Shown: one piece after another, positions 1 to 64,000 of the stretch
Numbering within the stretch: the stretch's first letter is position 1
Layout of the letters: every line of letters begins with the position of its first letter
DNA from: Chthoniobacterales bacterium
Lineage (GTDB): Bacteria > Verrucomicrobiota > Verrucomicrobiia > Chthoniobacterales > DASVRZ01
NCBI GenBank assembly: GCA_039930045.1
Contig: JBDSQB010000016.1
Location: 186,001-250,000, forward strand
Length of the DNA: 64,000 bases
Direction: 5' to 3'
The notes under the pieces: generated by a model
Told to the model about the DNA's origin: nothing
What the model saw: the letters and a program-made list of their open reading frames with translations, nothing else
Database searches by the model: none
Position numbers and translations under genes: made by a program

Positions 1-2
1 AG

Positions 3-821
3 CTCATCGAGAATGGACTCAAACCCGGCCAGTGCACGTGGGACGATGCCGCGCTCGACAAGCTCATTAACCAATACACTCACGAGGCTGGCGTGCGGAA
101 TCTGGAGCGCGAAGTCGGCGCTGTCTGCCGCTACGTCGCCGCGCAAGTCGCCCGAGGCAAAACCGACCATATCCATGTGACTCCCGAACTGGTTGAGGAA
201 GTCCTCGGGCCGCCGCGCCATGTGCAGGAGGATCGGTTAAAAGTCAGCCTGCCAGGCATCGTCACCGGGCTCGCCTACACGCCCTATGGCGGGGAGATTT
301 TGCACATCGAGGCGGCGCGTTTTCCGGGAAGAGGCGAGTTGCGGCTCACTGGCCAGCTCGGCAACGTGATGAAAGAATCCGTCGCCGCCGCGATGAGTCT
401 GGTGCGTTCACGCGCTGACCAACTTGGCATTGCCTCGGAGAATTTCCGCAAAACGGATGTTCACGTTCACGTGCCCGCCGGGGCGGTGCCGAAGGATGGA
501 CCGTCCGCCGGCGCGGCGATGTTTACCGCGCTCGCGTCGCTTTTCACCGATACGCCGGTGCGCGCCAATGTGGCCATGACGGGCGAGGTGACTTTGCGCG
601 GACTTGTGCTGCCGATTGGCGGCTTAAAAGAGAAAAGTCTCGCCGCCATGAGTGCCGGAATCGACACCGTCATCATTCCGAAAGGCAACGAAAAGGATCT
701 CGTCGATGTGCCCGCTGAGGCGAAGGAATCGATCCGGTTTTGTCCGGTGGAGACCGTCGATGAAGTTCTCGCCATCGCCTTGGAAACTACCGCCCGGGGC
801 ATTCCCGAGGCGGTGCAGTAA
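3..821 (+). CDS. lon: ATP-dependent Lon protease, C-terminal part (cut at window edge)
   Basis: Carboxy-terminal part of the cytoplasmic AAA+ serine protease Lon, which degrades misfolded and regulatory proteins. The frame is open from base 3, so the gene starts upstream of the window. The visible part begins at the end of the AAA+ helical lid (LINQYTHEAGVRNLEREV) and covers the whole proteolytic domain. The catalytic serine lies in PKDGPSAGAA and the catalytic lysine in GGLKEKSLAA, the Ser-Lys dyad of Lon. The tail is short and normal for bacterial Lon. The GTG at base 93 lies inside a conserved motif and is not a start. The gene is convergent with the next one, with about 14 bp between the stops and no obvious terminator hairpin. 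Confidence 0.96.
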   Translation, partial: LIENGLKPGQCTWDDAALDKLINQYTHEAGVRNLEREVGAVCRYVAAQVARGKTDHIHVTPELVEEVLGPPRHVQEDRLKVSLPGIVTGLAYTPYGGEILHIEAARFPGRGELRLTGQLGNVMKESVAAAMSLVRSRADQLGIASENFRKTDVHVHVPAGAVPKDGPSAGAAMFTALASLFTDTPVRANVAMTGEVTLRGLVLPIGGLKEKSLAAMSAGIDTVIIPKGNEKDLVDVPAEAKESIRFCPVETVDEVLAIALETTARGIPEAVQ

Positions 822-835
822 ACAGCGTTCCCGTT

Positions 836-1717
836 TTATTCGTCCGGGAATAGCGGCAGATTTGCCTGACTCTCGTCCTCCATCGGCGAATCCTTGATGA
901 CCTCGCCCTCGGCCGCCGCGCTGCCGAGTTCCCAGAGGAGCCAGTCGTCGTTTTGCACATATTGCTTGAGCTTGTTGTCCCAGCGTTTGGGCACTTCGCG
1001 GGCGAGTTTTTCTAAAAACGGCAGCAGCGGATTCTGCGGCGGATGCGCCTTTTCCTGCTCGTCGAGCGGCGTTGATTCCCAGCCATACTGGCCGTGTTTC
1101 CCTTGAAAACCAAAGCCATCGAAGAAATGTCCGCCGCCGATCAGCGGCATATACCAGAGGCTCGGGATGCCCTTCGGATTGGGCTTGATCGGAGCCTCCA
1201 CGGCGAGGCGCTCGATCAGGTCGAGACCCTTCGGATCGTTCGCCAGATGCGCCCGCAACTCGTCCAGCGCGGGGAAAGTCACGGGCGGCGTGACGAACAG
1301 CACCGGCTTAAACTGCAATCGCGACAGCACGATTTCATGCACGGTCCCGACGCTGTAAATATTCGTCGGCACATAGGCAATCGTGAAATCGCTCGTGTCC
1401 ACCATGCGCAGATCGATGTGCAGCGTTTCCCAGAATTTCTCAGCGCAAGCCGCGCGCGTTTCATCGCCTTCCTGGCCTTGCTCGAAAGTCCAGTTGTCGC
1501 GCACGTCGATGGTGTTCACATCCTCGAGTCCATACTGATGCAACCCCCGGACGGTCGGCTTGTGCCACGGATCGAAAACGACCGCGCCATAGGAGCGCAG
1601 AAAGTCGCCAATGCGATTGCGCCAGCCAAATTTCTTTTCATTCGCCCGGGAGGCCACGAAGTCCATCGGACCGGAGAGATAAACACGCGCACCACGGAGG
1701 AAATTATGCGATTTCAT
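836..1717 (-). CDS. nucleoside 2-deoxyribosyltransferase-like protein
   Basis: A soluble protein of 293 residues. The first half resembles the nucleoside 2-deoxyribosyltransferase fold: a first strand with VYLSGPMDF near residue 12, then a middle segment with HIDLRMVDTSDFTIAYVP and GTVHEI. In the known family a glutamate in the GT-x-E stretch is the nucleophile, and E in GTVHEI could play that part. The second half (about residue 150 onward) is rich in proline and aromatic residues, has no membrane segment, and is not recognised. The usual family length is about 150-170 residues, so this is a long version. Substrate is unknown; nucleotide salvage or modified-base clean-up is only a guess. The gene is alone between lon and tRNA-Ala and uses an ATG start. 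Confidence 0.55.
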   Translation of the reverse strand: MKSHNFLRGARVYLSGPMDFVASRANEKKFGWRNRIGDFLRSYGAVVFDPWHKPTVRGLHQYGLEDVNTIDVRDNWTFEQGQEGDETRAACAEKFWETLHIDLRMVDTSDFTIAYVPTNIYSVGTVHEIVLSRLQFKPVLFVTPPVTFPALDELRAHLANDPKGLDLIERLAVEAPIKPNPKGIPSLWYMPLIGGGHFFDGFGFQGKHGQYGWESTPLDEQEKAHPPQNPLLPFLEKLAREVPKRWDNKLKQYVQNDDWLLWELGSAAAEGEVIKDSPMEDESQANLPLFPDE

Positions 1718-1852
1718 TCCGCAAAACTAACAGGCTCTAAACGACAAGCCAACCCGCAAAAAAGCGGGCGGAGTTGCATAGTTATCTGAGCCTCAGCGGG
1801 GAAGTTTTGAAAAGTCCTGCGTGATTCTCAATCGCTATGGTTAAGAAAAACG

Positions 1853-1925
1853 TGGAGCCTAGGGGATTCGAACCCCTGACCTCCTCAATGCCATTGAGGC
1901 GCTCTACCAACTGAGCTAAGACCCC
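1853..1925 (-). tRNA. tRNA-Ala (anticodon GGC)
   Basis: Read on the minus strand this folds into a full 73-nt cloverleaf. The acceptor stem GGGGUCU pairs with AGGCUCC and includes the G3:U70 wobble pair that identifies alanine tRNAs. The D arm is GCUCAGUUGGUAGAGC. The anticodon stem CCUCA/UGAGG closes the loop AUGGCAU, giving anticodon GGC. The T arm contains GGUUCGAAUCC. The discriminator base is A73. The CCA end is not encoded. A run of five T follows on the minus strand and may end transcription. Confidence 0.97.
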
Positions 1926-2041
1926 GTTCGTTGCGGGAGGGGTAGAATATCCAAGAGAAGGGACTTGTCACGAAATTTATTCTGGCCGCGCCCCGTCTGT
2001 TTTTCACGCCCGCCAAGCGACTTCCAATCGTTTCTCCTAAC

Positions 2042-2263
2042 ATGGCGAAAGCAAAGTCCCTGCAACCCGGCGCCCCAGTCGAATGGAAGTCCTCCCAAGG
2101 CACCGTCCAAGGCACCGTGAAAAAGAAACTGACCGTCCCGACGAATATCCGATCGCATGAAGTCGCCGCGTCGCCTGAGAACCCGGAATACCTCGTCGAA
2201 AGCGACCAGACCGGAGCCCAGGCCGCGCACAAGCCAGCCAGCATAAAAAAGACCCGCTCATAA
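2042..2263 (+). CDS. small Tudor-type protein (DUF2945 / HVA1 family)
   Basis: A 73-residue basic protein that matches the DUF2945 family, also called the hypervirulence-associated protein Tudor domain. Family hallmarks are visible in order: GAPVEWKSSQGTVQGTV, then KKLTVPTNI, then an H-x-V-x-A-S stretch, and finally YLVESDQTGAQAAHKPASI. The biochemical role of the family is not established; members are small single-domain proteins in bacteria and fungi. The start is the first ATG, directly preceded by CCTAAC and with no Shine-Dalgarno sequence. It stands alone between tRNA-Ala and the oppositely oriented PIN-domain gene. Confidence 0.85.
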   Translation: MAKAKSLQPGAPVEWKSSQGTVQGTVKKKLTVPTNIRSHEVAASPENPEYLVESDQTGAQAAHKPASIKKTRS

Positions 2264-2293
2264 GAACGCGACTCGCCTCCGCCGCACTTGGCT

Positions 2294-2935
2294 CTAACTC
2301 TTCGAGAGCGAATACTCCACCGCACCCTTTGCATCGATCGTCAGATGCTTCTGCTTTTGCAGCTTCTCGATCAACTTCTCCACCGTTTCCTCCGTCGTCG
2401 GCTTGAGCAACGACAGCAACTGACTCATCAGCGTCTTCTTCCGCTTGGGACGACTGTTCACATTTTTTCGCAACTGCGCCAACACCCGCGCCAGCGGATC
2501 TTCCATTGGAGTCGGCGCGGCGACAGGCGCAGCCTTGGGCACATAACAAAACGTCAGCGTCGCAAAATCGTCATGACGCATCGCCCGAACGTGACGACTC
2601 TTCAGATGCTCCACCAGCGGGTCAAAGCCGGTGTCCTTCGAGACAATGTGGAAATAACCCGTCGGATCGCTCAAGACCGCGCGTCCCAGATAATAGGCCA
2701 GGGCAAAATCCAGCGCGTTCCTCCCCGAGGTCGTCAACCGGATCAACTGCACGCAGGCGGCGTGTTCCATCAACTTCTCCACCAGCGCCACATCCAGCTT
2801 GGTCTGCCGCGCACCTAGCAATAGGATGAAACTCACCGTCTTCGCTCCGATCACACTCGGATCGACTGTGGGCACATTCTCGCAGTCCACAAAGACATGA
2901 TTCATCGCCGGGCCGGGTTCAGGGGAGGTGTTCAT
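2294..2935 (-). CDS. PIN-domain-like protein with C-terminal helical domain
   Basis: A protein of 213 residues. Residues 11-130 look like a PIN/NYN-type nuclease fold: VFVDCENVPT carries the first acidic residue, GRNALDFALAYYLG the second acidic patch, and FHIVSKDTGFDPLVEHL the third, as in the VSKDxGFDPL signature of this family. PIN domains bind metal with clustered Asp/Glu and usually cut RNA. After a proline-rich linker, residues 150-213 are charged and helical, ending in a short winged-helix-like stretch (LTIDAKGAVEYSLSKS), perhaps a nucleic-acid-binding module. No antitoxin-like partner is next to it, so a toxin-antitoxin role is not supported. Met11, just before the domain, is an equally good start. 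Divergent from the ZIP gene. Confidence 0.72.
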   Translation of the reverse strand: MNTSPEPGPAMNHVFVDCENVPTVDPSVIGAKTVSFILLLGARQTKLDVALVEKLMEHAACVQLIRLTTSGRNALDFALAYYLGRAVLSDPTGYFHIVSKDTGFDPLVEHLKSRHVRAMRHDDFATLTFCYVPKAAPVAAPTPMEDPLARVLAQLRKNVNSRPKRKKTLMSQLLSLLKPTTEETVEKLIEKLQKQKHLTIDAKGAVEYSLSKS

Positions 2936-3020
2936 GGATGCTCGGGGAAGACGGGCCAGCTTAAAACAAACCTGCTTTTTTAAGCAACGAAACCCCGCTC
3001 ACCTTCGATTTAACAGCAGA

Positions 3021-3779
3021 ATGTTCCCCATCTGGATTCAGGCAGGCTTTTGGGGATGGCTCGCGGGCTCGGCCTTGCTCATCGGAGCTGCGGGCGGCTT
3101 TTACCTGAAGATCCCCCAGCGCCTCATCGCAGCCATCATGGCCTTTGGCAGCGGCGTCCTCATCTCCGCGCTCTCCTTCGACCTCATGGAAGAAGCCTAC
3201 AAACGCGGCGGATTCGACTCCACCGCCATCGGCTTCGTCGGTGGCGCGGCGGTTTATACCGGGGCCAACTGGCTCGTCAACCGCGCCGGTGCCAAACACC
3301 GTAAACGCTCCGGCAGCCAGCAATCCTCCGAATCGCAAACCAAGGGCAGCGGACTCTCCATCGCCATCGGAGCGCTCCTCGACGGCATCCCCGAATCCAT
3401 CGTCATCGGCGTCAGCCTCATCGGTGCGGGCCGCGTAAGCTGGGTCGCCGTCGTCGCCATCTTCCTTTCCAACCTGCCCGAGGGCCTCTCCTCCTCCGCC
3501 GGGATGCGCCAGGCGAAACGATCCGCCGCCTACGTCTTTTCCGTCTGGGGTGGCATCGCTCTTATCTCTGGCATCGCGTCGCTCCTTGGCTACACCATCT
3601 TCAGCCACTTCTCGCCCGACATCATCGCCGGCACCACGGCGGTCGCTGCCGGAGCCATCCTCGCCATGCTCGCCGACACCATGATCCCCGAGGCCTTTGA
3701 AGAAGCGCACGATTTCGCCGGCCTCATCACCGTCCTGGGCTTCCTCGCCGCCTTCATCCTGACCAAACTCGACGGCTAG
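3021..3779 (+). CDS. ZIP family metal transporter
   Basis: An inner-membrane protein of 252 residues with about eight membrane helices and a polar cytoplasmic loop (residues 95-112, KHRKRSGSQQSS). This fits ZIP carriers, which move divalent metals such as zinc into the cytoplasm. The two family metal-site helices are recognisable as ALLDGIPESIVIG and FLSNLPEGLSSS, but the usual histidines (HN-x-PE) are replaced by aspartate-glycine and serine-asparagine. A subgroup of bacterial ZIP-like proteins has this form, so the ion may not be zinc. The ATG at 3021 is chosen because the open frame upstream of it (MFMDARGRR...) is polar and overlaps the start of the divergent PIN gene. Confidence 0.8.
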   Translation: MFPIWIQAGFWGWLAGSALLIGAAGGFYLKIPQRLIAAIMAFGSGVLISALSFDLMEEAYKRGGFDSTAIGFVGGAAVYTGANWLVNRAGAKHRKRSGSQQSSESQTKGSGLSIAIGALLDGIPESIVIGVSLIGAGRVSWVAVVAIFLSNLPEGLSSSAGMRQAKRSAAYVFSVWGGIALISGIASLLGYTIFSHFSPDIIAGTTAVAAGAILAMLADTMIPEAFEEAHDFAGLITVLGFLAAFILTKLDG

Positions 3780-3790
3780 CATTCTCAAAA

Positions 3791-3903
3791 GGTAGGGGAC
3801 GAGCGGCCTCGCTCGTCCTCAACGTGGCATATCCGGCGCTGACGATCAGAATGCTCATCCGCAGCGTCGTACAAACGGACATGCGGGCCGCATGTCCCTA
3901 CCT
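3791..3903. repeat. dispersed paired-palindrome repeat, copy A (GGTAGG...CCTACC)
   Basis: Non-coding element bounded by GGTAGGG and CCCTACC. It contains two near-perfect hairpins: GACGAGCGG/CGCTCGTC in the left part and GGACATGCGG/CCGCATGTCC in the right part, separated by about 57 bp. A second copy at 62887-62955 carries the same two hairpins in the opposite order. It fills the space between the ZIP gene and the convergent gene, where it could also act as a terminator. Confidence 0.75.
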
Positions 3904-3910
3904 GGATCGG

Positions 3911-4420
3911 CTACGGCTTCGGGGTGGGCGTTGAGGCAGGCACCTCTACAGAAATCCCCAGAATCATCTCGGGTGTCGGAGACGCCATCGCTTCCCCGCG
4001 AATCATCGGCGGGGTGGGAGTTGGCGTCGGGGGAGGGGCCACTTTCCCCATCACGATCTCGCCATCCGCATTCAGCCGCACACCGCGATGTTCCCCTCCC
4101 GTGGCGGGCGCTTCCGCTTGGACACTGGCAGCACCCATCGGCAGCAACACCGCGAATATCGACTGCACCCCGGCCACCCAGCGCCGCCAGCGCGAAGCGC
4201 GATGCTGGATCGCTCCCGTGGGAGTCTGGAAATAAGCCACGCAAACCCTCGCCGCCGCCTCCACCTCGCGGGCCAGCCGCTCGGTTTCCTTCGGAGACGC
4301 CAGCGAAAGATTATGCACATCCTTCTGGCAATGATCGCAAAACCGCCGGCTGGCTCCTCCCGTCAATTCATCCCATTGCTTGGGACACGGCACGCCGACT
4401 TTCAATGATCTCATACCCAC
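3911..4420 (-). CDS. membrane-anchored Cys-rich protein of unknown function with Pro/Thr tail
   Basis: A 169-residue protein. The cytoplasmic amino end holds a conserved-looking block with CPKQWDEL near residue 12 and RFCDHCQKDVHNLS near residues 26-40, followed by VCVAYFQ; the spaced cysteines and histidine suggest a small metal site. I have seen this CPxxWDxL...RFCxxCxxxVHNLS arrangement in hypothetical proteins of other bacteria, without a known function. A single membrane span follows (residues 82-101, VAGVQSIFAVLLPMGAASVQ). The rest is a Pro/Thr-rich extracytoplasmic tail (PPPTPTPTPP, ASTPTPKP) that may sit in the periplasm or cell wall. Met3 is an equally good start. Monocistronic. Confidence 0.65.
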   Translation of the reverse strand: MGMRSLKVGVPCPKQWDELTGGASRRFCDHCQKDVHNLSLASPKETERLAREVEAAARVCVAYFQTPTGAIQHRASRWRRWVAGVQSIFAVLLPMGAASVQAEAPATGGEHRGVRLNADGEIVMGKVAPPPTPTPTPPMIRGEAMASPTPEMILGISVEVPASTPTPKP

Positions 4421-4633
4421 AACACTCTCCGCCGCACCTCTTTCTTAGAAAAATATCGTGAGCGAAGAGGACATTCCTCCACACCACGCAACCCTCAGCC
4501 GCACGGGAGCGATCATTCGTGGACACATCGGGCCGGAAATTCGTCGAGGGAAACCATCCCCTCAAGAGCTCGGGACGCTTTCAAGCCGATGTCTATTGGA
4601 CGAGAGCGACTTCTCCCAGCTAACTTCGAGGAA

Positions 4634-5749
4634 ATGTCATTTCGGTTGCTCGTTTCGCTTGTTGTCTATGGGTCGTTCGCTTCCTCTTCGCTGCTGCTTG
4701 CGCAGGAGCGCGATGCCGAACTGCCGAAAGTGGTCGTCTCGGTGGATGATCCATCGCCCCTTCGCGAGGTGGCGGAAACGCAGTTGAAGGCGCTGCTGCC
4801 GACGGTGCAGCCGAAGGCAAAGCCCGAGTCCACGATCGCGAAGACGGGCGAGTTCGTTCTGGTCGGCGATCTTTTCAAAAACGGCGGAACGTATGCCCTG
4901 GCAGAGCTCCATGCCAGGGCGGGGGAGGAGACGGCTGGGGTGGCTTTCGTGGAATGGATAGACGGCCAATGGGAGTTGCGTGGGCTATGGAAGATCGAAA
5001 CGGTCTGGCGGCCAAAGGAATGGAAGTGGGATGGAAAAAACGGAGATGATTATCTGCCGATCAAGCCTGCGACGGAACCATTTAAGTTGGTGGATCTGAG
5101 CGGCGATGGCGTGCCGGAAGTGATCTTTGCCGGGGAGGTGGAGAAATATTATCAGGAGCATTACCTGCTGCGCTTCGATCCCGCGAAGCATCGGCTCAAT
5201 CTCGTAGCCTCAGCGATGGGCGAACCGCAAAAAGCCGGGAAATACGTCCGGCTCGATTTCAACTCGGGACGTCGTGCCATTTGGGGGGAGTCGCAATTTT
5301 TTGAGTGGAGCGACGGTGCACTCATCAAGAAGGCGTCCTGGCACGATGAAGTGGGATACGGCACGAACGACCCGACGTTTGTCGAAGGAGAGGGGATCGG
5401 GAAGGATGACAAGTTGGAGACGATCCGGGTAGGCATGGGACACGGTGCCGATATGAATGACTCCGATCCGTATGTTCTCACAAAAAACGAGCAGCCCTAT
5501 GGAACGCTGTCGATTACTTGGAAGGCGCAGGAAGCGGGGGCAGATGTCTCAATGAGCGATGTGGAGAATCGGTGGCTTTTCGAGAAGATCACCCGTCTGC
5601 CTGCGGCGCTTTATCCTGATGCTGAGGAAGCCAGAAGAGATCATCCATTACTCCGTTTTGAAGATGTGGCGACCGTGCAAGTCACCGGCGCAGCCGAGGC
5701 GGAGGGCCTTTTTCGAGTCCGAAAAAGTAGTCCGAAACCACATCGCTGA
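4634..5749 (+). CDS. secreted protein of unknown function
   Basis: About 371 residues with a classical signal peptide at the chosen start (MSFRLLVSLVVYGSFASSS, cleavage probably near LLLAQE). An ATG 45 bases upstream is in frame but would put a charged stretch before the signal. The mature part is soluble and Trp/Glu/Asp-rich; the segment FKLVDLSGDGVPEVIFAGEV resembles an FG-GAP or integrin-like calcium-binding turn (D-x-S-G-D-G), so a beta-propeller-like fold is possible. No catalytic motif is recognised. The last 15-20 codons run over the antisense of a decayed prolyl-oligopeptidase fragment, so the original carboxy end may have been replaced. Confidence 0.7.
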   Translation: MSFRLLVSLVVYGSFASSSLLLAQERDAELPKVVVSVDDPSPLREVAETQLKALLPTVQPKAKPESTIAKTGEFVLVGDLFKNGGTYALAELHARAGEETAGVAFVEWIDGQWELRGLWKIETVWRPKEWKWDGKNGDDYLPIKPATEPFKLVDLSGDGVPEVIFAGEVEKYYQEHYLLRFDPAKHRLNLVASAMGEPQKAGKYVRLDFNSGRRAIWGESQFFEWSDGALIKKASWHDEVGYGTNDPTFVEGEGIGKDDKLETIRVGMGHGADMNDSDPYVLTKNEQPYGTLSITWKAQEAGADVSMSDVENRWLFEKITRLPAALYPDAEEARRDHPLLRFEDVATVQVTGAAEAEGLFRVRKSSPKPHR

Positions 5750-5905
5750 CGCCTGCCGTGGCGGCTCGAGAGATTCGGATGGAACTCCGCTGGCGCGGCT
5801 TGCAATCCGGCGGCCATCTTGAGGCTGTGCCAGGCGGCGACACGGGCGTCGTTCAGGCCGGTAGTGAGCAGAACGCGGGGTCGCGGCTGTTGATCGATAT
5901 CGCGG
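5705..5905 (-). pseudogene. remnant of a prolyl oligopeptidase 3' end
   Basis: Read on the minus strand, bases around 5880-5805 encode RPRVLLTTGLNDARVAAWHS and continue LKMAAGLQA. This is nearly the same as VLLTTGLNDGRVAAWHSLKMVAALQE in the intact oligopeptidase gene 1.5 kb downstream. After a frame change near 5795 another frame gives SIRISRAATAG and DYFFGLEK, matching the intact gene's ILLRVNFGAGHG and YSFLFKEL. The nucleotide match is obvious by eye between 5810-5878 and 7563-7630. The catalytic His of GAGHG is lost (AATAG), the frame is broken, and nothing upstream of this piece is present, so it is a dead fragment. Confidence 0.75.
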
Positions 5906-5948
5906 TTTCCTTTTGGTTTGTGACAGATTCGTCTTGTGACGATCCTGC

Positions 5949-7169
5949 ATGGTTGGTTACCTCCGAAGGATGTTCCCCCGCATATCCTCCGCTCTTGCCC
6001 TCACGGGTGTCTGTTTCTCCGCCTCTTTGTCGTCAGCCTCCGCCAATGAGGTTCGCGCCACGGTGACGATCAATGACAGTGGCACGCTCATATTTCAAAA
6101 CCCCAACTCCACGGGCGCTCCCTTGAGTCCGTCGGTCTCCGGCACTTACGGTTCGTCCAGCGTCGCGGCCTCCATGGGCGCGGTGGCGGTCGATCTCGAT
6201 CTGGCCGGACGGCCCACCGGTTCCGACAGTGCCACCAGCGGGGCGACTTGGAAGGAAGATTACACGATTCTGGGCGGCAGCGGGGCTGGCACGGCAAACT
6301 TCACTTTCTCCCTGACCGGCACATTTACGGCGGGCAATCTTATCGGATCGGATCAGGTGAATTACGGCGCGAACGCCTTTGGCAACTCCTTGGACAGTGC
6401 GCAATATCAGAGCGGCAACGTCCTCTCCGGCGTGCTGCCACCGCAGACCTATACGGTGCCCGTGGCGTTTACCTACGGCACGCCTTTCACGGTGTCGGGC
6501 GGTCTTTCGGGGGGCGCGAACCTTTCCGGCAGTGTCGGGTTTGGGCATATCCACATGGCCTTGCGCGAGACCGGGTTTACGGTGGCCGGGGGAAATTACA
6601 CGGCGAGCTCCGCCGGTGGCACGAGTCGGGGTGGAACCTTCGCCTCGGGAGCGGACTACACAGGATTTACCCTCGCCAACAGCGTCGGGCACACGACCAC
6701 GGCCACCCTCGTGGGCGGCACGGCAGGTGCGGATCGGGACATTTCGTTGAACTTCCTCTCGCCTAATGGAAGCCTGCAGGCCGCGAGCGATATCGTGGAT
6801 GTAAAAGGCCCGTTGACCGATGTCTTTGTCCTCCAGCTCAACTACGATCTGGCTGCCGCCAATACACTCTTTGGCGGAGATAACGGACTTTTCCTCGCCT
6901 GGTTTGATACGGCTACCGGCGTCTGGAAAAACGCGGTGGCGGGAAACGAGGGCGGCACTTCTACTTTCTTCAATCGCGCCTACAATCCGCTGACCGATTT
7001 CTCGCTCGGCAACTGGGGCATTGACACCACGGCGCACAACGTCTGGGCGGTGGTCAACCACAACAGCGAATACGCGGTGACCGCCTCGCCGACGCCCGAG
7101 CCCGCGAGTTGGCTCTTACTCGGATGCAGCGGCCTCGTTCTCGGCTATCGCCGTTTTCGCCGGGCGTAA
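5949..7169 (+). CDS. PEP-CTERM-anchored extracellular protein
   Basis: A 406-residue exported protein with an amino-terminal signal peptide (FPRISSALALTGVCFSASLS) and a complete PEP-CTERM tail: PTPEPAS, a hydrophobic span (WLLLGCSGLVLGY) and a final basic cluster (RRFRRA). In known systems this tail is processed by exosortase, sorting the protein to the cell surface or to exopolysaccharide. The mature part is rich in Gly, Ser, Thr and Asn, low in Lys and without Cys, typical of beta-structured surface proteins. No enzymatic motif is seen. The ATG at 5970 is an equally good start. No exosortase gene is in this window. Confidence 0.85.
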   Translation: MVGYLRRMFPRISSALALTGVCFSASLSSASANEVRATVTINDSGTLIFQNPNSTGAPLSPSVSGTYGSSSVAASMGAVAVDLDLAGRPTGSDSATSGATWKEDYTILGGSGAGTANFTFSLTGTFTAGNLIGSDQVNYGANAFGNSLDSAQYQSGNVLSGVLPPQTYTVPVAFTYGTPFTVSGGLSGGANLSGSVGFGHIHMALRETGFTVAGGNYTASSAGGTSRGGTFASGADYTGFTLANSVGHTTTATLVGGTAGADRDISLNFLSPNGSLQAASDIVDVKGPLTDVFVLQLNYDLAAANTLFGGDNGLFLAWFDTATGVWKNAVAGNEGGTSTFFNRAYNPLTDFSLGNWGIDTTAHNVWAVVNHNSEYAVTASPTPEPASWLLLGCSGLVLGYRRFRRA

Positions 7170-7212
7170 GGTTGCTTCTTAGGCGACTTCCATCTCTTTG
7201 AAGCCCGCCATA

Positions 7213-7377
7213 CCCTCGTTCCCAAACTCCCGTTTGGGAATGCCTTGTCTCCGAAACTCCGTTTCCTTTGGAGTCGTCGCATCGGGGAAACAGGAAAACG
7301 AGTCGGACGAATCGCAGCCGGGGAAACAGGAGTTTCCCAAGCAAGTGCGTTCCCAAACAGGAGTTTGGGAACGAGGG
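7213..7377. repeat. palindrome-ended intergenic element (CTCGTTCCCAAAC type)
   Basis: The two ends are perfect 18-bp inverted repeats, CCCTCGTTCCCAAACTCC at 7213-7230 and its complement at 7360-7377. Each end also forms its own hairpin, for example TTCCCAAAC/GTTTGGGAA at the left. Two further related GGAAAC/GTTTCC units lie inside. The DNA is non-coding and lies between the PEP-CTERM gene and the convergent oligopeptidase gene. The CTCGTTCCCAAxCTCC word recurs as an intergenic repeat in many unrelated bacteria. Confidence 0.75.
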
Positions 7378-7400
7378 GCGACAACGGAATCTTGGCGTGG

Positions 7401-9545
<2,145 letters not shown>

Positions 9546-9607
9546 GGGGAATGTTTTCGCACATTGCGCTTGCGAGGGCGAATCCTCCTTATTAAAACCT
9601 AAATCGA

Positions 9608-10846
9608 ATGGCTACCGTCGAACTCGAATCACCAGACACACTCGCCCGGACCGCGCAACACTTGGAAAGCAGCGAAATCCTTGGCGAAAAACTGACCCTG
9701 AACATGGGTCCATCGCACCCGGCGACGCACGGCGTGCTGCGCATTTCACTGGAACTCGACGGGGAAGTGATCACCAAGGCGACGCCCGACGTGGGCTACC
9801 TGCATCGCGGCGACGAAAAAATCGCGGAGAACATGCAATACAACCAGTTCATCCCTTACACGGACCGGCTGGATTACCTCGCACCGCTGGCGAATAACGT
9901 CGCCTACGCCTGCGCCGTGGAGAAACTCATGGGCTGGGAATTGCCTCCGCGCGGCAAGGCGATCCGGGTGATTTGTTGCGAACTCGCCCGCATTTCGGCG
10001 CATTTGCTGGGCCTCGGCGCCTTTGCGATGGACGTGGGCGCGATGACGGTCTTCCTCTACACGTTCACGGAGCGCGAAAAAATTTATAACCTGCAAGAGG
10101 TGCTGACGGGGGCACGGTTTACGACGAGTTACACACGTATCGGGGGTCAGATTCGGGATGTCACCCCGGCGTTCATCGCGCAGATGGTGCAGTTTTTGGA
10201 TGAATTTATCCCGAGCTTGAACGAGACCGACGCCTTGCTGACGCGCAACCGCATTTTCGTGGATCGCACAAAGGACGTGGGAATCATCACCAAGGAGCAG
10301 GCCATCGCCTTCGGACTTACAGGCCCGAATCTGCGTGGGTCGGGCGTCGATTACGACGTGCGCAAGGCCAATCCGTATCTCGATTACGAGCAATACAACT
10401 TCGATATTCCCGTGGGCTCGGTCGGCGATTGTTATGATCGCTACCTCGTTCGCCTCGAAGAAATGCGCCAGAGCGTGAAGATTCTGCGTCAGGTAGTCGC
10501 GAGACTGCCCGAGGGTCCGATCAACTACGTCGATCCAAAAAACATGGCCGCTCCCAAGGCGCAGGTGATGACGAAAATGGAGGAGCTGATTCACCATTTC
10601 ATGATTCACACGGAGGGCATCGATGCGCCCGTGGGTGAGGTCTATTTCGGTGCGGAAAACCCGAAGGGTGAGTTGGGCTTTTATATCAACAGCAAGGGCG
10701 GCGGCGTGCCGCACCGGATGAAGATCCGCGCCCCGAGTTTCGTGAACCTAAGCATCCTGTCCACGATTCTGCCGGGCCACATGATGAGCGATGTCGTCGC
10801 GATTCTAGGCTCGCTCGATTTCGTGATGGGCGAGAGCGACCGCTGA
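9608..10846 (+). CDS. nuoD: NADH-quinone oxidoreductase subunit D (49-kDa)
   Basis: 412 residues, full length for NuoD, the 49-kDa subunit of respiratory complex I that forms the quinone pocket with NuoB. Family motifs are clear: NMGPSHPATHGVLR with the quinone-site histidine, DVGYLHRGDEKIAE, YTDRLDYLAPLANN, and the carboxy end PGHMMSDVVAILGSLDFVMGESDR. The start is the first ATG; no Shine-Dalgarno sequence precedes it (CCTAAATCG lies before the ATG). Complex I genes are usually in one long operon, but no other nuo gene flanks this one, so it is either a dispersed subunit or a second copy. Confidence 0.95.
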   Translation: MATVELESPDTLARTAQHLESSEILGEKLTLNMGPSHPATHGVLRISLELDGEVITKATPDVGYLHRGDEKIAENMQYNQFIPYTDRLDYLAPLANNVAYACAVEKLMGWELPPRGKAIRVICCELARISAHLLGLGAFAMDVGAMTVFLYTFTEREKIYNLQEVLTGARFTTSYTRIGGQIRDVTPAFIAQMVQFLDEFIPSLNETDALLTRNRIFVDRTKDVGIITKEQAIAFGLTGPNLRGSGVDYDVRKANPYLDYEQYNFDIPVGSVGDCYDRYLVRLEEMRQSVKILRQVVARLPEGPINYVDPKNMAAPKAQVMTKMEELIHHFMIHTEGIDAPVGEVYFGAENPKGELGFYINSKGGGVPHRMKIRAPSFVNLSILSTILPGHMMSDVVAILGSLDFVMGESDR

Positions 10847-10873
10847 CGAGTCGCGATTGTTTCGGAGGCAATC

Positions 10874-11932
10874 ATGAAACGAAAACTCCAGATCGCCCTT
10901 CTCAGTGTCAGTCTGCAGTCGGCGTCGGCTTTCAACATCGCGATCGATTACTCGAACGACTCGACAAATTTCTTCGACAACTTGACCGCCAGGGCGACGC
11001 TGGAAAAAGCGGCTGCCGATCTCAGCGCGGCGATCACTTCGTCGCTCGCACCCGTGACGACCGACGTTTACACCGGCACCAATGGCAGCACGACCTCCAC
11101 ATTCGATTGGGACCTGACTTACACCAACCCAACGACGGGAGCGGCGGTCACTTTGGACACGTTCACAGCGGCGGCAAACACCTTCACCATCTACGTCGGA
11201 GCCCGACCCATCTCGGGAACGGCCCTGGGCCAGGGTGGCATCGGCGCAGCGGGATTTTCGTTCGGTGGCTCGGGTTCCGGGTCGCAATGGACCGGCGCGG
11301 TGGCTGCTGCCGAGGCCGCCTCGAATGCCGGCATGGGACGCGGCTCCAATGTGACATTCAATTCAGCCAGCGACAGCGCGACTCTGGGATCCAGCACGGC
11401 GAATTACAATGTTAGAACCGGCCCGATGATTGGCAATATGTGGTTCGACAACGACAGCAACAACGATGGCTCCATCGACGACACCGTGATGCTGGGCAAT
11501 TACTGGAACTTCGATTACGCGAACAATTCATTCGCTGGCAAAAACGATTTTTACTCGGTGGCGCTGCACGAGATCATTCATTCCATTGGCTTCAGCGGCT
11601 CCGAAAGCTGGGATGGTGAACATTCCGGCACGACCTGGCTGGGTTCCAGTGCGGTCGCACTGAATGGCGGCACCGGCTCGGGGTTGCTGGCTTCGGATGA
11701 AGCTCACATCGTTTCTGGTTACTCCAGCACCCGACTCGACACGGGCGCGGTGCAGGAGGCAGTGATGGACCCAAGTCTGACGCAGGGCACGCGCAAATAT
11801 CTCACTCAGATGGACCTGGCCATGCTCCATGACATGGGCTACCAAGTCGTCCCGGAGGTAAACACCAGCGCGCTGCTGGCGGTGGGGCTCGGAGGTTTGC
11901 TTTGGTTCAGGCGCAAAGCCGTCGCCAGATAA
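10874..11932 (+). CDS. exported zincin metalloprotease with PEP-CTERM-like tail
   Basis: 352 residues with a signal peptide (KLQIALLSVSLQSASA). The enzyme core shows the zinc-binding motif HEIIHSIGF at residues 232-240, with two His and one Glu as in matrixin-like zincins, and a later Met in VMDPSLTQGTRKYLTQMD that may form the Met-turn. The third zinc ligand is not evident from the motif alone. The carboxy end, VPEVNTSALLAVGLGGLLWF followed by RRKAVAR, is a VPE-type variant of the PEP-CTERM sorting signal. The middle is Ser/Gly/Asn-rich. A good Shine-Dalgarno sequence (GGAGG, 6 bp before ATG) is present, unlike most genes here. A cell-surface protease of unknown substrate. Confidence 0.82.
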   Translation: MKRKLQIALLSVSLQSASAFNIAIDYSNDSTNFFDNLTARATLEKAAADLSAAITSSLAPVTTDVYTGTNGSTTSTFDWDLTYTNPTTGAAVTLDTFTAAANTFTIYVGARPISGTALGQGGIGAAGFSFGGSGSGSQWTGAVAAAEAASNAGMGRGSNVTFNSASDSATLGSSTANYNVRTGPMIGNMWFDNDSNNDGSIDDTVMLGNYWNFDYANNSFAGKNDFYSVALHEIIHSIGFSGSESWDGEHSGTTWLGSSAVALNGGTGSGLLASDEAHIVSGYSSTRLDTGAVQEAVMDPSLTQGTRKYLTQMDLAMLHDMGYQVVPEVNTSALLAVGLGGLLWFRRKAVAR

Positions 11933-11941
11933 GACTGCAAC

Positions 11942-12850
11942 TCAGATTGACCAGTCGCCGCCGTCGAGACCGGGGCGCTTGTTTTTGTCGAGGATGTTGA
12001 GTTGTTTTTCCTCGAAATAAACCAGCGACCGCTTCGGGACGCCGTGCGTGAGAAAGACGTTTGCGCCGATGGTGCTGCCCGCGCCGATCACTGTGTCGCC
12101 GCCCATGATGGTGGTGCCGGCGTAAATCGTGACGTTGTCCTCGATGGTTGGGTGACGTTTCTTTCCGCGCAGTTGCTGGCCGCCGGCAAGGGAGCGCGCG
12201 ATGAGGGAGACGCCCTGATAAAGTTTGACGTTGGTGCCGATCTCGGACGTTTCGCCGATGACCACGCCCGTACCGTGATCGATGAAAAAATTCGAGCCGA
12301 TCCGAGCCCCAGGATGAATGTCGATCCCGGTGCGGGAATGCGCCCATTCGGTCATCATGCGCGGGATAATGGGGAGTTCCGCGAGATAAAAAAGGTGCGC
12401 CATGCGTTGCACGGCAATCGTCTCAACGAACGGATAGGAGAGGATGATTTCATCGTAACCCCGTGCCGCCGGATCGCCCTCGAAGGCAGCCGCAACGTCG
12501 GTTTTGAGGATTTGCCGGACGCGCGGCAGGGCGCTGAGAAACTCGGCCACCATTTTCTCGGAACGCGCGTCGGGGCAATTCGGATCCCCCAGGCGCAGGC
12601 TTTTGCAGATCTCGACTTTGAGCGCATTGGCGACCACTGCGACGCGCTCGTTCGTCACCCTTTCCACGTGCTCCCGGAGGAGCGGCGCATCGTCGTGGAA
12701 CCCCGGGAAAATGAGGCTGAGCAAGTCCTCGCAAATCTTCGCGATGGCGACCTTCGACGGGAGGTTGGCGCCGTCGAGATGGTTGATGCCACCCGACTCG
12801 TGGTAGGAGGCAATGAGTTGCTGCGCGATGTCTTCCACGTTAGTAGGCAC
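11942..12850 (-). CDS. cysE: serine O-acetyltransferase
   Basis: About 302 residues. It makes O-acetylserine from serine and acetyl-CoA, the first step of cysteine synthesis in the cytoplasm. The first half is the helical domain; the second half is a left-handed beta-helix of hexapeptide repeats, with DIHPGARIGSNFFIDHGTG, VVIGETSEIG, LYQGVSL and IYAGTTIMGG. This layout and the long helical domain fit the EpsC/SATase group. The frame is open further upstream into galK, but the first 25 residues would be low-complexity. The likely start is GTG 12850, overlapping the galK stop, or GTG 12838 just after it, which implies translational coupling to galK. Confidence 0.88.
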   Translation of the reverse strand: MPTNVEDIAQQLIASYHESGGINHLDGANLPSKVAIAKICEDLLSLIFPGFHDDAPLLREHVERVTNERVAVVANALKVEICKSLRLGDPNCPDARSEKMVAEFLSALPRVRQILKTDVAAAFEGDPAARGYDEIILSYPFVETIAVQRMAHLFYLAELPIIPRMMTEWAHSRTGIDIHPGARIGSNFFIDHGTGVVIGETSEIGTNVKLYQGVSLIARSLAGGQQLRGKKRHPTIEDNVTIYAGTTIMGGDTVIGAGSTIGANVFLTHGVPKRSLVYFEEKQLNILDKNKRPGLDGGDWSI

Positions 12851-13907
12851 CGACCGACACCGCGGTGAGATAGGTCTGGCAGTCGATGCCGGTGCGCTGG
12901 CGATATTCGCGGGTGAAACGCGCAATGATCGCGTCGGCCTTCGTTGGATCGATCAGCGAAACCGTCGCGCCGCCAAAGCCGCCGCCGGTCAGCCGCGAGC
13001 CGTAAACGCCGTCCGTCGTTTGCGCTATTTCCACAAGCGCATCCAACTCGGCTGTGCTGTTTTCAAAGTTGGTCCGCGAACTCTCGTGCGACTCAAACAT
13101 CAATTTCCCAAATGCCGCACCGTCGCCCGCGCGCAGGTCTTCGACGCCGGCGAAGACGCGCTCGTTTTCGCCCGTGATATGCAGCGCGCGGCGGCGGGTC
13201 AGCTCGGGCATGTCGGCTTGGCGCAGTTGCTCGCTGGTGACGTCGCGGAGTGCTTTCACACCCAAAATGCGGGCTGCCTCGAAGCATTGTTCGCGGCGTT
13301 CGTTGTATTCGCCGCCGGTGAGCTGGTGCTTCACGCCGGAGTTCGTGATCAACAACGCCAGTCCCGGTGGAAACGCTACCGTGCTCACGGTTTCGGCACG
13401 GCAATCGAGATAGATCGCGGCATTTTCTTCTCCGAAAACCGACGATGCCTGGTCGAGCAGGCCGCAATTCACGCCGACAAATTCGTTTTCCGCCCGTCGG
13501 CAGAGCTTCGCCCGCGCCATGGGCTCCAGCGAGTAGCCGGATAATTTTTCGATCAAAAGACAGGTCGCGACTTCCAATGCGGCCGAACTCGACAGGCCAG
13601 CCCCGGTCGGCAGCGTGCTGGAAATTGACGCCGAAAACCCGGGCACCTCGTAGCCGTCCTCGAGTAACATGCGAATCACTCCGAGCGGATAATTGGCCCA
13701 TTGATTCGTCGTCAACGGCTCGGGCCAGCGGTAGTCGAGGTCGTGGCGCACCTGCGGCCCGTCGGATTGCAAAAGCAGGATGCTGTTTCCAGAGAGATCG
13801 CCTGTGACCGTCACTCCGCGGTCGATCGCCGCCGCGAGGACGACACCTTCATTGTAGTCGGTATGATTGCCGAGTAATTCGACCCGGCCGGGAGCATAGG
13901 CTTGCAT
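12840..13907 (-). CDS. galK: galactokinase
   Basis: 355 residues, typical for galactokinase, which phosphorylates galactose at C1 in the Leloir pathway. GHMP-kinase signatures are clear: the galactokinase motif GRVELLGNHTDYNEG at residues 7-21, where the usual E of GEHTDYN is N, the ATP-binding PTGAGLSSSAALEVA near residue 105, and the third GHMP motif GSRLTGGGFGGATVSL near the carboxy end. No galT or galE is next to it. Its stop overlaps the proposed cysE start. It is divergent from the membrane coiled-coil gene. Confidence 0.95.
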   Translation of the reverse strand: MQAYAPGRVELLGNHTDYNEGVVLAAAIDRGVTVTGDLSGNSILLLQSDGPQVRHDLDYRWPEPLTTNQWANYPLGVIRMLLEDGYEVPGFSASISSTLPTGAGLSSSAALEVATCLLIEKLSGYSLEPMARAKLCRRAENEFVGVNCGLLDQASSVFGEENAAIYLDCRAETVSTVAFPPGLALLITNSGVKHQLTGGEYNERREQCFEAARILGVKALRDVTSEQLRQADMPELTRRRALHITGENERVFAGVEDLRAGDGAAFGKLMFESHESSRTNFENSTAELDALVEIAQTTDGVYGSRLTGGGFGGATVSLIDPTKADAIIARFTREYRQRTGIDCQTYLTAVSVGAY

Positions 13908-14016
13908 GGGACGCTCTGTTTACATGATTCGATTCGTTGCGGCAAGAAGGCAATCGCAGCGGGCGGGTTTGGCGATTGACCTCGGCAATGCCGCGCGGTC
14001 ATCCTGCGTTTCTTCC

Positions 14017-14994
14017 ATGAATCCATCCACCTCCCGCACTTCCATTGGTCTCCTTGTCGCTCTCACGCTCGCCGCGTCCGGGTTTGCCGTTTATCAGCAC
14101 GGCCAACTCGGAGACCAGGCCAGCCGGATTGCCGCCCTGCAAAAAACCATCGCCGCGCGCGACGTTTCCCTCGCCGACGCTCGGATCGCCGCCCAAAAAA
14201 TCGAGGCGGAAAACAAAGCCCTCGATGAGGAATCGGCCACGCTCCGCAATAAACTGGCCAGCCAGATCGCACCCGAAGTCGCTCCTGTTTCTCCAGAATC
14301 GACTCCAACTCCCGCCGAGCCTGAGAAGAAAAATCCCTTCGGCAGCATGATGGAGAAAATGATGAAGAACCCCAAGATGCTCGACGCCATCGCGGCGCAG
14401 CAAATGGCCGTTCTCAAGCCGATGTATGCCGATCTCGTGAAGCAACTCAAGCTCACGCCCGAGGAAACGGCGCAGTTTTATGACTTGCTCGGGAAACAGA
14501 CCTCCCAAGCGATGCAAGCCGGGATGAAGATGATGTCCGGCGACAAAAACGCCATCAAAGACCTCACCAATGCCTCGAAGGACGAAATGAAAACGCTCCT
14601 TGGCGACCGTTATTCCCAATACGAGACCTACCAGAAAACCATCCCCGACCGGGCGATGCTCAGTCAGATTTCTTCGCAAATGGCCGCGCGCCAGCTCCCG
14701 TTGCGCACGGATCAATCCAACGGGCTCCTGCAAATCATGCAGCAGGAAAAATTGAACACCGCCAAGTTCACCGCCGCCAACACCGATCCGCAGAAACCCG
14801 ATTTCAGCGCCAAAGCCCTCGACGACACGATCAACGCCACCGAGGAACGCAACACACGCATCCTGGCCAAGGCCAAAACCCTTCTCACGCCTGAGCAATG
14901 GAACGCCTTTGCCGACCAGCAGAAGCAGACGCTGCAAATGCAAAAGATGGGCATGGAAATGGCCAAGGGAATGATGTCCGGCCCATCAAAATAA
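14017..14994 (+). CDS. membrane-anchored coiled-coil protein of unknown function
   Basis: 325 residues from the chosen ATG. Residues 8-28 are a signal-anchor (TSIGLLVALTLAASGFAVY), followed by a coiled coil from about 38 to 85 rich in Ala, Lys, Glu and Gln. A Pro-rich linker (VSPESTPTPAEPEKK) follows, then a helical domain with Met- and Lys-rich segments (MMEKMMKNPKML, MEMAKGMMSGPSK). The final KAKTLLTPEQWNAFADQQK resembles LTxxQ helical repeats seen in periplasmic Spy/CpxP-like proteins (LTPEQ...), as does LKLTPEETAQFYDLL. This is only a suggestion that it is a periplasmic chaperone-like or stress protein. An earlier in-frame ATG near 13906 is less likely because it would precede the membrane span with 37 basic residues. 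Confidence 0.65.
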   Translation: MNPSTSRTSIGLLVALTLAASGFAVYQHGQLGDQASRIAALQKTIAARDVSLADARIAAQKIEAENKALDEESATLRNKLASQIAPEVAPVSPESTPTPAEPEKKNPFGSMMEKMMKNPKMLDAIAAQQMAVLKPMYADLVKQLKLTPEETAQFYDLLGKQTSQAMQAGMKMMSGDKNAIKDLTNASKDEMKTLLGDRYSQYETYQKTIPDRAMLSQISSQMAARQLPLRTDQSNGLLQIMQQEKLNTAKFTAANTDPQKPDFSAKALDDTINATEERNTRILAKAKTLLTPEQWNAFADQQKQTLQMQKMGMEMAKGMMSGPSK

Positions 14995-15006
14995 TAGACA
15001 CTTGCC

Positions 15007-15022
15007 ACGCGGCGAGCCGCGT
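15007..15022. terminator. small GC palindrome upstream of the superoxide dismutase gene
   Basis: ACGCGGC-GA-GCCGCGT is a perfect 7-bp stem with a 2-nt centre, followed by TTTACTTTT. It lies directly after the preceding gene and about 40 bp before the dismutase ATG. It could be a weak terminator or an operator; the sequence alone does not decide. Confidence 0.35.
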
Positions 15023-15063
15023 TTACTTTTCGCAGATAACAATCTAACTCCACTCTAAAAACT

Positions 15064-15672
15064 ATGGCTTACGAACTACCACCACTCCCTTACTCCAACG
15101 ACGCGCTCGAGCCCCACATCGACGCGAAAACGATGGAAATCCACCACGACAAGCATCACCAGGCTTACATCACCAACGCCAATAACGCGTTGAAGGATTA
15201 CCCCGAACTCGCCGCACTGCCGGTCGAGGAATTGCTAGCCGACCTCTCGAAAGTCCCCGAGGCGATTCGCGGTCCGGTCCGCAACAACGCGGGTGGCCAT
15301 GCGAACCACAGCCTGTTTTGGAAAATTCTCGGCCCTAACGCGGGCGGCGCTCCCACCGGCGAACTCGCCTCCGCGATCGACGCCAAGTTTGGCAGCTTCG
15401 ACGCCTTCAAGGAAAAGATTCAGACCTCCGGCGCGACGCGTTTCGGCAGCGGCTGGGCCTGGCTCGTCGTCAAAGGCGGCGAACTCGACGTCATTTCCAC
15501 GGCCAACCAGGACAGCCCGCTTATGGACGGCGCGACCCCGATCTTCGGAGTCGATGTCTGGGAGCACGCTTATTATTTGAATTACCAAAATCGCCGTCCC
15601 GATTACTTGAAGGCGATCTGGAACGTCATCAACTGGGCCGAAGTAGCTAAAAACTACGCCGCCGCCAAGTAG
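15064..15672 (+). CDS. sodA: superoxide dismutase, Mn/Fe type
   Basis: 202 residues, full length. It converts superoxide to oxygen and hydrogen peroxide in the cytoplasm, since no signal peptide is present. The four metal ligands are H27 (EIHHDKHH), H82 ([10 protein letters not shown]), D164 and H168 (DVWEHAYY). The GGHANH context and the lack of the Fe-type AAQ motif favour manganese or a cambialistic enzyme. No Shine-Dalgarno sequence: the leader before the ATG reads ATCTAACTCCACTCTAAAAACT. Monocistronic, ended by the strong hairpin at 15695-15726. Confidence 0.95.
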
Positions 15673-15694
15673 ATAAGGCTGCAACTCGAATCAG

Positions 15695-15726
15695 AAAAAG
15701 CCGCTCCTCACCGGGGCGGCTTTTTT
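15695..15726. terminator. rho-independent terminator between sodA and thpR
   Basis: AAAAAGCCGC and GCGGCTTTTTT form a perfect stem with an 11-nt loop and flanking A and T runs. It is symmetrical, so it can end both the dismutase mRNA and the convergent phosphodiesterase mRNA. Confidence 0.9.
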
Positions 15727-15737
15727 CATGCCGTCGC

Positions 15738-16409
15738 CTACAAAGCGGCGTTTTGGGCCTCCAGATCGTCTCTTCCGGCACTGATTTTCAGCGGATAGCG
15801 GGCTTCAACACGGTAGGTCGTGCCGCTGGGGGCGCGCTGGCTGGAGTAGAGGACGAAATCGCGCACGGGCCACATGCCGAAGTCGTCGTTGGCGTGCTGG
15901 CGCACAAACGGCTGCAACGTTTCCGCCGAGACGCCCTCCATTCGGGCCAGGGTGATATGCGGCTGGTAGGCGCGCAGATCGGCTTGGAACCCGAGGTTCA
16001 CCACTGCGTCCTGGAGGTGTTTGTAGAGCGCGAAAAGATGCGGGTGTCCATTGCCGACGCCGACCCAGAGCACATTCGGACGGCGTCCGCCCAAGAGGCC
16101 CATGTCGCGCACGGGGAGAAAAAACGAGCCGACCTGGATGCGGCTCACCGCCTCGTCGAGCTCGCCCTCGCGGTCGGGCGTCACATCGCCGAGAAAGCTC
16201 AAAGTCAGATGAATCTGCTCCTCGCGCACCCATCGGACGTTGCGGATTTTCGGGTCGAGTTCGGTGAGTTGCGAGCGGAGCGGGCGGGGGACTTCGAGTC
16301 CAAAGAAGAGCCGTTTCGTGCGGCGGCGAAATTCTCCCAGCGGCTTCTGCGGAGTGCGCAGCGGTGGAAGTGGCGAGCGAAACGGCTTCTGCGGGGTGCG
16401 TGATTCCAT
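15738..16409 (-). CDS. thpR: RNA 2',3'-cyclic phosphodiesterase (2H family)
   Basis: 223 residues, slightly longer than the usual 180-190. 2H-family enzymes open 2',3'-cyclic phosphates on RNA; the group was first described as a 2'-5' RNA ligase. The two H-x-T-x motifs are clear: HLTLSFLGD near residue 76 and HITLARMEG near residue 152, with the domain opening KRLFFGLEVP. The first 30 residues are an extension with a repeated word (RTPQKPFRSPLPP, then RTPQKPLGEF). At DNA level this is a short direct repeat of CGGCTTCTGCGG, so the extension may be recent. There is no other in-frame ATG before the domain. Convergent with sodA. Confidence 0.88.
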   Translation of the reverse strand: MESRTPQKPFRSPLPPLRTPQKPLGEFRRRTKRLFFGLEVPRPLRSQLTELDPKIRNVRWVREEQIHLTLSFLGDVTPDREGELDEAVSRIQVGSFFLPVRDMGLLGGRRPNVLWVGVGNGHPHLFALYKHLQDAVVNLGFQADLRAYQPHITLARMEGVSAETLQPFVRQHANDDFGMWPVRDFVLYSSQRAPSGTTYRVEARYPLKISAGRDDLEAQNAAL

Positions 16410-16583
16410 GGTTTTTTGGGAACAGTCTTCTAACTAGCAATATTACGCGCCATTTCTCAGAATGATCGTCTCTGCCACCACGTTCAGGCGTCTGCCTGAT
16501 GCTCGAAGAATGGGAAAAGGCGGAGTTGCATACGACTCACTCGCGGGTTGCAAAAAAACAGCTGCCGCCGAACACTGCCTGCG

Positions 16584-17717
16584 ATGCTGCGCATTGCGAT
16601 CTTCATGCTCATTCGCGACCGGGCGAAATACGCCATGCTGGTCTGCGGGCTCACCTTTTGCGCGCTGCTTATGTCGCAGCAATCGTCGGTTTTTTGCGGG
16701 CTGATGATGTGGTGCACGGCGACGATCCGCAACATCGGCGCGCCCGTCTGGGTGATGGATCGGGCGGTGGAGCAGGTGAACGAGGTGACGGCGATGCGCG
16801 AGATCGAGGTGAACCGTGTCCGGAGCGTTCCCGGAGTGGACTGGGCGGTGCGACTCTATTGGGGGCTGACCCAGACGCGATTGGAGGACGGATCGTTTCA
16901 GCAAATCCAACTCACCGGACTCGACACGGCGACACTGGTGGGACGTCCGGCGGTGATGAAAGAGGGCCGAATCGAGGATCTCAGACTACCCAATGCAGTG
17001 ATCGTGGACCAGGTAGCGAGGGAAAAGTTTGCCAAGAAAGGACTCAAACTCCACTTGGGCACGACGTTTGAGATCAACGACAAGGAGGCACGCGTCGTCG
17101 GCATCTGCGAGACGGCGCGGAGTTTTTTCGGTCAGCCGTATGTTTACACGACCTACGATCGCGCGCTGGAATACGTGCCGTTTGTGCGGAAGCGGCTGAG
17201 TTTCATCCTGGTGCAACCGCAGGCGGGAATCTCGCCTGCCGAGTGCGCCAGCCGCATCTCAAAACTACCCGGACTGCGCGCGGTCGAGGCGGAGCAATTC
17301 AAGTGGGACACGATCTGGTGGTATATCAAAAACACGGGAATCCCGATCTCGTTTGGCACGGTCGTCCTGCTCGGGATCATCGTCGGCGTGGCCATTTCGG
17401 GGCAGACGTTTTACCTCTTCATCCACGAGAATCTGCGCTATCTCGCCGCGCTCAAGGCGATGGGCGTAACGATGCCGACGCTGGCGAAAATGGTCTTTCT
17501 CCAAGCCTTCGTCGTCGGAGCGGTCGGCTACGGCATGGGCGTAGGACTCGCCGCGCTCTTCGGAAATCTGGTCATTAAAAAGGGACAGCCGCCGTTCTTC
17601 ATGCCGTGGCAGATTCTGGCCTTCACCGGCGGCGTGATCATTTTCATCTGCTGCCTGTCAGCGCTGTTTGGGTTGCGGAAAATTGCCAGACTGGAGCCAG
17701 CGGTGGTCTTCAAATGA
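16584..17717 (+). CDS. ABC transporter permease, DevC/MacB-FtsX type
   Basis: 377 residues from the ATG just before the first membrane span (MLRIAIFMLIRDRAKYAML). The layout is one amino-terminal helix, a periplasmic domain of about 220 residues, then three helices (FGTVVLLGIIVGVAISG, FVVGAVGYGMGVGLAALF, ILAFTGGVIIFICCLSALFG). This is the FtsX-fold of type VII ABC systems. With the following ATPase and adaptor it forms a DevB-C-A-like export system; the known Dev system exports glycolipids with a TolC-type channel, but the substrate here is unknown. A 105-bp palindromic element separates it from the ATPase gene. An upstream in-frame ATG at 16548 gives a basic extension and is less likely. Confidence 0.85.
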   Translation: MLRIAIFMLIRDRAKYAMLVCGLTFCALLMSQQSSVFCGLMMWCTATIRNIGAPVWVMDRAVEQVNEVTAMREIEVNRVRSVPGVDWAVRLYWGLTQTRLEDGSFQQIQLTGLDTATLVGRPAVMKEGRIEDLRLPNAVIVDQVAREKFAKKGLKLHLGTTFEINDKEARVVGICETARSFFGQPYVYTTYDRALEYVPFVRKRLSFILVQPQAGISPAECASRISKLPGLRAVEAEQFKWDTIWWYIKNTGIPISFGTVVLLGIIVGVAISGQTFYLFIHENLRYLAALKAMGVTMPTLAKMVFLQAFVVGAVGYGMGVGLAALFGNLVIKKGQPPFFMPWQILAFTGGVIIFICCLSALFGLRKIARLEPAVVFK

Positions 17718-17739
17718 CGGCGTGGAATGGAAACTTCCC

Positions 17740-17844
17740 CGGGAGCGCACGCGTCTCGCGTGTTCCCTTTTGCGTCTCGCGAAAGGGTCGGCCTAGCCAT
17801 CGGACGGGACGTCCGCTGGAACACGCGAGACGCGTGCGCTCCCG
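17740..17844. repeat. dispersed multi-hairpin repeat (GGGAGCGCACGCG type), copy 1
   Basis: The ends are perfect 27-bp inverted repeats, beginning CGGGAGCGCACGCGTCTCGC at 17740 and closing with its complement at 17844. Inside lie smaller stems: CCTTT/AAAGG and CGGAC/GTCCG. The whole unit can fold as a branched stem-loop. It sits in the gap between permease and ATPase genes of one operon, so it would be transcribed. A diverged copy is at 62695-62831. Confidence 0.85.
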
Positions 17845-17886
17845 AAAATTAGCATCCGAGTTCCATTTGAATGGGGAGGGATTCCG

Positions 17887-18585
17887 ATGAAACACGCCGC
17901 TGTCGAAGTTGAAAACGTCGTCAAAACCTTCAGCACCGGCGACCAAAACGTCTTCGCCCTGCGACAGGTGAATTTTGCCGCGCAGTTTGGCGAATTGCTC
18001 ATGATGGTCGGCCCGTCCGGCTGCGGCAAAACGACCTTGCTTAGCGTCATCTGCGGCACGCTGGAGATTGATGAGGGTCGCATCTGCACGCTGGGCCACC
18101 CGCTCGTTGACATGAAACCGGGCGAGTTGACGAAGTTTCGCGGACAGAATATCGGCTTCATTTTTCAGCAATTTAATCTGATCCCGACGCTCACGATTGT
18201 TGAAAACGCCTCCGTGCCGCTCCTCATCAACGGCCATTCGCGCAAGGAAGCCGAGGAGCGCGCGGCGCATACCATTTCCGAACTCGGGCTCGGCGACCGG
18301 TTGCATTCGTATCCAAGTCAACTCTCGGGCGGACAGCAGCAGCGCGTGGCGATTGCCCGAGCACTGGTGCATGAGCCGAGGCTGATTATTTGCGACGAAC
18401 CCACCGCCTCGCTCGACGCCAGGAGCGGCCACAAAGTGATGGAACTCCTCCAGAAAACGGCCATTCGCCCCGACCGCGCCGTGATTGTGGTGACGCATGA
18501 CAGCCGCATTTTTGAGTTCGCCGACCGCATCGCCGAGATGGAAGATGGCGTGGTGAAAGGCATCCACGCGCAGAAAAAAACCTGA
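17887..18585 (+). CDS. ABC transporter ATP-binding protein, DevA/LolD type
   Basis: 232 residues, the standard size for the ATPase of MacB/LolD/DevA systems. Cytoplasmic, paired with the permease upstream. Walker A is GPSGCGKTT near residue 41, the Q-loop is FIFQQFNLIPTLT, the signature is [15 protein letters not shown], Walker B is LIICDEPTASLD, and the switch histidine is in VVTHD. The start ATG is followed by KHAAVEVENVVKTF, the usual opening strand. It is separated from the adaptor gene by only 16 bp, so the two are cotranscribed. Confidence 0.93.
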   Translation: MKHAAVEVENVVKTFSTGDQNVFALRQVNFAAQFGELLMMVGPSGCGKTTLLSVICGTLEIDEGRICTLGHPLVDMKPGELTKFRGQNIGFIFQQFNLIPTLTIVENASVPLLINGHSRKEAEERAAHTISELGLGDRLHSYPSQLSGGQQQRVAIARALVHEPRLIICDEPTASLDARSGHKVMELLQKTAIRPDRAVIVVTHDSRIFEFADRIAEMEDGVVKGIHAQKKT

Positions 18586-18601
18586 TCTGAGTTCCAATTC
18601 T

Positions 18602-19540
18602 ATGTTCCGCAAACCCACGTTTTACCTGGCTGTCATCGGAGTGGTGATGGCCTTTCTGCTGGTCTCGAAACTGCGCCGACCCGATCCGAAGGTCGCGCCG
18701 CTGGCCCAGCCGACGTCCGCGCCCTTTGCCAATTCGCTGGGAGCGAGCGGACTCGTCGAGTCGGTCAATGAAAACGTCCGCGTCGCGCCAACCAGTGCGG
18801 GCTTGGTTTCCGAAGTCAACGTGACGGTCGGCGACATGGCAAAAAAGGGCGACGTCCTGTTTTCTCTCGACGCCCGCGATGCCAAAGCGGCCATCGTCAG
18901 CCAGCAGGCGCAGGTCGGCGTGTTGCGGAGTTCCATCGCCTTGGCCGAGGTCGCGCTGGCGGATAAAAACGACACGTTGCGACGAATCGAGAAGTTGTCG
19001 AAGAGTCAGGTCTCCAGCGAGGACGAGCGGACGCGGGCCGATTTTGCCGCGCGCCAGGCGTCGGCCAATCTCGGAAAAGCCCGCGCCGAACTGGAGCAAG
19101 CCGAAGCGGATCTCAGTCGGGCGAAAGTGACTCTGGAGCGGCTGACCACCCTCGCACCGCGCGATGGCCGCGTCCTCCAGGTGAACATTCGCGCCGGAGA
19201 ACAAGCCGTGCTCAACTCCGACACGCCCGCGATGCTCCTGGGCGACGTGGATCAATTTCAACTCCGCGCCGACGTGGACGAAGACTACGCCTCGCACGTC
19301 GTCCCCGGCAGCGAGGCCGTGGCGTTTCTGAAAGGTTCGCGCGAGAAAAAAGTCGTGCTCCATTTCGTCCGCATCGAGCCGTATGTCGTGCCCAAGCAAT
19401 CGCTCACCGGCCTCAGCAGCGAGCGCGTCGATACCCGCGTCCTGCAAATCATCTACCGCTTCGAGCGCCCCGATTTCCCCGTCTATGTCGGCCAGCAGAT
19501 GGATGTCTTCCTCAACGGCGACGTAGCGAAAAAGATGTAA
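18602..19540 (+). CDS. HlyD-family periplasmic adaptor, DevB type
   Basis: 312 residues. One amino-terminal membrane anchor (FYLAVIGVVMAFLLVSKL) is followed by a biotinyl-lipoyl-like half-motif (GLVSEVNVTVGDMAKKGDVL), a long coiled-coil hairpin (about residues 85-185), the second lipoyl half (LAPRDGRVLQVNIRAGEQ) and a beta-barrel domain ending FPVYVGQQMDVFLNGDV. Membrane-fusion proteins of this build join an inner-membrane ABC exporter to an outer-membrane channel. No TolC-like gene is nearby, so the channel must be encoded elsewhere. Last gene of the DevC-A-B-like operon. Confidence 0.88.
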   Translation: MFRKPTFYLAVIGVVMAFLLVSKLRRPDPKVAPLAQPTSAPFANSLGASGLVESVNENVRVAPTSAGLVSEVNVTVGDMAKKGDVLFSLDARDAKAAIVSQQAQVGVLRSSIALAEVALADKNDTLRRIEKLSKSQVSSEDERTRADFAARQASANLGKARAELEQAEADLSRAKVTLERLTTLAPRDGRVLQVNIRAGEQAVLNSDTPAMLLGDVDQFQLRADVDEDYASHVVPGSEAVAFLKGSREKKVVLHFVRIEPYVVPKQSLTGLSSERVDTRVLQIIYRFERPDFPVYVGQQMDVFLNGDVAKKM

Positions 19541-19611
19541 CTCGGCTCGGGGCGCGAGCGCGGCACGAAGATTGCATTCGTGGCGCACTGCTGGTATTAA
19601 CAGCCACCACC

Positions 19612-19959
19612 ATGCCCACCTACGAGTATCACTGCGAGAAATGCGGTAAAAATTTCGACGCTTATCAATCGATGAAGGACGATTCCTTTAAGACTTGCCC
19701 GAAGGAAAAATGCCAGATGGAAGAGTGGGGCGAGGGCACGGTGAAACGCCAGATCGGCACGGGCGCGGGGCTGATTTTCAAAGGCTCGGGCTTCTACATC
19801 ACCGACTACCGGAGTGAAAATTACAAGGCGGGTGCCAAGAGCGATAAGAGCGACGGCGGCAAAAGTGGTTCCTCGCCCGCGCCTGCCGCAAGCGAAAGCA
19901 AACCCGCTCCGAAAGCGGAAACTCCGAAGCCCGCCACCCCCAAACCAGCAGCCGACTAA
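19612..19959 (+). CDS. FmdB family zinc-ribbon protein
   Basis: 115 residues. The amino end is the FmdB zinc ribbon: MPTYEYHCEKCGKNFDAYQS, with a second cysteine set in CPKEKCQ, where an extra residue widens the knuckle relative to the usual CP-x-C. The segment GLIFKGSGFYITDYRSENY is the strongly conserved second part of the family. The last 40 residues are a low-complexity Lys/Pro/Ala tail. The family was named from a formamidase-amide operon regulator but its real role is unclear; it is small and widespread. No Shine-Dalgarno sequence precedes the start. Confidence 0.92.
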   Translation: MPTYEYHCEKCGKNFDAYQSMKDDSFKTCPKEKCQMEEWGEGTVKRQIGTGAGLIFKGSGFYITDYRSENYKAGAKSDKSDGGKSGSSPAPAASESKPAPKAETPKPATPKPAAD

Positions 19960-19968
19960 TAGACACCG

Positions 19969-20718
19969 ATGAGCACTCTCAAATGTCAGGAATGCGGTCA
20001 CGAAAACGAAACCCAGCGCGTTTATTGTCATAGCTGCGGCGCGCGCCTGGATCGCTCGACCCTCGTTGAGGAAGCGAAAAAGCCGCAGAAAGTGGTCAAA
20101 CCCCAACGCGTAGCCGGGGCAAACGCTGGCACGTTGAAGGTCGTCAAAACCTTCATCAAGACCGTCCTTTTTGCCTTCATCGCAGCGTGCCTCATTCAAG
20201 CTGCGCGGCCACCTGCCGACGCTCCATCCGACCAGAAGGAGATGGGTGCCGAGATCATCGACGCCCCGTCGCTCTCCGTGGAAATGGAAGAGGCCACCGA
20301 GACTCCGCGCCGCCTCGGTTACAGCGAGGGCCAGCTCAATGCATATCTAAAGAACCGGATCAAGGCCCCGAAAAATCCCCAGATTCCGGCTTGGGCGATC
20401 ACCTACGATGCGTCGTTTGTTCATCTCCAGACAGGCGCGTTTCGGATCACGAAAAAATACCTCCTCTTCACCCTGCCGGTCTATATCGGCGGCACCTACG
20501 TTCCCACAGTCGGCGCGAGTGGACTGGAACTCCAGCCTCTCGCCGGCCACATTGGCAGCCTGTCTCTGCCGGGTCTGCTCTACGACCAGCTCGATCAATT
20601 TCTCTTCGCCGATTACATTAAAAACATGAAGCAGGAAGCCAGTGCCGCCAGCAAAATGAAATCCATCGAGGTGACTCCGAAAATGGTCGTCATGACTCCC
20701 GGCACGGCCAAGCGTTAA
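19969..20718 (+). CDS. zinc-ribbon membrane protein of unknown function
   Basis: 249 residues. The amino end is a two-knuckle zinc ribbon (CQECGHENETQRVYCHSCGA). One membrane span at about residues 58-76 (VVKTFIKTVLFAFIAACLI) follows, then an extracytoplasmic domain of about 170 residues with no cysteine and motifs such as YSEGQLNAYLKNRIK and KKYLLFTLPVYIGGTY. The domain is not recognised. It starts 9 bp after the FmdB stop and is followed at 29 bp by a secreted protein, so the three genes probably form one transcript. The zinc ribbon would face the cytoplasm and the large domain the periplasm. Confidence 0.7.
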   Translation: MSTLKCQECGHENETQRVYCHSCGARLDRSTLVEEAKKPQKVVKPQRVAGANAGTLKVVKTFIKTVLFAFIAACLIQAARPPADAPSDQKEMGAEIIDAPSLSVEMEEATETPRRLGYSEGQLNAYLKNRIKAPKNPQIPAWAITYDASFVHLQTGAFRITKKYLLFTLPVYIGGTYVPTVGASGLELQPLAGHIGSLSLPGLLYDQLDQFLFADYIKNMKQEASAASKMKSIEVTPKMVVMTPGTAKR

Positions 20719-20747
20719 ATCGCAACTGCAGTTTTCCCCCTCTGCAA

Positions 20748-22046
20748 ATGCCAACGCGGCACCATCTCCTAACCATTGCCCTCGCAGCATTGTTAACATC
20801 GCCGCTGCTGGCGGTGAGCAATCGCAGCACGAGCGGTTCGCAGCAGTTCACCGTTACCTGCGCCGACCGCAGCCTGCGGCAAAATCTCGCGGGTGCTTTC
20901 GACGATGTTAGACGCGGACTTTTCACCGAGCTGGGCATCCAGTTGGGTGCTCCCACGCAGATCGATGTTAACATCACTCCGCGCAAAATTGTCGAGTACA
21001 ACGCCAGCACCTGGAACATGCGCTGGCTCGACGCGCCGAACGGTGCCCGCGTGCAGCTCGACATCCTCGTCGATGACGACATGCGCGAGCAACGCCTCCA
21101 GGAACACATTGTTAGTGCACTTCTCCTAACCATTAAATATCGCGACAATCCACCAGTCGGCGGCCAGATGTATTCCGAGGCTCCGGCATGGTTGGTGGAG
21201 GGACTTTCCGAAAAAATCCGGCTACAAACGCGGGAGCCGGATGCAGCGCTGTATCGCGGGCTGCTCAACGGCAAGAGCGTGCCCGATCTGGTGAGTTGGA
21301 TGAAAGTCGATCCGGCGAAACTCGATACGACTTCGCTGGGTATCTACCGCGCCTACGCCTGCTCGCTGCTGAATTATTTTCTGGATGAACCCGGCGGAAA
21401 CAAGAAGCTCACCGAGTTTCTCCAGAAGGCTCCGACGGATTCCAGTGGAGCTATCGACTGGCTGGCGAAGGCGTTTCCTAACATGGGCGCTGGCGGCAAG
21501 AATCTTCCCAAATGGTGGTCGCTCAGCCTCGCGAAATTGTCTTCCTCCGATCGCTACATGGCTTGGTCGGGTCAAGCCACCAACGACGCGCTGGAAAAGA
21601 TGTTAGTCGTGAATTTTTCGCAGAATGGCGAGGCGAAAAAGTTCACGCTCGATGAATACCAGGACTTCCTCAAACTCCCGGAAAGTCGTCCCGCGCTCGC
21701 GATGTTAGGCAACGATCTGGCCCGGCTCTCGATTCACGCGCACCCGCTTTTTCGACCGGTGGTGAGTGGTTATCAGGACGTTCTCGACCGAATGCAGCGT
21801 GGCAAATTAAAAAATCTCGCGGGCAAACTGGACGAGTTGCAGCAGCTTCGCGCGCAACTCCACCAGCGGCTGCAAGACGTGAGCGATTATCTAACGTGGT
21901 TTGAGGCGACGCAGGCCGCGCAGCAGGGGCCGGGCGAGTTTGATGGTTATTTCCGGCTCATGCAGACGCTCCACGCTGCGCGTCCGCCGAGCCGGGAACC
22001 CATCGGACGCTACCTCGATGCGATGGAAGCCGAGTTAAAAAACTAG
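20748..22046 (+). CDS. secreted protein with degenerate peptidase-MA-like region
   Basis: 432 residues with a signal peptide (LLTIALAALLTSPLLAVS). The segment EAPAWLVEGLSEKI near residue 145 matches the P-x-W-x-x-EG helix of gluzincin-like (peptidase MA) proteins, but the preceding zinc helix reads EHIVSALLL instead of HE-x-x-H, so the enzyme is probably inactive. The carboxy half is helical with a coiled-coil stretch (KLDELQQLRAQLHQRLQDV). The gene is cotranscribed with the zinc-ribbon membrane protein. Its DNA has many GTTAG/CTAAC words and CTA/TTA leucine codons (about eight in 1.3 kb by eye), unlike the genes before it. Confidence 0.65.
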   Translation: MPTRHHLLTIALAALLTSPLLAVSNRSTSGSQQFTVTCADRSLRQNLAGAFDDVRRGLFTELGIQLGAPTQIDVNITPRKIVEYNASTWNMRWLDAPNGARVQLDILVDDDMREQRLQEHIVSALLLTIKYRDNPPVGGQMYSEAPAWLVEGLSEKIRLQTREPDAALYRGLLNGKSVPDLVSWMKVDPAKLDTTSLGIYRAYACSLLNYFLDEPGGNKKLTEFLQKAPTDSSGAIDWLAKAFPNMGAGGKNLPKWWSLSLAKLSSSDRYMAWSGQATNDALEKMLVVNFSQNGEAKKFTLDEYQDFLKLPESRPALAMLGNDLARLSIHAHPLFRPVVSGYQDVLDRMQRGKLKNLAGKLDELQQLRAQLHQRLQDVSDYLTWFEATQAAQQGPGEFDGYFRLMQTLHAARPPSREPIGRYLDAMEAELKN

Positions 22047-22122
22047 CTGCAGTTCATCCGGGCCGGGCAGCTCTCGGCACAAAGAAACTTGGCGAAACCG
22101 GCTCCTGTGCTACCCTTCACGC

Positions 22123-22458
22123 ATGGAAACTCCTGTCATCACTGCCTACGTCAAAACTCAATGCGGCTGGAGCGGCGGCGTTCGCGCCATCCTCGCCAAA
22201 TACAATCTCGCTTATACCGAAAAAGACATCATCAAGAACCCCGCCTTTCGCTGGGAAATGGAGCAAAAGAGCGGTCAGCCCCTCTCGCCATGCGTCGAAA
22301 TTAACGGCGTCATGCTCCCCGATATTTCCGGCGAGGAAGTGGAGCGTTACCTCCTGCAAGAGGGACTCGTGGGCGAAAATAACGCACCCGTTGGAGTGCC
22401 GACGAACGCCCCCTGCACCGATGAGCAGCACGCCGCGATGCTGAACGTAAAGTTCTAG
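22123..22458 (+). CDS. glutaredoxin-like protein
   Basis: 111 residues. The thioredoxin fold of glutaredoxin is seen in VITAYVKTQCGWSGGVRA, YNLAYTEKDIIKNP, then LSPCVEINGVMLPDISGEEV, where the cis-proline of the usual TVP motif appears as SPC. The redox motif is CGWS in place of CPYC, so only one active-site cysteine is present and a monothiol mechanism would be expected. A second cysteine lies beside the cis-proline. A 30-residue tail (NNAPVGVPTNAPC...) is extra. It is followed after 2 bp by a TTG-started membrane gene. Confidence 0.8.
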   Translation: METPVITAYVKTQCGWSGGVRAILAKYNLAYTEKDIIKNPAFRWEMEQKSGQPLSPCVEINGVMLPDISGEEVERYLLQEGLVGENNAPVGVPTNAPCTDEQHAAMLNVKF

Positions 22459-22460
22459 CC

Positions 22461-22937
22461 TTGCCGCTGTCGTCACAGTTTGGATCAGTCTGGAGCCGGG
22501 TAAAGCACTGGCCGTTCGTCTGGGTTTTTGTCATCGCCATTGCGCTGCAATTCATCGGAGAGCGGTTTCCGTTTTCGCCGTTCCCGATGTATTCCGGCTT
22601 CTCGAAAGAGACGACCGTGCTCTATGTGACGGATGCGAAAGACGAGCCGCTGGCGATCAAAAAGGTCTTCCGTCTGGACGCGTCAAAGGTCAAAAAAGCC
22701 TACAACAAAGCCCTCATCGCCATCTGCAAAAAGAACGGTCGCGACGATGGCGATGCCACTCCCGCCGACGTGCAGGCGGCCGGAAAATACATGGTGGAAT
22801 TTCTCCCGACGCAAGCACGCGGGGAGGCGATGGAAAAGAAATTGCGCGAGGACGGGCTGCGGCTGTATCGCATTTCTTTTGAGATGACCAAGGCCGGCAT
22901 CAGCCAGTCCACTGAACTCGTGGGGGCATCCAGATGA
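22461..22937 (+). CDS. single-pass membrane protein of unknown function
   Basis: 158 residues from a TTG start just after the glutaredoxin stop. One membrane span (HWPFVWVFVIAIALQFIGERF) is followed by a soluble domain with PFSPFPMYSGFSKETTVLYVTDAKDEPL. Its stop overlaps the ATG of the next membrane gene (ATGA), so the two are translationally coupled. The GE-x-FPFSPFPMYSGF phrase is a likely functional signature and may mark an accessory protein for HTTM-like enzymes. No known domain is recognised. Confidence 0.6.
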   Translation: MPLSSQFGSVWSRVKHWPFVWVFVIAIALQFIGERFPFSPFPMYSGFSKETTVLYVTDAKDEPLAIKKVFRLDASKVKKAYNKALIAICKKNGRDDGDATPADVQAAGKYMVEFLPTQARGEAMEKKLREDGLRLYRISFEMTKAGISQSTELVGASR

Positions 22938-23815
22938 AACTGGCCTTGCGCGATACGGTGGTGCGCTATGCGTCGTGGGAGACGTTTTTCATGCGGCTGT
23001 TTGTGCTCTGGCCGTGCTGGAGTCTGATCGAGCGGCAGGTCGTCGCGGTGCAGCCGACTCCCAATGGACTGGCGCATTTCATGAACCTCACATTTCTGGC
23101 CAATCCAGCGGTGCAAAACGGCGTCATGATTGCGTTTTTTGTCGCCGGTTTTTTCTACGTGATCGACCGGCTTGCCATCCCGGCACTGGCCATTATCACG
23201 GGCATTATGATTGCCAAAGGGACGCTGATTAACTCCCAAGGCGCGATCAACCATTCGTTGCAACTTCTCACGCTCGTGATGCTGACCCAGCTCATTGTGC
23301 AGGTCGTCGCGGCGGTGAAAAAATGGGCTCAGTCCGAGAAGCAAATCCAAGCGATGCATTGGGTCAAGATCGTCATCGCGGCCAGCTACGTGTCGTCGGC
23401 CTTCGTAAAACTTTTCGCCAGCAACGTCTTCTGGGTCGCCCGCGTGCCGTATCTCGCGCTGCAAATCATCAAGTCGAACTTGCAGGCGTATTACACCGAT
23501 CTTGAGCCGATGGCGACCGGCTGGGTGGCGGAGTTTCCCTATTGGGTCGCGAGCCATCCGAATCTGGCCCGCGTCTTTTTCAGCGGCGGCCTGCTCTTGG
23601 AATTGTTCGCATTTCTCCTGCTTATCAACCGCCGCTGGGCGCTCGCGATGGGAGCGATCATCCTCATTTTCCACGAGTCGATCAGCTTCCTGATGAACAT
23701 CGATTTTAAGAACCACGTCTGGATCGTGCTCATCTTTTTGATCAATGTCCCGTGGTTGTTGTATCAGGCTTGGCGCTGGGGCACCGGGCGCAAAAGCCTG
23801 CCCGAGCTCTCATGA
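22934..23815 (+). CDS. multi-pass membrane protein, HTTM-like
   Basis: 293 residues with about seven membrane spans and short loops. The segment VSSAFVKLFASNVFWV followed by a helix resembles the A-G-x-x-K-x...W motif of HTTM (horizontally transferred transmembrane) proteins, the group that includes vitamin-K-dependent gamma-carboxylase; the match is by eye and weak. It starts in an ATGA overlap with the preceding gene and ends in another ATGA overlap with the following glycosyltransferase gene, so all three are translated together. Substrate unknown. Confidence 0.55.
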   Translation: MKLALRDTVVRYASWETFFMRLFVLWPCWSLIERQVVAVQPTPNGLAHFMNLTFLANPAVQNGVMIAFFVAGFFYVIDRLAIPALAIITGIMIAKGTLINSQGAINHSLQLLTLVMLTQLIVQVVAAVKKWAQSEKQIQAMHWVKIVIAASYVSSAFVKLFASNVFWVARVPYLALQIIKSNLQAYYTDLEPMATGWVAEFPYWVASHPNLARVFFSGGLLLELFAFLLLINRRWALAMGAIILIFHESISFLMNIDFKNHVWIVLIFLINVPWLLYQAWRWGTGRKSLPELS

Positions 23816-25311
23816 AACGCGGCTGGTGGCTGCTGCTCTTTGCCGTCGTCGGTCTCTGGCTGAACACACGGCAGAATCATTTCCCATTTTACTACCATCC
23901 CGATGAGGTAAAAAAGGTGGACCAGATTCTCAGCGGCGAGCGGAATTTCAATCATCCGCTCCTCATGCTGAATGTGGTGGAACTCGCCTGGAAAGCGCAG
24001 GGAAGTCCCGCAGATCGACAGAGAGTGGTGGAACTCGGACGTGAGACGTCGGCGGTCTTTTGCGTGATCGGGACTTTGGCTTTTATGCTCGCCGCGTGGC
24101 GCTGGCGCGGACCACTGGCCGGAGTCGCTGCGGGTGCGTTCCTAACCTCCCATCAGCAAGTCTTCGAGCTGGCGCACTACTTCAAGGAAGACCCTGCGCT
24201 CTATGCCGGAGTTGGGCTTTTTGCGTGGGCGGCAGTGGCGTTTTATCAGCGCCCAACTTGGACTAAGCTCGTGCTGCTGGCCGTGAGCCTGGCCCTCGCG
24301 GCATCGGCCAAATATCTCGGAGCCATTCTGATCCTGCCCGCGCTGGTGCTAGTCTGGTGCCGTCCCATTCCCGACCGAAAAAAGCTCGCACAAATTGGCA
24401 TTTTGCTGGCGCTGGTCATTGGCGGTTTTGTCCTCATCAACCTCCCGATTTTCTTCAGGCTGGATATTTTCGAAGCCAGCTTCGGGAAGGAAATGAACTG
24501 GGCCGTGAGCGGTGAAAAAGATGTCACTCGCTCGGTGCCGCATTCGCTTTACCTGAATATTTTCGTCGATAACACCACGCCTTTGATCTGGCTCTTGCTG
24601 GCCGCATTTGGGTTCCATTTGTTTCGGCGCAAACCAGCGGATCGCTTCCTCACCTGGTGCCTGTTGGGAACGCTGCTTGGCTGGATGATTCTGCTTTCGT
24701 TTTCGCCCAAAACGAATGACCGCTACTTCCTGCCGCTGACGGGTTTGATTGCCATCCTGGCCGCCGCTGGATTCGCTTTTCTCGCGGCGGAATGGAAGGA
24801 AAATCCCAAGCTGCGCTGGCTGCCCTATCTGCTCGTCATCGCAGCGGTTGGCTGGGAAATCCAGAAGACGCAAACTTATCTCGCCGCTTTTGCTGTGGAT
24901 GATCGAGTCGAGCTGGTCGCGTGGATCGACGAACACATTCCGGCCACAGAAACCATCGGCTACGACACCAAAGTGAACCTGCCCGACATCGAGGTGTATC
25001 ACGATCTGGCGCATCCTTTGCCGCATCGCTTGCTGAGGAAATTTTACGCCGCCGATCTTGGCACGCCGGAGTATTTCGAGCGCGAAAAAATTCGCTATCT
25101 CATCATCACCGAATCGGCTTACGGCCGATTCTTTCTAACCTCATTGAAGGCCAAAAAAGGTCAGTCATCCGAATTCGAGCGCCGCACGGCGTTCTACCAA
25201 AAATTGCGCGAACAGCCACCGCTCTGGAGTCGTCCGCGCTCCACCGTGCTCTACCTGCATCCGGGGCTGGAAGTCTATCGTTACGAGCCGGCTAGAACTG
25301 AAAATAAATAA
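23812..25311 (+). CDS. GT-C glycosyltransferase, family 39-like (paralogue A)
   Basis: 499 residues, about 10-12 membrane helices. The first periplasmic loop carries the GT-C acidic motif in NTRQNHFPFYYHPDE, expected to hold the catalytic Asp/Glu, followed by FNHPLLML. Family enzymes use polyprenyl-phosphate sugars and act on the periplasmic face. The carboxy end is a soluble tail with AYGRFFLTSLKAKKG, FERRTAFYQKL and VLYLHPGLEVYRYEP. The same tail is in the minus-strand gene at 27750-29360, so these are paralogues. Start chosen at the ATGA overlap with the preceding gene; its 3' end overlaps the convergent MBOAT gene by 20 bp. Confidence 0.82.
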   Translation: MKRGWWLLLFAVVGLWLNTRQNHFPFYYHPDEVKKVDQILSGERNFNHPLLMLNVVELAWKAQGSPADRQRVVELGRETSAVFCVIGTLAFMLAAWRWRGPLAGVAAGAFLTSHQQVFELAHYFKEDPALYAGVGLFAWAAVAFYQRPTWTKLVLLAVSLALAASAKYLGAILILPALVLVWCRPIPDRKKLAQIGILLALVIGGFVLINLPIFFRLDIFEASFGKEMNWAVSGEKDVTRSVPHSLYLNIFVDNTTPLIWLLLAAFGFHLFRRKPADRFLTWCLLGTLLGWMILLSFSPKTNDRYFLPLTGLIAILAAAGFAFLAAEWKENPKLRWLPYLLVIAAVGWEIQKTQTYLAAFAVDDRVELVAWIDEHIPATETIGYDTKVNLPDIEVYHDLAHPLPHRLLRKFYAADLGTPEYFEREKIRYLIITESAYGRFFLTSLKAKKGQSSEFERRTAFYQKLREQPPLWSRPRSTVLYLHPGLEVYRYEPARTENK

Positions 25312-26707
25312 AGTCGCTCGTGATGTTGTTCGACGCGATCAAAGTCAAAGCCAACAGCAGAATCGCGAGTGCCGTCTGACCCGCCCAGACTGGCCATGTG
25401 GAAGATTGTGGCAGCCATATCTTGATGCGTTTTTCCAACAAGGCGTGAACGATTAGCGGCACTCCAAACAGAATCGCCGCCATTGCAAAAAAGCCGCCGA
25501 TTCGCCAGTCATCGACGGTGGCTTTCCAGGGAGATTGTTGCAGATGCTGCCAAAGTCGGGCGGTGTTTTGTTCGCGGAAAAGTAGCCAGCCAATGTTGAC
25601 GATGAGAAAGGTTAGAAGCCACTTGGAGGCGATTGTAAAACTGCCGGTCGCTTTTGCCCAACGCGGGGCGGCGAGATCGATCCAGCGCCAGACAACGAGC
25701 GCCAGTCCATGCCAGGCACCCCACAGGATAAAGTTCCAACTCGCGCCGTGCCAGAGGCCGGAAAGCAGGAAGGTGATGAGCAAATTTCTTACAATTTTTG
25801 ATTCCCGGCAGCGCGAACCACCGAGCGGAATAAAGACGTAATCGCGAAACCATTTGCTCAGGGAAATGTGCCAGCGATGCCAGAAATCACCCGGACTGGT
25901 GGCGGCGTAGGGGTGATTGAAATTCAGCATCAGATCGAATCCCAGCAGCTTCGCCACGCCGCGCGCGATGTCGGTGTAAGCCGAAAAGTCGGCGTAAATC
26001 TGCACGCAAAAACAGAGCGTTCCCGCCCAGACTAAAGGGAAACTCGGATCGCTGAGGGCGAAGGCTTTGTTGCAATAAATCGCCACATTGTCGGCGATGA
26101 CGCGCTTTTTGAAGAGGCCCCAGATGATGAGAAAAAGTCCGTTGCGAGCTTCAATCCAATCGAAGCGGCGTTGTTTTTCAAACTGCACCAGCATGTGCCC
26201 GGCGCGCTCGATCGGACCCGCGACAAGCTGGGGAAAAAAGCAGAGGTAACTCGCGTAATCGAGCAGCCTGCGACAGGCCCTGATCTGGCCGCGATAGACA
26301 TCGACGACATACGAGCAACTCTGAAATGTGTAGAAAGAAATTCCCACCGGCAGCAGCACCTGCCAGTGCGGAGCGGTCCAATCGAGGCCGGCGATATGGA
26401 TCAAACTCCCGAGGTTTTCGACGAAGAAATTGCAATACTTAAGCGAGGCCAGCAGACCGAAGTTGGCGGTGAGAATGAGCCCGAGAAACCATTTTTTGCG
26501 AGCCGGATGATCTTCGATGGCGCGGGCCGCGAAGAAATCCAGAAAGGTCGTGATGACTAACAAAATCACCCACCAATGCGTAATGTAGCCGTAGAAGAAA
26601 TAACTCACCGCGATGAGAAACGCGTTCTGCAATTTCCGTCCCAGCATCCAGTAAATGCCGAAGACAACGACGAAGAAAACGAGGAAGTCGATGCTGTGAA
26701 AAATCAT
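25292..26707 (-). CDS. MBOAT family O-acyltransferase (AlgI-like)
   Basis: 471 residues with about 11-12 membrane spans. The signature histidine is in LLSGLWHGASWNFILWG; the earlier family landmarks FFPQLVAGPIERA, SYFFYGYI and NFNHPYAATSPGDFWHRWHIS are all present. In characterised systems (AlgI, DltB, PatA) this protein passes an acyl group across the membrane to a sugar or teichoic acid in the periplasm. It starts in an ATGA overlap with the SGNH-like gene, so the two work together as a translocator and a periplasmic transferase. Likely role: O-acetylation of a surface polysaccharide. Confidence 0.93.
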   Translation of the reverse strand: MIFHSIDFLVFFVVVFGIYWMLGRKLQNAFLIAVSYFFYGYITHWWVILLVITTFLDFFAARAIEDHPARKKWFLGLILTANFGLLASLKYCNFFVENLGSLIHIAGLDWTAPHWQVLLPVGISFYTFQSCSYVVDVYRGQIRACRRLLDYASYLCFFPQLVAGPIERAGHMLVQFEKQRRFDWIEARNGLFLIIWGLFKKRVIADNVAIYCNKAFALSDPSFPLVWAGTLCFCVQIYADFSAYTDIARGVAKLLGFDLMLNFNHPYAATSPGDFWHRWHISLSKWFRDYVFIPLGGSRCRESKIVRNLLITFLLSGLWHGASWNFILWGAWHGLALVVWRWIDLAAPRWAKATGSFTIASKWLLTFLIVNIGWLLFREQNTARLWQHLQQSPWKATVDDWRIGGFFAMAAILFGVPLIVHALLEKRIKIWLPQSSTWPVWAGQTALAILLLALTLIASNNITSDFIYFQF

Positions 26708-27753
26708 GGCAGAAGAGGCTGCATCCGCTGCCAGAAATAGTTCGTCCACCACGGCTTGGCTGTCTCGGAAAGGTGGTCGCCGTCCTGATACATCGACAGA
26801 GTGATCGAGGCGTCGTTCGTTTCATCGAAGAACACGCAATGCCGGCTCGCCATCCACTTTCGCAGGTTCGCAATGTAAGCCGTCATCTCCTCGGATTGCG
26901 GAGTGATGTTGTTAGGACCGGGCCGGCATTTCACCCGAAAAAAAACCAGCGGAGTTCCATTCTTATCTGCGAGATCTACGATATGCGGGAGAAAGGATTT
27001 TTCCGGCGACGGATCGAAAATTCGTGGGCGCCCATCCTCCGAATTATCCACGGAGGAATCTTCCGCAGGCAGTTCTGCGGCGAGATCGGAGCGCAGCGAA
27101 GTCAGATTGAAACGCTTCTCCATGACGGCCTTTCGGTCGTCTTTTTTTTCACCAAAGGCGGTGAAGTCGAGTGCTAGATTTTCGAGTCGGGCGTGAAACT
27201 GCGCCGAGGCATTTTTGGAATAAAAAAGCCCGTTGGGTTCGACCAGCCAGCGGCGGGTCCAGGCGATTGCATCCCATGGTTTCGGCGGGTCGGGCAGGAG
27301 CAGTTTAGTGACGAGTTTGTCTTCGCCCAAGCGCACGCGATCGAGGTTGGCTTGATACAAACCATCGACGCGAAAACGCGGCCAGGTGAGATACTGATTT
27401 CGGAAAATGAAAATGACGGCTCGCGGTTTGACGCCCGATCTAACAATCACGTTTTTGAAATAAAGATACCACGCCGCCGAACTTGCTCCGCCGCGTGCGT
27501 AGAAGAAAAATCGTCGTCCGCTCAGTTGCGAGATCGGCTCGGGGTCCATCCTCGTCGTGAGCATGGAATCGCCGACGACGATGTAATCTGGGTGCGCGTT
27601 TTTGAGGTCGGCGATTTGTTCCGCCAGCTTGTCGGAGACGACATTTTCGGAGGCGAGATTGCGTTTGTTGGCGAACTGCCGAAACATGGCGAGTCCGCCC
27701 AGCGGCACCAAAATAAGAAAGGCGACGAGCTGCCAAAAAGAGCGGACTCTCAT
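26704..27753 (-). CDS. SGNH-hydrolase-like protein, partner of the MBOAT protein
   Basis: 349 residues. One amino-terminal signal-anchor (SFWQLVAFLILVPLGGLAMF) then a periplasmic domain. The SGNH-type serine block is YIVVGDSMLTTRM and the carboxy-terminal D-x-x-H block is YQDGDHLSETA, as in AlgJ/AlgX-like acetyltransferases that work with AlgI. The middle part (residues 110-260) has no other known motif. Start at ATG 27753 gives an ATGA overlap with the preceding glycosyltransferase; in-frame upstream codons are Arg/Ser-rich and unlikely. Confidence 0.78.
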   Translation of the reverse strand: MRVRSFWQLVAFLILVPLGGLAMFRQFANKRNLASENVVSDKLAEQIADLKNAHPDYIVVGDSMLTTRMDPEPISQLSGRRFFFYARGGASSAAWYLYFKNVIVRSGVKPRAVIFIFRNQYLTWPRFRVDGLYQANLDRVRLGEDKLVTKLLLPDPPKPWDAIAWTRRWLVEPNGLFYSKNASAQFHARLENLALDFTAFGEKKDDRKAVMEKRFNLTSLRSDLAAELPAEDSSVDNSEDGRPRIFDPSPEKSFLPHIVDLADKNGTPLVFFRVKCRPGPNNITPQSEEMTAYIANLRKWMASRHCVFFDETNDASITLSMYQDGDHLSETAKPWWTNYFWQRMQPLLP

Positions 27754-29360
27754 TGATCTGGAGCGATCTGATAGAGGCGAATGCCGGGGTGAAGGTAAAT
27801 GATTTCGCCGACGGGACTTTCCCAAACGGGGTTTCCGGTGGCGAAAAGTTCCCGATAAAAGGAGGCGCGCCGCTCGAACTCGGCTTGTTTTTCTGAGTTG
27901 GGTTTAAGTCCGTTGAAGAAACGATTGTAGGTCTGGCGGGTGACGGCGACGTAGCGGACGTTTTGTTTTCTGAGTGTGTCGAGCGACCCGAGATCGGCGA
28001 CGAATTCGGAGTTGAGAATCTGGCGATTTTTCCAATGAGGATCGGAGAGAAGATCGACGCGCTCATCCTGCGCAATGATGGCGGCGGGAGTGGTTTTTTG
28101 GTCGATCCATTGGCGCAAACCGCCGCGCGCGTCGGTGGAGAAGTCAGCGTAAAGATGTTGCCAGACCGAAAAGCTGGCAACGGCCCCTGCCATGACGGCG
28201 ACGAGGGCGATCAGCGCGAAAATAAGCCGGGTTTTTATCTGCCATGATTGGCGCATGATCAGGCCGGGAGCGAGGCCAGCGAGGAATGAAAACAAGGTCG
28301 TCGCGGGAAGGACGTAACGTGTGGCGGTCTTTGGCGAAAACGAAAGCAGCGCGAGAAAAAAGAACGGAAAAAGCAGTGTGAGAAGCTGGGTGGCCGTGCT
28401 TTTTTTCCAGGCGACTAACATCGCAATGGAAGTCAGCCCCAAGCCAGCCCAGATGCCGATGGGAGTAATCTCGTGCAGTTTCGCCAGATAATAGGCGTGC
28501 GGCACGTCGCGACTGAGGCCGCGATGTCCGCCGGTGGCCCCGTTCATTTCGCGTCCCAAACCGTTACTAAAATCGATCCAGTGTCGGAGCAATGGCCAAT
28601 CGACAATGATGATTGTGATGACCAATCCGCCGAGAAACCAAAGGAGGAGCCGGGCACTGTTTTGGCGGGATTTCAGAATGAGGAGCGGGAGGACAAAGAG
28701 CAAAATGATCGCTCCCAGATATTTGCCAGAAATGGCGAGAGCGGAGGCGACGCCGAGCAATGCGGCTGTGGTGGGACGCGGTGTTTTCCAAAAAACATCC
28801 AGCGCCAGAAACGTCGCGGAGAGACCGAAAAGCAGCGCCGCATCTTCCTTGAAATAATGAGCCAATTCGAATCCAAGTGGATTCAAAACGAGCAGGATCG
28901 CCGCGCCCCAGGCCGAAGCCCAGCCGCCCCAGCGCCCGGCGAGAATGGTCAGCGCGACGACCGACAAAGCGGTAAAACTCGCCGAAACCCAGCGCCCGGC
29001 GATGGCAGCGTTGAGCGGATTTTTTTCCATCAGCCCGGAATGATACGCGGCGCTCGTCGTGGTGAGGAGAAGCAGCGGGTGGAAAAAATTACGTCTTCCC
29101 GACACGATCTGGCGCACCTTGGTGTCCTCATCGGGGTGATAAGTGTAGGGAAAAGTATTGTGCCGCGTGCAGACGACGAGTGTGGTGAGGCCGACGAGAA
29201 CCAGGAAAATCAGCAGCCGCCAGGACGGACGAGCAGGGGAGGTGGATTCGAGCAGCACACGTTCAAAATAGTTTTTCGCAGGTTCTTGGCGAGCGCAAAT
29301 CTGAGTGGGTATATGCTGGTCAAAATGGGTGGCAGACGGCATTTTTAGCGGCTCACTCAT
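27750..29360 (-). CDS. GT-C glycosyltransferase, family 39-like (paralogue B)
   Basis: Up to 536 residues. The first span (WRLLIFLVLVGLTTLVVC) is followed by the catalytic loop RHNTFPYTYHPDEDTKV, matching paralogue A almost residue for residue (NHFPFYYHPDE). The tail TYNRFFNGLKPNSEK, FERRASFYREL and IIYLHPGIRLYQIAP is also shared. About 11 spans. First gene of the minus-strand operon with the SGNH and MBOAT genes. The ATG at 29360 shares the palindrome CATG with the divergent gene's ATG, leaving no leader; ATG 29342 or GTG 29258, which sits closer to the first span, are alternatives. Confidence 0.82.
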   Translation of the reverse strand: MSEPLKMPSATHFDQHIPTQICARQEPAKNYFERVLLESTSPARPSWRLLIFLVLVGLTTLVVCTRHNTFPYTYHPDEDTKVRQIVSGRRNFFHPLLLLTTTSAAYHSGLMEKNPLNAAIAGRWVSASFTALSVVALTILAGRWGGWASAWGAAILLVLNPLGFELAHYFKEDAALLFGLSATFLALDVFWKTPRPTTAALLGVASALAISGKYLGAIILLFVLPLLILKSRQNSARLLLWFLGGLVITIIIVDWPLLRHWIDFSNGLGREMNGATGGHRGLSRDVPHAYYLAKLHEITPIGIWAGLGLTSIAMLVAWKKSTATQLLTLLFPFFFLALLSFSPKTATRYVLPATTLFSFLAGLAPGLIMRQSWQIKTRLIFALIALVAVMAGAVASFSVWQHLYADFSTDARGGLRQWIDQKTTPAAIIAQDERVDLLSDPHWKNRQILNSEFVADLGSLDTLRKQNVRYVAVTRQTYNRFFNGLKPNSEKQAEFERRASFYRELFATGNPVWESPVGEIIYLHPGIRLYQIAPDQ

Positions 29361-31134
29361 GAATTTGTCTCTTCCGCTGGTCGGCCAAAAACTGGATGCC
29401 GCAGTTGCCGCCCTCGATGCGCTCGGAAAAAAAACGACCCGGCTTGCAGTCGAATGGAACTCGCGTTGGACGAAGCCGTGGATGCGCTGGGCGGAAATCC
29501 TGGCTGCGCTGGCACTGGTCGCGGTGAGCTGTTTTTACCTGTACCAGATCGCGCAAATCATGGTGACGAATCCGCTGCAAGGCGACGAGGTGGGCACGAT
29601 CAAGACTTTCAGTTCCAAGGGTGCCAAATACGTGGCGACCCATTATGGCGTGGCGAAAAACCACATTTTCTTCAACCTCCTAAACGCTTGGACCCCGCAT
29701 TCCAAGGATTACACGCCGTGGCGCGGACGCTTCTGGTCGTTCGTGGCTTTTGCGGCGTTGCTGACCTTGGCGCTGCGATTTTTCCTCCGGCGTCAATGGA
29801 TTTTGGAAGGCGCGTTATTTTTCTTTTTCTCGACCACCAGCCAGAAAATGCTGGAGACGAATCTGGCAGCGCGTGGCTATGGGCTGCTCGCTTTTTTCAC
29901 ACTGACGGGCTGTCTGCTCGTGCATCGTTATTTCGAAAAACCCGGCTGGAAACCCGCCGCCTGGCTCTGCGTCTGCGTGACGCTCGGCACTTACACGATG
30001 CCGCATTACATCCTCTATGGCGGCGTGTTAATTTTGCTGCTTTTCCTGCGCACTTGGGACTGGCGGGTGTGTCTGCTCGGCATCGCCACGGTCATCGCGA
30101 TCGGCCTGCTTTATGCGCCAGTGCTCAGCCAACTCTCCGCCGTGGTGGGAAAATATGCGGACACTTACGGTGAGTCGTATCCCGATTTCAACGCAGTTTA
30201 CACCACCATCAGCTATTATTTATTGCAGCAAAAACCCTGGGTTGTTTTCGCAGCTCTGATGGGAACCGGGTTCGCTCCATTTGTCCTCTGGCCACGAACG
30301 GATTCCACCGCCAAGCCACTCCAAATTTTGGTCGTCGCCGCGTTTCTTTTCCTCGTGATTTGCCTCAAACTCGAAACGCCGCGCCTCCGCACCACGGACT
30401 TCGTCACCATTCCATTGCTTTTCACCGGCGTGCTCGCGGCTGGACGAATTTATCGGTGGGAACACATTTCGAGTCTGCGTCCGCTGCTCGCGCTGGCCTG
30501 CGTGGCGCCGCTGATTTTTAGCACTTGGACACGCGCCAACGACTTCCATTTTACTCCCAAGGAAAACTACCTCGGTTCCGCTCAAATCATTCGCGCCATC
30601 TTCCCAGCGGGCGTCGCGGTGCACGTCAACGAGCGACCCGACAAACTCCAGCACACGCTCCCGGCGGGTTACGTGAGTCCAGTTCCATTTGACTCGGAAG
30701 CGTGGAAACGCGGGGAACTTGTCATGCTCGACTCGGACTTTCGCACGACGGAACGCTTCGCTCCAACCGGCGTCAGCGCGGACGCCATCGAGTTGCGGGT
30801 GAAGCAGGCGAAGGGTGGCTATCAGGCTGTTTCCTTCGTGCCTCCGAATAACGATTTGCTCGTTTGGACGCAAAACCAGCCGGGGCAAATCGAGATTAAA
30901 ATCAAACCCGGCCCGCCGCTTTATTCGATCAACATTCTCACCGAAAAAACTCGCGAGGCTGGCGAATGGCAGTTTGAAAACGAGAGAAACCTCGCCAAAA
31001 AAATCCAGAGTTTTCCGTCGCAGAACGGCACGCTTTACACCATCACGGGCATTGGCAAGCCGCCCGTTTCGCTGCGGTTGCGGCTCAATCCACCCGCCAA
31101 TGTCCTGCGAATCTGGGCCGTTCCCGGCAAATGA
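29359..31134 (+). CDS. GT-C glycosyltransferase-like membrane protein
   Basis: 591 residues. After an amphipathic start, the first span (WAEILAALALVAVSCFYLYQ) leads into the acidic GT-C loop TNPLQGDEVGTIK, a QGDE version of the catalytic motif, then about ten more spans and a periplasmic domain of about 200 residues. The large carboxy-terminal domain (ELVMLDSDFRTTERF, IKPGPPLYSINI) may bind the acceptor. It is the first of four overlapping genes on this strand and starts on the CATG shared with paralogue B; the stop overlaps the next ATG (ATGA). Substrate unknown. Confidence 0.7.
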   Translation: MNLSLPLVGQKLDAAVAALDALGKKTTRLAVEWNSRWTKPWMRWAEILAALALVAVSCFYLYQIAQIMVTNPLQGDEVGTIKTFSSKGAKYVATHYGVAKNHIFFNLLNAWTPHSKDYTPWRGRFWSFVAFAALLTLALRFFLRRQWILEGALFFFFSTTSQKMLETNLAARGYGLLAFFTLTGCLLVHRYFEKPGWKPAAWLCVCVTLGTYTMPHYILYGGVLILLLFLRTWDWRVCLLGIATVIAIGLLYAPVLSQLSAVVGKYADTYGESYPDFNAVYTTISYYLLQQKPWVVFAALMGTGFAPFVLWPRTDSTAKPLQILVVAAFLFLVICLKLETPRLRTTDFVTIPLLFTGVLAAGRIYRWEHISSLRPLLALACVAPLIFSTWTRANDFHFTPKENYLGSAQIIRAIFPAGVAVHVNERPDKLQHTLPAGYVSPVPFDSEAWKRGELVMLDSDFRTTERFAPTGVSADAIELRVKQAKGGYQAVSFVPPNNDLLVWTQNQPGQIEIKIKPGPPLYSINILTEKTREAGEWQFENERNLAKKIQSFPSQNGTLYTITGIGKPPVSLRLRLNPPANVLRIWAVPGK

Positions 31135-32636
31135 ATTCCGATAAAGATGCAACTCGCCTCTGGCTGCTGCTCTGCCTGCCGGCACTGATTCTGAGCGCGG
31201 TGATTCGCTGCACGCTGCTGGCAGGCTGGCGCGACGGATTTTATTTTGGACCCGACTCCGAAGGCTATTGGCGCGGCGTTTACAGCTTCTTTCATCACGG
31301 CGGATTCGACGTCGCCTCGAAACGCTCCTGGGGTTATCCGGCCCTGCAATTGCTCTCGCCGTTTGGCCCGCTCAGCCCCGGCTTCACGGCGGCTCTGATC
31401 CAGCATTTTGTCGGCTGGATCGCGATTTTTCCGCTCGCAGCTATCGTGCGACGGCTGATCCCCGAATGGCGTTGGTTCGTAGTTCCGATCACGGTCGTCT
31501 TTGCGCTCGATCCTCTGCTGGCGTTCTGGGAACACATCCTGATTGCCGATTCGCTGCTCGTCACCCTCGGGCTCGCCATTGGCTGGGCGGCGCTGGTTTA
31601 CTGGCAAAAACCAAGTTGGAAAATAGGCGCGCTGGTTCTCGGTTTGATCTTTCTCTCGATGTCCGTGCGCCCGGTCGGTCGCGCGCTCTGGGCGGGCTTT
31701 CTGCCGGTCATTTTACTGGCATCGGGGCTGCCTTGGAAACAACGCGGGTTCCATTTCCTGGTGGCGTTGATTTTCATTTTTCCGGCGATCTCGCTGACCA
31801 AAGTAAAGCAAGGCGATGACCTCCTTTTCGGCTCCGTTTTTCCTTTCATTCCAACGACTGGCGGGAAACATGCCGAACTCAAACCTGAGATTGCGCCGCT
31901 GATCGAGGCCGGTCGCGCCAATCTCTGGCAGTTCGTGCGCACCGGGCAAAAAGAAGTCTTCGTAATGACGCTGGGCCAAAACCCTGAACACACGCTCGGG
32001 CCGAAATTTGCCGCTCTCGACAAGAAGACATTCGCCGTGGTCCGCCACGACCTGGCTCGCGAGGCGATTATGCATCATCCCTTTGGCTGCTTCCAGATTG
32101 CGATGCTGAAGATCTACTCTGTGTTGGCCAACGACGTAAAATCTCTCCGCATCCGCCCGGCTCGCTTCAACAGCATTCACTCCAAATTTCTGAGCGAGGG
32201 CAACACCCGGATCGCGCCGGATTTCGCCGCTTGGTTTTTGCGAGATTCCAGCGCCACCACGCCGGAAGGTATCCGCCGCATCCTCGACGATCGAGTGCAA
32301 CCCGGCTCACTCGGGCAGCTCTACATCCGCGTCTTTCCGTGGCTGGAAAAACATTTCATGCTGTATCATTTGAAGTCCTCTCCGACTCTTCCCGCGCCCA
32401 GCTCGGTCGTGCCGCTGGTGCTGTTTCTGGTCGGAATCGTCGGCTGGTTTGCGCTGCGGCTCGGCAGTGGACTTATCCCACTGCTTTCGCTGAATGCAGC
32501 CTATCTCGGCCTCACGTTTGGGGTCGGCCGCGCCGTGCAACGCTACCGGCTTCCGTCCGAATACTTCTTCATCCTCGGCATTTTCCTGGGCATCCTCGTG
32601 CTCTGGCGGATCGGGAAAAATTTTCATCCCCGGTAA
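31131..32636 (+). CDS. multi-pass membrane protein, probable GT-C glycosyltransferase
   Basis: 501 residues, about ten spans. The first loop has GFYFGPDSEGYWRGVYS, where D and E could form the acidic catalytic site of a GT-C enzyme. The long periplasmic segment (residues 225-395) is polar with ALDKKTFAVVRHDLA and IRRILDDRVQPGS. No closer family could be named. The gene overlaps its upstream neighbour (ATGA) and its stop overlaps the start of the GtrA gene (TAATG), which ties it to polyprenyl-phosphate sugar transfer. Confidence 0.62.
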   Translation: MNSDKDATRLWLLLCLPALILSAVIRCTLLAGWRDGFYFGPDSEGYWRGVYSFFHHGGFDVASKRSWGYPALQLLSPFGPLSPGFTAALIQHFVGWIAIFPLAAIVRRLIPEWRWFVVPITVVFALDPLLAFWEHILIADSLLVTLGLAIGWAALVYWQKPSWKIGALVLGLIFLSMSVRPVGRALWAGFLPVILLASGLPWKQRGFHFLVALIFIFPAISLTKVKQGDDLLFGSVFPFIPTTGGKHAELKPEIAPLIEAGRANLWQFVRTGQKEVFVMTLGQNPEHTLGPKFAALDKKTFAVVRHDLAREAIMHHPFGCFQIAMLKIYSVLANDVKSLRIRPARFNSIHSKFLSEGNTRIAPDFAAWFLRDSSATTPEGIRRILDDRVQPGSLGQLYIRVFPWLEKHFMLYHLKSSPTLPAPSSVVPLVLFLVGIVGWFALRLGSGLIPLLSLNAAYLGLTFGVGRAVQRYRLPSEYFFILGIFLGILVLWRIGKNFHPR

Positions 32637-33058
32637 TGGTCTCTAAACTCATCTCACCAGCACTTTTGCGTCGGTTGTTCTTCTTCGTTGTCGGCGGCCT
32701 GGTCAGTTTTCTGCTCAACCTGATACCCTACAAACTGCTCACACTCGAGTTCCATTGGACTCACAACCCGGCCTACGCCGTTAGTCTCACATTCGTCACG
32801 CTGCTGATGTTCTTCTGGAATTACCGGGTGAATTTTCCCACCACCAGCCTCTGGCACGACTGCGCCTGGCGTTACCTGACCGCGACCGCCGTGGCTTGGA
32901 CGGCCAATTTCCTCCTCGTCGGCTGGTTGAAAGCGCATCTCGTCGTTGCCGCCGCCATTTTTGTGGTGGGTTTTGTCATCGCGCTTTTTAAGTTTGTCCT
33001 CTACCACAGTTGGGTCTTTCCTCATCGCCCGACCACCAACGAACTGCCGACCTTGTGA
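32636..33058 (+). CDS. GtrA-like flippase family protein
   Basis: 140 residues with four membrane spans, the standard size and layout of GtrA. Conserved features are FFFVVGGLVSFLLNLIPY near the start, then FFWNYRVNF after the second span, and FVLYHSWVFPHRP at the end. GtrA proteins are thought to move polyprenyl-phosphate sugars across the inner membrane. The start is the ATG of the TAATG overlap with the upstream gene; the stop (TGA) overlaps the GTG start of the GT2 gene. Together with that GT2 gene it matches the common GtrA-GtrB pairing. Confidence 0.88.
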   Translation: MVSKLISPALLRRLFFFVVGGLVSFLLNLIPYKLLTLEFHWTHNPAYAVSLTFVTLLMFFWNYRVNFPTTSLWHDCAWRYLTATAVAWTANFLLVGWLKAHLVVAAAIFVVGFVIALFKFVLYHSWVFPHRPTTNELPTL

Positions 33059-33930
33059 ACACCACGCCTCTTTCCCAGCTTTCCGTCACCGTCCTCATTC
33101 CGGCTTACAACGAAGTCGATGCCCTGCCGGAAACCGTCGCCGCTGTCTCGGCCCACGCGCATTTGCTGGCGAATCTGGAGATCATCGTCATCAACGATGG
33201 CTCGAGCGACGGCACGGCGGAGGTGGCGGCGCGGCTGCCCGTTCGCGTGATCAATCATGAGACCAATCACGGTTACGGCGCATCGCTCAAGGACGGCCTG
33301 CGCGAGGCGAGTCACGACTGGATCTTGATCATCGACGCCGACGGCACCTATCCCATCGACCAGATTCCCCGGCTGCTCGAGGAGAGCGACGGTTACGACA
33401 TGGTCGTCGGGGCGAGAACGGGGGAAATCGTCCAGGTCCCACTCTTGCGGCGTCCCGCGAAATGGATCATCACCCGGCTGGCGGAATATCTCAGCCAGCG
33501 GAAAATCCCCGATCTCAACTCCGGTCTCCGCCTCTTCCGCAAGGAAATCGCGATGAAGTTTTTCTCGCTTTACCCGGACGGGTTTTCGTTCACGACCACG
33601 ATCACACTCGCGATGCTCACCAATCGTTATCGGGTGAAATTTCTCCCGATCAATTACCTGAAACGCATCGGCAAAAGCAGCATCCGGCCCATTCACGACT
33701 TCGTAAATTTCACCCTGCTCATCATTCGTATCTGCGCCTACTTCAAGCCGCTGAACGTCTTCATTCCCCCGTCGTCGCTGCTCATTCTTCTGGGCCTCAT
33801 CAAGAGCGTCATCGACTACAATCACCAGGGACATCTCGGCTTGCTCGGGGTCAGTCTCGTGCTGACCGGTATTCAAATGCTCTTCATCGGACTGCTCGCC
33901 GATCTGGTCGATCAGCGGATGAAAATGTAA
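33055..33930 (+). CDS. family 2 glycosyltransferase, GtrB/DPM1-like
   Basis: 291 residues. A GT-A domain (residues 8-220) has VTVLIPAYNEVDALPETV, IIVINDGSSDGTAEVA, and the metal-binding IIDADGTYP (DxD). Two or three membrane helices follow from about residue 223 (FTLLIIRICAYFKPLNVFIP; LLILLGLIKSVI; GLLGVSLVLTGIQMLFIGLL). This is the build of bactoprenol-phosphate glycosyltransferases, which load a sugar on the lipid carrier at the cytoplasmic face. GTG start in the GTGA overlap with gtrA; an earlier ATG would read through the gtrA end in another frame. Last gene of the operon. Confidence 0.9.
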   Translation: MNTTPLSQLSVTVLIPAYNEVDALPETVAAVSAHAHLLANLEIIVINDGSSDGTAEVAARLPVRVINHETNHGYGASLKDGLREASHDWILIIDADGTYPIDQIPRLLEESDGYDMVVGARTGEIVQVPLLRRPAKWIITRLAEYLSQRKIPDLNSGLRLFRKEIAMKFFSLYPDGFSFTTTITLAMLTNRYRVKFLPINYLKRIGKSSIRPIHDFVNFTLLIIRICAYFKPLNVFIPPSSLLILLGLIKSVIDYNHQGHLGLLGVSLVLTGIQMLFIGLLADLVDQRMKM

Positions 33931-34249
33931 CTCGACACGTCATTCTCCGAGGTGAAGAAGCGACTTTTCTTTTAGCCAGTTGGTAGGATGGTATTTACAC
34001 CAAATGGAAAAGCCTCCCCATGGAACCCAGCCTTTGAAGGTGCCTCCGGTTTTTGTGCCGACGGTGGTGCCCGAGCGCGAATGGGTGCCGATCCAGACGC
34101 GCAAAAACGGGTTTCGCCCGAAGAGCCTGGAAAAGCCGCCGCTCCGACTCACCCCAGCCGTGCCGGACGGGGAACATCAGCCGCTCATCTTGCCGGGCAA
34201 CACCCGCGATTCCCTGCGCAGGCGCACTCATTTTCAACAATTCCCATCG
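33931..34249. other. intergenic stretch with an open frame leading into the phosphogluconolactonase gene
   Basis: About 320 bp with no independent gene. In the frame of the following gene there is no stop from 33980 on, so an amino-terminal extension (from ATG 34004, about 82 residues, MEKPPHGTQPLKVPPVFVP then RLTPAVPDGEHQP) cannot be excluded. The composition is Pro-rich and not like a signal peptide. An A/T-rich patch around 33960-33990 is the best place for a promoter. Confidence 0.4.
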
Positions 34250-34906
34250 ATGTCCGACATACTCCACACTACCAAATTCGTTGACGCTGCCACCCAGCAC
34301 ATCCTCAACCACGCCGCCCGGGCCATCGTCGAACGCGGTCGTTTTTTCCTCGCCCTCAGCGGCGGCAGCACACCCAAGGCGATCTACCAAAAACTCGCCG
34401 ACATCGCCCCCGACACCAGTCGATGGGTCATCACCTTTGGCGACGAACGCTGCGTGCCGCCGGACCACGCGCAGAGCAACTTCAAGATGGCCCACGAAGC
34501 CTGGCTGTATCGGGCCGACGCCACCGTTCTGCGCATCAAAGCCGAACTCGACCCCGCCGCCGCCGCGCAGGATTACGAGGCGCAGCTCGACGCCTTCCCC
34601 GACTTCCGACACGACCTCATCCTCCTCGGCATGGGCGACGACGGCCACACCGCCTCGCTCTTCCCCGGCAGCGAAGGACTCCAGGAAACCCAGCGACGCG
34701 TCATCGCCAATTTTGTCCCCTCGCTAGGCGTCTGGCGGATCACGCTCACCTTTCCATTTATCAACGCCGCGCGGAGCATCGTCTTTTTGGTAAACGGAAA
34801 ATCCAAACAATCGCTCGTGGAATCCATCCTCCGAGGCGGCACGGATTATCCCTCCGAACGCATCACGCCGACCGACGGCCAGCTCCTCTGGCTCCTCGGC
34901 GAATAA
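34250..34906 (+). CDS. pgl: 6-phosphogluconolactonase
   Basis: 218 residues, typical for Pgl, which hydrolyses 6-phosphogluconolactone in the oxidative pentose phosphate pathway. Motifs are FFLALSGGSTPKAIYQKL near residue 27 (phosphate-binding), WVITFGDERCVPPDHAQSNF, and the catalytic histidine region LILLGMGDDGHTASLFPGSE. Start chosen at the ATG that begins the domain. No zwf or gnd is near, so the pathway is split in this genome. Convergent with the LolC/E gene, separated by 5 bp. Confidence 0.94.
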   Translation: MSDILHTTKFVDAATQHILNHAARAIVERGRFFLALSGGSTPKAIYQKLADIAPDTSRWVITFGDERCVPPDHAQSNFKMAHEAWLYRADATVLRIKAELDPAAAAQDYEAQLDAFPDFRHDLILLGMGDDGHTASLFPGSEGLQETQRRVIANFVPSLGVWRITLTFPFINAARSIVFLVNGKSKQSLVESILRGGTDYPSERITPTDGQLLWLLGE

Positions 34907-34911
34907 TTGTC

Positions 34912-36234
34912 TTACTCGAAACGGAGAGCTTTTACTGGGTCGAGTCTTGCGGCGAAGTAGGCGGGGATGAGGGCGGCGATGGTGCAGATGATGAAGCCGC
35001 TGATGCAGATGGTGGCGACGTCGCGGGGGACGATGACGGCGGGGATTTGGCCAAATTGGTAGATGGAGGAGGGGAAGATTTCCATGTGCAGGACGCGGCT
35101 CAGCCAGGCGCGAAATTCGTTGCGCTGCGAGACGATGAGGATGCCGAGTCCGAGTCCGCTTAAGGTGCCGAAGAAGCCGACGACGACGCCTTGCGCGAGG
35201 AAGATCCAGAGGATCTGGCTGACGCGCGCGCCGAGGGCTTTGATGACGCCGATCTCGCGTGTTTTCTGGACGGTGGTGGTGATGAGGGTGCTCATGATGC
35301 CGAAGGCGGCGACGATGACGATGAAGAGGAGGAGGAAAAACATGACGTTGCGCTCGACGGTGATGGCGTCGAAGAGGGCGGAGTTGGATTCGATCCAGGT
35401 GGTGACGTCGTTGGGCGGCTGGAGCTGTTTCCTCAGAGTGGTTTGGAACTCGGGTGCGCGGTCGGCGTCGGTGGTTTTCACGCTCAGGCCGTGGACGTTG
35501 TCCTCGAGGGTGTAGAGTTCCTGCGCGACATTCAGCGGCACGAGGAGGTAATCGGAGTCGTAGGAATAGCGTCCGCTGGTGAAGATGCCGGAAATGGTGA
35601 CGTCAATGGGGAGGACGAGTTCGCGGGCCTTGGCGAGGGCTTCCTTGTTGTTGGGTTCGGCTCCGGCTTTGTCAATGGAATCGAGGATTTGGCTGATGTT
35701 GCTCGGCGAATAAACCGAGAGCGTGTCGCCGACGCCGATGCCGAGAGTTTCGGCCAGATCAGAGCCGATGATGGCGTTGTTGCCCGAGAGATCGTAACTG
35801 CCGCTGCCTGCGGGAATGTATTGTTTGATGGACGAAACGCTTTCCTCCAGAGCCGGATCTATCCCGCGAATGTAGGGGGCGAGACGACGGTTGTTGTATT
35901 CGACGAGCACCCGGCCCTGCACAAACGGGGCGACCGCCGTGACGCCGGGGATGGTTTTGGCGTCGGCCATGATTTTGCGCCAGTCGTGGAGGATGCCGTC
36001 GCCGTGAATGGTGAGATGTGCATCGAACCCGACCACTTTTTCGCGCAGTTCACGGTCGAAACCAGTCATCACGCTGAGGACGACGATGGGCACCATGACG
36101 CCGAGCATGACGCCGGCGATGCAGATGAGGGTGATGATCGAAAGAAAGGTGCGCTTCGGCCGGAGATAGCGCAGGGCGAGGAAGAAAGTGAAGGGAAGTT
36201 TCAAGAGCGGAGTTTTGAGCGGAGTTAGAGCCAA
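34912..36234 (-). CDS. lipoprotein-releasing ABC permease, LolC/LolE type
   Basis: 440 residues. The FtsX-fold plan is clear: first span LSIITLICIAGVMLGVMVPIVVLSVM, periplasmic domain of about 240 residues, then three spans (MFFLLLFIVIVAAFGIMSTLI; FLAQGVVVGFFGTLSGLGLG; ICISGFIICTIAALIPAYFA). The motif KTREIGVIKALGA between spans is typical of Lol permeases. Known LolCDE proteins extract lipoproteins from the inner membrane. The ATPase LolD is not in this window. It begins 1 bp from the feoB stop on the same strand. The start encodes MALTPLKTPL with a CTAACTCCG word. Confidence 0.9.
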   Translation of the reverse strand: MALTPLKTPLLKLPFTFFLALRYLRPKRTFLSIITLICIAGVMLGVMVPIVVLSVMTGFDRELREKVVGFDAHLTIHGDGILHDWRKIMADAKTIPGVTAVAPFVQGRVLVEYNNRRLAPYIRGIDPALEESVSSIKQYIPAGSGSYDLSGNNAIIGSDLAETLGIGVGDTLSVYSPSNISQILDSIDKAGAEPNNKEALAKARELVLPIDVTISGIFTSGRYSYDSDYLLVPLNVAQELYTLEDNVHGLSVKTTDADRAPEFQTTLRKQLQPPNDVTTWIESNSALFDAITVERNVMFFLLLFIVIVAAFGIMSTLITTTVQKTREIGVIKALGARVSQILWIFLAQGVVVGFFGTLSGLGLGILIVSQRNEFRAWLSRVLHMEIFPSSIYQFGQIPAVIVPRDVATICISGFIICTIAALIPAYFAARLDPVKALRFE

Positions 36235-36235
36235 C

Positions 36236-38119
36236 TCAAAAACCGAGGGCGCGTCCAGCTTGATAGAGCACGAGCGTCGTGAGGTAGGCGAAACCGGTCA
36301 TGTAGAAGAACTGAAACGCGGGCCAGCGCCAGGAGTTGGTCTCGCGTTTGACCACGGCGAGCGTGGCGATGCATTGCATGGAAAAGACGAAGAAAACCAT
36401 GATGCACAGCGCGACCAGCGGCGTGAAGACGAGGCGTCCGTCGGGCCAGTGATCCTTCAGCAAGGCGAGGCGCAGCGGCTCGGTGTTTTCGTCCGCGCCG
36501 TCGATGCTGTAAACGATGCCCATGGTGGAAACAAAGACCTCGCGGGCGGCTTGCGCTCCGATGAGGCCGATGCCGATTTTCCAATTGAATCCCAGTGGAA
36601 TGAGGGCGGGTTCGATGAAATGCCCGACGCGCCCGGCGAAGCTCCCGGAGAGCCCGGCGTCGGTCTTAGGGAACGTGGAGACGAACCAAAGCAGGATGCT
36701 GAGGCCGAGAATCAGCGTGCCGGCGCGAGTGAGAAAGGCTTTGGCCCGCGAGAGCATGTGCTGGAGAACGGTGAAGACCCCGGGCAGGCGGTAGGGGGGG
36801 AGTTCGAGGACCAGCGGCGGGGGTTCGCCCCGCAGAAAGGTACGTTTGAAGAGCAGCGCGAAGAAGAACGCCGCCGCAGTGCCGAGGAGATACATCAGCA
36901 TCATCAGCCCGGCTTTTTCACCCGCCGAAGCGCCTCCGCCAGGGATGAGCGTGGAAATCATCAGCCCATAGACGGGCAGCCGTGCCGAGCAACTCATGAA
37001 CGGCGCGACCAGAATCGTGGCCAACCGGTCGCGGGGACTTTCGATCGTCCGCGTGGCCATGATGCCCGGAATCGCGCAGGCGTAGGAGCTGAGCAGTGGG
37101 ATAAAGGATTTTCCGTGGAGCCCGACCCGGCTCATCACGCGATCCATGATGAATGCGGCGCGCGCCATGTAACCGCTGTCTTCCAGCAGGCCGATGAAGA
37201 GGAAAAGAATGAGGATTTGCGGAAGGAAAACGAGGACGCCACCGACACCGGCAATGACGCCGTCGGTCAGCAAATCGCGCAAGTCGCCCGCAGGCATCGT
37301 GGCCTGGATAAACCCGGAGAGTTTACTGAAAGTCGCGTCGATGAAATCCATCGGATAGCTCGCAAACGTGAAAATGCTCCAGAACATGAGGCCCATGAGC
37401 CCGAGAAAAACGACCCAACCCCAGACGGGATGAGTGAGCACGGCGTCGATGCGATCCGTGCGGTCGTCGGCGTTGACGTCTGAATAGGTTGTCACTCCGT
37501 TCGCAATGATCCCGATCTGGTCGTAGCGCGCGGAGATCGCGGCCTCGGAAACGTTGTCCAGATTTTCAAAATCCTTATGCGGATGCAGGTTGGGCTGGAC
37601 GGGCTGAGAAAGGGCGAGTCGCAGGGCAATCAGGCCGTTGGCATGATTCGCGGTCGCCGCCACGACTGGGCAACCGAGATGTTCGGAGAGAAGTGCGAGA
37701 TCGATTTTTTCGCCTCGGGCGGCGGCCATGTCCATCATGTTGAGGACGACAATCGTGGGCAATCCGACTTCCAGCACCTGCGTGGCGAGGTAAAGATTGC
37801 GCTCCAAATTGGAGGCGTCGAGGACGCAAATCACGCGATCCGGCGCGGGCGTGTCGGGCTGCAATCCGAGCAACGTGTCGCGGGTGACGCGTTCGTCCGG
37901 CGACTGCGGCACGAGGCTGTAAGTGCCGGGCAGATCGATCAGGTCGCGCTTTTCCCCATGCTGGGTGAAGAACGATCCGACTTTCTTTTCCACGGTGACG
38001 CCGGGGTAATTGCCGATCTTCTGGCGCAGTCCGGTGAGGGCATTGAAGATCGTCGTCTTCCCGCAATTCGGGTTGCCGACGAGCGCGAACGTTAGGTTCG
38101 TAGAGGCGACGGTGGACAT
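36236..38119 (-). CDS. feoB: ferrous iron transporter FeoB
   Basis: 627 residues. An amino-terminal GTPase domain has G1 (GNPNCGKTT, residues 15-23), the G2/G3 region IGNYPGVTVEKK and DLPGTYSLVPQSPDE, and G4 in LNMMDMA. Then come Gate motifs of the membrane domain (FLPQILILFLFIGLLEDSGYMARAAF, CAIPGIMATRTIESPRDR, FMSCSARLPVYG). It imports Fe2+ across the inner membrane. It is shorter than the E. coli protein but normal for many phyla. It lies 2 bp after feoA. In the nitrate context it can provide iron for siroheme and iron-sulfur enzymes. Confidence 0.96.
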   Translation of the reverse strand: MSTVASTNLTFALVGNPNCGKTTIFNALTGLRQKIGNYPGVTVEKKVGSFFTQHGEKRDLIDLPGTYSLVPQSPDERVTRDTLLGLQPDTPAPDRVICVLDASNLERNLYLATQVLEVGLPTIVVLNMMDMAAARGEKIDLALLSEHLGCPVVAATANHANGLIALRLALSQPVQPNLHPHKDFENLDNVSEAAISARYDQIGIIANGVTTYSDVNADDRTDRIDAVLTHPVWGWVVFLGLMGLMFWSIFTFASYPMDFIDATFSKLSGFIQATMPAGDLRDLLTDGVIAGVGGVLVFLPQILILFLFIGLLEDSGYMARAAFIMDRVMSRVGLHGKSFIPLLSSYACAIPGIMATRTIESPRDRLATILVAPFMSCSARLPVYGLMISTLIPGGGASAGEKAGLMMLMYLLGTAAAFFFALLFKRTFLRGEPPPLVLELPPYRLPGVFTVLQHMLSRAKAFLTRAGTLILGLSILLWFVSTFPKTDAGLSGSFAGRVGHFIEPALIPLGFNWKIGIGLIGAQAAREVFVSTMGIVYSIDGADENTEPLRLALLKDHWPDGRLVFTPLVALCIMVFFVFSMQCIATLAVVKRETNSWRWPAFQFFYMTGFAYLTTLVLYQAGRALGF

Positions 38120-38121
38120 TT

Positions 38122-38364
38122 TTAAGAGGCGAGTTGCACTTGGATCAGCTCCGCCTCGTGACGCCGCAGCGAGAGCCGGTAGCCGCGCAGCTCGATCTCC
38201 AGCGGATCGCCCATGGGAGCCCAGCGGACGAATTTGACCTTGGTGCCAGGGAGCAGGCCCATTTCGCGAAGGCGCTTGGTGCGTTCCAAGTCACCGGTAA
38301 ACGCCACGACCGTGGCCATGAGGCCGGGAGTCAGATCAGAAAGTAAAGTCACGGAATCCGCCAT
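38122..38364 (-). CDS. feoA: FeoA family protein (first copy)
   Basis: 80 residues, one SH3-like FeoA domain, cytoplasmic. Conserved pieces are LSDLTPG, TKRLREMGLLPGTKVKFV and LEIELRGYRLSLRRHEAELI. FeoA is needed for ferrous iron uptake by FeoB and probably touches its GTPase domain. It ends 2 bp before feoB and follows a second FeoA-like gene after 20 bp. Confidence 0.92.
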   Translation of the reverse strand: MADSVTLLSDLTPGLMATVVAFTGDLERTKRLREMGLLPGTKVKFVRWAPMGDPLEIELRGYRLSLRRHEAELIQVQLAS

Positions 38365-38384
38365 CGCAGAAGAGGCGCGAAAAC

Positions 38385-38678
38385 TCAGGCGCGGCGATTT
38401 TCCAACGGAGTTGCACTCGATTCATACGGTTTAAGCATGATGCAATTTCCCAGTTCGCGGCTGAGCGCCAGTCGCACGCCGCAAACCTGACAGATCAAGT
38501 TGCTGCCGCTGGAAAGCTTGATGACTTGGGCCGACTCGCAGAAACCCATTTCGCGCAGGCGCTGGCAGACTTCGGGCTTCGTGTTCAGCGCGTGAAGCTG
38601 CATTTTTTTGCCGACTGGGGCAGCGAGCAATGTCGTTGGCTGAAGCAGGCCAATTCCAGGAGCGCAATGCGGTTTCAC
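38385..38678 (-). CDS. FeoA-like protein (second copy)
   Basis: 97 residues with a FeoA domain from about residue 28: LHALNTKPEVCQRLREMGFCESAQVIKL, then GSNLICQVCGVRLALSRELGN. The strand pattern matches the neighbouring FeoA, but it has three extra cysteines (VCQRL, FCES, ICQVCG) that the neighbour lacks, and a 27-residue lead-in. Two FeoA domains side by side before FeoB are found in other bacteria. The cysteines may sense or bind iron, but this is a guess. Cotranscribed with feoAB. Confidence 0.82.
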   Translation of the reverse strand: MKPHCAPGIGLLQPTTLLAAPVGKKMQLHALNTKPEVCQRLREMGFCESAQVIKLSSGSNLICQVCGVRLALSRELGNCIMLKPYESSATPLENRRA

Positions 38679-38732
38679 ACCGGGACGATGCCGTGTTTGA
38701 GATCAAGTCTCAAGAAAAATCTAGCTTTGCGG

Positions 38733-39725
38733 CTATTTTTTCACTTCATTCGGCGATGAGCGCCCCGCGAGGAAATCGCTGGCGTTGCTCAGAGTCGTCT
38801 CGGCGATGTTCGTCATGGCGGTTTTGGTGAAAAACGCCTGATGCGACGTGATCAACACATTGGGAAACGTCAGCAGCCGCTGCAACGTGTCGTCTTGAAT
38901 GATTTCGCCCGATAAATCTTGGAAAAACACCTCCGCCTCCTGCTCATAGACATCGAGCCCGACGTAACCGACCTGCCCCGATTTCAAGGCGCCGACCAGC
39001 GCGTCGGCATCGACCAAAGCCCCGCGGCTGGTATTGATCAGCATGACGCCGCGCTTCATTTTCGCCAGTGATTCGGCGTTGATGAGATGAAAAGATTCGG
39101 GCGTCAGCGGCAGGTGCAGGCTGATGATATCCGACTCCGCGAAAAGCTGGTCGAGCGGAACGTAAGTGCCACCTTCGGAGATAAATTCCGCTGCTGGATA
39201 CGGATCGTAGCCGAGGATTTTGCAACCCATCGCCTGCAAGGGACGCGCGGCGAGACGGCCGATTTTTCCGGTGCCGATGATGCCGACGGTGGAATCATGC
39301 AGGTCGAAGCCGAGCAAGCCTTCGAGTGAAAAATTTCCCTCGCGCACTCGATTGAAAGCCCGATGCGTTTTTCGATTAAGCGTAAGAATCAGCGCCAACG
39401 TGTGCTCGGCCACCGCATACGGCGAATAGCTAGGAACCCGCCGCACACTCATTCCAAGCCGGGCGGTGGCGGCGAGATCGACGTTGTTGAAACCGGCGCA
39501 GCGCAGCAGGATCAGCCGCGTTCCCAACTCCGCCAGCGATTCGAGAGTCGCGGCATCCACGATGTCATTCACAAACACGCAAACCGCATCGCAGCCATGG
39601 GCCAGAACCGCAGTCGCATTCGTCAGCCGCTCCTCGTAAAAAGTCAGATCGTAGTGCCATTTCGCATTGCCTGAGACGAGGAACTCACGGTCATACGGCT
39701 TCGTGGAAAAAACAGCGATTTTCAT
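38733..39725 (-). CDS. ldhA: D-lactate dehydrogenase (2-hydroxyacid dehydrogenase)
   Basis: 330 residues, a soluble cytoplasmic NAD enzyme that reduces pyruvate to D-lactate. The NAD-binding motif is VGIIGTGKIGRLAA near residue 147. Catalytic residues are in INTSRGALVD (Arg), DVYEQEAEVFF (Glu) and ITSHQAFFTKTA (His). The EAEVFFQDLSG insertion is typical of fermentative D-LDH (LdhA), not of phosphoglycerate dehydrogenase. Its start overlaps the stop of the MOSC gene (ATGA), so the two are coupled although functionally unrelated. Confidence 0.92.
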   Translation of the reverse strand: MKIAVFSTKPYDREFLVSGNAKWHYDLTFYEERLTNATAVLAHGCDAVCVFVNDIVDAATLESLAELGTRLILLRCAGFNNVDLAATARLGMSVRRVPSYSPYAVAEHTLALILTLNRKTHRAFNRVREGNFSLEGLLGFDLHDSTVGIIGTGKIGRLAARPLQAMGCKILGYDPYPAAEFISEGGTYVPLDQLFAESDIISLHLPLTPESFHLINAESLAKMKRGVMLINTSRGALVDADALVGALKSGQVGYVGLDVYEQEAEVFFQDLSGEIIQDDTLQRLLTFPNVLITSHQAFFTKTAMTNIAETTLSNASDFLAGRSSPNEVKK

Positions 39726-40219
39726 AGCAGGGCGAGCACATTCAACTCACACGGGCCGACTTTCAGCGCGCCGTCCGACAAAATCCTCGCCCGCAATCCT
39801 CCGAAGCCCTCCAGCGCCTCTTTCGCGCCCTCGCCGATCACGCGATCCATCCAGAAACAGGGCCGCGCTTCCTCCGTGCCTGCAAACCAGACACCCTGCA
39901 TCTGAAACTCCACACCGACCAGCGAGTTCAAGTCGAGTCCGGTCGTAATCACGTTGCGACGAAAAACCGAGGGACTTAGCTCATTCGAGAAATTTTCCCG
40001 AATTCGCTCCACCGTTTCCCAGGCAAAAAACGTGATCTGACCCTTGTAATCCGCCTTGTGATTGAAATACCGGTCGCCCACGATCCCGCCGCCGCTGCGA
40101 CATTCGACTTCCATGCGATTCTCCGAAGGAAATTCATCCGGCTCGCGGCCCTTGTGTCCCACAAAATTATGCGCGCGCGAAATGAAGATGTGCTTGATGG
40201 CCGGACTTTCGCTATTCAT
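39722..40219 (-). CDS. MOSC-domain protein
   Basis: 165 residues, one MOSC domain. The start MNSESPAIKHIFISRAHNFV begins the first strand; the conserved GGGIVGDRYF with the acidic residue and a late cysteine (EEARPCFWMD) fit the MOSC sulfur-carrier fold found in molybdenum cofactor sulfurases. A role in the molybdenum cofactor is supported by the divergent mobA gene only 10 bp away. Met at 40249 is a possible longer start but lies inside mobA. With the two ATGs this close, promoter elements must lie within the coding sequences. Confidence 0.85.
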   Translation of the reverse strand: MNSESPAIKHIFISRAHNFVGHKGREPDEFPSENRMEVECRSGGGIVGDRYFNHKADYKGQITFFAWETVERIRENFSNELSPSVFRRNVITTGLDLNSLVGVEFQMQGVWFAGTEEARPCFWMDRVIGEGAKEALEGFGGLRARILSDGALKVGPCELNVLALL

Positions 40220-40229
40220 GAGAGCCAGT

Positions 40230-40817
40230 ATGGAGGAACCCCGCGCCAATGTCGATCAACCGGCACCATTTTCCGCTGTGCTGCTGTCCGGTGGCAAATC
40301 GAGTCGCATGGGATTTGATAAAGCGACTTTTCAGATCGACGGCGAGCCACTCTGGCAGCGTCAAATAAAAATCCTACAGTCCATCGGCGCTGCCAAAGTC
40401 TTCATTTCCGGTGCCATCGTCGGCCCCTGGCACGGGAGTGGGATCACCGTGTTAGAAGACGAGATTTCTGGTCTGGGGCCGATGGGCGCACTGGCTGGAA
40501 TTTTGGAAAACATCTCCACGGACTTGGTGCTAGTACTAGCGGTGGACATGCCGGCCATGACTGTGGAATTTCTAACCAATCTGCTAGCACGTGACGCCGC
40601 CGTGGTTCCGAAAAATGGCGAATACTACGAGCCGCTCGCCGCCGTTTACGCCAAGTCGAGTTTGAGTCTGGTCCGCTCATTTCTTGATCGAGGACAGCGC
40701 AGCCTGCAGGTTTTTCTGCGCGAAGCCGTTGCGCAGAAAACCATGAAAGTCCACCCTGTCAGTTTTGCTGAGGCGGCTTTTTTTTCCAACTTGAACGAGT
40801 TGCCGGCTCCAGTGTGA
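40230..40817 (+). CDS. mobA: molybdenum cofactor guanylyltransferase
   Basis: 195 residues. It adds GMP to molybdopterin, making the bis-MGD cofactor needed by NasA. The nucleotide-binding block is [18 protein letters not shown], the G-binding middle [14 protein letters not shown], and the metal-binding [10 protein letters not shown]. Start chosen at the ATG before EEPRANVDQ; upstream codons in the frame belong to the antisense of the MOSC gene. The 3' end overlaps the 3' end of the convergent nitrate reductase by about 60 bp, which supports a functional link but also mutual interference of the transcripts. Confidence 0.92.
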
Positions 40818-42993
40818 CCGCGCAATATTTGTAGGAAGGCTGATGCGAGTAAGGGTCGAATGCCGGAAAGGTAAGCTGATTCAACTCCGGGTAATGCATC
40901 GGAATAAACACCTGGCCCGCCCGCATTGTCGAAGTGATGAAAGCCGTGGCTGAGATCTTGCCGCGTCGCGATCTAACTATAATCTGTGTATTCGCCTCGA
41001 TCTTCAGACGCGCCGCATCAGCCGGACTAACCTCGACGTAAACATTAGCCGGGTAGAGCTTGCGCAGAATGTCGGACTTCCCTGTGCGCGTTTGCGTGTG
41101 CCATTGCGCCGAGGTGCCGCGCCCGGTCAAAAGCACCAGCGGAAACTCCGCAGCCACCGGCTCGGCCACGGCACGAGTGGACTCAAAGATGAATCGCGCC
41201 CGCCCATCGGAATGATAGTATTTTCCATCTTCAAAAAGACGCCGCTGCACCGCGGGAAGGTCCTCCTCTCCCTTCGTAAAAGGCCATTGGATTCCTCCGC
41301 AATCGTCGATCATTTGGTAGTCGCGAATGCCGCTGATATCGCATGGCTGATCCCGGCTCAATTCCTTCAAAATCTGGAAGACTGCCTCAGGCGAAGTCCA
41401 TTTCTGAAACATTTCCCCGCATCCCCAGCGCTGGGCAATGAGACGAAAAATATTAAAGTCCGACAGCGCCAGACCCGGAGCGCGGGAAACTTTTTTCATG
41501 AGGCCGAAACGCCGCTCGGAATTAATCAAAGTCCCTTCCTTTTCACCCCAGCCAGCGGCGGGTAAAACGAGGTCCGCAGTTCTAGCCGTTTCCGTGTTGC
41601 CATACATGTCCTGGACGACGAGAAAATCCAGCTTCGCCAAAGTGGCGCGGGCCCAGTTTTGATTGATCCAGGAATGGGCCGTGTTAGTCGCCACAATCCA
41701 CAAGCCCTTGATGCGGCCCGCCTCGATCCCAGCCAGGATCTGATGGTAGGGCAGGGAGTTTTTGTTAGGAATGCTGGCGTCCTGAATATTCAAAACCGAC
41801 GCGACTTTTTGACGATGCACCGGGTTGAGAAATTCGTGGCCGCCCAACATGTTAGTCGTGTTGCTAAAGAGCCGTGAGCCCATCGCATTGCACTGGCCCG
41901 TAATGGAGTTGGCTCCGGTGCCGGGACGGCCCATGTTTCCGGTCATCAGCGCGATGTTAATGATGGCTTGCGCGGTGCGGGTCGCCTCGTGGCTTTGGTT
42001 CACTCCCATCGTCCACCAGAGGGAGACACGTTGTCCTTTTCCGATTGTCTCCGCGCAATGTTCTATGGTTGCGATGGTTAGTCCCGTGGCAGCCGCCACC
42101 ATCTGCGTGTCGAACCCCTGCAAAAATTCGGTGAAGGCGGAATAGTTAGTTGTGTGTTTCTGAATGTAATCCAAGTCCACCCAGTTTTTACTAACTAGAA
42201 TCTGCGCGATGCCGTAGAGGAGAGTGAGATCGCTCTTCGGCTGCAAGGCGAGATGCTGAGTGGCGGCCATCGCCGTCTCAGTGGCGCGCGGATCGAGCAC
42301 GATGATCTCCGGCTGATGGGAGTTAGACATAACTCGCTGCCACATGATCGGATGCGCGATGCAGGGGTTTGCGCCGATGAAAACTAACACATCGCTCTCC
42401 TCGAAATCGGAGTAGGTGAACGGCGGCGCGTCGAAGCCAAACGACTCCTTGTAAGCCGTCGTCGCCGTGGCCATGCATTGCCGCGTGTTCCCGTCGCCAT
42501 GAATGAGGCCCATGCCAAATTTTCCCAGCGCGCCGAGAAAGGCGAGTTCCTCGCAAGGCATTTGCCCAGTGCCCAACCACGCGACGGACTCTGGTCCGTG
42601 CTGAGTTAGAATCGACTGAAAGCGGGAACAGAAAACGTCGATGGCCTGGTCCCAGTTCACGGCCTCCTGAAGTCCAGTTGCCGGGTTTTTCAGCAGCGGC
42701 GAGATGGCGCGATCTGGCGAGCGCAACGGAGTGAGCGCCTCCCAGCCTTTCGGACACGCCATGCCGAGATTCACGGGGTAGTCTGTTTCCGCTGAAAGAT
42801 TGATCGCCTCGCCGTCTTTGAGATGCACCTTCAACCCGCAGCCGGTGGAGCAAAATCCGCAGACGATGGTCGTGGTGGCATCCGGCGTAAGCTGGCGCGG
42901 AATGTTACCCAGCCCAAATTCGCCCGGATGCTGCACGAGATCGCTGGTGAGCGGGCCTTCCCACGTGCGAAGATGTTTGGTGAGAAACTTCAT
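40759..42993 (-). CDS. nasA: assimilatory nitrate reductase catalytic subunit (NasA/NapA type)
   Basis: 744 residues, reduces nitrate to nitrite. No signal peptide, so cytoplasmic. The amino-terminal 4Fe-4S site uses C45, C48, C52 and C80 ([10 protein letters not shown] ... ACPKGW). The likely Mo ligand is C173 in [12 protein letters not shown], the position of the NapA/NasA cysteine. The carboxy-terminal domain with [19 protein letters not shown] and [18 protein letters not shown] is normal. There is no carboxy-terminal 2Fe-2S extension, so its electrons must come from another protein, the DmsBC-like product encoded immediately upstream (ATGA overlap). Confidence 0.93.
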
Positions 42994-44495
42994 ATTCCGC
43001 CGGGCATGCGATGCGCGACGCCAGCCATGAAAAAGCAGGCGCGCTCGATAAGTTGGGCGAGGAGAAGGGCGGTGATAGCAACCAGGGGAGTGCCTGCGCT
43101 GCAGAGCGCCAAAACGAGTAACAAGGCACGCGCCCATTGCAGGCTGGCCAGCGGTCCGAAAAGAATCGCGCTGGATTTGGTTAGGGCAGGATTTTTTAGC
43201 AATGCTAGCTCAGAGAGGCCAATCATTAGAAGAACCCCGCAGCCAATCAAGGTTAGAGACGAGTTCCAGAAGCCAGCGATAGCCAGTCCGAGTCCAATGG
43301 CGGTTCCAAAGAACTTCAGAAACGTCATCGGCCAGCTCCAGAATGGTCGGCGGGTGTCGACGTAGATCATGCAGGAAGTGGACACAGCGGCGACTCCCAT
43401 AATGATCGTTGTCCAGATGAGGGGAATGGTTAGTTTCTGGAGAAAACTTGGGAGCGAAAACGGCAGCAAACCCAGATAACCCCAGGCTGTCAGCGCCGAC
43501 GCTAGCCCGGCAAATGCGGAGAACGCCATGATCTCGCGGCTCATCCAGGATTTTCTCCAGCCAAGAAAAGCGCGCCAGGCTTTCAGCGGCTGACCGAGGT
43601 GCAATACGCTCAAACCCAAGCCTAAATTCAGCAAGGCAAAGCCCACGATGTTAACCGTTGCCTGATGGAGCAGCAGTCCGTTGACCACAAAAATTCCCAC
43701 GGCAGCCTGCGTGAGCACGAGCATGAAGACCAGCGGCCAATGCGCGTGCTCGATCCGGATTTTGCCTCCGTCCGCCGGTTGACCGTTGGCTGGATGTGCG
43801 CTCGTATAGCTCGTGGTGGGTCGAGTGTAACTCGAATCAAAAGCGCCCGGCAGCAGACGGTCGCCGGGTTGCAGATTTTTCCGCAGCGTCTCCTGGCTAA
43901 CTATCTGAATCGCTATCGCGCCGCTCGGGCAGGCCTGCACACAGGCAGGGGCCTCGCCGACAGCCAGGCGCTGATGACACATATCGCATTTTCTAACAAT
44001 GCCGCGCTTCTTGTTATACTTCGGAACGTCGTAGGGACATTTCAAAGTGCAATACTGGCAGCCGATGCATTGATCATCGAGGTGATGGACGATGCCGGTT
44101 TCCTCATCTTTTTCGTAAGCTAGTACGGGGCAGCCTTCCGCGCAGGCCGGATCGAGACAATGATGGCAGGCGGTCGTTACAGTCTGCTGATAAGCCACGC
44201 TTTCGTCGGCGATTCGCAGCAGGCCGATGTCGCGCCAGGCCTCGCCCTCATCGAGGCCATTCATCGAGTGGCACGCACTTACACAGGCCTTGCAGCTGGT
44301 GCATTTGTCGAGATCGACGGCAAAGGCATATTGCTCGCCAGCTTGTGGTCGGCTGAGCGGAATTAGGTCGCGATAGTAGCGCTGCTGCGAGTGGCCCTGC
44401 ACCTGATTATGCTTTTGCGAGAAACGTTCCACCGCCGTCAGCGACTGCTGTTCGGCCAGCAGTTTTTCGATCAGGCTTTCGTCGGAGACAAGCAT
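42990..44495 (-). CDS. fused DmsB-DmsC type ferredoxin and quinol-oxidising membrane anchor
   Basis: 501 residues, a fusion. Residues 58-195 are a DmsB-like ferredoxin with four cysteine groups: C65-x2-C-x2-C-x3-C; C110-x2-C-x4-C-x3-C; C143-x2-C-x2-C-x3-C; C170-x2-C-x11-C-x3-C, enough for four 4Fe-4S clusters. After a linker ([19 protein letters not shown]), residues 252-500 are eight membrane helices of DmsC/NrfD kind ([48 protein letters not shown]). Known DmsBC passes quinol electrons to a molybdoenzyme. It lies between nirA and nasA, with a CCTAAC leader before its ATG. Confidence 0.88.
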
Positions 44496-44496
44496 G

Positions 44497-46206
44497 TTAG
44501 GAGAACAATACCTGCAAAGCGTTGAGATCGTGGCGCATGGTGAAGGCTTGGAAAGTTTCCTTGTGCTGACGCTCGGCCAGATAAACGCGCAGCATTTTTT
44601 CCAGGGTGGTCTTCAATGCATCGATGGTTAGTGCCGAGAACACTTGGCGACCGACAGCCTGGTTTTTGCCAAATCCGCCGCCGACGAAAACGTGATAGCC
44701 TTCCATGCTTTCGCCGTTGATCTTGGTCTTTGTTCCTAACAATCCGATGTCGCCCATGTAATGCTGGGCACAAGAGTTGGGGCAGCCTGTGACGTGGATG
44801 TTAACAGGCTGGTCGAGTTGCACTTTTTTGTCGAGATAGTCGGCGAGTTCGAGGGCCACATCCTTGGTGTTGGCCTGGGCGAGTTTGCAGTAGCTATTGC
44901 CAGTGCAGGCGATGAGTCCGCTGCGCAGATGCGACTGTTCGGTGGCGAATCCAATCTTTCTCAACGCCTTCTGAACTGTGGCGACAAACGCCTCCGGCAC
45001 ATTGGGGATGATAAAGTTCTGCCAGACTGTTAGACGAATCTCGCCGCTGCCGTAGAGATCGGCGATTTCAGCGACGCGGGTGAGTTGCTTCGGATTAAGC
45101 ACGCCGACGGGAATGGCCACGCCAACGTAGTGCAGACCGCGCTGTTTTTGCGGATAAATGCCGACGTGACTATGCGGCAATTCCTGACTCGCGTGCCGAA
45201 TCGCATCTAACTCCAATGGGGTCTTGGTTAGACTGTAACCCAGCAGTTTTTCTGTCTCTCCGATGTATTGATCCAGCGTCCAGGTTTCCAGCAAATGTTT
45301 CAGCCGCGCCTTCTTGCGATCACCGCGATTGCCGTTGGCGATATAGACTCGCACCATTGCCGCGATGACCTTGTTTAACTCGGCAGGTTTCACTAACACA
45401 CCAGAGTCGCGGGCAAACGCTTTGTGTCCCGTCGCTCCACCCAAGGCGATGCGGAAGAAGATTTCTTCACCGACTTTCACCGCCTTCGCGCCGATGTCGT
45501 TAGTATCCTCGACGGTTCCGATCAGGCCGCCGCCATCGTAGGCGATATTGAATTTTCGCGGCAGATCGTAGAAGGCGCGATCATTCAAAATAATCTGGCC
45601 CATTTCGCGGCAAAACGGCAGCACGTCGATCAGTTCGCAGGGATCGATTCCAGCGGTCGGATTCGCAGTGAGATTGCGAATGTTATCCGCCCCAGAGCCG
45701 CGCGTGTGCAAGCCCACATGCTGGATGCGGCTGAGAACATCGGGCGCATCCTTCGGCTGAATGAGCCGGATTTGCAGATTGGCGCGCGTGGTGATTTGAA
45801 TGTAACCCGTCGTGAGTTCCCGGGCGATGCTGGCAATTTCCCGAAGCTGATAGCTCTGCAAGACGCCGCCAGGAATGCGCAATCTGGCCATGTAGGCTTC
45901 CTTGTTAGGAGTCAGGAAAAACAGGCCGTTCCACTTGAAGCGGAAGAGGTCTTCCTTGTCTGGAGCTTTGTTAGCAGAGGCGTGTTCCAGCAAAACGGGA
46001 TAGGCGTCGAGCGGATGCAGCTCGCGCTTGATGCGTTCCTCCAGAATGAGGTCGTCGAGGGACACTCGGGATGCCGGCGCAGGGGTGGCATCCGCGTCGC
46101 TGAAGCGAAGGCCACGAGCTGCCGCGCCGGCAAAGAATCCCGTGAGGTATTGCGTCTGTTCCTGGTTGAGCGGGTGACCCGCGACTTCGGCAAATGGTAG
46201 TTCCAT
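44497..46206 (-). CDS. nirA: siroheme nitrite reductase (NirA-like)
   Basis: 569 residues, converts nitrite to ammonium with six electrons. Two nitrite/sulfite reductase repeats are visible. The siroheme-4Fe-4S cysteines are C434 and C440 (CTGNSYCKLA) and C475 and C479 (VTGCPNSCAQHY). The substrate-binding motifs TTGYIQITTRANLQIR and RGSGADNIRN (residues 130-180) are clear. The family includes sulfite reductases; the genetic setting with nasA and nrt genes favours nitrite. The absence of a ferredoxin gene and the presence of a diflavin reductase next door suggest NADPH as the donor. Two bp from the diflavin gene's stop. Confidence 0.9.
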   Translation of the reverse strand: MELPFAEVAGHPLNQEQTQYLTGFFAGAAARGLRFSDADATPAPASRVSLDDLILEERIKRELHPLDAYPVLLEHASANKAPDKEDLFRFKWNGLFFLTPNKEAYMARLRIPGGVLQSYQLREIASIARELTTGYIQITTRANLQIRLIQPKDAPDVLSRIQHVGLHTRGSGADNIRNLTANPTAGIDPCELIDVLPFCREMGQIILNDRAFYDLPRKFNIAYDGGGLIGTVEDTNDIGAKAVKVGEEIFFRIALGGATGHKAFARDSGVLVKPAELNKVIAAMVRVYIANGNRGDRKKARLKHLLETWTLDQYIGETEKLLGYSLTKTPLELDAIRHASQELPHSHVGIYPQKQRGLHYVGVAIPVGVLNPKQLTRVAEIADLYGSGEIRLTVWQNFIIPNVPEAFVATVQKALRKIGFATEQSHLRSGLIACTGNSYCKLAQANTKDVALELADYLDKKVQLDQPVNIHVTGCPNSCAQHYMGDIGLLGTKTKINGESMEGYHVFVGGGFGKNQAVGRQVFSALTIDALKTTLEKMLRVYLAERQHKETFQAFTMRHDLNALQVLFS

Positions 46207-46207
46207 A

Positions 46208-47923
46208 TTAGTAAACGTCGCGTTGGTAGCGTTTTTCAGTTTTCAATCGGGAGACATATTCCTTGGCGGCCTCGGGTGTTTTGCCGCCGAACTTTTCCGC
46301 GATGGTGTGCAGGGCGTTGTCCACGTCCTTCGCCATGCGGCTGGCGTCGCCGCAGACGTAGAAATGAGCGCCCTCCTCCAGCCAGCGCCAGAGTTCCTCG
46401 CCAGCTTCTAACATGCGGTCTTGCACATAGATTTTCTCCGTCTGATCGCGGGAAAATGCGAGGTCGAGCCGGTGCAGATGGCCGTCCATTTGCATGGAAG
46501 TCAACTCGTCCTCATAGAGGTAGTCGGTGGAGCGTTTCTGGTCGCCAAAGAAGAGCCAGTTTTTGCCCGTGGCGCCTGTGACGCGGCGCTCCTGGAGGAA
46601 GGCTCGAAAGGGTGCGATACCGGTGCCGGGCCCGACCATGATGACCGGCTTGCTAACATCGGCAGGCACACGAAATCCATGCGAGGTCTGGATGAAAACG
46701 GGCACGGGCATTTCGGCGTGACAGCGATCCGCGAGAAACGTGGAGCAGACGCCTTTGCGCAATCGACCGTGACTCGCATGGCGCACGGACGAGATGGTTA
46801 GATGCACCTGGCCGGGGTGCGCCTTGGGACTGGAGGAAATGGAGTAGAGCCGGGGCTGGATTTTCTTGAGCAATGGAATGAACGCCTCCAGTGCGATGGG
46901 AGTGGTTAGGAAATCGATGATCTCGCGGCCCCAGAGATAGTTGCGCAACTCGTCTTTGCTGGATGGTTCCAGTAGAGCGGCGAGTTCCGGGTGGGTGGTG
47001 GCGATGTGTTTGAGGAAATCCGGCGATGGCTTGGTGATTTCGTAGTTGTTTAGGAGCGCATGGCGGAGCGATGTCTCGGCTCCATCGGGAGTCATCACGG
47101 CTTCCTCGCCATCGCAGCGGAGGGCGGTGATGATTTCCTGGACGAGTTCCGGGCAATTCTGCGGAATGACGCCGAGGGCGTCGCCGGTTTCATAAGCCAC
47201 TTCGCAACCTTCCAGACTAATCTCGAAATGGCGCACTTCCTTGGCCGATCCATCGCGGTTGAGCAGGCGATTGGTTAAAAGTCTGGCGGGAAACGGGTTT
47301 TTCTTCGAGCCCAGAGGAAGCAGATCGACCAGTTCTTCTTTGGCTTCCACAATAACGGAAGTGAGGGCGCCGAAGACGGAGGTGGTCCAATTCTTTGCCG
47401 GTGCCTCGTATTCCAAATCGCAGTCGATGCGAGGCGCGATGCGTTGCGCGCCTAGCTTTTCCAATAGTAGATCGCAGTCTTTGCCGAACTTGCAGAATTC
47501 CGAGTAGTTGGTATCGCCAAGCGCGAGCACGGAATACTTCATATGCGCCAGTGACGGAGCGGAGTCGGAGTTAAATGTCTTCCAGAAATCCAGCGCGTTG
47601 TCGGGAGGTTCGCCGTCGCCATAAGTGCTGGTGACGATGACGACATTTTTTTCCTGGGACCAATCGACCTTGCCGTGTTGATCCAGACCAAGCGCGCGTG
47701 AGGAAAAGCCCGATTGCGCGGCTTCTTTCGCGAGACGTTTGGCGAGAGTTTCCGCCGTTCCCGTCTGACTCCCAAACAAGATCAGCAATGGCTCCGCCGG
47801 TGCTTGCAACGCGGGTGGAGTCTGAGTCGAATGGGAAAATAACCCCGCGAGAAAACCATTCAACCAGAGGCGTTGCTCTGGCGTGAATGGTGCATCGGGA
47901 GGTATGGATGGAATGCCTGACAT
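46208..47923 (-). CDS. CysJ-like diflavin reductase
   Basis: 571 residues. Domain order: short N-terminal helical stretch (FTPEQRLWLNGFLAGLF), flavodoxin FMN domain (ILFGSQTGTAETLAKRL, TSTYGDGEPPDNA, LALGDTNYSEFCKFG), connecting domain, FAD domain (QPRLYSISSSPK, KGVCSTFLA), and the NADPH domain (VGPGTGIAPFRAFLQER, FYVCGDASRMAKDV). This is the plan of sulfite reductase flavoprotein. Placed between nirA and the porin gene, it probably donates NADPH electrons to NirA. Start chosen at MSGIPSIPPDA; an in-frame codon 48 bases upstream is less likely. Sulfite reductase activity is not excluded. Confidence 0.88.
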   Translation of the reverse strand: MSGIPSIPPDAPFTPEQRLWLNGFLAGLFSHSTQTPPALQAPAEPLLILFGSQTGTAETLAKRLAKEAAQSGFSSRALGLDQHGKVDWSQEKNVVIVTSTYGDGEPPDNALDFWKTFNSDSAPSLAHMKYSVLALGDTNYSEFCKFGKDCDLLLEKLGAQRIAPRIDCDLEYEAPAKNWTTSVFGALTSVIVEAKEELVDLLPLGSKKNPFPARLLTNRLLNRDGSAKEVRHFEISLEGCEVAYETGDALGVIPQNCPELVQEIITALRCDGEEAVMTPDGAETSLRHALLNNYEITKPSPDFLKHIATTHPELAALLEPSSKDELRNYLWGREIIDFLTTPIALEAFIPLLKKIQPRLYSISSSPKAHPGQVHLTISSVRHASHGRLRKGVCSTFLADRCHAEMPVPVFIQTSHGFRVPADVSKPVIMVGPGTGIAPFRAFLQERRVTGATGKNWLFFGDQKRSTDYLYEDELTSMQMDGHLHRLDLAFSRDQTEKIYVQDRMLEAGEELWRWLEEGAHFYVCGDASRMAKDVDNALHTIAEKFGGKTPEAAKEYVSRLKTEKRYQRDVY

Positions 47924-48020
47924 GAAATGTGAGTAACTGGTTATGTGGTCCGCTGTAGAGGATCGGCACACGCCGACTTGCAGCGGACCACAACCAGGAG
48001 ATGCTAAGTGTTGCTAACTG

Positions 48021-49532
48021 TTAGAAGTTGAAGGTGGTCTGCACGTAACCGAAGTCGGCGTCGCTGTCGGCACCGGTGTCGGAGAGATACTGACCTGCGA
48101 AGAAGTGGCTGTAGCCGACTTGGATGGACGCCCATTTCTTGACGTTCCAGGTAACGGTGACATCGGCTTCTGAACCGGCAAAGCTGTCGGCGTTGCGGGC
48201 GGCTGGAGTGAGCGCGCGCACCGGAGTGATGCCGTTGGCGCGATACCAGACGTCGTCGGTCGATTCCAGCCAGAATGCATGGTAATCAAACTGGACGGTG
48301 ATCGATTTCGCAGGCTGCAATTTCAACTGAGCCGCGAGTTCCTTCATGTTCTGCCAAGAGAAAACGTCCATGTAACCGTAGAACTTGTGGTTCGTCGGGA
48401 ACAGATTTTGGAACGTCTCCGAGCTGCCGTCAGTCGGGTCGTTGTCGCCGCTGCCGTAGTTGCCTTCGATGCCGAGACGTGGTGTCCACGGAGCGTCGAA
48501 AGTATAACCAGCGCCAGCGTGAATCGCGTAGGCTGTTAGATCAAGACCGCGCAGTTCGCCGGTCTGGAAAGCAGCTTCCGCCTCGTAGTCGAATCCGACT
48601 AGCTTCGTTGCTGACTTGGTAGCGGGTGCCGTGGATTTACCGTCAGCGATGGATTTGCCATCAGCCGCTGGAGCCTCCTCATGATGGAAGACGCCGGGCT
48701 TGGATTTAATCCGGAAACCAAAGGTGGCGAAATCGGTGTTGCCCGTCGCCGCAGGCAGATAGCGCGAGTTAGTATCCTCGTGCAAATGCAGGACGTAGAG
48801 ATCCGTGGTTTGGAAGCTCAGCGCCGTGGTGCTGAAATACAAGCCGCTGAAGATCTGGCCGCGATTGGTTTCATTTCCGTTGAAGGCATCGGACTGGTTG
48901 TAGGAACCGCGCTCCGGCACGACCACCGTCGAGGCAAAGGCGTCGATGGACCATTTTTCCGCTGCGTAACGGGCTTTCACCGCGTCGAAAGTACGCCCGA
49001 TATTGTTCCAGTCGAAGCTGCCGATCAGGCGCTCGTCGCCATAGCTGAGAACCTGGCGGCCAACGGTGAGCGTGAAGCCTTTGGGGTCGCCAAACTGGAG
49101 ATAAGCCTGACGTAGATCGAAGGCATCATCGCCCTCGGCTCCTAATATCGTGGGATAATCGGGACGATCCGAATACGCTTCACGGGAATCCTGTCCCTGC
49201 ACGTAGATTTTCAGCCAGGAAGCTGGTTTGACCGCGACTCCGATGCGGAAACGCTGGAGCAGCCACGAGTCGTCGGTGAGGACATCGACATCAGAATTGA
49301 AGTCAAAGTTGTTCTCACGATACTCCCCGCGCAAGCGTTCCTGGACGTCGAAAACAACGGCTCCATTGAGGAAAGACAGCGGATTTGCCCCTTGTTTGTC
49401 GATGGGAACGATGGTTTTGTTAGGTGTTGTCGCGAGCGTCATGTCCCCGCCAAAGGCCGACGTTCCGGTTGCAAGGAGGGTTGCCAGGAGCAGTTCTGGC
49501 AGCCCTCTCAATTTTACAGATGTTTTTTTCAT
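48021..49532 (-). CDS. outer-membrane beta-barrel porin, alginate-export (AlgE-like) family
   Basis: 503 residues with a signal peptide (LRGLPELLLATLLATGTSAFGG). The mature protein is a run of short amphipathic strands with aromatic girdles, ending in ADFGYVQTTFNF, the terminal aromatic typical of Omp insertion. The block LRQAYLQFGDPKGFTLTVGR and QVLSYGDERLIGSFDWNN is the signature of the alginate-export family of barrels. It lies inside the nitrate operon, so it may be a nitrate or nitrite channel. A polar insert (APAADGKSIADGKSTAPATK) is unusual. The leader is an A/T-rich spacer of about 42 bp after the preceding ATPase gene. Confidence 0.82.
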   Translation of the reverse strand: MKKTSVKLRGLPELLLATLLATGTSAFGGDMTLATTPNKTIVPIDKQGANPLSFLNGAVVFDVQERLRGEYRENNFDFNSDVDVLTDDSWLLQRFRIGVAVKPASWLKIYVQGQDSREAYSDRPDYPTILGAEGDDAFDLRQAYLQFGDPKGFTLTVGRQVLSYGDERLIGSFDWNNIGRTFDAVKARYAAEKWSIDAFASTVVVPERGSYNQSDAFNGNETNRGQIFSGLYFSTTALSFQTTDLYVLHLHEDTNSRYLPAATGNTDFATFGFRIKSKPGVFHHEEAPAADGKSIADGKSTAPATKSATKLVGFDYEAEAAFQTGELRGLDLTAYAIHAGAGYTFDAPWTPRLGIEGNYGSGDNDPTDGSSETFQNLFPTNHKFYGYMDVFSWQNMKELAAQLKLQPAKSITVQFDYHAFWLESTDDVWYRANGITPVRALTPAARNADSFAGSEADVTVTWNVKKWASIQVGYSHFFAGQYLSDTGADSDADFGYVQTTFNF

Positions 49533-49574
49533 TAGTTTTATTAGTGTTTTTTGTTTGGTTTCCGCCAGTGGAGG

Positions 49575-50444
49575 TTAGGCACTGGCCAGAGTGGTGAGAG
49601 CGCCGAAGTCGGTGCTGTGAATATTAGTCGCGCAGCCGTCGGCACCCGATAGATATGGAACTCGCTCGTGCGCCCGCACTTCCAAAAAGTGAATCAGGTG
49701 CTCGCGCAGCTTGTAGTAGTCGGGGTGCTCCATGATCTCCTTGCGCTGGCGCGGACGGGGGAATTTTACCTCCAGAATGTCTCCGATGGTCGCCTCGGGA
49801 CCGTCGGTCATCATCACGATCCGGTCGCTGAGAAAAATGGCCTCATCGACATCGTGCGTCACCATCATGGCGGTGATGCGTTCCTTGCGCCAGAGGTCGA
49901 GGAGGACCTGCTGCAACTCGTAGCGAGTGAGGGAATCCAGCATCCCAAACGGCTCGTCGAGCAGAAGCATTTTCGGCTTCAACGCGAAGGCGCGGGCGAT
50001 GGCGACGCGTTGGCGCATTCCCTGGGAAAGCTCGTCAGGATACTTCTCCATCGATTCGCCGAGGCCGACTACAGTTAGGTAGTATTCAGCGATTTGCTGG
50101 CGCTCGATTTTATCCGCGGTGTAGAAAACCTGATTGATGCCTAACATCACATTTTCCCGGGCGGTCATCCACGGAAGCAGGGAGGGGGACTGGAAAACAA
50201 TGCCGCGATCCGGTCCCGCGCCGTCGATCTCTTTTCCGGCAATGACGATGACGCCCTCAGTGATTTCACTCAGGCCCGCGAGCATCATGAGCTGGGTGGA
50301 TTTTCCACAACCGGAATGGCCGATGACGGTGGTGAATTCACCTTTCGCGATCTTCAAATTGAAATCCTTCACGATAACGGCGCGTCCGCCATCCGCCTTG
50401 GGATAGGACTTGGTTAGCTGCGAGATTTCCACGTAGGCGCTCAT
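49575..50444 (-). CDS. nrtD: nitrate/nitrite ABC transporter ATPase (NrtD-like)
   Basis: 289 residues. Walker A is GHSGCGKST, the signature [13 protein letters not shown], Walker [13 protein letters not shown], and the switch region [16 protein letters not shown] is the DEA-x-x-L-S-D version found in nitrate, sulfonate and taurine importers. A short carboxy tail follows (about residues 230-289). Start overlaps the stop of the other ATPase (ATGA). The two ATPases form a heterodimer, as do NrtC and NrtD, but neither carries the NrtA-like domain of cyanobacterial NrtC. Confidence 0.9.
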
Positions 50445-51364
50445 GATTCGACTTCCACGGAAATGGGTTGGATTTCACTCTTGCGCACCGGTTTGCGTCT
50501 GTTGCGAAAAAGAAAACTGTGGCGTCCTTTGGTGAGATCCTCGGGCTCGATGTCGGGGAGAATCAGCTTCCTAACAATGGCTGCTCCGGCGGGCTTTTTG
50601 CACGATTGCAGGCGTTCGATAATCTCGTTGCGCAGGCGTTTGCCCTCGATGGATTCGAGCGCGGCCTTGCGGTTCTCCGAACGCGGGAGTGTGACGGGGA
50701 TGGACTCCAGCAAAGTCGCCCGAGGTCCGGGTGTGAGCGGGATCACGCGGTCGGCCAGGAGGATCGCCTCGTCGGGGTCGTTGGTAATGAGAACGACGGT
50801 TTTTTTATCCTCCTGCCAGAGTCGGCTGATCTCTTCCTGGAGATTGGCGCGGGTCAGCGCATCGAGGGCGCTGAGCGGCTCGTCTAACAAGAGGACTTTG
50901 GGGTTGATCGCCAATGTTCTAGCCACAGAAACGCGCTGTCTCATGCCGCCGGAAAGTTCGCTGGGGAGCTTGTTGCGGGCCGGGGTTAGATTGACTGTAG
51001 CAATGAACTTCTCGATGTGTTCACGGCGTTTCTCCACGGTCCATTCCGGGAAAACCTGATCGACGGCTAGCGCGATGTTTTCATAGACGCTCAACCACGG
51101 GAGCAGGCTGTAGTTTTGAAAAACAATCCCGCGATCCGGGCCCGGGCCTTCCATTTTTTCGCCAGCCAGCCGCACCTCGCCGGAGTCGGGTTCGATCAAT
51201 CCGGCAAGCAGGGACATTAGCGTGGTTTTTCCGGTGCCGGAATAGCCGATGATGGCAACAAATTCACCCTCCTCGATCTCGAGGTTAATATCGGCCAGCA
51301 CCTCGCTGCGATTCCAGCGGGGACCGTAACCTTTGCTAACTTGATGCACGCTGAGAAAGCTCAT
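50441..51364 (-). CDS. nrtC: nitrate/nitrite ABC transporter ATPase (NrtC-like, without binding domain)
   Basis: 307 residues. Walker A is GYSGTGKTT, signature [15 protein letters not shown], Walker [16 protein letters not shown], and the switch [17 protein letters not shown], where the usual histidine of the H-loop is asparagine (TND in place of THD). An H-loop Asn is common in one member of such heterodimers. The carboxy tail of about 60 residues is basic and not recognised. It is preceded at two bases by the NrtB stop, with the junction CTAACCATG. Confidence 0.9.
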
Positions 51365-51366
51365 GG

Positions 51367-52251
51367 TTAGATCGATTTGAAGCGGGCTTCGATGAAGCTC
51401 ATGGCGCGGTCGAGTATAAGTCCGATCACGCCGATGGTTAGGATGCAGAGAATGATGCGCGAGTAGCTGCCGGCGTTGTATTCCTGCCAGAGAAATCCGC
51501 CGACTCCGGGGCGGCCTGTTAGCATTTCCACGGCGACGATCACCAGCCAGGCGATGCCCAGCGAGAGGCGGAATCCGGTGAACATATACGGCAGCGTCGC
51601 CGGGATGAGGACTTTGAAAAGCGTCTTGCTGCGGGAGAGTTTGAGCACCTTCGCGACGTTCAAATAATCCTGCGGTATCGCCCTAACTCCGACGGCGGTG
51701 TTCATCACAGTCGGCCACATGGCGCAGACGGCGATGGTGAACAAGGCGGCGGCGTCGGACGCGCCGAAGACGGTCTTCTGATGCGCATCGACCAGCTTTA
51801 CCGAGCTAAACAAGACGAGGCCAAGTGGAAACCATGCCAGTGGCGAGACCGGGCGCAACACCTGGATGATCGGGTCTGCCGCCTTGGTAAAAGTCTTCGA
51901 CAGGCCTAGGAAAAATCCAAGCGGCGTGCCGATGACCAGAGCGATGATATAACCCTGAGTCACCAGCCCCAGCGAGAGCGCGGTGAAAGCTAGAATGCCA
52001 CGGTCGAGTTCCCCGCGTTTGGCGAAGGGCTGCACGATGTAGGCTTTGCTAGCTTTCCACGCAATCGTCGGGGTGGGGAGATCGGGGGAAATGCCAGTGC
52101 GCACGTTCTTGGTCACCATGTCGCCAAACTCATCCGCAACTCGCGTCGTGACCGTCTTGCCGGCGATCACCTGCCACAGGATCAGGAAGCAGGCGATCCC
52201 GATGAGGGGCAGCAACAGGCTGTCCAGCTTGAAGCGTTTGATGAAGTCCAT
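51367..52251 (-). CDS. nrtB: nitrate/nitrite ABC transporter permease (NrtB-like)
   Basis: 294 residues with six membrane spans. The EAA-type cytoplasmic loop is AKVLKLSRSKTLFKVLIPAT, and LSLGIAWLVIVAVEML is the conserved span after it. The signature IQVLRPVSPLAWFPLGLVLF fits the NrtB/SsuC/TauC family. An amino-terminal periplasmic segment (TRVADEFGDMVTKNVRTG) before the second span is long for SsuC but usual in NrtB. Encoded between the binding protein and the first ATPase. Confidence 0.91.
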   Translation of the reverse strand: MDFIKRFKLDSLLLPLIGIACFLILWQVIAGKTVTTRVADEFGDMVTKNVRTGISPDLPTPTIAWKASKAYIVQPFAKRGELDRGILAFTALSLGLVTQGYIIALVIGTPLGFFLGLSKTFTKAADPIIQVLRPVSPLAWFPLGLVLFSSVKLVDAHQKTVFGASDAAALFTIAVCAMWPTVMNTAVGVRAIPQDYLNVAKVLKLSRSKTLFKVLIPATLPYMFTGFRLSLGIAWLVIVAVEMLTGRPGVGGFLWQEYNAGSYSRIILCILTIGVIGLILDRAMSFIEARFKSI

Positions 52252-52284
52252 GGTGAGTTAAAACAAGGTTAGTAAAGTGCTAGG

Positions 52285-53592
52285 TCACGCCTTGAGATTC
52301 TTGATCCCGAAGCTGTTCACATAGGCATTCAAGTCGCCTTTGGGGTCGAAGGTCACTCCGTCGAACAAGGTCTCGGGTTTCTCGTCCAGACCGCCGTGGG
52401 TGTAGCCGATTTCCTTCATTGCCTCCTCGTAAATATCGGTGCGCATGACCTGCTTCGAGAGCGCGGCGGCCTCCGACATGTCGGAGGTGAAACCCCAGCG
52501 GGTGAGCTGGGTCATCCACCAAGTGGCGTATTTCGGCTGCGGATAATTGCAGTTTCGGTCGCTGAAGATCATGTAGTTCGGATCGCGGAAGATGCGGCCG
52601 TCGCCCATGATGTATTTGCCTTGCAGACGACTCAGGATCGTCTCTGGCGGGCAGTTAATGTAGGTCGCGGCGCTGACGATCTTGGCTTGTTCTTCGCGGT
52701 TACTCATGACGTCGAGCCAGACGCTGGCCTCGTGGAGCGCTTTGAGAATGGCTTTGACCGTTTTCGGATTTTTTGCGGCAAATTCCTCGGTGAAGGCGCA
52801 GACTTTTTCCGGGTGATCCTTCCAGATCGCCTGAGAGTTGATCGCTGTGTAACCGATGTCCTCGGCGATGGAGCGGGCGTTCCAGGGTTCACCCACGCAG
52901 AAGCCGTCCATCTTGCCGACTTTCATGTTGGCCACCATCTGTGGAGGCGGTGTGGTGATGAGGGAAATATCGGCGTTGGCACCTGCGGCGTCACCGGGAT
53001 TGATGCCACCCGCTGCGAGCCAGTAACGGAGCCACATGGCATGCGTGCCGGAAGGAAAAGTCATCGCAAAAGTCATGGGTGTGCCCGAGGCCTTGGCGGC
53101 ATCGACGAGCGGCTTGAGCGCCTTGGGATCCTCGGCGACTTTGCCCTTGAGAGAGTTGGCGAGGGTGATGGACTGGCCGTTGCGATTGAGCAGCCAGGGA
53201 GCGATCATCGGTTTTTTGGGAGCGCCGCCGAGGCCGAGAGTCGAGGCGATGGGCATGCCGAGCAGCATGTGAGTCGCCTGGATGTCGCCATTGGAAAGCG
53301 AGTCGCGGATCGCAGCCCAGCTCGCGCCTTTGGCGACGGTGGAATTGATGCCGTATTTTTTGAAGAGGCCTTTTTCGTGGGCGATGACGATCGGCGAGCA
53401 ATCGGTCAGCGCAATCATGCCGAATTTGATGTCGGTCATTTCCGGGGCGTCCTCTGCGGCATAGACGGAGCCGACAAAAGCCTTGGGCAAACCGGCGAGC
53501 AGCGCGGCGATGCCCGCAGTCTTGGCGGTGTTGGTTAGAAAAGAGCGGCGGGAGAGCGGCGTGCGCAGTGGAGTTAGGTTGTTATCGTGCAT
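52285..53592 (-). CDS. nrtA: Tat-exported nitrate-binding protein (NrtA-like)
   Basis: 435 residues. The amino end LTPLRTPLSRRSFLTNTAKT is a twin-arginine signal (RR at 15-16, Tat core S-R-R-S-F-L), with a hydrophobic stretch and probable cleavage near residue 46 (SVYAAED), so it folds before export to the periplasm. The NrtA-type binding domain has FGMIALTDCSPIVIAHEKGL near residue 60 and the conserved KVGKMDGFCVGEPWNAR. It delivers nitrate to the NrtB permease. The start ATG has CCTAAC directly upstream and no Shine-Dalgarno; the spacer to the next gene is filled with GTTAGG repeats. Confidence 0.92.
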   Translation of the reverse strand: MHDNNLTPLRTPLSRRSFLTNTAKTAGIAALLAGLPKAFVGSVYAAEDAPEMTDIKFGMIALTDCSPIVIAHEKGLFKKYGINSTVAKGASWAAIRDSLSNGDIQATHMLLGMPIASTLGLGGAPKKPMIAPWLLNRNGQSITLANSLKGKVAEDPKALKPLVDAAKASGTPMTFAMTFPSGTHAMWLRYWLAAGGINPGDAAGANADISLITTPPPQMVANMKVGKMDGFCVGEPWNARSIAEDIGYTAINSQAIWKDHPEKVCAFTEEFAAKNPKTVKAILKALHEASVWLDVMSNREEQAKIVSAATYINCPPETILSRLQGKYIMGDGRIFRDPNYMIFSDRNCNYPQPKYATWWMTQLTRWGFTSDMSEAAALSKQVMRTDIYEEAMKEIGYTHGGLDEKPETLFDGVTFDPKGDLNAYVNSFGIKNLKA

Positions 53593-53635
53593 GTTAGGTT
53601 GGAGTTAGATGTTGGTTAGATTGGAGTTAGGTTTT
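53571..53635. repeat. short tandem GTTAG-type repeats at a gene junction
   Basis: On the plus strand GTTAG occurs five times in about 60 bp, at spacings of about 20, 11, 11 and 11 bases: GAGTTAGG (53571), GTTAGG (53593), GAGTTAGA (53603), GGTTAGA (53614) and GAGTTAGG (53625). Three copies have the longer word TGGAGTTAG. The array spans the end of the upstream gene, the spacer and the first codons of the next, so on the coding strand it reads CTAACTCCA. Confidence 0.75.
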
Positions 53636-54685
53636 GGTCAGGTGTTGGGCTTGCTGGTAGATGTCGGTGCGGAAAAATTCGTGCAGGCGATGCGCGGGAA
53701 TGGCCGCCGGATCGGGAAACAAACCGTGCGCCTTCATCTGGCCGCAGACCCAGCGGCCGCGTTCGAGCGTGGGTTCATTGGCCAGCGGCCCGGAGAAAAC
53801 GTGGAAGTCGGGCATTTTTTCCACGCGACCGTGGCCGAGATCGAAGAGCCCGCCCAAACTCGCCCGCACAGCCTGGATGGGGACGTTGAGATATTTGCGC
53901 TGGGCCAGACTCTCGGCCACACGCTCGCGATTTTCCGGCAACTGGCAGAACTGGCACGCCTCGATCAAGGCGGCGATGAGAGCCAGATGCTGTGGAGCCT
54001 TTTCCTCGGCAAAACTCTGGCGGACCAGCAATGCCTTCTCGGGGTGACCCGGAGCCAGCTCGCTGCTGCAGGCGACGATCCAACCCTGTTTTTTCATCAC
54101 CGCCATCGAGTTCCAGGGTTCTCCGACGCAATAGCCGTCGATATGGCCCGCGTGCAGATTCGCCAGCATTTGCGGCGGCGGCACCACGACGATTCTCACA
54201 TCCTGATCTGGCGTGATGCGGTTTTGCAGCAGCCAGGAACGCATCAGGAAATTATGCGAGGCAAAGTGGCTGGTGACGGCGAAGACGTAATCGCGTTCTT
54301 TTCGTTTTACCTCGTCCTGCAGCGAGAGGCCATTGCGCACGCCGCGCTTCCAGAGCGATTCGGAGAGCGTGATCGCATTGCCATGGAGGTTAAAAATAAA
54401 ACCCGTCAGACACGGCGCGGCGATGGAACCCAGACCGCAACTAGCGGCGATCACCGAGCCCGCCGGGGCGTGGGCGGCGTCGAGTTCCTTATAAATGATC
54501 TTGTCGCGGATCGTCGCCCAGCCCGCCTCGCGATGGAGTCGGACGGCGATGCCATGTTTCGCAAACAAACCCAACTCCGCCGCCATGATGACGGGAGCAG
54601 CATCGACCAGCGGCACGAAGCCGAGTTGGAGCGCTATGGATGATTTGGTGGCAGGCACTGTGAATTTTTTGTTCATCCCCGACAT
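53627..54685 (-). CDS. NasS-like cytoplasmic nitrate-binding protein
   Basis: 352 residues, paralogue of NrtA but without signal peptide, so cytoplasmic. Conserved binding motifs are LQLGFVPLVDAAPVIMAAEL near the start, RLHREAGWATIRDK, and GHIDGYCVGEPWNSMA, the nitrate-site block of the family. In characterised systems NasS binds nitrate and releases the RNA antiterminator NasT. No NasT (ANTAR) gene lies in this window, so the output is unknown; it could also be a soluble transporter part. ATG 54685 or 54676 are likely; the open frame upstream starts with GTG. Its end joins the GTTAG repeats and the nrtA start. Confidence 0.82.
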   Translation of the reverse strand: MSGMNKKFTVPATKSSIALQLGFVPLVDAAPVIMAAELGLFAKHGIAVRLHREAGWATIRDKIIYKELDAAHAPAGSVIAASCGLGSIAAPCLTGFIFNLHGNAITLSESLWKRGVRNGLSLQDEVKRKERDYVFAVTSHFASHNFLMRSWLLQNRITPDQDVRIVVVPPPQMLANLHAGHIDGYCVGEPWNSMAVMKKQGWIVACSSELAPGHPEKALLVRQSFAEEKAPQHLALIAALIEACQFCQLPENRERVAESLAQRKYLNVPIQAVRASLGGLFDLGHGRVEKMPDFHVFSGPLANEPTLERGRWVCGQMKAHGLFPDPAAIPAHRLHEFFRTDIYQQAQHLTKT

Positions 54686-54767
54686 AGCCGCCCGTGTGCC
54701 AGATTTAGCGATTGGATGCAGAAACAGATTGCAACTCACACATGCATACCATTAAAAAAATTCATAG
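54686..54767. promoter_or_regulatory. divergent control region between nasS-like and LysR genes
   Basis: 82-bp spacer that must hold the promoters of the nitrate operon and of the regulator gene. It contains a palindromic pair TGCA-N9-TGCA (54717-54733) and an A/T-rich patch (CATTAAAAAAATTCATAG) just before the LysR ATG. LysR proteins usually bind such spacers; the exact box is not certain. Confidence 0.4.
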
Positions 54768-55676
54768 ATGGCCCAACTGATTGATAGTAAGCAACTTCGC
54801 GCCTTTGCAACGCTCGCCAAGACGGGAAGCTTCACGCAGACCGCGCGCCAATTAGGTGTGACTCAATCGGCGATAAGCCATGCGGTGAAGGGTTTGGAGG
54901 CCGATGTGGGGTGTCGTCTTTTAGACAGAGTGGGTAAAAGCGTGATCCTGAATCAGGCCGGTGAGCAGTTTCTAACTCGAGCCGAAAAGATCCTCAAAGA
55001 GATGTCGGAGGCTCGCACGGAACTTGGCAAGCTCGGCAAATGGGGCACGAGCCGGCTGCGCATCGGTGCCAGCACCACAGCCTGCCAGTATATTATTCCA
55101 GCAGTGCTGCGAGAGTTTAAAGAAAGTTTCCCACAGTGCTCGATTGCGATCCAAGTTGGCGACACACCGGAAAATATCGAGGCGCTGCGCTCGCATCAGA
55201 TCGATCTGGCGGTGAACCTCGAACCGCGCCGCGACGACTTGCTGGAGTTCCGCGAATTGTTCACCGACGAACTGCAATTTCTCGTCAGCCCGCTCCATCC
55301 GTGGGCGGTGAGCGGACGGGCGGACCGGAGCGAGATCGCGGCGCAGAATTACATTGTTTACAGCAAGAAAAGTTACACCTTCGAGATCATTGAATGGTAT
55401 TTCCGCGAGGAGGGCATCTCGCTGCACAGTTTGCTGGAACTCGGCAACATGGAGGCGATCAAGGAACTCGTGAAACTCGGCCTCGGCATCAGCGTGCTCG
55501 CGCCGTGGACCGCCGACAAGGAGCTCACCGAGCAATCACTCGTCGCCGTGCCGCTGGGCAAACGGAAACTCAAGAGACGCTGGGGCGTGCTGCATTGGCG
55601 CGAGCGTCGGCTGAGTCTGGCTGAGGAAACTTTCATCGGCCTCTGCGAAACGGTTTGCGCTGGATTGGGAGGTTAG
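54768..55676 (+). CDS. LysR family transcriptional regulator, probable nitrate-operon activator
   Basis: 302 residues. The amino-terminal winged helix is LRAFATLAKTGSFTQTARQL followed by GVTQSAISHAVKGLEADVGC, a clear LysR DNA-binding domain, then a coiled linker and a two-lobe ligand-binding domain (residues 90-295), as in CysB and NtcB. It is divergent from the nitrate genes across an 82-bp spacer, the classic LysR position. The likely ligand is a nitrogen or nitrite signal, by analogy with NtcB, but the sequence does not show this. A GAGGTTAG word marks its last codons. Confidence 0.92.
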   Translation: MAQLIDSKQLRAFATLAKTGSFTQTARQLGVTQSAISHAVKGLEADVGCRLLDRVGKSVILNQAGEQFLTRAEKILKEMSEARTELGKLGKWGTSRLRIGASTTACQYIIPAVLREFKESFPQCSIAIQVGDTPENIEALRSHQIDLAVNLEPRRDDLLEFRELFTDELQFLVSPLHPWAVSGRADRSEIAAQNYIVYSKKSYTFEIIEWYFREEGISLHSLLELGNMEAIKELVKLGLGISVLAPWTADKELTEQSLVAVPLGKRKLKRRWGVLHWRERRLSLAEETFIGLCETVCAGLGG

Positions 55677-55820
55677 AAAACCCATTGCTGCGGGGTGGAA
55701 TCCGGGTAGTTATTTAGCAAGCACTCTCAGGGGCCAGCCCTATGGACCACTTCAGGTTTGATGACAAGCTGGAGCCCGGTTGCTTGACGTTTTATTCACT
55801 TTCAATCGGTCCGCAGCCCC

Positions 55821-58800
55821 ATGAGCAACTCCCATTCACATTCGTCTGACGAGGAAAACGACTCCGGCAAGGGCGGACTTCCAGACGTTTCACCGGACTG
55901 TGTGGAGCAGGAGGCAGTGGACGAAATCGACAACATCGTGCCGAGCTACGGCTACCAGATGCTGCCGATGGTTTGCCTCGGCGGCTCGGCGGGCGGGATT
56001 CAGGCGTTGCGGGAGTTTTTCGAGGCGATGCCGGCGGAGAGCGGAATGGTTTTCGTCGTCATCCTGCACCTCTCGCCGGAGCACGAGAGTACGATCGCCG
56101 ACATTCTCCAGCGCTCGACGAAGATGCGGGTCAAACAGGCAAACGATGGCGAAAAAGTCGAGGCCAACTCGGTTTACGTCATTCCGCCGGGCAAACATCT
56201 CACCGCGACCGACGGCCATTTGCGTCTAACTCCGCTAGAGCGCGTGCGCGGGAAACGTGTGGCGGTCGATCTGTTTTTCCGGTCGCTGGCCGACTCGCAT
56301 GGGCCGCATTCCGCCGCCATCGTTCTCTCTGGGGCCGACGGCGACGGAGCGCTCGGCATCAAGCGGATCAAGGAACGCGGCGGGCTGACCATCGCCCAGG
56401 ATCCGAACGAGGCGCAAACCTCCTCCATGCCGATCTCGGCCATCAACACGGGCATGATCGACTGGGTGCTGCCCGTGCAGGAAATGCCCCGGCGATTGGT
56501 GAATTATTTCGAGCTGGAAAAAAGGGTCATTGTTCCCTCCGAGGACGGACCGCAACCCGCCATTTCGCCAGCGCCCGAGCCCTCGGAGAGCGAGACCGCG
56601 CTGCGCGAGGTGCTGGCATTTTTGCGGACGCGGACCGGGCGCGACTTCAGCTATTACAAACGCGCCACCATTCTACGCGGCATCTCGCGCAGGATGCAGG
56701 TGAATGGAGTGGACGACCTCCCTGCGTATCTCGCCTTTCTGCGGATGCACACGGGCGAAGCCGGGGCGTTGTTGCAGGATTTGCTCATCTCGGTGACGAA
56801 TTTTTTCCGCGACCGTGAGGCCTTTGAGGCGCTGGAGGCGCGCATCCCGGAGCTGTTCAAAAACAAGGGACCGTCGGACAGTGTGCGTGTCTGGGTCGCC
56901 GCCTGCGCCACGGGTGAGGAGGCGTATTCCGTCGTTATGCTGCTCACGGAATATGCCAGCACACTGGCCACGCCGCCCTCGCTCCAGGTCTTCGCCACGG
57001 ACCTCCATGACGAAGTCGTGCAGATCGGGCGCAATGGCATCTATCCCATGGCCATTGAGGAGGACGTCTCGGAGGAACGCCTGCGCCGGTTTTTCATCAA
57101 GGTCCACGACGGCTACCGCGTTCGCCGCGAAATTCGGGAGGCGGTGCTTTTCGCCTCGCACGATCTGCTGAAGGATTCACCGTTTTCCCGGCTCGACATG
57201 GTGACGTGCCGCAACCTCCTGATTTACCTCAATCGCGAGGCGCAGGCGCGGGCGCTGGATATTTTCCATTTCGCGCTGCGGCTGGAGGGACTGCTATTTC
57301 TCGGCTCGTCGGAGTCGGTCGAGGACGGCTCGCTGCTCTTCCGGATTCTGGACAAGAAATTTCGCATCTACGCGCATCAATCCGTCGCCCGGAGCAATCT
57401 CCCCATGCCGATGGGTTCCGGCGTGGTGTCGCGCTCCTATCAAGTGCATCCGGGCTCGCACAGCCTCATCGTCGCGGGCCGGCAGTTCAATCCTACTCAG
57501 GTGCCTCTGCCGCTGCCCGGCGTCATTGAGGACCGGGAAAATCGTCCGACTTGGAGCGCAATCCACTTTCATTTGATCGAGCGGCTCGCGCCGCCCTCCA
57601 TCTTGGTAAATGCCGATTACGAGATCTTTCACATGTCGGAATCAGCCGGCCGTTTCCTCCAGCACACCGGCGGCGAACCGACCAAGAATCTATTGCAACT
57701 CGTCCACCCGACGCTGCGAATCGAGTTGCGGGCGACTCTCTTTCGCGCGGCGCAAAGCGGCGAGGAGGCCGAGGCCGTGCGGGTGCCATTCGACCAAAAC
57801 GGCAAGCCCCATCGTGCGAACATCCGCGTCTCGCCCGTCGGCGACGTGGCCCCGGGTTATCTGCTCGTCGTCTTCGCCGTCGAGGAGGTCTCCACGGAGG
57901 AACGCAGGGAACCGTCGGTGAAAACCAACGATTCGGTCCTGCAAAATCTCGAAAAAGAGCTGACGCACGTGAAGGCCAACCTGCGCGACACCATCGAGCA
58001 ATACGAGGCGGGCACGGAGGAATTGAAGGCGAGCAACGAGGAATTGCAGGCGATGAACGAGGAACTCCGCTCGGCCACGGAGGAGCTCGAGACGAGTCGC
58101 GAGGAACTGCAATCGGTAAACGAGGAACTGACTACGGTGAACCTCGAAATGAAGGGCAATGTCGATGAACTCGGCCAGGCCAACAGCGACTTGCACAATT
58201 TGATGGCCTCGACCGACATCGCCACCATTTTCCTGGATCGCGAGCTGCGGATCATGCGTTTCACGCCGCCGGCGGTCGGGCTGTTTCATTTGATTTCGAG
58301 TGACATCGGACGACCCCTGGCCGACTTGAAGCACCGACTGGAATACCCCAGTCTCATTCCCGATGCTGCGAGCGTGCTGAAGACGCTGGCTGTGGTCCGT
58401 CGCGAGGTTTCCAGCGGGTCCGAATGGTATCTGGTCCGAATGCTGCCTTACCGCACGATTGAGGATCACATCAATGGCGTCGTCCTCACTTTTGTGGACA
58501 TCACGGAGTCGCGCCAGGCGCATCTGGCATTGCGTGATTCCGAGGAGCGGATGCGTTTCGCGCTGGAGGCGGCGAACATCTACGGATGGGAAATGGACCC
58601 GGCGACTGGCCAGGTGCGTTACGTCGGCAACCGCACGCGAGTGCTTGGCTTCACCCTGCCGGAGACTCGCCCGGAGATTATCGACATCATTCACCCGGAG
58701 GATCGCGCGCGGGTGGAGGACGCATTCGAGAAGGCGCTCGCGGAGAATGGCCGGTTCGACTCGGAGTTCCGCTTCGTGCATCCAGACACGGGGGAAATCG

Positions 58801-61800
58801 TTTGGCAAAGCTCCCATGGCGTCTTCTTGGAGCGAAACGGCCAGGGTCGTTTCGTGGGCATCACGCATAACATCACCGAACGCAAACGCAGCGAGGCGAC
58901 GCGGATGAATTTCCGCCAGATCTTCGAGAGCGCACCGGGCAAATACGTCGTGATCGAGCCCGACACCTGCAAGATCATGGCCGTGAGCGACGCCTATTTG
59001 CAGGCAACCGGGACGACCCGCGACACGTTGATGAACCGCAGCATCTTCGAGATTTTTTCCGAGGATTCGCAGGAGCAAACGCAGACCAGCGAGAACATGC
59101 GGGCCTCCTTCGAGCGGGTGCGAAAGGAGAAACGCGCCGACCCCATGGCGGTCCAGTATTACCCGCTGACCAACCCCGACGGACAACTCGAGGAGCGTTG
59201 GTGGAGCCCGGTCAACGCGCCCATTTTTGGAGAAGGCGGCGAGCTAGCCTACATCATTCACCGCGTCGAGGACGTCACGCCGTTCATCCAGCGCAAACGC
59301 GGCGAGGGCCGGGAGGACGAGGCGTTTTCCGAGCTGGAGGATCGCACCAAACTCATCGAGGCCGACATCATTCTGCGCGGCCAGGAGTTGCAGCAAGCCA
59401 ACGAGCAACTCCTCGACACCCGCGCCCGGCTTGAGGCCACGCTCTCCGCCGCCGAGATCGCCACCTGGACTTGGGACATTCCCAACGACCGGCTCATCGC
59501 TGATAAGAATGCCACCCGCCTCTTCGCCGTCACGCCCGAGGAGGCCGCCGGTGGTCCGCTCTCAGCTTACCTCCGCAGCGTGCATGAGGACGATCGTCCG
59601 CCGCTGGAGGCCGCCCTGGCCGAGGCGATGAAGAACGGGGATTTTGAAGCCGAATACCGCGTCTATGACCAGGACAGCGCACTCCGCTGGGTCGTGGCGC
59701 GGGGTGTCATCGAGTTTGATTCCGATGGAAAACCGATCCGCTTCCCTGGCGTGCTCATCGACATCACCGAGCGCAAACAAGCCGAAACCCTGCTCCTCGA
59801 ACAGAAGAACATCCTCGAACTCATCATCAGCGGCCATCCCCTGGCCGAGTGCCTCACCGAACTCACCGCCTCTGTCGTCCGCCTCCAGCCCCACGCGCGG
59901 GGCGTGATCCTCGTGGCCGACGAGGCGCGCACGAGATTTCCCCACGCTTATTCAGCTGACCTTGATCCCACGTTTGGCGAAGGCTTGAGCGACGCTCCGA
60001 TCAGCGAACTCGTCACCGGCACCACCGCCGAAGGGGTTTACCTCTACAACCCGGTGACTTGCATCGATATTGCGAACGAGGAGAAATGGTCCCAGTCCTG
60101 GCGCGATCTTTGCCTTGCCCATGGTATTCGCGCCTGCCACTCCGAGCCCGTCATTGGCGGCGACGGACAGCCCATCGCGTCGTTCTTGCTCTGCTTCGAC
60201 GAGGCGCGCCCACCGAGCGAATGGGAGCTGCGCATCGCTAGTTTTGGAGCCTACGTGGCCAGCATTATTCTGGAGCGCGACCGCGCCGCCAACGCTCTCA
60301 GCGAGAGCGAGGAACATCTCCGGCTGATCGTCGAAAACGCCCGCGAATATGCCATTTTCTCAATGGACTTGGATCGGCGTGTCACCAGTTGGAACTCGGG
60401 TGCGGAGCGCCTCCTGGGCTTTACGTGCGACGAAATCATCGGTCAGCCCGCAGACATCATCTTCACTCCGGAGGATCGCGCGAACAACATCCCGCAGACC
60501 GAGGCCTCGGTGGCGCTGCGCGATGGCCGCTCGATGGATGAACGCTGGCACATTCGCAAAAATCTGGAGCGTTTCTGGGGCAGCGGCGTGATGATGGCCA
60601 TGCAGGACGGGGCCGGGAAAAAGGTCGGGCTGGTGAAAATCTTCCGAGATATGACTGAGGCTCGTCTCGCCGATCAGGCCCGCCGCCAGGCCGAGGAACG
60701 CTTCCGGGTCTTCGTCGAATCCGTCCAGGATTACGCCATTTTTCTACTCGATGCCGAGGGAAACATCACGAGTTGGAATCAGGGTGCGGCCCGCATCACC
60801 GGCTACAATGAGGAGGAAGTCCTCGGCCAGCATTTCTCCCTTTTTGAGGTGCCCGAGGACAACGTCCGCCGCAACCTGGCCGAGCTGGAAATGGTGAACG
60901 CCCGCCGTCTGGGCCGCTCCGAGAACGAAAGCTGGCGCATGCGCAAAAATGGCGAGCACTACTGGGTCAATGAAATCATGATCCCGCTGCAGGAGGGCTT
61001 TGCCAAGATCAGCCGCGACCTCACCGAGCGGAAAATGTTTGAGGACGAGCTCACCAAGCTCCTCGCCGCCGAGCAGACCGCCCGCGCCGAGGCCGAGGCC
61101 GCCGGCCATGCCAAGGATAACTTCCTCGCGGTGCTTTCCCATGAATTGCGCACCCCGCTCACGCCTGTGCTGATGGCCGTTTACAGTCTGGCCAAGATGC
61201 CCGAGATGGGCGCTTTGCCCGAGTATGTTGGCGAATCTTTCGCGATGATCCAGCGCAACATTCTCCTCGAAGCCCGGCTGATCGACGATCTGCTCGACCT
61301 CACCCGCATCGTCCACGGCAAGATGGAACTCGAGCGCGACCCGGTCGATCTGCACCAGATCGTGCGCCATGCCGTGGAGATTTCGCAGGGTGACCTTCAA
61401 GCCAAAGAGCAAAAGCTCGAGGTCCGGCTCGAAGCCGAATCGCCACAGGTCAGCGGCGACAAATCGCGCCTCCAACAGGTCTTCTGGAACCTCCTGAAAA
61501 ACGCCTCCAAGTTCACCCCCGAGCAGGGCGCCATCACCATCCGCAGCTGGAACGAGCCGGGATCCATCGTGGTCTCCGTCACCGACACCGGCATCGGCAT
61601 TGCCCCCGAATCGCTCACGCAAATCTTCGAGGCCTTTACCCAGGCCAACGAAACCATCAAGCGCCGGTTCGGCGGCCTCGGCCTCGGTCTGGCCATCGCC
61701 AACGCCACTGTCACCGGCCTTGGCGGCACGCTCGATGCCCAGAGCGAAGGCGAGAAAAAAGGCGCGACCTTCGTGGTGCGACTCCCCATTTTATCAGCGA

Positions 61801-61814
61801 AATCGGAAGGTTGA
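55821..61814 (+). CDS. CheB-CheR-PAS hybrid sensor histidine kinase
   Basis: 1,997 residues, no membrane span. CheB-type methylesterase at residues 50-235: catalytic Ser in GGSAGG (54-59), His in ILHLSPEH (about 83), Asp in SGADGDGALG. CheR methyltransferase at 255-520: VTNFFRD, RVWVAACATGEEAYS (SAM site), VTCRNLLIYL. A PAS-like region (about 590-690) precedes a coiled coil (703-797, repeated EEL heptads), followed by several PAS domains (to about 1325), a GAF domain (about 1330-1490) and two more PAS. HisKA with phospho-His in FLAVLSHELRTPL (about 1774) and HATPase (DTGIGIAPE, GGLGLGLAIA) end the protein. No receiver domain; the next gene encodes one. No Shine-Dalgarno. Confidence 0.93.
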   Translation: MSNSHSHSSDEENDSGKGGLPDVSPDCVEQEAVDEIDNIVPSYGYQMLPMVCLGGSAGGIQALREFFEAMPAESGMVFVVILHLSPEHESTIADILQRSTKMRVKQANDGEKVEANSVYVIPPGKHLTATDGHLRLTPLERVRGKRVAVDLFFRSLADSHGPHSAAIVLSGADGDGALGIKRIKERGGLTIAQDPNEAQTSSMPISAINTGMIDWVLPVQEMPRRLVNYFELEKRVIVPSEDGPQPAISPAPEPSESETALREVLAFLRTRTGRDFSYYKRATILRGISRRMQVNGVDDLPAYLAFLRMHTGEAGALLQDLLISVTNFFRDREAFEALEARIPELFKNKGPSDSVRVWVAACATGEEAYSVVMLLTEYASTLATPPSLQVFATDLHDEVVQIGRNGIYPMAIEEDVSEERLRRFFIKVHDGYRVRREIREAVLFASHDLLKDSPFSRLDMVTCRNLLIYLNREAQARALDIFHFALRLEGLLFLGSSESVEDGSLLFRILDKKFRIYAHQSVARSNLPMPMGSGVVSRSYQVHPGSHSLIVAGRQFNPTQVPLPLPGVIEDRENRPTWSAIHFHLIERLAPPSILVNADYEIFHMSESAGRFLQHTGGEPTKNLLQLVHPTLRIELRATLFRAAQSGEEAEAVRVPFDQNGKPHRANIRVSPVGDVAPGYLLVVFAVEEVSTEERREPSVKTNDSVLQNLEKELTHVKANLRDTIEQYEAGTEELKASNEELQAMNEELRSATEELETSREELQSVNEELTTVNLEMKGNVDELGQANSDLHNLMASTDIATIFLDRELRIMRFTPPAVGLFHLISSDIGRPLADLKHRLEYPSLIPDAASVLKTLAVVRREVSSGSEWYLVRMLPYRTIEDHINGVVLTFVDITESRQAHLALRDSEERMRFALEAANIYGWEMDPATGQVRYVGNRTRVLGFTLPETRPEIIDIIHPEDRARVEDAFEKALAENGRFDSEFRFVHPDTGEIVWQSSHGVFLERNGQGRFVGITHNITERKRSEATRMNFRQIFESAPGKYVVIEPDTCKIMAVSDAYLQATGTTRDTLMNRSIFEIFSEDSQEQTQTSENMRASFERVRKEKRADPMAVQYYPLTNPDGQLEERWWSPVNAPIFGEGGELAYIIHRVEDVTPFIQRKRGEGREDEAFSELEDRTKLIEADIILRGQELQQANEQLLDTRARLEATLSAAEIATWTWDIPNDRLIADKNATRLFAVTPEEAAGGPLSAYLRSVHEDDRPPLEAALAEAMKNGDFEAEYRVYDQDSALRWVVARGVIEFDSDGKPIRFPGVLIDITERKQAETLLLEQKNILELIISGHPLAECLTELTASVVRLQPHARGVILVADEARTRFPHAYSADLDPTFGEGLSDAPISELVTGTTAEGVYLYNPVTCIDIANEEKWSQSWRDLCLAHGIRACHSEPVIGGDGQPIASFLLCFDEARPPSEWELRIASFGAYVASIILERDRAANALSESEEHLRLIVENAREYAIFSMDLDRRVTSWNSGAERLLGFTCDEIIGQPADIIFTPEDRANNIPQTEASVALRDGRSMDERWHIRKNLERFWGSGVMMAMQDGAGKKVGLVKIFRDMTEARLADQARRQAEERFRVFVESVQDYAIFLLDAEGNITSWNQGAARITGYNEEEVLGQHFSLFEVPEDNVRRNLAELEMVNARRLGRSENESWRMRKNGEHYWVNEIMIPLQEGFAKISRDLTERKMFEDELTKLLAAEQTARAEAEAAGHAKDNFLAVLSHELRTPLTPVLMAVYSLAKMPEMGALPEYVGESFAMIQRNILLEARLIDDLLDLTRIVHGKMELERDPVDLHQIVRHAVEISQGDLQAKEQKLEVRLEAESPQVSGDKSRLQQVFWNLLKNASKFTPEQGAITIRSWNEPGSIVVSVTDTGIGIAPESLTQIFEAFTQANETIKRRFGGLGLGLAIANATVTGLGGTLDAQSEGEKKGATFVVRLPILSAKSEG

Positions 61815-61845
61815 AAACACCGCAACTCCCTGATATTTCACCCCC

Positions 61846-62226
61846 ATGACCTCACCCGGCGTCACGCGTCCCCTCTGCATCTGTCTCGTAGAAAACCACC
61901 CCGACACCCTGCGTTTCCTGAAGCTGTATCTGGAGCAAAACGGCCATCAGGTTCACACCGCCGTCACTCTCGAACAAGCCCTGCGGCTGCTTGCCGAGTT
62001 GGATTGCGATGTGCTCCTGTCCGACATTGGCCTGCCCGACGGCGATGGCTGGGAACTCATGCGCCAGGTGTCCAAGCCGATCTACGGCATTGCGATGAGC
62101 GGTTTCGGAATGAATGCCGACCGCGAAAAAAGCCGTGCTGCCGGGTATCGTCATCACCTGCTGAAACCCTTTATGCCCGAGGAGTTGGATACGCTCCTCG
62201 CCGAAGCGATTCAAGAGCGGGGCTAA
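61846..62226 (+). CDS. single-domain response regulator (receiver)
   Basis: 126 residues, a stand-alone REC domain of CheY size. Phospho-acceptor is D60 in DVLLSDIGLPDGDG, the acidic pocket residues lie in VENHPDT near residue 16, the switch serine in IAMSGFG and the lysine in HLLKPF. No DNA-binding or output domain is attached. It starts 31 bp after the kinase stop and is its obvious partner, perhaps a phosphate shuttle or a chemotaxis-type output. The ATG has no Shine-Dalgarno sequence. Confidence 0.92.
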   Translation: MTSPGVTRPLCICLVENHPDTLRFLKLYLEQNGHQVHTAVTLEQALRLLAELDCDVLLSDIGLPDGDGWELMRQVSKPIYGIAMSGFGMNADREKSRAAGYRHHLLKPFMPEELDTLLAEAIQERG

Positions 62227-62355
62227 AGCATCATTTTCCGCGAAAGGGCGCGGGCTTGGAAGTGTGGCCGGTGATGGCACTTGAGGACAAGTGCCCTCCA
62301 AGGGGTGCTGGAGGGCATCGGTCCTCAGATGCTGGTTCCTCTCAATTCGGGAGTC

Positions 62356-62566
62356 GGAAATGGGTTTACTGTCGGGAGAAACCGCATTTCCGACCACAGG
62401 AATGGGGTTATTTTCCAGAAGACCTGCATTCCCGATCCCGGGAATGGGCTTATTTTCCAGAGGGTGGCCCTTTCGGGAGCCGGGAATGGACTTATTTTCC
62501 AGAGGGTAGCCCATTTCCGATCCCGACATGGAGGTATTGGCGAGAGGGTAGCCATTTCGGGATGGG
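62356..62566. repeat. 42-bp minisatellite, about five units
   Basis: Five head-to-tail units start at about 62356, 62399, 62441, 62483 and 62525; unit lengths are 43, 42, 42, 42 and 42 bp. Each opens with GG-A-ATGG, has TTATTTTCCAGAGGGT in the centre and ends in an imperfect CATTTCCGATCCC. Units 2-4 are most alike. Because 42 is a multiple of three, the array is open in several frames on both strands and gives a 14-residue peptide repeat (for example LENKPIPG on the minus strand). A real protein is not supported by the flanks. Confidence 0.85.
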
Positions 62567-62694
62567 TTTGGACAGAATTGGATAGAAATCTGTCCGAACC
62601 CTGCACTTTTTCCCGTAGAGCCCTCAAAGGGGACTTTCAGTGCTCTCAGCGGATATCCCGATTAGTCTTGTAAAAGCTGGAGCGTAAATGCCAA

Positions 62695-62831
62695 GGGGAG
62701 CGCACGCGACTCGCGTGCGGATGGGGGCGACTCGCCCCCATTGTCTGATTCCCTTTCGCGGTGCCGCATTGCTGCTGGAACGCAGTTTCGGCGAGTCGCC
62801 GAAACCCACACGCGAGTCGCGTGTGCTCCCC
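62695..62831. repeat. dispersed multi-hairpin repeat (GGGGAGCGCACGCG type), copy 2
   Basis: The ends are 23-bp inverted repeats with one mismatch, opening GGGGAGCGCACGCGACTCGC and closing with its complement. Inside are two strong hairpins: GGGGGCGA/CGCCCCC and GTTTCGGCGA/TCGCCGAAAC. The terminal stem is that of copy 1 (17740-17844) with a single T-to-A change that is matched on the other arm. Non-coding. Confidence 0.85.
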
Positions 62832-62886
62832 AGAAAGTCGTCCGCGCACCCCCCTCTTAGAGGGCGTCTAAAAAGTCTCGAAAACA

Positions 62887-62955
62887 GGTAGGGACATGTG
62901 GCCTCGCATGTCCTTGGACCGCATGGAGCAGACGAGCGGGGCCGCTCGTCCTACC
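62887..62955. repeat. dispersed paired-palindrome repeat, copy B (GGTAGG...CCTACC)
   Basis: Bounded by GGTAGGGA and TCCTACC. It has the hairpins GGACATGTGG/CTCGCATGTCC and GACGAGCGGG/CCGCTCGTC, in reverse order to copy A at 3791-3903 and only 17 bp apart. It lies 28 bp from the dihydroorotase stop. Confidence 0.75.
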
Positions 62956-62982
62956 ATCCAACAGAAGCCAAAGGGACTTGAG

Positions 62983-64000
62983 TCATTGCCCAATTTCCCA
63001 AACCGTTTTCCCGCCGACAATGGTGCGGACGGCGCGACCAGTCAGTTCGTGGCCGTGAAATGGGGTGTTGCGGCTGCGGCTGGCGGAAGCGTCCTTGTTC
63101 ACCGTCCAGGCGAGTGAGGGATCGATCAGCGTAATGTCGGCCACGGCTCCGACAGCCAGCGTTCCCCGGTCGAGCCCCAGCAAACGCGCCGGTTCCAAGG
63201 TGAGCAGCGCGATGAGGCGCGGCAGGTCGATGGCGCGATTTTTCCTCACCAAGATGTCGTGAAAAAGGCCAAACTCCGTTTCCAGCCCGAGGATGCCGAA
63301 GGGAGCTTGGTCGAACTCCACTTCCTTCTCGTAGTTGCAATGCGGCGCGTGATCGCTGGCCAAAACGGTGATCGTGCCGTCCGCGATGCCGCCGATGAGC
63401 AGGTCGATGTCGCGCTGGGTGCGGAGCGGGGGATTCATTTTGAAATTGGTGTCGAACCCGCGAATCGAGTCATCGGTGAGCGCGATGTGATGCGGGCAGA
63501 CCTCACCGGAAAGGGGAATCCCGCGACTCCGGGCTTCGCGCAAAATCCGCACACTGCCGCCGCTGCTCAGGTGCTGGCAATGAATGGGCGTCTCGCACAA
63601 CTCGGCGAGCATGGCGTTGCGCTGGACGATGATTTCCTCGCCAATCGCCGGCCAGCCGGGCAGGCCCAGTTCGGTGCTCACGCGGCCCTCGTGCATCACG
63701 CCCTTGCCTACCAGGTTGGTGTCCTGGCAATGATCCATCACGACGAGGCCAAACATGCGGGCGTATTCGAGGGCGCGCCGCATCAGCTCGTGGTTTTGAA
63801 TGCAGCGCCCGTCGTCGGTCAGGGCAACGATGCCGGCCTTGAACATGGAACCAATGGGTGCCAGCTCCTCGCCGGCGATGCCCTTGGTGATCGCGCCGGT
63901 GACGAAAACATTGATCACACCCTCGGCAGCGGCCTTTTCCTTGATCCAGGAAACGACGCTCGGCGAATCGACCGTGGGCGACGTATTCGGCATGCAAACG
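62983..64000 (-). CDS. pyrC: dihydroorotase, class I (cut at window edge)
   Basis: The last 339 codons of a dihydroorotase; the 5' end lies beyond the window. The enzyme cyclises carbamoyl-aspartate in pyrimidine synthesis. The frame runs to the edge as VCMPNTSP, the usual VxxMPNT start of this region. Zinc-ligand histidines are in VVMDHCQDT and IHCQHLSSGGS, and the catalytic aspartate in ASDHAPH. The block FGILGLETEFGL and the end ADITLIDPSLAWTV fit the class I (long, DHOase/hydantoinase) group. The HxH pair and carbamylated lysine lie outside the window. Ends near the dispersed repeats. Confidence 0.93.
   Translation of the reverse strand, partial: VCMPNTSPTVDSPSVVSWIKEKAAAEGVINVFVTGAITKGIAGEELAPIGSMFKAGIVALTDDGRCIQNHELMRRALEYARMFGLVVMDHCQDTNLVGKGVMHEGRVSTELGLPGWPAIGEEIIVQRNAMLAELCETPIHCQHLSSGGSVRILREARSRGIPLSGEVCPHHIALTDDSIRGFDTNFKMNPPLRTQRDIDLLIGGIADGTITVLASDHAPHCNYEKEVEFDQAPFGILGLETEFGLFHDILVRKNRAIDLPRLIALLTLEPARLLGLDRGTLAVGAVADITLIDPSLAWTVNKDASASRSRNTPFHGHELTGRAVRTIVGGKTVWEIGQ

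Follow-up and report, generated by a model that had tools for sequence, protein, structure and literature searches.

The window, by which the whole stretch of 64,000 nucleotides is meant, harbours a palindromic element of 105 bp between the permease and the ATPase genes of one exporter, a placement given in a preliminary description of this DNA and confirmed by gene calls and Pfam matches. The element (copy 1) lies 23 bp past the stop codon of the permease gene and 43 bp ahead of the ATPase gene, and its 27-bp inverted repeats at 17740-17766 and 17818-17844 are indeed perfect. A second copy does exist at 62695-62831, with arms of 42 nt (62695-62736 and 62790-62831) that are 86% complementary. 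The genes and the parts of both copies are:

16548-17717, + strand: FtsX/MacB-type ABC permease, upstream of copy 1 (PF02687, PF12704)
17740-17844, no strand: putative non-autonomous REPIN-type element, copy 1, with the T-first loops TCT/TCC (repeat search, extraction, folding)
17741-17762, + strand: left end unit of copy 1, GGGAG tag and hairpin CACGCG-TCT-CGCGTG
17765-17787, + strand: left inner hairpin of copy 1, CCCTTTTGCG-TCT-CGCGAAAGGG
17797-17819, - strand: right inner hairpin of copy 1, CCATCGGACG-GGA-CGTCCGCTGG on the + strand, loop TCC on the - strand
17822-17843, - strand: right end unit of copy 1, inverted copy of the left end
17887-18585, + strand: ABC ATPase, downstream of copy 1 (PF00005)
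18602-19540, + strand: HlyD-type periplasmic adaptor, gene 3 of the exporter operon (PF16576, PF13437)
62695-62831, no strand: REPIN-type element, copy 2, with ACT loops in four of four hairpins
62696-62717, + strand: left end unit of copy 2, loop ACT
62720-62742, + strand: left inner hairpin of copy 2, GATGGGGGCG-ACT-CGCCCCCATT
62785-62805, - strand: right inner hairpin of copy 2, GTTTCGGCG-AGT-CGCCGAAAC on the + strand
62809-62830, - strand: right end unit of copy 2, loop ACT, with an unmatched G-to-A

Immediately upstream of copy 2, a run of degenerate repeats of ~60 nt (GGGAATGG..TTATTTTCCAGAGG) occupies positions 62400-62560 of the window.

Over 115 nt, copy 1 folds with z = -10.0 as DNA and -9.4 as RNA (-82 kcal/mol for the RNA), and 0 of 200 shuffles were equally stable. 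Assignment to an RNA family was rejected, as Rfam covariance models at gathering scores matched only a tRNA in the window and left the palindrome without a match. The preliminary description had taken a T-to-A change in copy 2, paired with the complementary change in the other arm, as the sole difference in the core and as a sign of selection on the fold. The right arm, however, also carries an unmatched G-to-A (GGGAGCACACGCG...), which forms a wobble in the long stem, and arm-arm covariation of the T/A position was rejected because the changed base is the first base of a hairpin loop, TCT being switched to ACT in every hairpin of copy 2. The apparent complementarity of the arms stems from their being inverted copies of one putative recognition sequence. 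What stands of the proposed selection on the fold is the conserved pairing within the hairpins: in the 37 distinct inner hairpins, 94.6% of the base-pair cells are paired, compared with a mean of 66.6% and a maximum of 70.8% in shuffles. Within an element, the two inner hairpins are mostly of different sequence, each keeping its own pairing, and are thus not kept by pairing with each other; ACT inner loops are found only beside ACT outer loops (outer-inner ACT-ACT in 6 of 6).

The two copies do not form a local pair. The 22-nt core has four matches in the window, where 0.01 are expected, and a collection of all copies, as had been proposed, yielded 89 copies of this 22-nt end in the 3.52-Mb genome (0 for the reversed pattern), from which a dispersed family emerges. 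The inventory of this genome (G000) comprises 40 two-ended short elements, one element of 570 bp and many single ends. The short elements follow a common plan, namely GGGAG, the hairpin CACGCG-TCT-CGCGTG, 2-3 bases and an inner hairpin, typically with a 10-bp stem and again a 3-nt loop, with the right half inverted. The inner stems amount to 27 sequences (37 distinct 23-mers), which are freely combined. The loops are nearly always TCT, TCC or ACT, and within an element the 3-nt loop stays the same; the arms are unequal in many elements, with TCC versus TCT in L004, L006, L013 and L049. As read from the sequence, the architecture, copy number, pairing and loop concordance of the family are well established. 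Inverted doublets of tag plus hairpin units in many dispersed, mostly extragenic copies are found as in REPINs, the tag being GGAG here and GTAG in the relatives G050 and G032; a CGTC-type tag (Rickettsia palindromic element or CGTC REP) is not what these elements carry. In the right ends of L050, L051, L052 and L060 the hairpin loops are replaced by longer inserts (AACCG..AGATCGCCTCGCCAATATTT..CCCACCGAGGCAAA), and in L026 and at L045:1990-2178 the loop of the inner hairpin is replaced by an insert of about 60-75 nt; it looks as if the loops themselves were insertion targets. The exact 22-nt end (L065-L181) is also present in MAGs from numerous verrucomicrobial orders and in single contigs of Acidobacteriota and Armatimonadota, a cross-phylum occurrence that suggests either horizontal spread or binning error. 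A viral origin was considered and rejected, with 0 exact matches of the end in IMG/VR.

As the element is one of about 55 loci beside unrelated genes, the special role in the exporter operon that had been attributed to it finds no support. Neighbour orientations, which rest on our own simple gene calls, are convergent for 18 and tandem for 15 of the 33 short elements with both neighbours called, and divergent for none; most short elements lie within 35 bp of a stop codon, typically 1-35 bp after it. This placement matches the one reported for REPs (PMC3733652). The lack of divergent sites and the proximity to stop codons read as survival where an element is harmless. Landing in frame appears bearable too, since 4.2 of the 6 frames of an element are stop-free, compared with 2.3 of 6 in shuffles. 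An in-frame reading was nevertheless rejected for most copies in this genome, as L006, L008, L015, L017, L023, L040, L050 and L060 look like antisense frames or upstream extensions, leaving metH (L011) and recG as the only convincing cases.

The recG case provides the presumed transposase. One further RAYT-like frame of G000, 219 aa long and more distant, was seen at C3:106456. Y1_Tnp has a single match in the genome, at C1:49515-49772, flanked by the ends C1:49404-49425(+) and 49952-49973(-) together with inner hairpins of the same design; the right end even carries the same inner hairpin as the left half of copy 1 (CCCTTTTGCG-TCT-CGCGAAAGGG). This element of 570 bp (190 codons) is open throughout, its reading frame is continuous with recG on both sides, and the resulting ORF of 902 aa scores 783.9 with the NCBIfam RecG model NF008168 (cut-off 718) and 87.2 bits with REP_Tyr_transpos NF047646, the REP-associated tyrosine transposase (cut-off 80). 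In the solved RecG structure 1gm5, the insert falls between residues 456 and 474. The HUH motif, the single tyrosine, the RAYT-specific profile and the flanking cognate REPs place the enzyme among the RAYTs, and both the HUH (H-x-H) and the Tyr (Y..NP) motifs are kept in the aligned embedded homologues. Between the host halves, Pfam and NCBIfam detected only the Y1_Tnp/RAYT domain and no intein protein-splicing domain. In metH, a short REPIN-type element sits in frame at a linker (L011:1501-1604, G000:C3); the same linker in G036 (L216) holds a whole RAYT element, and L216 has a further in-frame short element.

RAYTs are usually described as free-standing genes, a description that is no formal definition, and here all 20 members of the clade, which includes two named loci added to the genome-search matches, are embedded in frame (RecG 6, AlaRS 10, ThrRS 3, MetH 1). 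The genomes compared are probably in large part MAGs. Among 57 relatives, close matches (E<=1e-40) were without exception inside open frames of 769-1513 aa, and across 388 genomes of the phylum the same holds for 9 of 9 matches at E<=1e-25, inside frames of 730-1479 aa; some carrier frames end at contig ends (L221, L256, L090). AlaRS and ThrRS are present exactly once each in the six genomes counted, with the AlaRS of G028 divided between two contigs. In five genomes, no RecG-like full match exists besides the RAYT-bearing RecG, and the remaining long matches are of Mfd length. In six RecG proteins the insert occupies the same variable loop ahead of the IGTHALL motif and is absent in seven empty relatives, while in AlaRS it resides in the same loop ahead of ISGAFAFRLYD and is absent in two empty relatives; the shared loops may be a matter of tolerance and not of targeting. 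Another RAYT lineage, longer by about 40 aa, was observed in frame in LeuRS, ValRS, CarB, Sua5/YrdC and ClpB, and also in restriction/methylase or helicase genes of related genomes (L223, L224, L225, L226, L227, L228, L229, L230, L231, L232, L233, L234).

The architecture of the ends recurs in other genera. Among the 18 embedded elements examined, most clearly read tag-hairpin-hairpin-RAYT-hairpin-hairpin-tag, only some of the hairpins having been called in a few, and the loop class is common within an embedded element, be it T, G, C or the 4-nt CCCT. In L217 (recG of G015), the transposase is flanked by oppositely oriented ends with the tags inwards, unlike in other members of the clade. On the RAYT tree, the first base of the loop changes twice, compared with 4-6 changes in shuffles (0 of 500 as low), and the G-loop and the C-loop groups each form one clade. 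Members of the C-loop group lie in two host genes and in distant families, a distribution that suggests movement from host to host. The host gene fits the tree weakly, with 7 changes versus mostly 8-10 in shuffles (31 of 500 as low); these labels give no support to strictly vertical descent inside a single host gene, and the RecG carriers as one clade are not rejected (p-AU 0.217).

In a forward test, the ends of three other embedded elements were counted in 12 genomes. The first end occurs in 18 and 24 copies in G050 and G032 and at most twice elsewhere; the G-loop end in 69, 112 and 10 copies in G027, G036 and G018, with 0-1 elsewhere except in G029; and the third end in 11, 50 and 13 copies in G014, G029 and G028, with 0-6 elsewhere. 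The predicted ends are thus repeated mainly in genomes with the cognate transposase. Counting against this, G029 holds 22 copies that are 1-2 mismatches off the G-loop end and have a T-first loop. The window's own end, with its 89 copies in G000, occurs at most three times in most of the 12 genomes, and 20, 47 and 80 times in G027, G036 and G020. The 80 ends of G020 are mostly CCT (C-loop) among the copies listed, with several at contig ends, and no close transposase was found in this fragmented genome, which weighs against the explanation favoured below. At the level of sequence, the location of a transposase between the same ends, its in-frame embedding and the coupling of ends and transposase across genomes are well supported.

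Taken together, the window element is very probably of the REPIN type, that is, a non-autonomous member of a REPtron family, in which an inverted pair of REP-like units is moved in trans by a RAYT (HUH/Y1) enzyme. Each REP-like unit would consist of the GGAG tag and a hairpin followed by a second hairpin, with two such units inverted per element, and the RAYT would be carried by the 570-bp element with the same ends. Since the latter is in frame inside recG, the transposase would be made as an inserted RecG domain, presumably active while fused and within a host protein that still functions. Studies on TnpAREP established single-strand recognition, a tetranucleotide guide and cleavage at CT sites; specificity in Stenotrophomonas maltophilia depends on the base that opens the 3-nt REP loop, and cleavage is abolished once this base is altered (PMC8266576). 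If the present enzyme works alike, it should likewise read the first loop base: both the tag and the folded single strand would be recognised, T loops and A loops would be two specificity types, and the short elements, presumably mobile, would be copied or moved as single strands. The outer flanks are pyrimidine-rich (TCTTC, TTCCCC) and may hold the cleavage site. Elements would then be retained at harmless sites, chiefly right behind stop codons, as between the ABC permease and the ATPase genes. Two further points count against the REPtron reading: the tag is GGAG instead of the canonical GTAG, and no A-loop transposase for the A-loop elements was found in G000.

The exporter-centred proposal, in which the hairpin is a regulatory RNA that attenuates, stabilises or processes the mRNA and so causes unequal amounts of permease and ATPase, can point to the very stable RNA fold, to a site between co-directional genes of one operon, and to the established knowledge that REPs elsewhere can act on mRNA 3' ends (PMC3733652). 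It is nonetheless quite improbable, given that most loci of the family lie between convergent genes, that the loops covary with a transposase, and that the ends define transposase-coupled families; an effect on the permease/ATPase mRNA is possible, at most as a side effect. Still harder to credit is that a DDE transposase mobilised an ordinary MITE whose inverted repeats were kept identical by gene conversion from arm to arm. Small size, dispersed copies and terminal inverted repeats would suit such an element, but each arm forms a hairpin of its own with a constant loop, the inner hairpins are not common to both halves, the TCC and TCT arms of the elements named above differ, and the transposase between the same ends is of the HUH/Y1 type.

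The strongest competitor, although itself unlikely, is domestication, whereby the REPs would serve as bidirectional terminators or protectors of mRNA 3' ends and the embedded transposase would have acquired a host function, for instance in DNA repair. The placement 1-35 bp after stop codons with no divergent sites and the conservation of the transposase inside a repair helicase and other single-copy genes are what such a role would predict. However, the transposase has a patchy distribution (9 of 388 genomes of the phylum at E<=1e-25), it resides in unrelated host genes, and the host gene follows the tree only weakly, as noted above.

REPINs and REPtrons with their RAYTs (PMC3116915, PMC6006769, PMC8266576) share with the present elements the inverted REP pairs, the 5' tetranucleotide plus hairpin, the many, mostly extragenic copies, the HUH/Y1 RAYT gene between the same ends, and a loop base as specificity determinant, as in Stenotrophomonas. 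They differ in that here each end has two hairpins with one shared loop and the tag GGAG, and that the RAYT gene lies in frame inside single-copy housekeeping genes instead of being free-standing. In-frame palindromic repeats within genes are known as intragenic REPs of Opitutus terrae (Verrucomicrobia) and as Rickettsia palindromic elements, where the host genes include repair and tRNA-synthetase genes; unlike the present inserts, these are not reported to carry a transposase, and the CGTC-tagged RPEs are without a dedicated one (PMC3733652). Inteins are likewise in-frame mobile inserts of essential genes with recurrent sites and single-copy carriers, whereas here no splicing domain was found by Pfam or NCBIfam, the insert resides in variable loops, and DNA hairpins flank it. 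IS200/IS605 elements have in common the HUH single-tyrosine transposase and the subterminal hairpins, and are set apart by the RAYT equivalog match (NF047646), the inverted REP ends, and the 570 bp that leave no room for TnpB.

REPINs, REPtrons and in-frame REPs, even in the verrucomicrobial O. terrae, were thus known before (PMC3116915, PMC3733652). No transposase or RAYT gene inside a housekeeping gene turned up in the literature searched, which was that outside subscription papers and preprints, and the arrangement appears to be undescribed there. A large RAYT survey of 2018 put aside proteins longer than expected, taking them for fusions or annotation errors (PMC6006769); surveys that drop such long "fusion" proteins would have missed gene-embedded RAYTs. 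We consider it rather probable that a REP transposase lineage is permanently housed in single-copy RecG, AlaRS, ThrRS and MetH genes, with a sister lineage in LeuRS, ValRS, CarB, Sua5 and ClpB, from where it emits loop-matched hairpins, comparable to an intein but without splicing. If so, the transposase is translated as an inserted domain and the host can lose it only by exact excision, since any other deletion would damage the host protein. Populations of REPs and REPINs last over long times even though RAYTs seem dispensable and patchy, and a single-copy housekeeping gene as the site of the transposase would be a simple and testable explanation for this. The set offers about 20 naturally occurring fusions of a transposase with a host protein, for which the single-strand DNA substrates are defined. 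Recognition can be studied in its natural series of loop/enzyme pairs (T, G and C, with A loops so far without an enzyme), and the fusions point to positions where AlaRS, ThrRS, RecG and MetH accommodate an extra domain of roughly 190 aa in nature.
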